Both the position numbers and the translations under genes were made by a program. Below the pieces are notes generated by a model. That model was given only the letters and a program-made list of their open reading frames with translations. It was not told the DNA's origin and ran no database searches. Shown one piece after another: positions 1 through 24,022 of a DNA stretch of 24,022 nucleotides. Origin of the DNA: a virus; IMG/VR virus record IMGVR_UViG_3300044703_000140, positions 1 to 24,022 of that record. The stretch is one strand, 5' to 3'. Each line of letters starts with the position of its first letter. Positions within the stretch are counted from its first letter, which is position 1.

Positions 1-276
1 TCACTGCCGACGTTCCCCCTGCGCTTCGAGCTCGGCGCGGAACAGTTCGTGGGCGGCCCGTTCCAGCACGAAGTTCTCCGGGTGCTGCTCGACGTGCTCC
101 AGCGTGAATTCACCGTACTGGCGGCCATCGACGTACACCGTGTACGAGCCGGGCTCCCACGGGTGATCGTCGATCGACACACGCTGGCCATCGAGGCCGA
201 AGGCGTGCACCTCCACACTTTCCCCGTCGGGCCTGTCGGCCGGGAACTCGCGCAGCATGTCACCGATATTTGTCAT
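1..276 (-). CDS. Hypothetical protein, 91 aa
   Basis: I do not recognise this protein. It is small and acidic with no membrane segment or signal peptide. The middle (about residues 40-60) alternates Tyr, Val and Gly residues in a way that suggests a short beta sheet, and the last 25 residues look helical. The ATG start overlaps the stop of the upstream gene (ATGA, 273-276), so it is translationally coupled to the small membrane protein before it and is probably last in the integrase transcript seen here. The stop codon lies exactly at the window edge, so the gene is complete. The overlap and the lack of a better ORF on either strand make it a likely real gene, but no function can be assigned. 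Confidence 0.6.
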   Translation of the reverse strand: MTNIGDMLREFPADRPDGESVEVHAFGLDGQRVSIDDHPWEPGSYTVYVDGRQYGEFTLEHVEQHPENFVLERAAHELFRAELEAQGERRQ

Positions 277-554
277 GAATCTGTCCTCTCCTCGTCGGAA
301 ATGTCCACCGCACGGCCGTACCGGCGTTCGAGCCGATCGGCCTTCTCATCGAACTCGTCGGCTGCGATGGTCAGCGTGGCCGCGTGGGCAAAGTCGTTGC
401 CGAGCTGGGCGATCGTGGCGTACGCGCGGTCCCGGCGAGCCGCAGCGCGGTAGCTGACGGCCTCATTCCGGCGGCTCTCTCGGGCACAGCGTCGGACGTA
501 CACCAACACGGTCACGGCTACGCAGAGGGCGAGGACGGCAAAGGTCGAATCCAT
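273..554 (-). CDS. Small membrane-anchored protein, 93 aa
   Basis: An N-terminal hydrophobic stretch (about residues 4-20) is followed directly by Arg residues (YVRRCARESRR). That fits a single N-terminal membrane anchor with the rest in the cytoplasm. Residues 35-85 are Ala/Arg/Glu-rich and probably form a helix or coiled coil. An SD-like GAGGTG lies about 11 bases before the ATG. The stop overlaps the next gene's start by four bases and the upstream gene ends 22 bases away, so it belongs to the integrase-led operon. The family is not recognised. Small one-pass proteins are common cargo in actinobacterial prophages and integrative elements, but a role would be a guess. Confidence 0.6.
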   Translation of the reverse strand: MDSTFAVLALCVAVTVLVYVRRCARESRRNEAVSYRAAARRDRAYATIAQLGNDFAHAATLTIAADEFDEKADRLERRYGRAVDISDEERTDS

Positions 555-576
555 CAGCTACTTCACCTCGAGGATT

Positions 577-1134
577 TCAGTGGCTGTCGAGCCAGAGCTG
601 CAGCTCGCGGCCGGTGACCTTCAGGCCGCTCGGCAGCTCGACCGTCTCGTCCGGGTTGAGGTTCGTCCCGCTGAACTCCCGGATCGCCTTGGCGTCTTCG
701 GCAGTGAGCTGGTGGGCGTGCAACGGTCCAGGAGTGGCCGGCGTGGACTCGGCGGCATCCGATTCGGCAAGGTCGTCGTCGCGCTCCCGGTAATGGGAGT
801 CGTGGGCCGAGCGCAGGATCTCTTGCGTCCGCAGCGGCGCGTCGGCGAGGCTGCGCCCCGAGGACTCGTAGAGCTCCAGCGCCGATTGCGATTGACGGCT
901 CCGTGCTTGACCAGCATGGGCGCCGGTTTCGAGCTCCTGGTCGGCGCGGGCCGTGCCCTCCTTGCGCCACCGACGAACGCGCACGGCGTTCAGCGCGAGC
1001 CAGACGAGGACACCGATGGCGGCACCAGCGAGCACCCCGAAGAGGCTGCTCCATGTCCAGCCGAGCAGCAGCCCGACGAGCGCCAGATACACGATGATCC
1101 CGGCGATCACCCCTGGCGTGAACTTGAACCTCAC
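577..1134 (-). CDS. Two-helix membrane protein, 185 aa
   Basis: Residues about 9-28 and 32-50 are two closely spaced hydrophobic segments, followed by a basic RVRRWRK stretch. This fits a membrane hairpin with a long cytoplasmic C-terminus. Residues 60-150 are polar, rich in Ala, Glu and Asp, and probably partly disordered. A short ordered C-terminal part (about 143-185) ends in a helix. The GTG start at 1134 is chosen because AGGAG lies just upstream. The gene starts 31 bases after the integrase stop, on the same strand. No family is recognised. The overlapping ORFs on the opposite strand and in another minus frame look like GC-driven shadows. Confidence 0.65.
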   Translation of the reverse strand: MRFKFTPGVIAGIIVYLALVGLLLGWTWSSLFGVLAGAAIGVLVWLALNAVRVRRWRKEGTARADQELETGAHAGQARSRQSQSALELYESSGRSLADAPLRTQEILRSAHDSHYRERDDDLAESDAAESTPATPGPLHAHQLTAEDAKAIREFSGTNLNPDETVELPSGLKVTGRELQLWLDSH

Positions 1135-1165
1135 GATCTCCTGCTTTCGTTGGTGGTGAACGGTT

Positions 1166-2356
1166 TCATCGTTGTGGCATCCCGGCGTGCACCACGCCGG
1201 AGACCACCACGCCGGGCGCTCGGGCCGGGTCGCTGCCGAGACCGAGGTAGGTCTCGGTGACCTCGATGGACGAGTGTCCCAGCCAGTCCCGGATCTCGGT
1301 GATCAGCGCCCCATTGCGGTACGCCTCCTGCGCGGCGAAGTGCCGGAACTGGTGCAGGTGCAGGGTTTTAGCCAGCGGCGCCAGCTCCCGCGCGGCGGCC
1401 CGGATGACCGGGTCGGCCGACTCGGGGTTGAGCAGCTTGCACAGCCTCCGCACCAGCGACGTGAGGCCGCCGGGCGTGAGCCGCTTCCCGCTGGCCGTGG
1501 TGAACAGCGGCTGCTCGGACCGGCGACTCGAGACCTGGCCGAGCACCGCGACCTCGGTGGTGGTGTCCGGCGCGACACGGGTCGGCAAGTAGGTGTCGAT
1601 CGCGTCCATCTCGGCGTCGGGTACGCGGACCCAGCGTTTTTTCGAGCCCTTGCCGTGCACGTAGAACTCGGGGACGCCGTGGCGGCCGGTGCGGTACAGG
1701 TCGGGGATGTCCAGGCCGCACAGCTCGTCGGCGCGCAGGGCGGTGGCGGCGAGCGTGGCCACGATCGCCTGGTTGCGTTCGCGCTGGTCGGTGGGGTCGC
1801 AGGAGGCGGCCACGCCGAGCGCGCGGACCTGGCCGATGGTGAGCGCGACGGTCGGCTTGTCCGGCTGTTTGCTGGTCAGGCCGAGGTTCTTGCGCTCCTG
1901 TCGGGTCAGCAGGTCATCGGGGTTGATCGTCGTGAGCTTCCGACGCCGCATCATCTGGTACCAGGAGCGCACGGTGCCCAGCCGCTGGCGGGCAGTGCCG
2001 TTCGAGTCGCCTGCCTCGCGCAGGAACAGCAGCCAGGCTTTGAACGAAATCTCGGTGATGTCGGTGAACGGGTTGAAGCCGTAGCTCACACACCACCGGA
2101 AGAACGCCTGCTGGACGTCGTCGTTCGAGCGACGGCCGAAGTTGTGATCCTTCTGCGGTCGCCAGCTCTGCTCGGCCGAGGGGATGCCGAGGTTCGTGGC
2201 GTACCCGCTGAGGGTGCCGAACTTGGTGAAACTGCCCTTGAGCCAGGTGAGCGATTCGTCGACGGCGAGCCGCACCCAGTCCGGTTCGACGTATTCGGCT
2301 ACGTCCGTCTCGTCCGGGTCAAGGTGCTCGGTTTGCACCAATTCACTAACGGTCAC
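1166..2356 (-). CDS. int: Tyrosine recombinase / integrase
   Basis: A complete 396-aa tyrosine recombinase that would integrate or excise the element by site-specific strand exchange. The N-terminal core-binding (SAM-like) domain covers roughly residues 30-145. The catalytic domain, about 170-375, shows the expected residues: Arg208 in ALRADEL, a Lys in GKGSKK (236-240), His335-x-x-Arg338 in HQFRH, His361 in LGHSS and the nucleophile Tyr370 in ETYLGL. Length is normal for phage and actinobacterial integrases and nothing looks broken. The GTG start at 2356 has only a weak SD. Promoter-like elements lie 90-120 bases upstream in the AT-rich divergent region. Three small genes follow on the same strand. 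No excisionase of a known type is recognisable nearby. Confidence 0.95.
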   Translation of the reverse strand: MTVSELVQTEHLDPDETDVAEYVEPDWVRLAVDESLTWLKGSFTKFGTLSGYATNLGIPSAEQSWRPQKDHNFGRRSNDDVQQAFFRWCVSYGFNPFTDITEISFKAWLLFLREAGDSNGTARQRLGTVRSWYQMMRRRKLTTINPDDLLTRQERKNLGLTSKQPDKPTVALTIGQVRALGVAASCDPTDQRERNQAIVATLAATALRADELCGLDIPDLYRTGRHGVPEFYVHGKGSKKRWVRVPDAEMDAIDTYLPTRVAPDTTTEVAVLGQVSSRRSEQPLFTTASGKRLTPGGLTSLVRRLCKLLNPESADPVIRAAARELAPLAKTLHLHQFRHFAAQEAYRNGALITEIRDWLGHSSIEVTETYLGLGSDPARAPGVVVSGVVHAGMPQR

Positions 2357-2384
2357 CGGTAGTCACTTTCAGTAGTAGTTGAGC

Positions 2385-2499
2385 CTTGAACTTCTTGGTG
2401 ACGCATTCAAGATCAACAACGTTCAAATAACACGACTTATCTATAACATAGCCTAATTGCCCTACTTAGTCTAGTTAGACAACATCGTACGGTTTGAAC
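2385..2499. repeat. Four TTGAAC-like boxes beside the integrase
   Basis: The integrase upstream region holds four near-identical heptamers in both orientations: CTTGAAC (2385-2391), ATTCAAG (2405-2411, inverted), GTTCAAA (2421-2427, inverted) and TTTGAAC (2493-2499). The stretch is much richer in A/T than the rest of the window. Short repeats of this kind next to an integrase may be arm-type integrase sites or operator sites. Which one applies cannot be decided from sequence alone. Confidence 0.4.
2445..2473 (-). promoter_or_regulatory. Candidate integrase promoter with overlapping operator
   Basis: Read on the minus strand, TAGACT (2473-2468) and TATGTT (2450-2445) each match the sigma-70 -35 and -10 consensus at four of six positions, with a 17-base spacer. 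The inverted repeat GTCTAGTTAGAC (2469-2480) covers the -35 element and could be an operator. TATAGA (2445-2440) is an alternative -10. The 5' leader to the GTG start would be roughly 80 bases. Confidence 0.4.
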
Positions 2500-2562
2500 G
2501 GTCCGTACGGATCACTCGAACTGGTGAATGCTCGTAGATCACGACTGTTGTACGGTTCGCTC
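2486..2562 (+). promoter_or_regulatory. Antitoxin-gene promoter/operator with CGTACG boxes
   Basis: The segment has three related boxes: TCGTACGGT (2485-2493), CCGTACGG (2503-2510, a perfect palindrome) and TTGTACGGTT (2548-2557). TACGGT at 2551-2556 fits the actinobacterial -10 pattern TAnnnT and lies six bases before the ATG at 2563. There is no SD, so a leaderless transcript is likely. TGAACGGTCC (2495-2504) recurs as TGAACGGACC just inside the gene (2567-2576). Autoregulation by the antitoxin-like product is a reasonable inference. Confidence 0.45.
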
Positions 2563-2877
2563 ATGGTGAACGGACCAACTGAACTGTTCGATGGCGTCGA
2601 CCTAACGGCCACCGACTTCGTGAGCCGCCGCACCGATGTGGCGTTCTTCGTCAACGCGGGCAACACCGCGTTCGTGACCATCAACGGCAAGCGGCGCTTC
2701 GCGCTCGTGCCCGTCGAGATCGGCGAAGACCACCTCGCCCGGCACCAGGCCGAAGCCGCGGCCGCCGACGAGGCCGGCACTGACGACAGCCCCGGCGGGC
2801 AGCTGCACGAGATCCACGGCCCGCGCACCGGCGCCGCCTTCGAGTCCGTGCCGACCGGCACCACGAACAACGCGTGA
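2563..2877 (+). CDS. Phd/YefM-like antitoxin, orphan
   Basis: A 104-aa protein whose first half resembles the DNA-binding part of Phd/YefM antitoxins: a TATDFVSRRTD segment followed by the strand-turn-strand FVTINGKRRFALVPVEI, which corresponds to the family pattern of a repeated strand, a GK turn and ALVPxE. The C-terminal half (from about residue 60) is Ala/Asp/Gly-rich and likely disordered, as expected of a toxin-binding tail. Family members repress their own operon and neutralise a toxin such as Doc, YoeB or a PIN RNase. No toxin-like gene follows, since the next ORF begins 156 bases on. It may therefore work as a stand-alone regulator of the element. ATG 2563 is preferred over TTG 2494 because a TAnnnT -10 sits six bases before it. 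Confidence 0.65.
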   Translation: MVNGPTELFDGVDLTATDFVSRRTDVAFFVNAGNTAFVTINGKRRFALVPVEIGEDHLARHQAEAAAADEAGTDDSPGGQLHEIHGPRTGAAFESVPTGTTNNA

Positions 2878-3033
2878 TGATCGAGTTTCCGCCGAGCACG
2901 CGGCTTCCACACGGACCGTGCTGATGGCGCGGACCTCGGCGACATCCTGACGGCGGCACGCCCCTTTGACCACCGTCGCCGAAAGGGCGGCGGTTACCCC
3001 GAGAAACACCTACTCACCAGGGAAGGCCCTCCC

Positions 3034-3321
3034 ATGACCATCGTTGACGAAACCTCACCACCACCGGCGACGACCTCGAAGCAGTTGTCGGTACCGGGAA
3101 GCGTGATCCCGGCATCCCGCAAGTCCAAGGCCAAGGTCCCCGAGCAGCCGCGCCCTGAGCCGACGGTCAGGCTCGTCGTCGAGCTGACACAGACTCAGGC
3201 GGCATCACTGGCGAACTCGTCGTTCGTCGTCACCTCGGCTTCGGAGCAGCGGTCCATCGTCGCAGCCGAGACCGGGCTGCGGGCAGTGAAAGTCGCACTG
3301 CTGAAGGTCATCGGCTTCTGA
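3034..3321 (+). CDS. Hypothetical protein, 95 aa
   Basis: Not recognised. Residues 1-45 are Pro/Ser/Thr/Lys-rich and look disordered. Residues 46-95 form a compact region (VRLVVELTQTQAASLANSS) that looks like strand-helix-helix, ending in a hydrophobic helix. There is no membrane segment. The ATG has a good SD (GGGAAGG, about 3019-3025). The gene lies alone between the antitoxin-like gene and a strong terminator hairpin that starts ten bases after its stop, so it closes the first plus-strand transcript. Confidence 0.6.
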   Translation: MTIVDETSPPPATTSKQLSVPGSVIPASRKSKAKVPEQPRPEPTVRLVVELTQTQAASLANSSFVVTSASEQRSIVAAETGLRAVKVALLKVIGF

Positions 3322-3330
3322 TGTTCCCCA

Positions 3331-3393
3331 GCGCAGACGAGTCCGGCTCCCGGAGCCGTATCAAGCTGCTTCGGGAGCCGGACCCGTCTGTGC
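3331..3393 (+). terminator. Strong hairpin terminator
   Basis: The arms 3331-3352 and 3372-3393 pair at 20 of 22 positions (core GTCCGGCTCCCG with CGGGAGCCGGAC) around a 19-base loop. There is no long T run, which is usual for high-GC actinobacteria. Two small hairpins follow: TCCGC-TTTC-GCGGA (about 3418-3431) and CTCCGC-ATGT-GCGGAG (3476-3491). Apart from these, 3394-3608 shows no credible gene. The hairpin separates the antitoxin-like unit from the next operon. Confidence 0.7.
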
Positions 3394-3608
3394 GTCGCAA
3401 TCCACGTGCTCAGCGCTTTCCGCTTTCGCGGAGTCGAAACCTCTTCGGTCGTGACCGGACAGGTCGTCGGTTCACCTCCGCATGTGCGGAGAAATGGAGC
3501 AACACCGACTAGCTGAACACGCCGTCGTCAGCATACAAGTCGGCACCGACACTTTCGGCGTTACGCGGCACTCCTCCCCCAAGTCAGCTACACGAGAAGG
3601 GACGGTCG

Positions 3609-4058
3609 GTGGGAAACACAGCCGACGCGACAGCACGGGCAGACCAGCGGCATGTCGTGGAGACGTTGGTCTGGATGCTCGAACTCAGCGCACGAGCAGG
3701 TCTCTCGCCGATCGAATGGACGGTGCCGACCTGGCGCTGCCTCACCGGCAACGTCGTGTCGCAGCAGGGCGAGTCCGTCGGCGTCCTGTGGCAGCAATGG
3801 GCCGACATGCTCAGCGGGCAGTTCCGCGAGACCGAACCAGCGAAACGGATCGTCGACGACACCGGATCCACTCTGCTGGAGGGCAGCTGGACGGCCCAGG
3901 CGACGAGCCAGACGGTGATCACGCTGCGAGCGAGGATTCCGAAGGCATACCAGCCTCCCGGCCTCGAGGACGTCCAGCGCGAAGAACTTCGCTCGGTCAC
4001 CGAGCGGTTACCCGATACGGTTGCCCGGCTGGAAGCCGCTCACCAACCCAGGAGCTGA
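3609..4058 (+). CDS. Hypothetical protein, 149 aa
   Basis: Not recognised. A soluble protein with mixed composition: a helical N-terminal part (about residues 10-30) with Trp and Leu residues, a central region with several Trp (WRC, WQQWADML) and a beta-rich stretch near 100-112 (QTVITLRARIP). The GTG start at 3609 follows GAAGGGA, a usable SD. The stop lies five bases before the start of the lipoprotein gene, and the SD of that gene is inside this one's last codons, so the two are coupled. No motif suggests an enzymatic role. Confidence 0.6.
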   Translation: MGNTADATARADQRHVVETLVWMLELSARAGLSPIEWTVPTWRCLTGNVVSQQGESVGVLWQQWADMLSGQFRETEPAKRIVDDTGSTLLEGSWTAQATSQTVITLRARIPKAYQPPGLEDVQREELRSVTERLPDTVARLEAAHQPRS

Positions 4059-4063
4059 CCATC

Positions 4064-4417
4064 GTGCGCACCGCCACGTCCATCCTCACCGCCGCCATCA
4101 CGGCCCTGCTGCTCTCCGCCTGCAGCTCGACCAGCTCGCCGACGCCGGCGGCCGCGCCGGACCCGAAGTCCGAGTGGACGAAAGCCATGCAGGACGCCGG
4201 GTTCGTGCCGAACGCGCCACATACCTACGACGAGATGTTCGGTTCGTCGAAAGCCTTCTGCGGCGCCGGTTCCGCACTGGCCATCTCGGGGCTCGCCCGC
4301 ACCGCGCTCGACCCGTCCCAGACGGACACCACGGCGATGCCAGCCCGCGGGAAGAACCCCGACGAAGCGGCCACCGTGTATGGCAACGCCACCTGGAAAT
4401 GGTCCTGCGGTCACTGA
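4064..4417 (+). CDS. Small lipoprotein, 117 aa
   Basis: The N-terminus is a lipoprotein signal peptide: MRTATS, a hydrophobic core (about residues 7-17) and the lipobox LSAC with the lipidated Cys at residue 20. A short Ser/Thr/Pro/Ala-rich linker follows. The mature domain (about 40-117) has two Cys (FCGAG and the WSCGH end) that could form an exported disulfide. It should sit on the outer face of the cell membrane. The GTG start is chosen because AGGAG lies about nine bases upstream and the signal peptide begins there; the longer in-frame extension is a shadow. The family is not identified. Surface lipoproteins on mobile elements sometimes act in exclusion, but that is speculation here. Confidence 0.75.
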   Translation: MRTATSILTAAITALLLSACSSTSSPTPAAAPDPKSEWTKAMQDAGFVPNAPHTYDEMFGSSKAFCGAGSALAISGLARTALDPSQTDTTAMPARGKNPDEAATVYGNATWKWSCGH

Positions 4418-4448
4418 AACTCCCTACTGTGAAAGGAAGCACTCCCGA

Positions 4449-4478
4449 ATGTTCCAGAAATCCACGGCCGCGCGATGA
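4449..4478 (+). CDS. Nine-codon leader ORF (MFQKSTAAR)
   Basis: ATG 4449 opens a nine-residue ORF. Its TGA (4476-4478) overlaps the ATG of the next gene (4475-4477) as ATGA. An SD-like AGGAAG lies about ten bases upstream of 4449, whereas the downstream gene has none of its own. The arrangement suggests that translation of this short ORF delivers ribosomes to the next start. It could also be chance. Confidence 0.35.
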   Translation: MFQKSTAAR

Positions 4479-4861
4479 CCGATCCCCGCAATCAGCTCGG
4501 CGACACAGTCGCAACAGTTGCACAGTCTATTGTGGACAAACTCGCTGAAAACCCGTTGCCCGGTAAGGGATCATACCCGCTCGCTGAGGTTCTCCAGGTC
4601 CTCCGCAACGCTCAGGACAAGCTGAATCGGGCACTGGCCGCGTATCCGCGCACCCTCGTCTTTGCGGCCGACGGGAAGCGGGACCAGCTCAACCGCCCGC
4701 TCGCCGAGCTTCTCGCCACACTGGCCCGCGTTCTGGTTACTTACCACGGCCTCGACGACGTCCCGGACAGCGTCGTTCGCAACACGCTTCACAAGGACCT
4801 GCTCGCGTTGCGCGGCAATGCCCACGGCGCCCTGGGTGCCGCCACTAGCGAAATGCAGTAG
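4475..4861 (+). CDS. Hypothetical helical protein, 128 aa
   Basis: Not recognised. Almost entirely helical by composition, with Leu/Ala heptad-like stretches around residues 35-60 (PLAEVLQVLRNAQDKLNRAL) and 75-95 (LNRPLAELLATLARVLVTY). No membrane segment and no Cys. The start has no SD but overlaps the stop of a nine-codon ORF, so it may be read by coupling. The gene at 5196 encodes a protein of similar size that is also all-helical with Leu-rich repeats, so the two may be distant relatives; I cannot show this by eye. Confidence 0.6.
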   Translation: MTDPRNQLGDTVATVAQSIVDKLAENPLPGKGSYPLAEVLQVLRNAQDKLNRALAAYPRTLVFAADGKRDQLNRPLAELLATLARVLVTYHGLDDVPDSVVRNTLHKDLLALRGNAHGALGAATSEMQ

Positions 4862-4890
4862 CCACAACAAAGGGAAGGAGCGAAATTCCT

Positions 4891-5169
4891 GTGACGACCG
4901 AGGTCACCAACGACGCCGTAGCACCCGAACTCGACCCCGCTCGGATGCTGTGCGACTCCTCCACCGGCAAGTCCTACCGCGCCGACGATCCCAACATCAC
5001 CGTCCGCGCGCGGTTTGCACCGACCAGCAACACCGTGTGGGACCTGGTCGGCCAAAAGCTCCTGTGCCTCGTCTGTACCCGCTGGACCGACGCGATGAAA
5101 TTCCCGCGCTGGCAACGTCTTCTCGGTCGCATCGAGTGCGAGCACTGCGGCGACATCCTCCAACCATGA
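4891..5169 (+). CDS. Small zinc-ribbon-like protein, 92 aa
   Basis: Two CxxC pairs in the second half (LCLVC at about residues 58-62 and CEHC at about 84-87) could bind one zinc ion as a zinc ribbon. The first pair is flanked by aromatic and basic residues (TRWTD, KFPRW). Small proteins of this type often bind nucleic acid or another protein. The GTG start follows a strong SD (GGAAGGAG, about 4871-4878). The stop overlaps an ATG at 5166 in the ATGA form. The family itself is not recognised and the zinc site is inferred from spacing only. Confidence 0.65.
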   Translation: MTTEVTNDAVAPELDPARMLCDSSTGKSYRADDPNITVRARFAPTSNTVWDLVGQKLLCLVCTRWTDAMKFPRWQRLLGRIECEHCGDILQP

Positions 5170-5195
5170 ACTCGAACCCCAAGGAACAACCACCG

Positions 5196-5645
5196 ATGTC
5201 GGATCAGCAAGCCGCCCAACGCACCGCGGAGCACGTGATCGGCGAACTCTGGCCCTACGACGGCCCGATGTCGCCCGAGCAGTCGATCGCCGCGGCCGAG
5301 GCGATCGAGCAGCTGACTCGGTACCTGGCGCACGCTCTCAACCCCGTTAACCGATCGAATGCCGTCCCGCTCGACGGGACCTTCGCGACCGTCCTGCGCA
5401 GCCTCGGAGGCTCTGCCGCGAACCTGCTGCAGCTGCTGGACAACCTCCGCCTGCACGTCGAAGCCGCCGGCAATCTCGGCGAGGTCGTCGACGACCGCGG
5501 GTACCCGCCCGCCGAGTCCGCGGACACCATCGCCGCCGACATCATGTCCGCCCGAGCAGGATTGCACCCACTGAATCGCAATCTCAACAGCGCCGCCGCT
5601 CATGCCTCCCACCTGGAGCTGACGAGGAAGAAGACGAGCAGTTGA
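5196..5645 (+). CDS. Hypothetical helical protein, 149 aa
   Basis: Not recognised. Predominantly helical and acidic, with Leu-rich segments around residues 30-50 and 68-90 (LLQLLDNLRLHVEAAG). ATG 5196 is chosen because AAGGAAC lies nine bases upstream. ATG 5166, which overlaps the previous stop as ATGA, would add ten polar residues and remains possible. The final TGA overlaps the TTG start of the next gene. It sits in a chain of coupled genes running from 3609 to 6082 and is probably made in fixed ratio with its neighbours. Confidence 0.6.
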   Translation: MSDQQAAQRTAEHVIGELWPYDGPMSPEQSIAAAEAIEQLTRYLAHALNPVNRSNAVPLDGTFATVLRSLGGSAANLLQLLDNLRLHVEAAGNLGEVVDDRGYPPAESADTIAADIMSARAGLHPLNRNLNSAAAHASHLELTRKKTSS

Positions 5646-6082
5646 GCCGCGCCGCGCACGAGCATCCGCAGCCGCCGATCCCGCCGCTGGACACCAGCAT
5701 GTACGGCAAAGACGGTGAGACCGAGCCGACGCCGATCGCCGCGCTGCTCGCGGCCGCGGTCGCCGGGTGCAAGCAGTGCTACCGGACTCAGTTGATGGCG
5801 GTGGCGGCCAGCCCGATCCTCGTTGCGCACCTGGCGGCGTGCGGCTACCTGGTGCTCAAGACGCGGGCCGAGCGCACCGGCGTGCCGGTGCCGGAGGTCA
5901 AGGAGCTGGCCGAGACCTACGTCAGCACCACGGCCGCGATGTTCGCCGCGTTCTCGCTGGATGCCTTCTCGCACGCGCTGCTGTTCGCGGAGAACGCCGA
6001 ACCGGCGAAACTGCGGGCCTCGGCGAAGGAGACGGCGGCGCTGTTCGTGGACTACATGAAGTCGGGTGAGGCGTTTGCCTGA
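5642..6082 (+). CDS. Hypothetical protein, 146 aa
   Basis: Not recognised. After a Pro-rich N-terminus (residues 8-30) the protein is Ala-rich and helical. It has a CKQC pair at about residues 43-46 and another Cys near 67, close enough to form a small metal or disulfide site. The central helix is moderately hydrophobic but interrupted, so a membrane segment is unlikely. The TTG start overlaps the preceding stop (TTGA, 5642-5645) and GAGGAAGAAG lies upstream. It is the last gene of this coupled group; a 252-base gap with a promoter candidate follows. Confidence 0.55.
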   Translation: MSRAAHEHPQPPIPPLDTSMYGKDGETEPTPIAALLAAAVAGCKQCYRTQLMAVAASPILVAHLAACGYLVLKTRAERTGVPVPEVKELAETYVSTTAAMFAAFSLDAFSHALLFAENAEPAKLRASAKETAALFVDYMKSGEAFA

Positions 6083-6117
6083 ATCCCAGTGCTCAGACCT
6101 TGCTCACGGTGTGCCGG

Positions 6118-6146
6118 TGGAAACTGTCGGTGTCTGCCGCTATCGT
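6118..6146 (+). promoter_or_regulatory. Candidate promoter for the 6335-8645 genes
   Basis: TGGAAA (6118-6123) and TATCGT (6141-6146) each match the -35 and -10 consensus at four of six positions, with a 17-base spacer. Transcription would start near 6153 and leave a 5' leader of about 180 bases before the ATG at 6335. The preceding operon ends at 6082, so a new promoter is expected here. Confidence 0.4.
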
Positions 6147-6154
6147 GATGCGCA

Positions 6155-6177
6155 GAGCCGCGTTGCTGTGGCGGCTC
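6155..6177 (+). other. Hairpin in the 6335 leader
   Basis: GAGCCGC (6155-6161) pairs perfectly with GCGGCTC (6171-6177) around a nine-base loop, at the predicted 5' end of the leader. A smaller CCCTTCGGG stem follows near 6220, and a CGGCGGGT/ACCTGCCG pair near 6295-6320. It could end readthrough from 6082 or form part of a structured leader. I do not recognise a known riboswitch class. Confidence 0.35.
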
Positions 6178-6334
6178 CAGCTCCGCCGATTTGGTGACCC
6201 ACGCACCCGGCAGGAGTGAAGCCCTTCGGGTACGCAGCGGATTCCCAGAAATTCAGCTGTAGCAACGTTTTCTGCCGTGACGACACCGAACACACGGCGG
6301 GTACGTGGGACCTGCCGGGACCGGGTAGTCCGTC

Positions 6335-7366
6335 ATGAGCATTCCCAATGCCCGCAAGTCAGCGGCGCATGATCTCGCCGAGCGCACCGGCATGAAGTAC
6401 ACCGACGCGCTGGTGGTGGTGACGCCGGCCGATTCGCCTCGGCAGCCGCGGGATCGGTGGCAGCTGACCGACGAGCTGCGCGCGTTCTTCGCCGGGCAGG
6501 GCTGGCGCGGTGTGGCCTACGGCGACCTGTACGACTGGGTCGACGGGCTGCGTACGCGGTTCGAGTGCGACTGGTGCTACGACGACGTCGACGCGCGCAC
6601 CGAGGACGCCAGCCTGGAACTCGTGGTCGCCGGGTACGACCCAGACCTCTCGCCCCAGACCGGGATGCTGACCTGCAAGAAGTACCACGCCCGTTGCAAG
6701 CCCTCGAAGCTGTCCTGGGCATTCCCGGTGCCGGACCTGCTGACCGAGCCCTACGGGATCGAGCTGCCCGCCAGCGCGAAGCCGGAGATGGCCGGGGAGT
6801 TCAAGATCACCGCACGGCCGGTGCTGCACGACGAGCCGGACGTTCCGGCGATGCTGCTGCTCACCGCGACGGTCACCGAAGACCACGGCCAAGGCGCGGC
6901 GGCGTGGATCAACGAGCTGGGTTTCTTCTTCGGTGCCAATGGGTTCGCCTCCCCGGACAGCCTGCTGGTCAGCGACGAGGAACCCGAGCAGTGGTCGGTC
7001 CGGATCGCCACGAACTACCCGTCCAGCGGGGTACCTCAGTGGCTGGGCGTGCGCACCGGTCCGCTGAAGGTGGGCCAGGCGCCCAACCACTTCTTCCTCG
7101 GGATGGTGGATCTGCCGGAGCAGTGGGTGGCCAAGGCCCGCACCGACGGCGAGGTGCTGGTGTGCTTCGGGTCGCGCACCGAGTACGGGGAGGTCGTCGA
7201 GCTGGTCGAGGAGCTGGGCGCCGACGAGCTGATCGAGCTGATCGACGACCACGCGGTCATCGCGCGGTCGCTGCCGATCGCCGACGAGCACCGGCCCGAG
7301 ATCCTCGCCCCCCAGCAGCGAAGCGAGGATGCCGAGGCGGACGAGCTGATCTGGCCGGGGTTCTGA
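6335..7366 (+). CDS. Hypothetical actinobacterial mobile-element protein, 343 aa
   Basis: The first 27 residues carry an ARKSAAHDLAERTGMKYTDAL segment. It resembles a short helical N-terminal motif I associate with many actinobacterial plasmid and integrative-element proteins (general pattern LAxxTGxxYTxAL). Four Cys (CDWC at about 77-80, then single Cys near 113 and 120) in the next region may bind a metal. The rest is mixed alpha/beta, with an acidic C-terminus from about residue 300. No catalytic motif is evident. The stop is followed after one base by the next gene, so the two are co-transcribed. Confident as a gene, low confidence on any function. Confidence 0.75.
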   Translation: MSIPNARKSAAHDLAERTGMKYTDALVVVTPADSPRQPRDRWQLTDELRAFFAGQGWRGVAYGDLYDWVDGLRTRFECDWCYDDVDARTEDASLELVVAGYDPDLSPQTGMLTCKKYHARCKPSKLSWAFPVPDLLTEPYGIELPASAKPEMAGEFKITARPVLHDEPDVPAMLLLTATVTEDHGQGAAAWINELGFFFGANGFASPDSLLVSDEEPEQWSVRIATNYPSSGVPQWLGVRTGPLKVGQAPNHFFLGMVDLPEQWVAKARTDGEVLVCFGSRTEYGEVVELVEELGADELIELIDDHAVIARSLPIADEHRPEILAPQQRSEDAEADELIWPGF

Positions 7367-7367
7367 C

Positions 7368-8645
7368 ATGGCCCTCACGAAGACGCCGTCGCCGAAGGTC
7401 CTGGCCGCCTGGGAAGGGCTGAACCTGCGGCAACGGGACTGGTTGCGGGTGATCTATGGCGCGGACCAGGACGAGGAGGAGTACCAGAAGGGCGCGTTCA
7501 ACCGCGGGGACAAGCGCATTCCCGCGTCGGTGTGGCGGTGGCAGGAGTACGAGCCGACCCGGCGCCGTCGCCGTGGCAAGACCGCCAAGCGCGGGCTGCT
7601 CCAGGAGCGCCTGGATGAGCTGGAGATCCGCGATCCCGGTGCGGGTTCCACCATCAAGGTGCTGGCCGAGCGCGGCCTGATCGAGGTCCGGTACGAGGCG
7701 AACGACCCGTCGGCCAACAGGATGGCGATCAAACTCACCACACACGGCCGCGCGGTCGGCCGCGCCGGTGGCGTCGACGACACCCGGCCCGGTCGGCGCA
7801 ACGCGGCTCGTCCGCTGAGCGAGTCCCTGTGGCGGATGCTCGCCCAGGTAGCCGCCGCCGGGGACGATGGGCTGCCACCCCGGTACGGCTACGTCCACGA
7901 AGCCTGGCAAAACCTGATCGGCCCCGGCCTGGTCGAAGTCCGCACCGAAGCCGGCCTCGGCACGCGCCTGCAGCTCACCGACGCCGGCCGGGAGCACTAC
8001 CGGGGCGAGTGGACGGGGTACGTGAAGATGTATCCCGCGGTCAACGCGGTCGACCCGCACGGCGGGACGACCTGGCCCGTCGAGGTCGATCGGGCGCTAC
8101 GTGGCCTGCGTGCCGCGTGCCGGGAGCTGGCCATCGAGCAGCGGAACGTGGCCGAGCAGCTGAAACGGTCGGCGCCCACACCGCGCGTGGTCGACAAGGC
8201 CGCCGGGCCGGAGGTGGCTCGCGCGACCGCGCTGCACAACCGGCGGGTTCGCCACGCCGTTCGTGAGCACGAGCTACTGGTCGAACACCGGACCGAGCTG
8301 GAGCAGCTGCGCCGGGCGGCGGCTGGCCGGCATCTGGCGGTGGCGGCGGCCGTGGTGACCGCCGTGGTCGAGGACGCTGACCCGCTGCTGGCTCTTCGCG
8401 CCGAGCCGCTGGTGCTGGGAATGACCACCGATCTGCCGTACCCGAAGGTCGGGGTGGTCGGCGTCGACAAGGACATCACCACCGCACGGCCGGGCACGTC
8501 CCATCGACGCGGCAAGCGAGCCGTGCCGCCTCCGGCGGCCGAGGTGCCCACCCAGGATGCCGAGGCGTACGCGCAGCACCTGGACGCACTGGTCCGGGGC
8601 GGCCACCTCAGCCGCCTGCTGCTGCGCCGGAATGAGACCCCCTGA
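7368..8645 (+). CDS. Double winged-helix protein, 425 aa
   Basis: Two winged-helix-like modules can be seen. The first covers about residues 18-130 and ends LAERGLIEVRYE...IKLTTHGRAVGRA. The second, about 148-215, has LIGPGLVEVRTEAGLG, then LQLTDAGREHYRGEW. The pattern helix, GLVEV strand, then LTDAGR strand is typical of MarR-like wings. A long charged helical region (about 225-320, many Leu, Glu and Arg) follows, then a Pro-rich, basic C-terminal third. This suggests a DNA-binding regulator or structural DNA protein of the element. The ATG lies one base after the upstream stop with no clear SD, so it is probably translated by coupling. Confidence 0.75.
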   Translation: MALTKTPSPKVLAAWEGLNLRQRDWLRVIYGADQDEEEYQKGAFNRGDKRIPASVWRWQEYEPTRRRRRGKTAKRGLLQERLDELEIRDPGAGSTIKVLAERGLIEVRYEANDPSANRMAIKLTTHGRAVGRAGGVDDTRPGRRNAARPLSESLWRMLAQVAAAGDDGLPPRYGYVHEAWQNLIGPGLVEVRTEAGLGTRLQLTDAGREHYRGEWTGYVKMYPAVNAVDPHGGTTWPVEVDRALRGLRAACRELAIEQRNVAEQLKRSAPTPRVVDKAAGPEVARATALHNRRVRHAVREHELLVEHRTELEQLRRAAAGRHLAVAAAVVTAVVEDADPLLALRAEPLVLGMTTDLPYPKVGVVGVDKDITTARPGTSHRRGKRAVPPPAAEVPTQDAEAYAQHLDALVRGGHLSRLLLRRNETP

Positions 8646-8706
8646 GCAAACTTCGGTTTCCCACCGTTCTGATCAACCCGATCACGCATACCCCAAGGAG
8701 TTCCTG

Positions 8707-9180
8707 GTGGAACAGCACGACGACGGAACCATGCTCATCCGCTCGCTCGACGATCTAGAAGAAGGTGTGTACCGAGTGGCGTTGAGCGCCTACCAGGACG
8801 CGGTCGAACGGGCACGCCGTCTCGATGATGCCCAGCATGGCCGTCCCCTGGACGCCATCATGTTCAACCGCGACCAGACCGACTTGCTGCACGAGCGAGA
8901 CGCCGCTTGGCGCGTCGTCGGCCAGTGGGAGCGCAACTTGATCGAGACCGCTCCGGCGGCGGCGACGTCGTGGTGGCCCGGTGCTTGGCTCGGCGTCTCC
9001 AGCACTCGCCCGTTCGGCTACCACGGACTGCCCGGCCAGGTCGACGGCCTGAACGTCTGGCCCACCGAAGCTGCGGCCCAAGCCGGGCGGCCGGAGCAGG
9101 TACCCACCGGGGAGTGGATCGTCACATGGACACCGACCGCCCGAAACGATTTCGGCGAGGTCCTGCTGAATCGCCGGTGA
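8707..9180 (+). CDS. Hypothetical protein, 157 aa
   Basis: Not recognised. Residues 20-75 are helical and charged; the second half is rich in Trp, Gly and Pro (WWPGAWLG, GEWIVTWTPTARNDFGE) and probably a beta domain. No signal peptide or membrane segment. The GTG start at 8707 is fixed by an ideal SD (AAGGAG, 8695-8700). The longer in-frame reading from 8557 overlaps the upstream gene and has basic, low-complexity sequence, so it is not used. It is the third gene of the 6335-9744 run. Confidence 0.65.
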   Translation: MEQHDDGTMLIRSLDDLEEGVYRVALSAYQDAVERARRLDDAQHGRPLDAIMFNRDQTDLLHERDAAWRVVGQWERNLIETAPAAATSWWPGAWLGVSSTRPFGYHGLPGQVDGLNVWPTEAAAQAGRPEQVPTGEWIVTWTPTARNDFGEVLLNRR

Positions 9181-9247
9181 CGAGTTCCGCGATGTCGCCG
9201 CATCCTGAAGAGTTGGCAACTCGACGAAGTACGAGGAAGGGCGCCAG

Positions 9248-9562
9248 ATGGACAGCAGCGAGCACACCCTGACCACGCTGGTCCGTGTGATGGCGGACAT
9301 GCTGCAACGCGAGCAACACGGCGAACGGTTCGCCGTCGAGATCGGACCGCACGCCGCGCTGACTCTTGTGGCGGCGCTTCAGCAGGTAATGAACGAGCGC
9401 GCCGAGGCGGCTGTGTACGCCTCGGCGGCCGAGAGCTTCCTGGCCGAGCTGCGCCGGGTGTTCGCCGCCGAACCGGAGGTGCTGGCGCTGCTGGAGATCC
9501 CAGAGCTGGCGGACGAGTTCACCGGGGCGAGCTCGGCAACCATCGATCGAGGAGAGAGCTGA
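9248..9562 (+). CDS. Hypothetical helical protein, 104 aa
   Basis: Not recognised. An acidic, nearly all-helical protein with a regular Leu/Ala pattern across residues 8-85. The ATG has a strong SD (GAGGAAGGG, 9232-9240). The stop and the next start share one base (TGATG at 9560-9564), so the small protein that follows is coupled. Composition resembles the other short helical proteins of this cluster, but no family is recognised. Confidence 0.6.
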   Translation: MDSSEHTLTTLVRVMADMLQREQHGERFAVEIGPHAALTLVAALQQVMNERAEAAVYASAAESFLAELRRVFAAEPEVLALLEIPELADEFTGASSATIDRGES

Positions 9563-9744
9563 TGCGCTCCAATTCGCTTCTGGCGCAAGTCGTCGCTGTG
9601 TTGTCCCGACGTACTCCTGCTTTTCAGCCCGCTCCCGGACAGCCCCGTACCTTCGGCGGGATGCTCGGCCTCGTGCGTCGCCGCCGCAAGCCTGCCGTGC
9701 CGCTCGACAGCCACGGTGGCGACGGATCCAGCGAGGAGACCTGA
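9562..9744 (+). CDS. Small basic protein, 60 aa
   Basis: Not recognised. A short hydrophobic helix at residues 4-14 is followed by many Arg, Pro and Gly residues (GLVRRRRKPAVP). It could be a peripheral membrane or nucleic-acid-binding peptide. Evidence for a gene is the one-base stop/start overlap with the upstream gene. Its length and simple composition leave it uncertain. Confidence 0.4.
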   Translation: MRSNSLLAQVVAVLSRRTPAFQPAPGQPRTFGGMLGLVRRRRKPAVPLDSHGGDGSSEET

Positions 9745-9789
9745 CGGCCATTTCTAGGCGCAGGCGCGGAACGGAGCCGTGACCCGATC

Positions 9790-9825
9790 GTGGACAGGAG
9801 GAGGGCTGGCACTCTTACCAGGTGA
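9790..9825 (+). CDS. Eleven-codon leader ORF with four AGG codons
   Basis: GTG 9790 opens MDRRRAGTLTR, whose TGA (9823-9825) overlaps the GTG start of the next gene (GTGA, 9822-9825). Four of its eleven codons are AGG, a rare Arg codon in high-GC actinobacteria. The AGG run also forms an AGGAGGAGG SD-like block, which sits too far (17 bases) from GTG 9822 to serve it directly. This may be a coupling leader or coincidence. Confidence 0.3.
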   Translation: MDRRRAGTLTR

Positions 9826-10232
9826 ATGCCCCAGCCCTCGCTCCCGTCGACGTCGAACTTGTCGATGTCCAGCACGATGACCCCGCGCCCGATGTACTGC
9901 TCGTCAACGTCGAGCCCGAAGCTCCTCCCGCCGAACGTCGCACGAAATCGCCGAAAGCCAAGGGCGACTCTGACCCCGCGCCGGAACTGCCGGTCATGAC
10001 GCTCGACGAGGCGCTCAACGACCCAGAGCCGCTGATCGCGGCGCAGGCCCGCTCCGAACGCGACTACGAGGCCGGCGTGAAGAAGAAACCGGCTTGCTAC
10101 CCCAACATGGTCGCGGCTTGGCAACACAACCGCGCAGTCATCACCTGGAACCGCCATGGCTCCCGCGGAACAGCACCCGTTTCGCCGAGGCCCATTCCCA
10201 CGAAGGACCTGCCCGAGCCAGAGATGGACTAG
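9822..10232 (+). CDS. Hypothetical protein, 136 aa
   Basis: Not recognised. Residues 1-60 are acidic and Pro-rich, probably disordered. A short ordered helix follows (about 60-85, MTLDEALNDPEPLIAAQARS), then a basic segment with KKKPACYP and WQHNRAVITWNRHG. The pattern resembles small DNA- or protein-binding adaptors, but nothing decides this. GTG 9822 lacks its own SD and overlaps a short upstream ORF. The stop TAG is shared with the converging minus-strand gene through a CTAG palindrome (10229-10232), so the two genes end on the same four bases. Confidence 0.55.
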   Translation: MNAPALAPVDVELVDVQHDDPAPDVLLVNVEPEAPPAERRTKSPKAKGDSDPAPELPVMTLDEALNDPEPLIAAQARSERDYEAGVKKKPACYPNMVAAWQHNRAVITWNRHGSRGTAPVSPRPIPTKDLPEPEMD

Positions 10233-10951
10233 CCCTTCGCCGTGGCGGTGTACCGGAGCACCACACTCACCTGATCCGGGTTGCCCGCTTCGTCCTCGAC
10301 GTAGGCAACCTTCATGCTGGTGATCGCCAGCACGCTCGCGGCCTCGGCCTTCCTCATCCAGGCCGTCACCGACCGCATCACGTCGACGTGGGTGGAGCCC
10401 TCGAAGGTCTGCTTGGCGATGTTGCCCCGCGACTCGACCTTCCACAGCTTCCGGTGCTCCCGGTTGTACTTCACTCGGAACCGCTTGACCATCTCCTTGG
10501 CCTCGCGGTCGTTCGGCACCGGCAGGCCGGCACGCTCGGCCACGTCGACCAGCGCGTTGATCGCTTGCAGCATCGTGTCCGGTACCAGGCGCCGGTAGAA
10601 CTGGTCCTGCGGCTTCTTCGGGTCCTCGGTCTCCCAGCGGCGAATCTGCTCGGCGACGAACGCCTCGACCTTCGCCGTGGTGATGTGCTCGACCCCGGGC
10701 TGCTCCTTCGCGATCCGATCGCACCACACCTGGTAGTGGGCGACCCGCCGCCGGTAGCAGTCCTCGGTGTCTCGGGACTTCGGCTTGGTCAGTGACGGCC
10801 GAAGCTCGGCGGTATCAGACACGCCCGCCGTGGTTAAGGGGTTCGCCGAGGTCACAACCACTAGGGTGGCAAATCTGGGGACGTTTTGCGAGGCAACACG
10901 AACCTCCACTAGCGTCCAATTAGGACTTCTCGGATCGCCGGGCCTCCTCAT
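10229..10951 (-). CDS. Recombinase core-binding-domain-like protein, no catalytic domain
   Basis: Residues about 55-165 resemble the SAM-like core-binding domain of tyrosine recombinases: a YRRRVAHYQVWC helix, a TTAKVEAFVAEQI helix, then AINALVDVAERAGLPVP and KEMVKRFRVKY, as in the domain that clamps the DNA core site. The catalytic R...HxxR...Y residues are absent and the protein ends at 240 aa, about where the catalytic domain would begin. It may be a truncated recombinase or a stand-alone DNA-binding regulator. The start is uncertain: ATG 10951 has no good SD, and GTG 10855 could be leaderless. It diverges from a control region full of CTAG sites. The recombinase comparison is by eye and moderately sure. 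Confidence 0.6.
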   Translation of the reverse strand: MRRPGDPRSPNWTLVEVRVASQNVPRFATLVVVTSANPLTTAGVSDTAELRPSLTKPKSRDTEDCYRRRVAHYQVWCDRIAKEQPGVEHITTAKVEAFVAEQIRRWETEDPKKPQDQFYRRLVPDTMLQAINALVDVAERAGLPVPNDREAKEMVKRFRVKYNREHRKLWKVESRGNIAKQTFEGSTHVDVMRSVTAWMRKAEAASVLAITSMKVAYVEDEAGNPDQVSVVLRYTATAKG

Positions 10952-11062
10952 CCCCGCGAGTTTTTTCCCAGCGCTAGCTGCTCGGCCAAGCTGAGTCAGA
11001 TGGACGAGTACTAGCTAGTACTCCCCCGGTTGACCTGGGGTTTTCCCGGGTGGGCGCGCTAG
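10861..11062. promoter_or_regulatory. CTAG-rich divergent control region with 18-bp palindrome
   Basis: Six CTAG tetramers lie within 202 bases (10861, 10909, 10974, 11011, 11015, 11059); I count only about ten in the other 23.8 kb. Two of them form the core of GAGTACTAGCTAGTACTC (11006-11023), a perfect 18-bp palindrome. TTGACC (11030-11035) just after it could be a -35 element reading right. The region separates the recombinase-like gene (minus) from the gene at 11164 (plus) and most likely binds a dimeric protein. Confidence 0.6.
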
Positions 11063-11092
11063 TCGGGCGCCCTCAGGGCACCTATCGAGTGA

Positions 11093-11120
11093 TCTCCCGT
11101 CCCGGCAGGGACAAGGGAGA
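11093..11120 (+). other. Stable hairpin in the 11164 leader
   Basis: TCTCCCGTCCC (11093-11103) pairs with GGGAC-AA-GGGAGA (11108-11120) around a GGCA loop, giving 11 base pairs with a two-base bulge. It lies about 45 bases before the ATG at 11164. It could be an mRNA structure controlling that gene, or a terminator; there is no T run after it. Confidence 0.4.
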
Positions 11121-11163
11121 GGTTTGGGTTCGTCCCGTCAAGGGGCGTGGGAGAATCTTTGGC

Positions 11164-11400
11164 ATGAATTGCCTGGCCGCGGTGCTGCTCGCGGAGACGA
11201 AGATGTGCGCGCGGTGGCCGGATGGCGAGGTCGTGTTCGCGTGGGTCCTGCCGGCGGGCGCGGAGGTGCACATCGACGACGTCTCGCTGTCGCCGACGGG
11301 CCGGTGGCAGGCTACGGTCCACCAGGCTGATGCGCGGGAGCTGTTCGGGGTCGTCGAGCTCCAGGCGCTGGATCTGGTGGGCTGTCCGGTGCCGTTCTAG
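11164..11400 (+). CDS. Hypothetical protein, 78 aa
   Basis: Not recognised. The composition suggests a small beta-rich soluble protein (GEVVFAWVLPAGAEVHIDDV, then RWQATVHQ), with three Cys. ATG 11164 is chosen because GGGAGA lies about ten bases upstream; the open frame extends back to GTG 11050, through the hairpin at 11093-11120, which makes that longer form unlikely. The stop lies 94 bases from the end of the converging virion operon. The intervening bases show no strong terminator. Confidence 0.5.
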   Translation: MNCLAAVLLAETKMCARWPDGEVVFAWVLPAGAEVHIDDVSLSPTGRWQATVHQADARELFGVVELQALDLVGCPVPF

Positions 11401-11494
11401 GTGACGGGTGTGAGCGCGCTTCCAGCGCCTCCGGAGCTGGGCGGGTTCGGGGTGGGCCGCTCCTCAGTCGGCTCACCGGGTGGTTGGTGGGCTG

Positions 11495-11926
11495 TCAGCT
11501 TCTGGTGCGGTGCACGGGGTAGGTGACGCTGGCCTGGAGTGCCCAGACCAGGAACGGGTTCGGCGGGGTGCCCTTGACCTGTTTGGCGAACACGACGTTC
11601 GAGCCGCCTTTCGGGACGAATGCCAGCATCTTGGCTCGCTTGGGCCGGATCGGGCCGCGACCGGCGTACACGCCGGTGCCCTCGTGGACGAAGATCGCGT
11701 AGAACAGGTCGGAGTAGATGCGGCCGACGACGACCAGGCCGTCGATGATGATCTCGGTCTTGATGCTTCCGGCGAGCGCGCCGGTCTCGCTGTGGACCTT
11801 GCCTCGGGCGAGCAGCTGGACTCTTTTGGCGAGCATGTCCATTTGGACAACGACGGGTCCGGCGCGACCCGCGATCAGGTTCCTGATCGCGAGGGCGTCG
11901 AGCTCGACATGGGTGAAACCGGCCAT
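11495..11926 (-). CDS. HK97 gp10-like head-tail joining protein
   Basis: A 143-aa protein of the HK97 gp10 type, which completes the head-tail joint of tailed phages. Diagnostic features are the HEGTG turn (about residues 81-85), the PIRPKRAKMLAFVPKGG segment and the KGTPPNPFLVWAL end, where the family has a conserved motif before its last helix. Length is typical (about 130-150 aa). The start shares one base with the stop of the upstream gene (TGATG). It is the last gene of the virion operon. In related phages tail-chaperone and tape-measure genes come next, but here the strand changes and no such genes follow. Confidence 0.85.
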   Translation of the reverse strand: MAGFTHVELDALAIRNLIAGRAGPVVVQMDMLAKRVQLLARGKVHSETGALAGSIKTEIIIDGLVVVGRIYSDLFYAIFVHEGTGVYAGRGPIRPKRAKMLAFVPKGGSNVVFAKQVKGTPPNPFLVWALQASVTYPVHRTRS

Positions 11927-12213
11927 CAGGACCCTGGTGGCACGTGCGGAGGCTGCGGCCGCGTTGTCGACCGGTCGAACTCGTCATAGGCGGTCTGCGG
12001 GCGCCCGACGGACTTCATCAGCCGGTACAGCGCGTCCTCGTGGTGGCGGCGGCCGAGGACGGCGGACGCCTTGTCGGACTCGGGCATGGCCATCACCGCC
12101 ACGAACAGCTTCGCGAAGGGCACCTCGAGTGCCTTGATCGCGTTCATCAGCTCGATCTCGTCCAGAGTGAGGTCGCGTTGGCCGGTGATGATGCGGTGCT
12201 GGTTGTCGACCAT
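11926..12213 (-). CDS. acb2: Acb2-like cyclic-nucleotide sponge (anti-CBASS)
   Basis: A 95-aa protein matching the Acb2/Tad1 hairpin domain family: NQHRIITGQRDLTLDEIELM then NAIKALE at residues 4-30, and a second helix ending LYRLMKSVGRPQTAYDEF (about 63-80), corresponding to the family's 'RAVAxPTxF' end. Known members are phage proteins that form hexamers and trap the cyclic di- and trinucleotide signals of CBASS defence; some also act on Thoeris signals. From memory, ligand contacts in the Pseudomonas phage protein are a Tyr in GYR and a Lys in NxxKA. Here the Tyr is Gln12 and the Lys is kept (Lys27), so specificity may differ. The ATG has an SD (GAGGAAAGG). Its place inside the virion operon would make it late-expressed unless other promoters exist. 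Confidence 0.8.
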   Translation of the reverse strand: MVDNQHRIITGQRDLTLDEIELMNAIKALEVPFAKLFVAVMAMPESDKASAVLGRRHHEDALYRLMKSVGRPQTAYDEFDRSTTRPQPPHVPPGS

Positions 12214-12231
12214 GGTCGGGTGCCTTTCCTC

Positions 12232-12558
12232 TTAGGGGACGTCGATTCCGTTCACGCTGGGGCCTGCGGGTTGTTCGGCGTTGGGGCTGGTGGTCGGGCC
12301 GGGCGCGGGGCGCAGCTGCTGACCGGCTTGGTTGCGGGGGTCGACGTACGGCGTGGTGCGCCGGTCAGCCCACCAGCCGACGACCAGCGGCACGATCACG
12401 GCGACGGCGCCGAGGATCGCGGACTGCTGGTCGAGGCTGATAGGCAGTCCGAAGGAGACTCCGAGCGTGATTAGTACGGCCACGGCGGCGCCAATGCCAC
12501 CGCTGGTTTTGCCAGGGTTCCGCGCGGCCGCGCCGACGTTCTGCGTAGACAGTGACAC
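12232..12558 (-). CDS. Holin-like two-helix membrane protein, 108 aa
   Basis: Two transmembrane helices (about residues 21-38 and 46-63) are separated by a short PISLDQQSA turn and followed by a WWADRRTTPY basic stop. A Pro/Asn-rich tail makes up the last 40 residues. This matches the topology of small actinophage membrane proteins commonly called holins, which open the host membrane for lysis. No endolysin is in the window, so a lysis role is inferred from shape alone. The GTG start has a clear SD (AAGGAG). It lies between the 44-aa membrane protein and the Acb2-like gene, all on one transcript. Confidence 0.6.
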   Translation of the reverse strand: MSLSTQNVGAAARNPGKTSGGIGAAVAVLITLGVSFGLPISLDQQSAILGAVAVIVPLVVGWWADRRTTPYVDPRNQAGQQLRPAPGPTTSPNAEQPAGPSVNGIDVP

Positions 12559-12588
12559 CGGTTTCTCCTTGCTGTGTATGGGTTGTCA

Positions 12589-12723
12589 TCACTTTCCTGA
12601 CTGGATCCAGGCGTATCCGACGAGCAGCAGCACCAGCACCGCGGCGAACACGATGAGAGGTCGCCATGCGACGGAAAGGCTGTGCTTCCACCGTCTTCGC
12701 GGCGCACTGCGCTGCCGGTTCAT
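12589..12723 (-). CDS. 44-aa single-pass membrane protein
   Basis: A basic N-terminus (RQRSAPRRRWK) is followed by one hydrophobic helix (about residues 21-40, LIVFAAVLVLLLVGYAWI) and a three-residue polar end. The positive charges suggest the N-terminus stays inside. The ATG overlaps the stop of the upstream PKD protein (ATGA, 12720-12723), so the start at 12723 is preferred over the 68-aa reading from 12795. Together with the next gene it makes a pair of small membrane proteins of the kind seen in phage lysis modules, where one may modulate the other. That pairing is inference. Confidence 0.6.
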   Translation of the reverse strand: MNRQRSAPRRRWKHSLSVAWRPLIVFAAVLVLLLVGYAWIQSGK

Positions 12724-13763
12724 GGACTGTCTTCCGTGGGGTAAGGGATTGTCACGGATCGTCGGGTGGACGAGTCGGTCACGGTGACCGGCCATGGTCC
12801 TTGTCGGGAGTAGGCGTGTGTGGTGGGCTTCTGGACTTGCTCACCGGTGATCTGCTGGAGCGGGGTTCCGTCGCCCCAGTCGATGAAGTAGGTCGTGGTG
12901 TCCGGCGGTTCGTCGAGGGTCAGCACGGCGGTGAGCGCCTGTGCGGGGTGGCCAGTGATGGCTGCCTTGGGCAGGTGGTCCTTCACGGATACCGAGCTGG
13001 TGGCCACGACGTCGCGTTCGTCGGCGTCGACCGCGGTGACCACGTAGGTCCCGGGCGCAAAGTAGGCGTGCTCAACGGGTGTGTTCCGGGCTACCTGCAC
13101 GAACGACGTTCCGTCGCCCCAGTCCAGCCAGGCCGAGTTGTTGCCGAAGCCGCCGAGGGTGACGCTGACGGTCAGCAGCTGGCCGGGGACCGGGGTCCAG
13201 ATCATCGCCAGGGACACGGGGCAGCAGTCGGTCCGCATGACCTGGGCGGTGGCGGTCGTGCTGCCACAGCCGCCTTCAGGGCCGTTGTTGACGATGCTGG
13301 TGATCTGCCAGTCGGAGTCGTTGTCGGCCAGCCACTGGTTGCAGTGGAAGGCCCGGTGCAGCGCGACGACGTCCTTGGCCTGGCCCTCGGCGTACTCCGC
13401 GATGGCCTGGGGGTCCGGCTCGGCATCCGGCGGGTTCAGGGTCGGAGCGCAGCGATAGACGCCGACTTCCACGGTGATCATCAGCTCTCCGCCGCCGCAG
13501 GCGCGCGGGACGTATTGCTGCCCCTGGAGGTTCGTCGTCGTGGTGGCGGAGACGAACCGCACCCACGCGCTCCCCTGGCCGGTGGTGCCGTCGGGGCTTT
13601 CGCAGGTGCAGTCGCACTTGTCGGCCGGCATCGGATGACCGGCGGCGTAGATGTGGAACTCGCACACGGGTCGTTGGAAGGCGCCGAGCTGCACGGCGGT
13701 GCTGGTGCGCAAGGCGTTCAGCAGCGGCCACAGGGTGAGCTCGGGGGCGAGCGAGTTCGGCAT
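12720..13763 (-). CDS. Tail-terminator-like protein with two PKD domains
   Basis: Residues 1-185 form a Cys-rich domain that by position and pattern (LWPLLNALRT at 11-20, GGELMITVEVGVYRC at 91-105) resembles actinophage tail-completion or tail-terminator proteins. The second half has two PKD (Ig-like) domains: about 190-260 with WLDWGDGTSF then HAYFAPGTYVVTAVD, and about 270-342 with FIDWGDGTP then HAYSRQGPWPVTVTD. Each shows the family's WGDGT loop and HxY-x-GxY strand. PKD domains on virion proteins usually face outward and bind surface sugars or proteins. The ATG at 13763 comes nine bases after the adaptor gene. Naming the first domain is less sure than the PKD calls. Confidence 0.7.
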   Translation of the reverse strand: MPNSLAPELTLWPLLNALRTSTAVQLGAFQRPVCEFHIYAAGHPMPADKCDCTCESPDGTTGQGSAWVRFVSATTTTNLQGQQYVPRACGGGELMITVEVGVYRCAPTLNPPDAEPDPQAIAEYAEGQAKDVVALHRAFHCNQWLADNDSDWQITSIVNNGPEGGCGSTTATAQVMRTDCCPVSLAMIWTPVPGQLLTVSVTLGGFGNNSAWLDWGDGTSFVQVARNTPVEHAYFAPGTYVVTAVDADERDVVATSSVSVKDHLPKAAITGHPAQALTAVLTLDEPPDTTTYFIDWGDGTPLQQITGEQVQKPTTHAYSRQGPWPVTVTDSSTRRSVTIPYPTEDSP

Positions 13764-13772
13764 GGTGGCTGG

Positions 13773-14831
13773 TCACCCGCCATCGCTGTGTGGGTACTGG
13801 CCGGTGGTCCACTCTGATCGCACCTCGGGCAGGTCGACGGAGTACACCGCCGCGGGCGAGCGCAGGCCGCGCGGGTTGATGGTGGACAGCCACAGGTCGA
13901 TCTCGGTGATGCCGGTGCGGCCACGAGTCAGGAAGTCTTGGGGGTCAATGAGCTTGTAGCTGACGCCTTCGCGTTCGATCGTGGTTACCCGGGCCGGGAT
14001 CTTGCAGTCGCCGCCCTTGCAGGCCTTCCACAGTTCGCACGCCAGCAGGGCCACGGCCCGCTTCCCACCGGTCGGTACCGGCTGCCCTCGCCAGTAGACG
14101 ATGCCGAAGGTGCCTTCGGCGGTGTTGTCGGTGCCGAGCTGCCGCATGGGGAGGTCGAGGCGCTGGCAGTCCGGGAACCGGCCGCCGTCGATGCGCATCA
14201 GGCGGTTGCCGTACAGCTGGAGCGCGTCCTCGGAAAGGAGTTTCCCGTCGATCCACACCTCGAGTGTGTGCCGGTACATCGGCACGCGTGGTGGCTGGGG
14301 TTGCGCTGCAGGTGCTTCGGCAACGTGAGCAGGCTCGGTGGCGCGTTGCCAGAAAACGGGGCCGGGCAAGAGGATTTCGGCGGTGGGACCGCATCCGCAG
14401 CTCTGGGGTTGGGGGTGACCGCAGGTGATGTTCATCCACCTGCCGTCGATGATCGCCGGGCTCACACGGGGGTTGCACCGGAGCTGGTCGAGGTCGCGTT
14501 GCCGGCATGGCCGCACGGTTTCGCGGCAGAGGCCCATGCGTCCGGCGACGAGCCGCCACAGGATCTCGGTGGCGGCTTCGACGGCGTAGCGCTGGATGTC
14601 GGTGAACGTCGTTGGATCGTCTGGGAGACAAGAACATCCGGGTTGCAGTGGCCATGTGCGGCACGGTCCGCCGGGGACGCTGAGTTCCCAGGTCCCGTCT
14701 GGGTCGACCGGCGCGGTCTGAGTGGCGTATCCGGCGGCGAATCCCGGCACGGCAACGGGTTCTGCGGGCGCGGGTGCGGCCGGGGCGGGCGGTGCCCACT
14801 CCGGCCGCTGGTTGTGCGGGGGCTGGGTCAT
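13773..14831 (-). CDS. Head-tail adaptor protein, 352 aa
   Basis: The C-terminal half (about residues 170-340) follows the pattern I know from actinophage head-to-tail adaptors: EVWIDGKLL, DCQRLDLP, GTFGIVYWRGQPVP, LLACELWKACKG, CKIPARVTTIEREGV, DPQDFLTRGRTGI, IDLWLSTINP. An upstream region has paired Cys (QPGCSC, CGCGP) and is preceded by a Pro/Ala-rich N-terminus. This protein would sit on the portal ring and connect head to tail. ATG 14831 overlaps the previous stop (ATGA, 14828-14831); the very long in-frame extension up to 15758 is antisense-like Arg/Pro shadow and is rejected. The many Cys may bind metal or form disulfides. Confidence 0.75.
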   Translation of the reverse strand: MTQPPHNQRPEWAPPAPAAPAPAEPVAVPGFAAGYATQTAPVDPDGTWELSVPGGPCRTWPLQPGCSCLPDDPTTFTDIQRYAVEAATEILWRLVAGRMGLCRETVRPCRQRDLDQLRCNPRVSPAIIDGRWMNITCGHPQPQSCGCGPTAEILLPGPVFWQRATEPAHVAEAPAAQPQPPRVPMYRHTLEVWIDGKLLSEDALQLYGNRLMRIDGGRFPDCQRLDLPMRQLGTDNTAEGTFGIVYWRGQPVPTGGKRAVALLACELWKACKGGDCKIPARVTTIEREGVSYKLIDPQDFLTRGRTGITEIDLWLSTINPRGLRSPAAVYSVDLPEVRSEWTTGQYPHSDGG

Positions 14832-16015
14832 CCCCGCTTCGGCGTCTTCGGGTCGTTCGGGCCGGAAGTGCCGGTGTCCTCGGGCTTTTCGCCGTCGGTC
14901 TTGGTGGTGTCGTCGGCGGCGAACCCGGCGGCCGCGGTGACGACGATCGGCTTGGTCACGGGCGCGGAACCGTTGCTGGCGGTCACGATCACCGAGTAGT
15001 TGCCCGCAGCGGCATAGGTGTGGTCGGCCTTGCCTGCCGCGATCGGTGCTACGGCGGTGTCGTCGCCCCAGTCGACGGTGCCGGTCTGGCCGACGTCGGC
15101 GGCGTTGGTGACGACGAGGTGCTGGATCAGCTTGTTCGCCCCGGCGTCCGGCGTGATGGTGACGGCCGGGGCGGTGGCGTCGGGATTCCACAGTGGCTGG
15201 GCACCGCAGGCTGCCTCGGGTGGTTTCACGGTGACGATCTCGGCGTGGAAGTGGTCGGGGTCGCCTGTGGAGATCAGCGGCGGCGTGAGCGTCGGGTTGT
15301 TGAAGCCCGGGTCGATCGGGTCGAGCAGCACGGCCGGGGCGCCGGCCAGGTCGCGGGTGACCTTGTACGGGCCCTTCCCCCACAGTGACCCGGCTTTCGT
15401 GCGGCCCTGCAGAGTCCAGGTGGTGGGCGCGTTCTCGAATTTCATGGCGTCGGGGGCCATGCCGACGCAGAAGGGCAGCAGCAGGTAGCCGTTGACCTCG
15501 AAGTCGTCGCTGCTGGAGGGCTGGAGGCAGGCCTGTCCGGCGCCCTTGCCGGAGACCTTGGGCCAGCACTCGATGGCGAAGCCGTCGAGGTCGGTGACCT
15601 TCTCGCCGATGCGGAACCCGGTGGTGGTCTGGCGGCTGGCGTCGGTGACGCGCTTCCAGGAGCGGGACATCATCAGGAAAAGTTCGGGGTCGACTTCGCA
15701 GAACTCGATCTTGTACGTCAGCCAGGTGATGGCGTCCTGGCCGCGGTCGTTGACGCACAGCTCGCCGCCTGCGTTTTTGGCTTTATAGCTTTCGCCTGCC
15801 TCTACCTCGGGGGTGATCTCGATGGTCAGGAACCCGCTCGTGGTGACCTGTGCTCGTGGGCCGTACTTCGGTCGGCCGCAGGTGTCGAGCATGGTCACGC
15901 GCATTCGCCGCGCGCCGATGAACGACGCGCACAGCGACGCCGGGGCGGGAGCGGCGGCGAGCAGCGCGGACGGGGCGGCGGCGGGAGGTGCGTCCAGCAC
16001 GGCGGTCATGGTCAT
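14828..16015 (-). CDS. Major tail protein-like, with C-terminal PKD domain
   Basis: Residues about 35-275 resemble an actinophage major tail (tube) protein: LDTCGRPKYGP, TTSGFLTIEITPEVEAGE, NAGGELCVND, IEFCEVDPELF, NGYLLLPF, FENAPTTWTLQGRTKAGS, WGKGPYKVT and FHAEIVTVKPPE in the order I expect. A PKD-type Ig-like domain follows (about 285-362: TVDWGDDTAV, HTYAAAGNYSVIVTAS), then a charged, disordered tail. Ig-like decorations on tail-tube proteins are known from other siphoviruses. ATG 16015 is chosen because it overlaps the upstream stop (ATGA) and follows GAAGGGGA; the 422-aa reading from 16096 is not. The identification is by pattern memory and should be checked. Confidence 0.7.
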   Translation of the reverse strand: MTMTAVLDAPPAAAPSALLAAAPAPASLCASFIGARRMRVTMLDTCGRPKYGPRAQVTTSGFLTIEITPEVEAGESYKAKNAGGELCVNDRGQDAITWLTYKIEFCEVDPELFLMMSRSWKRVTDASRQTTTGFRIGEKVTDLDGFAIECWPKVSGKGAGQACLQPSSSDDFEVNGYLLLPFCVGMAPDAMKFENAPTTWTLQGRTKAGSLWGKGPYKVTRDLAGAPAVLLDPIDPGFNNPTLTPPLISTGDPDHFHAEIVTVKPPEAACGAQPLWNPDATAPAVTITPDAGANKLIQHLVVTNAADVGQTGTVDWGDDTAVAPIAAGKADHTYAAAGNYSVIVTASNGSAPVTKPIVVTAAAGFAADDTTKTDGEKPEDTGTSGPNDPKTPKRG

Positions 16016-16914
16016 TCCCCTTCGGCGATGGTGGGAGGCGTGAACCAGCCGGGGCGCTTGAGATCGACCTTCACCGCGGCCGTGCCGCAGGGCCAATCCA
16101 CGACGTACACCCGCTCATCGAGGAGCAGGCCCTGGTTGGTCGCGACGTCGAACGTGCCGGCGTGCCAGCCGCCGGGCTCGACGAGGTTCGAGCGGCGCAC
16201 CGTGATCGGGGGCGTCGCGTACAGCCACAGCGATCCGTCGTCGGGCAGCGGTGTGCCTTCCGCGTTGACCGGTGGCGTACCGGGGTATCCGGCGCCGAAA
16301 ACCCAAGCGGAGCCGAGGATGGTTCCGGCGCGCGGGCCGGAGACGCTGATCTCGTTGAGGTGCTGGAGGATGTTCGCCACGGTCATCGGCGCGTGGATCA
16401 GGCCGATGCCGCCGTAGTTGTTTGACAGCCACAGTTCGAGCAGCCCGATCGCACCGCGCAGTTCGTTCACCGAGTTCGGTGCGATGTCGGTTGCTCGCTG
16501 AAGGTTGGGGAAGTTACCCAGCGAGCCGTCGAACACCAGTTTCTCGACCGCGGTCTCCTCGCCAGCGAGAAACCGTTGCCGCAGTTGCGATCGGGCCACG
16601 TACTCGTCGCGCCCGAGCAGACACGTGTCGGCCGCATACACGCCGAACGGAGACGCCGAGACGACGCCGAAGGTCCTCTTGGGAACCTTCGGCGTCGGGC
16701 TGGCCGGTCTCGGCGGCTCGCACGGCAGCGGGTACGAATCGACCTCCGTGGAGCACACCGCCTGGTACTCGACGCCGACGAGCGCGTGCGGTTCGACGTC
16801 CTCGAGGAGCGTGGCCGCGGTGAGCAGCCCGAACCGATGCGCGATCGGCGCGGGTGGCGACGCCACCTTCATGCGGGGGATCGACGCCATGCCCACCTCG
16901 GGCGGAGCGGTCAT
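16012..16914 (-). CDS. Conserved actinophage head-region protein, 300 aa
   Basis: Located directly after the major capsid gene, where actinophages often carry a protein of this shape. Recognisable pieces are HRFGLLTAATLLE, HALVGVEYQAVCS, a Cys-Pro segment (YPLPCEPPRP), ASPFGVYAADTCLLG, and later SVNELRGAIGLLELWL, which suggests a long helix. The C-terminal third is beta-rich. I know the family only as conserved phage structural or connector-associated proteins of unresolved role. There is no signal peptide or membrane segment. The ATG at 16914 is followed in frame by two further ATGs (residues 9 and 15) that could be the true start. It is coupled to the tail-protein gene through ATGA. Confidence 0.65.
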   Translation of the reverse strand: MTAPPEVGMASIPRMKVASPPAPIAHRFGLLTAATLLEDVEPHALVGVEYQAVCSTEVDSYPLPCEPPRPASPTPKVPKRTFGVVSASPFGVYAADTCLLGRDEYVARSQLRQRFLAGEETAVEKLVFDGSLGNFPNLQRATDIAPNSVNELRGAIGLLELWLSNNYGGIGLIHAPMTVANILQHLNEISVSGPRAGTILGSAWVFGAGYPGTPPVNAEGTPLPDDGSLWLYATPPITVRRSNLVEPGGWHAGTFDVATNQGLLLDERVYVVDWPCGTAAVKVDLKRPGWFTPPTIAEGE

Positions 16915-16963
16915 GGGTATCGCCCGCCCGGGAGCCTCAGCTCCCCCGCGTCAGTGTGGGCGG

Positions 16964-19291
16964 TCACTTCTTCACTCCGCCACGGCCGCTGGCCGGTGGT
17001 GTCGTCGGAGGCTGGTCGTCTCCAGTGCCGGTGTTGGCGGTGTTGCTGGCCTTGGTGGTGTCGGCGGGGGGCTGGTCGGTCGGTGCCGGCGGGGTGTCGC
17101 CGCCGTCCGGGGTGTCGGCCTGCTGGGCTTCGGCGGCCGCGGGGGTCGCGGTGATGGCCCTGGTGAACAACGGGGTCGCCTCGGCGGATCCGGGCACGGG
17201 CTTGGGGCAGGCGTCGCGGCGGGGGCCGACGGCGCCGTTGGCACAGAGGTCGGTGAGGGTGACGGTGAACGTGCGGTTGCAGCGGTTCAGCAGCATCCAG
17301 GCGTCTTCGACGAACATGGCCGAGTAGCGGTTCTGCATGAGCAGCTGGAAGTCGTAGAGAACGCCCAAGGTCAGCACGTTGCCGACGGACAGCACCCAGC
17401 TGCCCGCGGGGTAGGCCATCAGCTCGACCTTGTTCGGCCAGTCGGCGGGCGGCATGATGTTGCCGTTTACCGCTGCGCCGTCACCGATTTCCTGCCAGTC
17501 CTTGACCCACTGGACTCGGGATGCGTAGGTGGCGAAGAGTTCTTCGACCTCGGCGTCGGACACCGCGCCGTAGGGCCGGTTCGACTTCTTTTCGATGTCG
17601 CGCTTGAGGAACTCGGAGAACCATTCTGGGGCAACGATTTCGAGGGTGGCGCTCTTGGCCATCTTGTACCGGCCGCGGAACCACGTGACGAGCAGCGCGA
17701 GCCGGTCGGTGGCGGTCAGCGCGGTCGAGCCGAGTGAGCCGGGGCCGTTGGCGACGCTGAACGGGGGGACGGGATCGGAGTGCGATCGGATGTAGTCGAT
17801 GTACGTGCCGTTGAGGTAATGCGCTTGGTGGACAAGGACATCTGACATGAAGCGTTGCAGGCCTTCGGGGAAGGTCCTGTCCCGCAGCACATCCGAGGTG
17901 ATGCACAGGTACGACAGCGATTGCCGAACCTCGCGCCATTCGACGCAGGGCCCTTCGATGCACTTTTTGACGTTGCCCAGGCCGCCGTTCACGCCGTCGG
18001 GCGGCGTGCCGTTGGGCCTGAAGAAGCCGGGGTTGTCCAGGCCCTTGCCTGGGCCAGGGGCGGCGGCGGGCGGCTCGGGATAGACGATGACGTTGCCGTG
18101 CCACCCGTTGCGGGCGGTGTCGAGCTCCTGTTCGGGGTACTGCGACCAGCGCGGGTAGCGGATGCCGCCTCGTGAGGGCATTCCGGTGCTCGGGATGTCG
18201 ATCAGGCCGTCCACTGTGGCCAGTGGCGGGCACAGCGTGAAGTCCGTTTCACTCGGCGTGCACCAGACGTCGTTGATGATCGACGGGGCTTGGCCGGGGA
18301 TTCCGGCGACGCCGTCGGCGGCCGCGGTGAGGCTGTGCTTGCGGCGGTACCGCGCGGCCGCGACGAGCGAGCCACCCGGCAGACGCGTTTCGTCGGCGAG
18401 GTGGTCGAGCAGCGCGATGTCGCTGTGCTCGCCCTTGAGCGTGATCTCCGGAGCGAAGTGCCGGTTGACCCGTGCGACGTTGGCTTTGATCGGCCCGGCG
18501 GCCTCCTGCCCGACGGGCAGCGTGGCGAACCGGGTCGCGGCGGCGTCGGCAAGCTGCTCCAACGTCATGGCCTGGCCGAACGGGTATTCGGGGATTTCGG
18601 CGCTGGCGGTGATCGAGAAAGAGCGCAGCGGCTTGACCAGCGCCCCGGGAGCAGGAGTGGTTGCCGGGACCGGTGCGTTCCGTCCGGCGAGTGCGGCGGT
18701 GGTGGAGGTGCGGCGCGCGGGAGCGCCGGCCCCGGCGGCGACCGGCTCGCCGGGCGGCGGGGTGACGGGCTGGTCCGGGTCCTGCGGCTGGGCCTGCCCG
18801 GCGGGCGGCGGCGCGGTCTCTCCTCCGTCGCCACCGCCCACCGCGGGCACCGCTGGGGGAAGCGGTGCCTGTTCGGCAGGCGCAGGGGGCACCTGCTGGG
18901 CTTGCTCGGGCTGCTGAGGCTGCTGCCCGTTGTCACCAGTGGTGCTGCCGTCCTGCGCGGATGCGACCGGGTCTGCGGGCGGGGTGCGGACCCGGTCGGC
19001 GAGAGCAGTGACTTGCTGGTCGCGGGCGATTTTCGCGGCGTTGTGCTCGGCGATGAGCACGCGGGTCGCGGCGATGACGTCGGCGACAGCTTCGATGGTC
19101 GGGACGTTCGCCGGGTCGTACTCGCCTCCGGCGTAGAGGTCCTCGAAGTGCGCTTGCCCAGCGTGCTCGAGCGCGGCCAGGTCGACGTCACCGGCAGCGC
19201 GGAGCTTGTCGAGGATGAGCGCGATGCGCTGGTCGCCCGCCGGGAGTTCAGACCCGGTGGCGTGCGCGATCAGGTCTTTGAGCAGGTCCAC
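16964..19291 (-). CDS. Major capsid protein with scaffold-like N-terminus, 775 aa
   Basis: The last third has actinophage major capsid features: EWREVRQSLSYLCITSDVLR, a long helical spine (FPEGLQRFMSDVLVHQAHYL), then GSWVLSVGNVLTLGVLYD, NRYSAMFVEDAWMLLNRCN and FTVTLTDLCANG in order. The core is about residues 365-700. Ahead of it lie a helical, charged domain (1-104), likely an internal scaffold like the HK97 delta domain, and a Pro/Gln/Ala linker (104-225). A disordered Pro/Thr tail makes up the last 60 residues. At 775 aa it is about twice the usual length. GTG 19291 is chosen because GGAGGT lies four bases upstream; GTG 19339 lacks one. The fused MuF-protease upstream would remove the scaffold part. 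Confidence 0.85.
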   Translation of the reverse strand: MDLLKDLIAHATGSELPAGDQRIALILDKLRAAGDVDLAALEHAGQAHFEDLYAGGEYDPANVPTIEAVADVIAATRVLIAEHNAAKIARDQQVTALADRVRTPPADPVASAQDGSTTGDNGQQPQQPEQAQQVPPAPAEQAPLPPAVPAVGGGDGGETAPPPAGQAQPQDPDQPVTPPPGEPVAAGAGAPARRTSTTAALAGRNAPVPATTPAPGALVKPLRSFSITASAEIPEYPFGQAMTLEQLADAAATRFATLPVGQEAAGPIKANVARVNRHFAPEITLKGEHSDIALLDHLADETRLPGGSLVAAARYRRKHSLTAAADGVAGIPGQAPSIINDVWCTPSETDFTLCPPLATVDGLIDIPSTGMPSRGGIRYPRWSQYPEQELDTARNGWHGNVIVYPEPPAAAPGPGKGLDNPGFFRPNGTPPDGVNGGLGNVKKCIEGPCVEWREVRQSLSYLCITSDVLRDRTFPEGLQRFMSDVLVHQAHYLNGTYIDYIRSHSDPVPPFSVANGPGSLGSTALTATDRLALLVTWFRGRYKMAKSATLEIVAPEWFSEFLKRDIEKKSNRPYGAVSDAEVEELFATYASRVQWVKDWQEIGDGAAVNGNIMPPADWPNKVELMAYPAGSWVLSVGNVLTLGVLYDFQLLMQNRYSAMFVEDAWMLLNRCNRTFTVTLTDLCANGAVGPRRDACPKPVPGSAEATPLFTRAITATPAAAEAQQADTPDGGDTPPAPTDQPPADTTKASNTANTGTGDDQPPTTPPASGRGGVKK

Positions 19292-19326
19292 CGTGACCTC
19301 CGGAGCACAAACACTGGACAGGTGTC

Positions 19327-19349
19327 TGCATCCGGCCACGAGTCGCCAG
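19327..19349 (-). repeat. Leader repeat copy A (capsid gene)
   Basis: A 23-bp element (plus strand TGCATCCGGCCACGAGTCGC and three more bases) in the 5' leader of the capsid gene, about 36 bases before its GTG. It matches copy B at 21 of 23 positions and copy C at 20 of 23. Confidence 0.6.
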
Positions 19350-19359
19350 CAATGCGGTT

Positions 19360-19398
19360 CTACAAGGGCTTGTGCATCCGGCCACGGGGCGCCAGTCG
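19360..19398 (-). repeat. Leader repeat copy B (capsid gene)
   Basis: A longer copy of the same element, 46 bases from copy A. Besides the 23-bp core (19373-19395) it shares the flank CTACAAGGGCTTG and a trailing TCG with copy C (CTACAGGGGTTGGG). The two tandem copies lie between the stop of the small Cys-rich gene and the capsid start, in a 173-base gap with no gene. Confidence 0.6.
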
Positions 19399-19464
19399 AT
19401 GCCGATCTGAGAATGCGGAGGCGGTCTCGGTCCCGTTCGGGGAGAGATCGGCCTTCACCGGATG

Positions 19465-19755
19465 CTAGCTGCTGCCGTTGGTGCTGGCGCTGCCTGAGGC
19501 CTCTGAAGTGCTGGGTTCACCCGGTGGTGTCGTCGCATCCGAGGTCGAGGCGGGGGCGGGAGCGATGACCCGCATGGTGCCTCCGGAGATCGATTGTGCT
19601 TGGTACGCCGCCCATTCCTGGTGGTATTCCAGCACGGCGCCGTTGGGGTAGGTCAGTTCCCAGACGGTCTGGGGTTGAGGAACGTGGGGCTGGCCGTCGG
19701 CTGTGACGAACAGGCTCGGGCCGGCGTATCCCCCGCCGCAGCTTCCACACGCCAT
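19465..19755 (-). CDS. Small Cys-rich virion-cluster protein, 96 aa
   Basis: It begins MACGSCGGGYAGPS, a start I associate with small proteins encoded next to actinophage capsid genes. A short beta-rich body (VWELTYPNGAVLEYH) follows and then a Ser/Thr/Pro-rich disordered tail. The two early Cys could bind metal or form a disulfide. The gene starts one base after the MuF-protease stop, so expression is tied to it. A role in head decoration or assembly is suggested only by position. Confidence 0.7.
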   Translation of the reverse strand: MACGSCGGGYAGPSLFVTADGQPHVPQPQTVWELTYPNGAVLEYHQEWAAYQAQSISGGTMRVIAPAPASTSDATTPPGEPSTSEASGSASTNGSS

Positions 19756-19756
19756 C

Positions 19757-21691
19757 TCAGGCTCCCTCGCGAATTCTGGTGGCGGAGGCGGCGAGCGCGG
19801 TCGGATCGCTGAGTGCGCGGCGCCGGGCCGCGGTCACGCGCTGGTCGACGGCTTGGGCCGCTTTGAACTGGCGGTAGAGGGTCGTGCCGTCGATCGCGGA
19901 GGCGGCGGCCAGCTGCGGGGTGACGATTCCGGCGGCGGTCAGGGAGATGCAGCGGCCTTCGGCGTCGCGGACGGCGTGCTGGCGGGCGGAGGCCAGGATC
20001 GGCTGGTCGGGTCCGGCGGCGGCCGCGAGCGCGGCGACGGCCTGGTTGTTCGGGTTCAGCTCGAACGCCTCGACGGTGACGCAGCAGGACGCCACGAGTT
20101 CGTCGGACATCCAGTGCCCGGACTGGTAGTAGGTGTCGAGCAGCGCCACCTGGAACGGGCTCACGCCGGGGCGCAGCGTGCCGGCGGCCCAGATGCCGTT
20201 CTCGTCTTCGCCGACGACGACGTTCGCGGCGACGAACCGCGGGTCGTCGTAGTGCTTCTGCACGGCCCACAGGTTGATCTCGCCGGTGTCGCCGTGGCCG
20301 TTGGTCGCGATCGGGCCGGTGAGGACGCGGCCGCCGTCGGAGGTCCTGATCGGGTGCCTGTGGAATTTCGGGTAGGTGCCGCCGTACGGGTCGCGCGGGG
20401 GCGGGCAGTCGTAGACGCGGTGGCGGGCGTCCCAGTCGGCGATGTACCCGGCGACCCAGCCCTTGTCGTTGACGACGGCCAGCTTGGTGCCACGGGAGAG
20501 CTTCGGCGGGGCGAAGCAGGCGGGGTCGGGTTCCATCGGCACGTTGGTGCTGATCTGTTCGACCCAGGCGAGGTTGCCGGCGTCGGCGCGCAGGATCGGC
20601 GGTGGTTCGGTGACGACGGTTTGCGCGGTCGCGGGAGCGGGCGGGGCGGCCGCCGCGCCGGGTGCAGACGGTGCTGCAGCGGGCGCGGCGGCCGCGGGCT
20701 CGGTGGCGGCGGGGACGGTGGTGGCGGCTGCGGTAACTCGTGTTCCGGCGCCCGGGGCGGTGACGGGCTCGGCGAGTGGCGCGGTGGTGGCCGGCGGGGC
20801 GGCGGGCGGTTCCTGTCCGGCTGCGGCCAGGGGTCCAGGGTTGGTCATGGCGTTTCTCCCGGTGGTGTCGAGGTTGTCCGACGCTGGCTGGGTCGGGTCG
20901 AGCCAGCCGAGGACGCAGCGGCAGCTGGCGGTGTTGTGGATCGAGGCGGTCGGGTCGTGCGGGAACCGCATCGCTTCCCCGCCGACGTCGAAGGTGTGGC
21001 CGGTCGGGACGGCTTGTCCGTCGGCGTCGCGGTGTGCGGGCCGGGTGACGTCGTCGTCGACGGCGTGCCAGATCTTCAGCAGGGTCTCCCCCAGCTGGTC
21101 TTGGCGGGCCAGGCCAGCGTCGTAGATGCCGGAGTTCAGGGCGGTGTGGGAGATGTTGCGGGAGCTGTTGTCAGCCCTGGCGAGCCAGGTGGGCAGCGTG
21201 AGGACGGTGGTGAGGCGTTCCCGGAGGGCGGCCGGGTCGGCATGTTCGGCGTTGGCGTCGAGCACGGTCTGCCGGACGATGTCGTAGAGGTGGTCGGGGA
21301 ACGGATCCCCGACCAGCTGATCCCGGATGGTGTCGTGGGTCCGCTGGGCGGCGTCGCCGGGCGCGACGTACGGAGCGAGGTCGGATGGCAGCGTGGCCGT
21401 CCAGGCGTAATTCCACACGCGGCTGACGGCCTCGAGGATTTTGGTGATGACGGTGTTCCAGACCGACCGCGGGGGCCAGGCATCGAGGTTGGGGGGCAGC
21501 TCATCGTCGGGGCCGTTCGGCGCGGCGGTGAGGTGGGAAGCGGTGTGCCGGTCGAGAACGGCGTCGCGGGCGGCGGCTAGGTAGAGCGCGTAGGCGGCGC
21601 GGGTGGCGCTGGTGACGGCGTCGACCGCGTCGATGCCGGCCTCGCAGCCGGGCATCGTGGGCGGGAGCCAGGAATCAGCAACGTCGGCCAC
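19757..21691 (-). CDS. MuF head protein fused to capsid maturation protease
   Basis: The N-terminal part (1-281) ends in the Mu F/SPP1 gp7 signature: WHAVDDDVTRPAHRDADGQ, then FDVGGEAMRFPHDP and NTASCRC (about residues 208-259). MuF proteins bind the portal and enter the head with DNA. After a Pro/Ala linker (282-365) comes a protease domain (about 370-545) of the actinophage capsid-maturation type: GWVAGYIADWDARH, YPKFHRHPIRTSDGG, KHYDDPRFVAANVVVGEDENGI, AAGTLRPG. It would cleave the capsid scaffold. The GTG start at 21691 has only a weak SD (GAGG). An internal ATG at codon 282 has a good SD, so the protease could also be made alone. Confidence 0.8.
   Translation of the reverse strand: MADVADSWLPPTMPGCEAGIDAVDAVTSATRAAYALYLAAARDAVLDRHTASHLTAAPNGPDDELPPNLDAWPPRSVWNTVITKILEAVSRVWNYAWTATLPSDLAPYVAPGDAAQRTHDTIRDQLVGDPFPDHLYDIVRQTVLDANAEHADPAALRERLTTVLTLPTWLARADNSSRNISHTALNSGIYDAGLARQDQLGETLLKIWHAVDDDVTRPAHRDADGQAVPTGHTFDVGGEAMRFPHDPTASIHNTASCRCVLGWLDPTQPASDNLDTTGRNAMTNPGPLAAAGQEPPAAPPATTAPLAEPVTAPGAGTRVTAAATTVPAATEPAAAAPAAAPSAPGAAAAPPAPATAQTVVTEPPPILRADAGNLAWVEQISTNVPMEPDPACFAPPKLSRGTKLAVVNDKGWVAGYIADWDARHRVYDCPPPRDPYGGTYPKFHRHPIRTSDGGRVLTGPIATNGHGDTGEINLWAVQKHYDDPRFVAANVVVGEDENGIWAAGTLRPGVSPFQVALLDTYYQSGHWMSDELVASCCVTVEAFELNPNNQAVAALAAAAGPDQPILASARQHAVRDAEGRCISLTAAGIVTPQLAAASAIDGTTLYRQFKAAQAVDQRVTAARRRALSDPTALAASATRIREGA
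20846..20863 (-). promoter_or_regulatory. Internal SD and in-frame ATG before the protease domain
   Basis: On the minus strand GGGAGAAACGCCATG places a GGGAGA SD six bases before ATG 20848-20846, which is codon 282 of the MuF-protease frame and lies exactly between the two domains. Initiation here would give a separate 363-aa protease starting MTNPGPLAAAG. Confidence 0.5.
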
Positions 21692-21706
21692 GCCTCACAC
21701 ACCGCC

Positions 21707-21746
21707 CTACAGGGGTTGGGTGTGCCCGGCCACGAGTCGCCAGTCG
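21707..21746 (-). repeat. Leader repeat copy C (MuF-protease gene)
   Basis: The third copy of the capsid-leader element, in the 93-base gap upstream of the MuF-protease gene. The core is at 21721-21743 and the shared flank CTACAGGGGTTGGG at 21707-21720. It ends about 15 bases before the GTG at 21691, on the sense strand in the same orientation as copies A and B relative to the downstream gene. Confidence 0.6.
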
Positions 21747-21784
21747 GCACGTCGATCAAGTTGGGTGGATCGTACGACGAAGTT

Positions 21785-22204
21785 CTACGCCGCCGCTTGC
21801 GTGTTGAGGCAGGCGGCGTCGTCGATCACTCGGGCGAGCTTGTCGAAGTCATGGAGCTGGCCTGCCGCGATGACGGTTCGCAGGTAGGTCGTGATGGCCA
21901 GCCGAAGGCAGGCGGCGGTGATCGGGTCGATGTGCGTAGCGCTGGTGTCGAAGAACTTCAGCGCCTTCTCGATCATCTCGTCGACGCACTTGACGACGTT
22001 GCCTTCGCGATGGATCGGAATCTGGGTGTGCCAGGTGCTCGGGTCGGTCTCGCGGAGCGAGAACTTGCGGCTCCGCACGCTGCGGGGTGCATCGCGCAGG
22101 AGCTGGCGGCCGACGGCGTGCAGGACGTGGAGGACGGCCATCTCGGCGTAGCTCGCCCAGACCCGCTGCATTGCGGGTTCTGGTGGAGCGGTGCTAACGG
22201 TCAT
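21785..22204 (-). CDS. Hypothetical phage-cluster protein, 139 aa
   Basis: Not recognised. A soluble, mostly helical protein: AMQRVWASYAEMAVLHVLHAV (about 11-31), a polar middle with HTQIPIHREGN, then helices around 72-85 and 97-135. ATG 22204 follows AGGTGG and is preferred over the much longer frame from 22462, whose first 85 residues overlap the DUF1360 gene and are Arg-rich. It sits between the DUF1360 gene and the MuF gene, where other phages often have portal-adjacent genes, but nothing suggests it is a portal. Confidence 0.6.
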   Translation of the reverse strand: MTVSTAPPEPAMQRVWASYAEMAVLHVLHAVGRQLLRDAPRSVRSRKFSLRETDPSTWHTQIPIHREGNVVKCVDEMIEKALKFFDTSATHIDPITAACLRLAITTYLRTVIAAGQLHDFDKLARVIDDAACLNTQAAA

Positions 22205-22227
22205 GTGTTGCGTCCACCTATCTGAAA

Positions 22228-22662
22228 TCAGTGAGTTGTGGTCGTTGGCTGGATCGGTGTCTTTCCGTGGTTGTGGTTGTCGGGTTGTTCCTCGTGCTCG
22301 GCCAGGAAGCCGAGCAGGTAGCTCGCCGTCAGGATGGTCGCCGGGATCTCGAACAGCGCGGCTCGTGTTCCCCCACGTCCGGCGGTTCGTGCGGCCACGA
22401 CGACGAGCGCGGACCACCAGAATCCGGCGCACCAGTCGCAGGTGAGCAGCGTGTGCAGCCACCTACGGCGATCGGCGTCTTTCTGGCTCCGTGCCGGCGG
22501 CAGCGCTGTTCCGGCGGCCAGGGCCGCGCGCTGTTCCGGCGAGAAGAGGACCCGGTTCCTCACCGCGTCGCGCAGCGGCTTGGTCAGCGTGTCCCGGGTG
22601 GTGAGCCGGGTCAGTCGGCTGGCTGACCCGGTGATCAGTACCAGCCGGTAGAAGGCGTTCAC
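22228..22662 (-). CDS. DUF1360 membrane protein, 144 aa
   Basis: The protein follows the DUF1360 pattern: SRLTRLTTRDTLTKPLRDAV near the N-terminus, then LLTCDWCAGFWWSALVVVAA with the CxxCxGFW motif (about residues 74-82). Two hydrophobic helices, about 83-92 extended and 105-120, indicate an integral membrane protein. The family occurs in phages, prophages and Gram-positive chromosomes and its function is unknown. It is the first gene of the virion operon. The GTG at 22662 has no SD; TACCGT (22676-22671) eight bases upstream fits a TAnnnT -10, so the mRNA may be leaderless. Confidence 0.7.
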   Translation of the reverse strand: MNAFYRLVLITGSASRLTRLTTRDTLTKPLRDAVRNRVLFSPEQRAALAAGTALPPARSQKDADRRRWLHTLLTCDWCAGFWWSALVVVAARTAGRGGTRAALFEIPATILTASYLLGFLAEHEEQPDNHNHGKTPIQPTTTTH

Positions 22663-22664
22663 AA

Positions 22665-22677
22665 GACCGAACGGTAC
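22665..22677 (-). promoter_or_regulatory. Start-proximal box shared with the antitoxin gene
   Basis: On the minus strand GTACCGTTCGGTC lies just before the GTG of the first virion-operon gene. It matches GTACGGTTCGCTC (2550-2562), which lies just before the antitoxin ATG, at 11 of 13 positions. Both include a TAnnnT -10-like hexamer. Shared promoter type or shared regulator is the inference. Confidence 0.4.
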
Positions 22678-22730
22678 GCAAGATCATCTGCGTCGTGCGT
22701 CCACTTTTACGGCTGTTCATCCCTTTACCC

Positions 22731-22779
22731 GCCGGTAGCGCTGGTCCGGGTGAGGGACACCCGATCGGCGGTAGCGCTG
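22731..22779. repeat. Direct repeat flanking a small hairpin
   Basis: GCCGGTAGCGCTG (22731-22743) and GGCGGTAGCGCTG (22767-22779) match at 12 of 13 positions, 36 bases apart. Between them CGGGTG-AGGGA-CACCCG (about 22747-22763) forms a hairpin. The set lies upstream of the virion operon and could be operator or attachment-site structure. Confidence 0.45.
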
Positions 22780-22815
22780 CGTACGATTTCTTGATCGATT
22801 TCCGGGATTTCATAT

Positions 22816-22857
22816 ACCACGGACCCCGCCAATCGTGTGATTGACGGGGCCCGTGGT
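22816..22857 (-). terminator. Bidirectional terminator hairpin
   Basis: The arms 22817-22834 (CCACGGACCCCGCCAATC) and 22839-22856 pair at 16 of 18 positions around a four-base GTGT loop, with one further A-T pair outside. It begins 23 bases after the stop of the MetE-like gene and insulates that gene from the virion operon. There is no long T run. Confidence 0.75.
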
Positions 22858-22879
22858 GATCAGTCATGCGAGATGAGAG

Positions 22880-24022
22880 CTAGGAGCGGGCTCCCTGGTA
22901 CTCCGCGAGGGCCAGCTTGATGAGCACCGATGCGGCTCCCTCGGCGTCGTCTTCGGAGCTGCGGCCTTGACCGCAGCCTGTAGCCACGGCGTGAGCCATC
23001 CTCCCCGATTCACGCTCGAACAGGTGGAGAGCGGTCTCGCTTTCGTTCGGGTGGTGCTCGTCGGCGACACCGGCGATCAGCGACCAGCGCTTGTGCAGCG
23101 CGCGCAGGGCCCGGAAGAACCGTCGGCTGGTCGGTACGCCGTCCTTCTTGCTGACCGCGACCGGCACGTGCACCTCCGGCCAGTCCAGGCGAAGCCGGTC
23201 GAGCTCGGCGCCGAGCGCGTTGAGGTACAGCCTGAGCGCCTTGAGGTTCTTCGACATGAACAGCGGCTCGTCGCCGAGGTTGCCGTTGCACGGGTGCAGG
23301 AACCGCACGCGCGCGGCGGCCGGCAGGCTGGCAAGGAACCTCGCGGTCTGCCGTGCCAGGTCCTTGGCGACAGCCCGGCGCAGCAGCGCCGGGACGATGT
23401 CCAGCGTCCGCAGGATGGCCGGGCTCTCCAGCTGGAAGGCCAGGTCGGCTCCATCACCGGGGATCGAGCAGAGTTCGGCGATCTCCTGGCGACGGGCCTC
23501 GTCGAAGACGGGCACGTGCGCCAGCGCCTCGAACAGCTCGGGGATGTGCTTGAACGCCTGGATCCACAGCGGCACCCGGTTGCGCTTGAACGGGTCGCCG
23601 ACGAACGTGAAGAGCGCGAGGTCGAGGCTGGCGGCCACGCTGACCTGGAGCGGGATCTGTTCCAGGTCGGGGTCTTCCCTGCGGATGGCGCGGAAGGTCT
23701 CCAGCGTGTCGCGGATCTGCTCGACCCGGTGTTCGCTGACGTGCTCGGGCAGCAGCGTCACGCGGCGCCCGCTCGCGGGATCGGTCTTGCGGCGGTAGGT
23801 CCGCATGGTCGCGTATTCGCTGAAGTCGCCGGGCCTGGCGACCTCGAACACGTCGATCTCTTCGAGGGCGTCGAGATAGCGGATGATCCACTGCTCGTCC
23901 TGGTCGCAGGGGATGGAGCGGAGCTTTTGTCCGCGGGAGTGCTTGATGATCCACCGGATCTTGGCTTCGTCGGTGGTTCCGGCTGAGGGCGGCGTTGTGC
24001 CAACCCAGTGCAATGCACGCAT
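22880..24022 (-). CDS. MetE-like zinc-site barrel protein
   Basis: A 380-aa protein resembling the UROD/MetE barrel superfamily, related to the C-terminal half of cobalamin-independent methionine synthase. It opens LHWVGTTPPS, like the family's 'HxVGSxPP' start. It keeps a His-x-Cys pair in FLHPCNGNLGDEP (His243, Cys245) and a later Cys in VATGCGQGR (Cys350), matching the positions of the MetE zinc ligands that activate a thiol substrate. Relatives usually read 'ATECG', so one acidic residue is replaced. It may be a methyltransferase-like enzyme of unknown substrate. The ATG is at the window edge, so the true start may be further right. It looks chromosomal, separated from the phage genes by a strong terminator. 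Confidence 0.65.
   Translation of the reverse strand: MRALHWVGTTPPSAGTTDEAKIRWIIKHSRGQKLRSIPCDQDEQWIIRYLDALEEIDVFEVARPGDFSEYATMRTYRRKTDPASGRRVTLLPEHVSEHRVEQIRDTLETFRAIRREDPDLEQIPLQVSVAASLDLALFTFVGDPFKRNRVPLWIQAFKHIPELFEALAHVPVFDEARRQEIAELCSIPGDGADLAFQLESPAILRTLDIVPALLRRAVAKDLARQTARFLASLPAAARVRFLHPCNGNLGDEPLFMSKNLKALRLYLNALGAELDRLRLDWPEVHVPVAVSKKDGVPTSRRFFRALRALHKRWSLIAGVADEHHPNESETALHLFERESGRMAHAVATGCGQGRSSEDDAEGAASVLIKLALAEYQGARS

Follow-up and report, generated by a model that had tools for sequence, protein, structure and literature searches.

Acb2 proteins of phages sequester the nucleotides with which bacteria raise the alarm during phage attack. The closest described systems are Acb2 (p26) of the Pseudomonas phages PaP2 and PaMx33 (8h2j, 8h2x, 8ixz) and Acb2 of phage T4, Vs.4 (7uq2). 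Binding-site variants of this protein are on record: T4 Acb2 Y8A is binding-deficient, a natural T68M change in phage Bas35 lowers binding (PMC12657230), and natural variants have been published for T4-like phages, including an acb2 mutation in phage T2 that probably disrupts the dinucleotide site (PMC12657218). Panoptes detects a sponge through the depletion of its own decoy nucleotide, and retuning away from the OptS nucleotides has been proposed as an escape; no residue names were found in that paper (PMC12657218). According to a review, acb2-deleted phages escape CBASS via capsid mutations (PMC10419184). Tad1 carries an N-terminal antiparallel beta-sheet ahead of C-terminal helices (PMC12043709). 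For actinobacteriophages, Acb2-like proteins have been published from Statler (PMC13348362) and from Xandras and BigBubba (PMC11953737).

The DNA analysed here, called the window, is an IMG/VR virus record of 24,022 bases that may be fragmentary; in it, a preliminary description had proposed an Acb2-like anti-CBASS protein with a changed ligand residue, encoded in an actinomycete virion operon.

The acb2 gene and its operon

The open reading frame is on the minus strand, from 12213 to 11926, and encodes MVDNQHRIITGQRDLTLDEIELMNAIKALEVPFAKLFVAVMAMPESDKASAVLGRRHHEDALYRLMKSVGRPQTAYDEFDRSTTRPQPPHVPPGS; the plus strand at 11926–12213 encodes nothing similar to this 95-aa Acb2-like protein. Both motifs quoted in the preliminary description are present, at residues 4–28 and 64–74, and the N-terminal motif NQHxxIxG-R-L--EI---N--K is intact, its Lys included. 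Codon-position GC is 0.68/0.42/0.91, with similar values in the neighbouring genes. By its coding-like composition, its ribosome-binding site and a 1-nt overlap of its TGA with the ATG of the next virion gene (TGATG), the reading frame looks like a real gene. The features of the window are as follows.

11926..12213, minus strand: Acb2-family protein, 95 aa; hairpin core at residues 13–70, extra C-terminal tail at about residues 77–95
12223..12232, minus strand: Shine-Dalgarno sequence AGAGGAAAGG, 9 nt 5' of the acb2 ATG
11495..11926, minus strand: tail-completion/Neck1-like protein, 143 aa (phrog_5, E = 1.1e-9); 1 nt of its ATG is shared with the acb2 TGA
12232..12558, minus strand: holin-like protein, 108 aa, encoded immediately upstream of acb2 (phrog_9752, E = 4.5e-5, a weak match)
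13773..15758, minus strand: reading frame whose C-terminal part, at residues ~365–640, is a head-tail adaptor (phrog_783, E = 7.9e-58; actinobacteriophage matches)
16964..19339, minus strand: major capsid protein, 791-aa reading frame (phrog_777, E = 2e-86, homology at residues 239–709; actinobacteriophage matches)
19757..21691, minus strand: MuF-like/capsid maturation protease region, 644 aa (phrog_859 and phrog_18402)
1166..2356, minus strand: tyrosine integrase (PF00589, E = 2.7e-17; the best matches, at 38% over 96% of its length, are on plasmids of Saccharothrix and Amycolatopsis)

The placement in a virion operon was therefore upheld, with the holin-like gene upstream, the tail-completion gene downstream, and the adaptor, capsid and MuF/protease genes further upstream. 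The same operon encodes a 347-aa protein with PKD domains (12720–13763, minus strand). Since homology to adaptors lies mainly in the C-terminal half of the 661-aa frame at 13773–15758 (minus strand) and its codon-position GC is atypical (0.80/0.59/0.68), its true start is probably further in; the first ~240 residues of the capsid frame (16964–19339, minus strand) lie outside the matched region and may be a fused domain or an over-extended start.

A late-operon position is not unusual for Acb2 homologues, which stand beside lysis genes at four loci of the homologue set (L002, L003, L005, L010) and among virion genes at two others (L004, L006). An uncultivated virus (L176) has portal and MuF proteins in the same actinobacteriophage-dominated families as those of the window, and a canonical Acb2 in which Tyr, Lys, Arg, Thr and Arg are kept (8004–8243, plus strand) was observed there between the portal and MuF/protease genes. 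Some homologues are labelled 'NAD/FAD-utilizing enzyme' or filed under 'Rz-like spanin' in their records (MZ868717, which is L002, MT104468 and its relatives; PP003914), and in PQ015601 (L003) the gene is without annotation.

The capsid, MuF and adaptor proteins of the window matched mostly phages of Mycobacterium, Gordonia, Microbacterium, Arthrobacter and Streptomyces, at ~28–35%, in a phage collection that is itself rich in actinobacteriophages. From these virion-protein matches and those of the integrase we infer that an actinomycete host is likely, and the host given in the preliminary description stands at that strength, as a deduction from the matches. Viral contigs searched with the window protein, and again with the window capsid protein, yielded no relatives, and hence no close relative that could show purifying selection.

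Homology searches and structure prediction

Membership of the Acb2/Tad1 hairpin family, as first proposed, was borne out by profile search. Pfam PF24729 (Acb2/Tad1 hairpin) matched the window protein at 28.3 bits (E = 2e-6), a small margin over the cut-off of 27, phrog_29522 matched its N-terminal part (E = 1.2e-12), and the solved Acb2 chains 8h2j and 8ixz were matched by phmmer at E = 2.9e-5 and 6.4e-5, respectively. The closest phage homologues, from Pseudomonas phages, were 47% identical over 76 residues, and an NCBIfam search with the window protein gave no match.

An AlphaFold2 model was produced for a single chain from an alignment of 84 sequences, and had helices at residues 17–28, 30–42, 48–70 and 75–82, with a pLDDT of ~98 in the hairpin. 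The expected antiparallel helical hairpin was thus recovered, and in a Foldseek search of the PDB, ranks 1–9 were all Acb2 or T4 Vs.4 (probability 0.98–1.00), the next being ROP (0.41); Foldseek E-values were weak for so short a model (0.02–0.11, best 0.02). In VIA-align, ranks 1–3 were Acb2 or Vs.4, and 8h2j_B gave a Z of 7.7 (rmsd 2.1 over 71 residues) against at most 6.3 for unrelated rows, a value that is not decisive by itself for a helical hairpin and agrees with the sequence evidence.

Taken at face value, a PF24729 score barely over its cut-off might point to a chance similarity in a protein that is no Acb2 homologue; that is scarcely credible beside the N-terminal match, the retrieval of solved Acb2 by both sequence and fold, and the identity to the Pseudomonas phage homologues. 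By PF24729, the sequence match to solved Acb2, the predicted hairpin and Foldseek, the window protein is a true Acb2 homologue. An identification as Tad1 was rejected: the two share the Pfam hairpin domain by name, but the model is all helical without strands, the protein has only 95 aa, and the beta domain of Tad1 is missing.

Against p26 Acb2, the window protein shares the N-terminal motif, the predicted long antiparallel helices and the equivalent of Lys26, and differs in having a shorter segment to link its two long helices, a C-terminal tail of 18–20 residues and a host that is probably an actinomycete. T4 Vs.4 and the window protein have the hairpin fold in common, as well as the Lys in their N-terminal helix. 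Among actinobacteriophage proteins, gp101 of mycobacteriophage Xandras likewise matches PF24729 (59 bits) but is without the NQHxxIxGYRDL N terminus, and gp57 of Microbacterium phage Statler, Acb2-like per its authors (PMC13348362), is likened here by description. Xandras gp101 (L251:15262–15459, plus strand) is 'hypothetical' in its GenBank record.

Conservation of the ligand site

Homologues were collected from 249 loci (window included), reduced to 196 distinct sequences and then to 116 representatives at 80% identity, with L225 treated as a non-homologue and L200 as a truncated reading; the titled matches of the genome-contig scan for homologues were all from Proteobacteria in the broad sense. 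Residues were compared in p26 numbering, in which Tyr11 and Lys26 are what we take to be ligand contacts and Arg67 presumably has a role in the trinucleotide pocket. The annotated length of T4 vs.4 is 88 residues, the last of which also ends the aligned stretch, and this gives the Tyr of the GY motif number 8 and the Thr of AKT number 68; by profile alignment, these correspond to p26 Tyr11 and Thr74, and to Gln12 and Arg56 of the window protein. The codons concerned are as follows.

12178..12180, minus strand: Gln12, at the p26 Tyr11/T4 Tyr8 position by alignment; Tyr in 112/116 representatives, Gln in none
12133..12135, minus strand: Lys27, at the p26 Lys26 position, retained; Lys in 115/116 representatives
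12067..12069, minus strand: Ala49, at the p26 Arg67 position; Arg in 104/116 representatives
12046..12048, minus strand: Arg56, at the p26 Thr74/T4 Thr68 position; Thr in 104/116 representatives
12013..12015, minus strand: Lys67, at the p26 Arg85 position; Arg in 113/116 representatives

The window protein therefore carries Y11Q, R67A, T74R and R85K relative to p26, and keeps K26. A Gln at the Tyr contact position with the Lys retained, as read in the preliminary description, was confirmed by this alignment; the accompanying suggestion that ligand range may differ was right about Tyr to Gln and understated the change, a conserved Thr (to Arg) and a conserved Arg (to Ala) being lost as well. 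Within the conserved ligand-site set (p26 Y11, K26, T74), Lys is kept and both Tyr and Thr are replaced, and the protein was for this reason filed as a diverged family homologue, not as a canonical Acb2.

An IMG/VR DNA-pattern scan left open at the Tyr codon was run to avoid search-pattern bias, and the 80 loci read among its listed matches comprised 78 with Tyr, 1 with His and 1 non-homologue; a pattern demanding Gln at this position returned two chance matches to unrelated stretches and no homologue. Both scans may lack records close to the window. Elsewhere in the set, the exceptions at Tyr are L198 (His) and L160 (Cys), and single changes at the p26 R67, T74 and R85 positions are seen in other homologues. 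Together with the shared fold and N-terminal motif and the retained Lys27, these precedents would suit an ordinary anti-CBASS sponge of the usual ligand range, in which the substitutions are tolerated. Such a reading is rather improbable, given that Tyr is found in 112/116 representatives and in 78/79 homologues listed by the unbiased scan, that Y8A in T4 Acb2 removes binding and T68M in phage Bas35 lowers affinity (PMC12657230), and that the combined change at p26 positions 11, 67 and 74 occurs in no other genuine homologue of the set (L225 has all three and looks unrelated). Because Tyr and Thr are lost at two sites whose mutation in T4 Acb2 removes or weakens binding, canonical dinucleotide capture is in doubt, and on this comparison of residues it is doubtful that the window protein would capture canonical 3',3'-cGAMP.

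Two further homologues were noted. That of Vibrio injensis (L160:6001–6279, plus strand), with Cys at Tyr11 and Asp at Thr74, is the sole other genuine homologue with both positions changed; three Tyr exceptions are too few for a claim that the Tyr and Thr changes are coupled. The protein of an uncultivated virus of 66% GC (L036:6001–6231, plus strand), which is the closest to that of the window in the tree (82/85) and starts MVDNQH like it, is a possible intermediate, with His at Thr74 and Lys for Arg85, and unlike the window protein it keeps Tyr11 and Arg67.

Eighteen columns of the alignment are conserved, each in at least 88% of representatives, and the window protein breaks 7 of them, one through a shifted start Met only, compared with 0–4 in other genuine homologues (4 in L036). 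Its end branch in the tree is 2.8, five times the median of 0.53, and its PF24729 score of 28 bits compares with 48–61 bits in three compared relatives. All three measures could mean that binding of immune nucleotides has gone, leaving a relic of Acb2 or a hairpin with another role in the late operon (such as contacting another protein during lysis or the assembly of virions), and natural loss of acb2 is documented in T4-like phages (PMC12657230). The long end branch fits relaxed constraint as well as it fits retuning, and the branch and the number of changes together agree with loss of binding almost as well. Against such a loss stand the intact frame with its coding-like codons, the ribosome-binding site, the overlap into the following gene, and the retained N-terminal motif and Lys27; we regard it as unlikely, though a serious contender.

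Discussion

With moderate confidence, the window protein is best explained as a diverged Acb2-family sponge of a temperate, most likely actinomycete phage, with a remodelled pocket and a ligand range that probably differs. The rebuilt dinucleotide pocket makes a range unlike that of canonical Acb2 probable, and, given the preserved N-terminal motif and a gene that seems to be maintained, we favour a sponge whose ligand range has changed over one that has lost binding. The protein would be translated from the late virion operon beside the holin-like and tail-completion genes, would assemble as a hexamer by analogy with other Acb2 proteins, and may sequester a nucleotide immune signal late in infection, so that the host effector would stay off; co-expression with capsid genes would fit a defence that is triggered late. 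The altered range might serve another host signal or escape decoys of the Panoptes kind; the acb2 mutation of phage T2 and the retuning proposed for OptS nucleotides are a precedent for selection on this site. In its more specific form, this would be a natural specificity switch, an actinomycete phage having rebuilt the Acb2 pocket (Tyr to Gln, Thr to Arg, Arg to Ala) either to capture a different immune nucleotide or to block CBASS while sparing Panoptes-type decoys, which we put forward as a tentative possibility.

The host group, which the preliminary description had marked as unusual, is most likely actinomycete and is not new on its own, given the earlier reports from Statler, Xandras and BigBubba. 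The novelty lies in the joint replacement of several conserved ligand-site residues in a homologue of the p26 type whose host is likely an actinomycete.

Across phages, the residues of the Acb2 binding site vary very little, and sponge specificity is under two-sided selection according to the work on Panoptes. With a natural variant that has multiple pocket residues changed, one can ask directly if this fold accepts retuning to other signals or simply ceases to function. The window protein widens the known divergence of the family, and does so in phages of a host group for which few experiments support nucleotide counter-defence.
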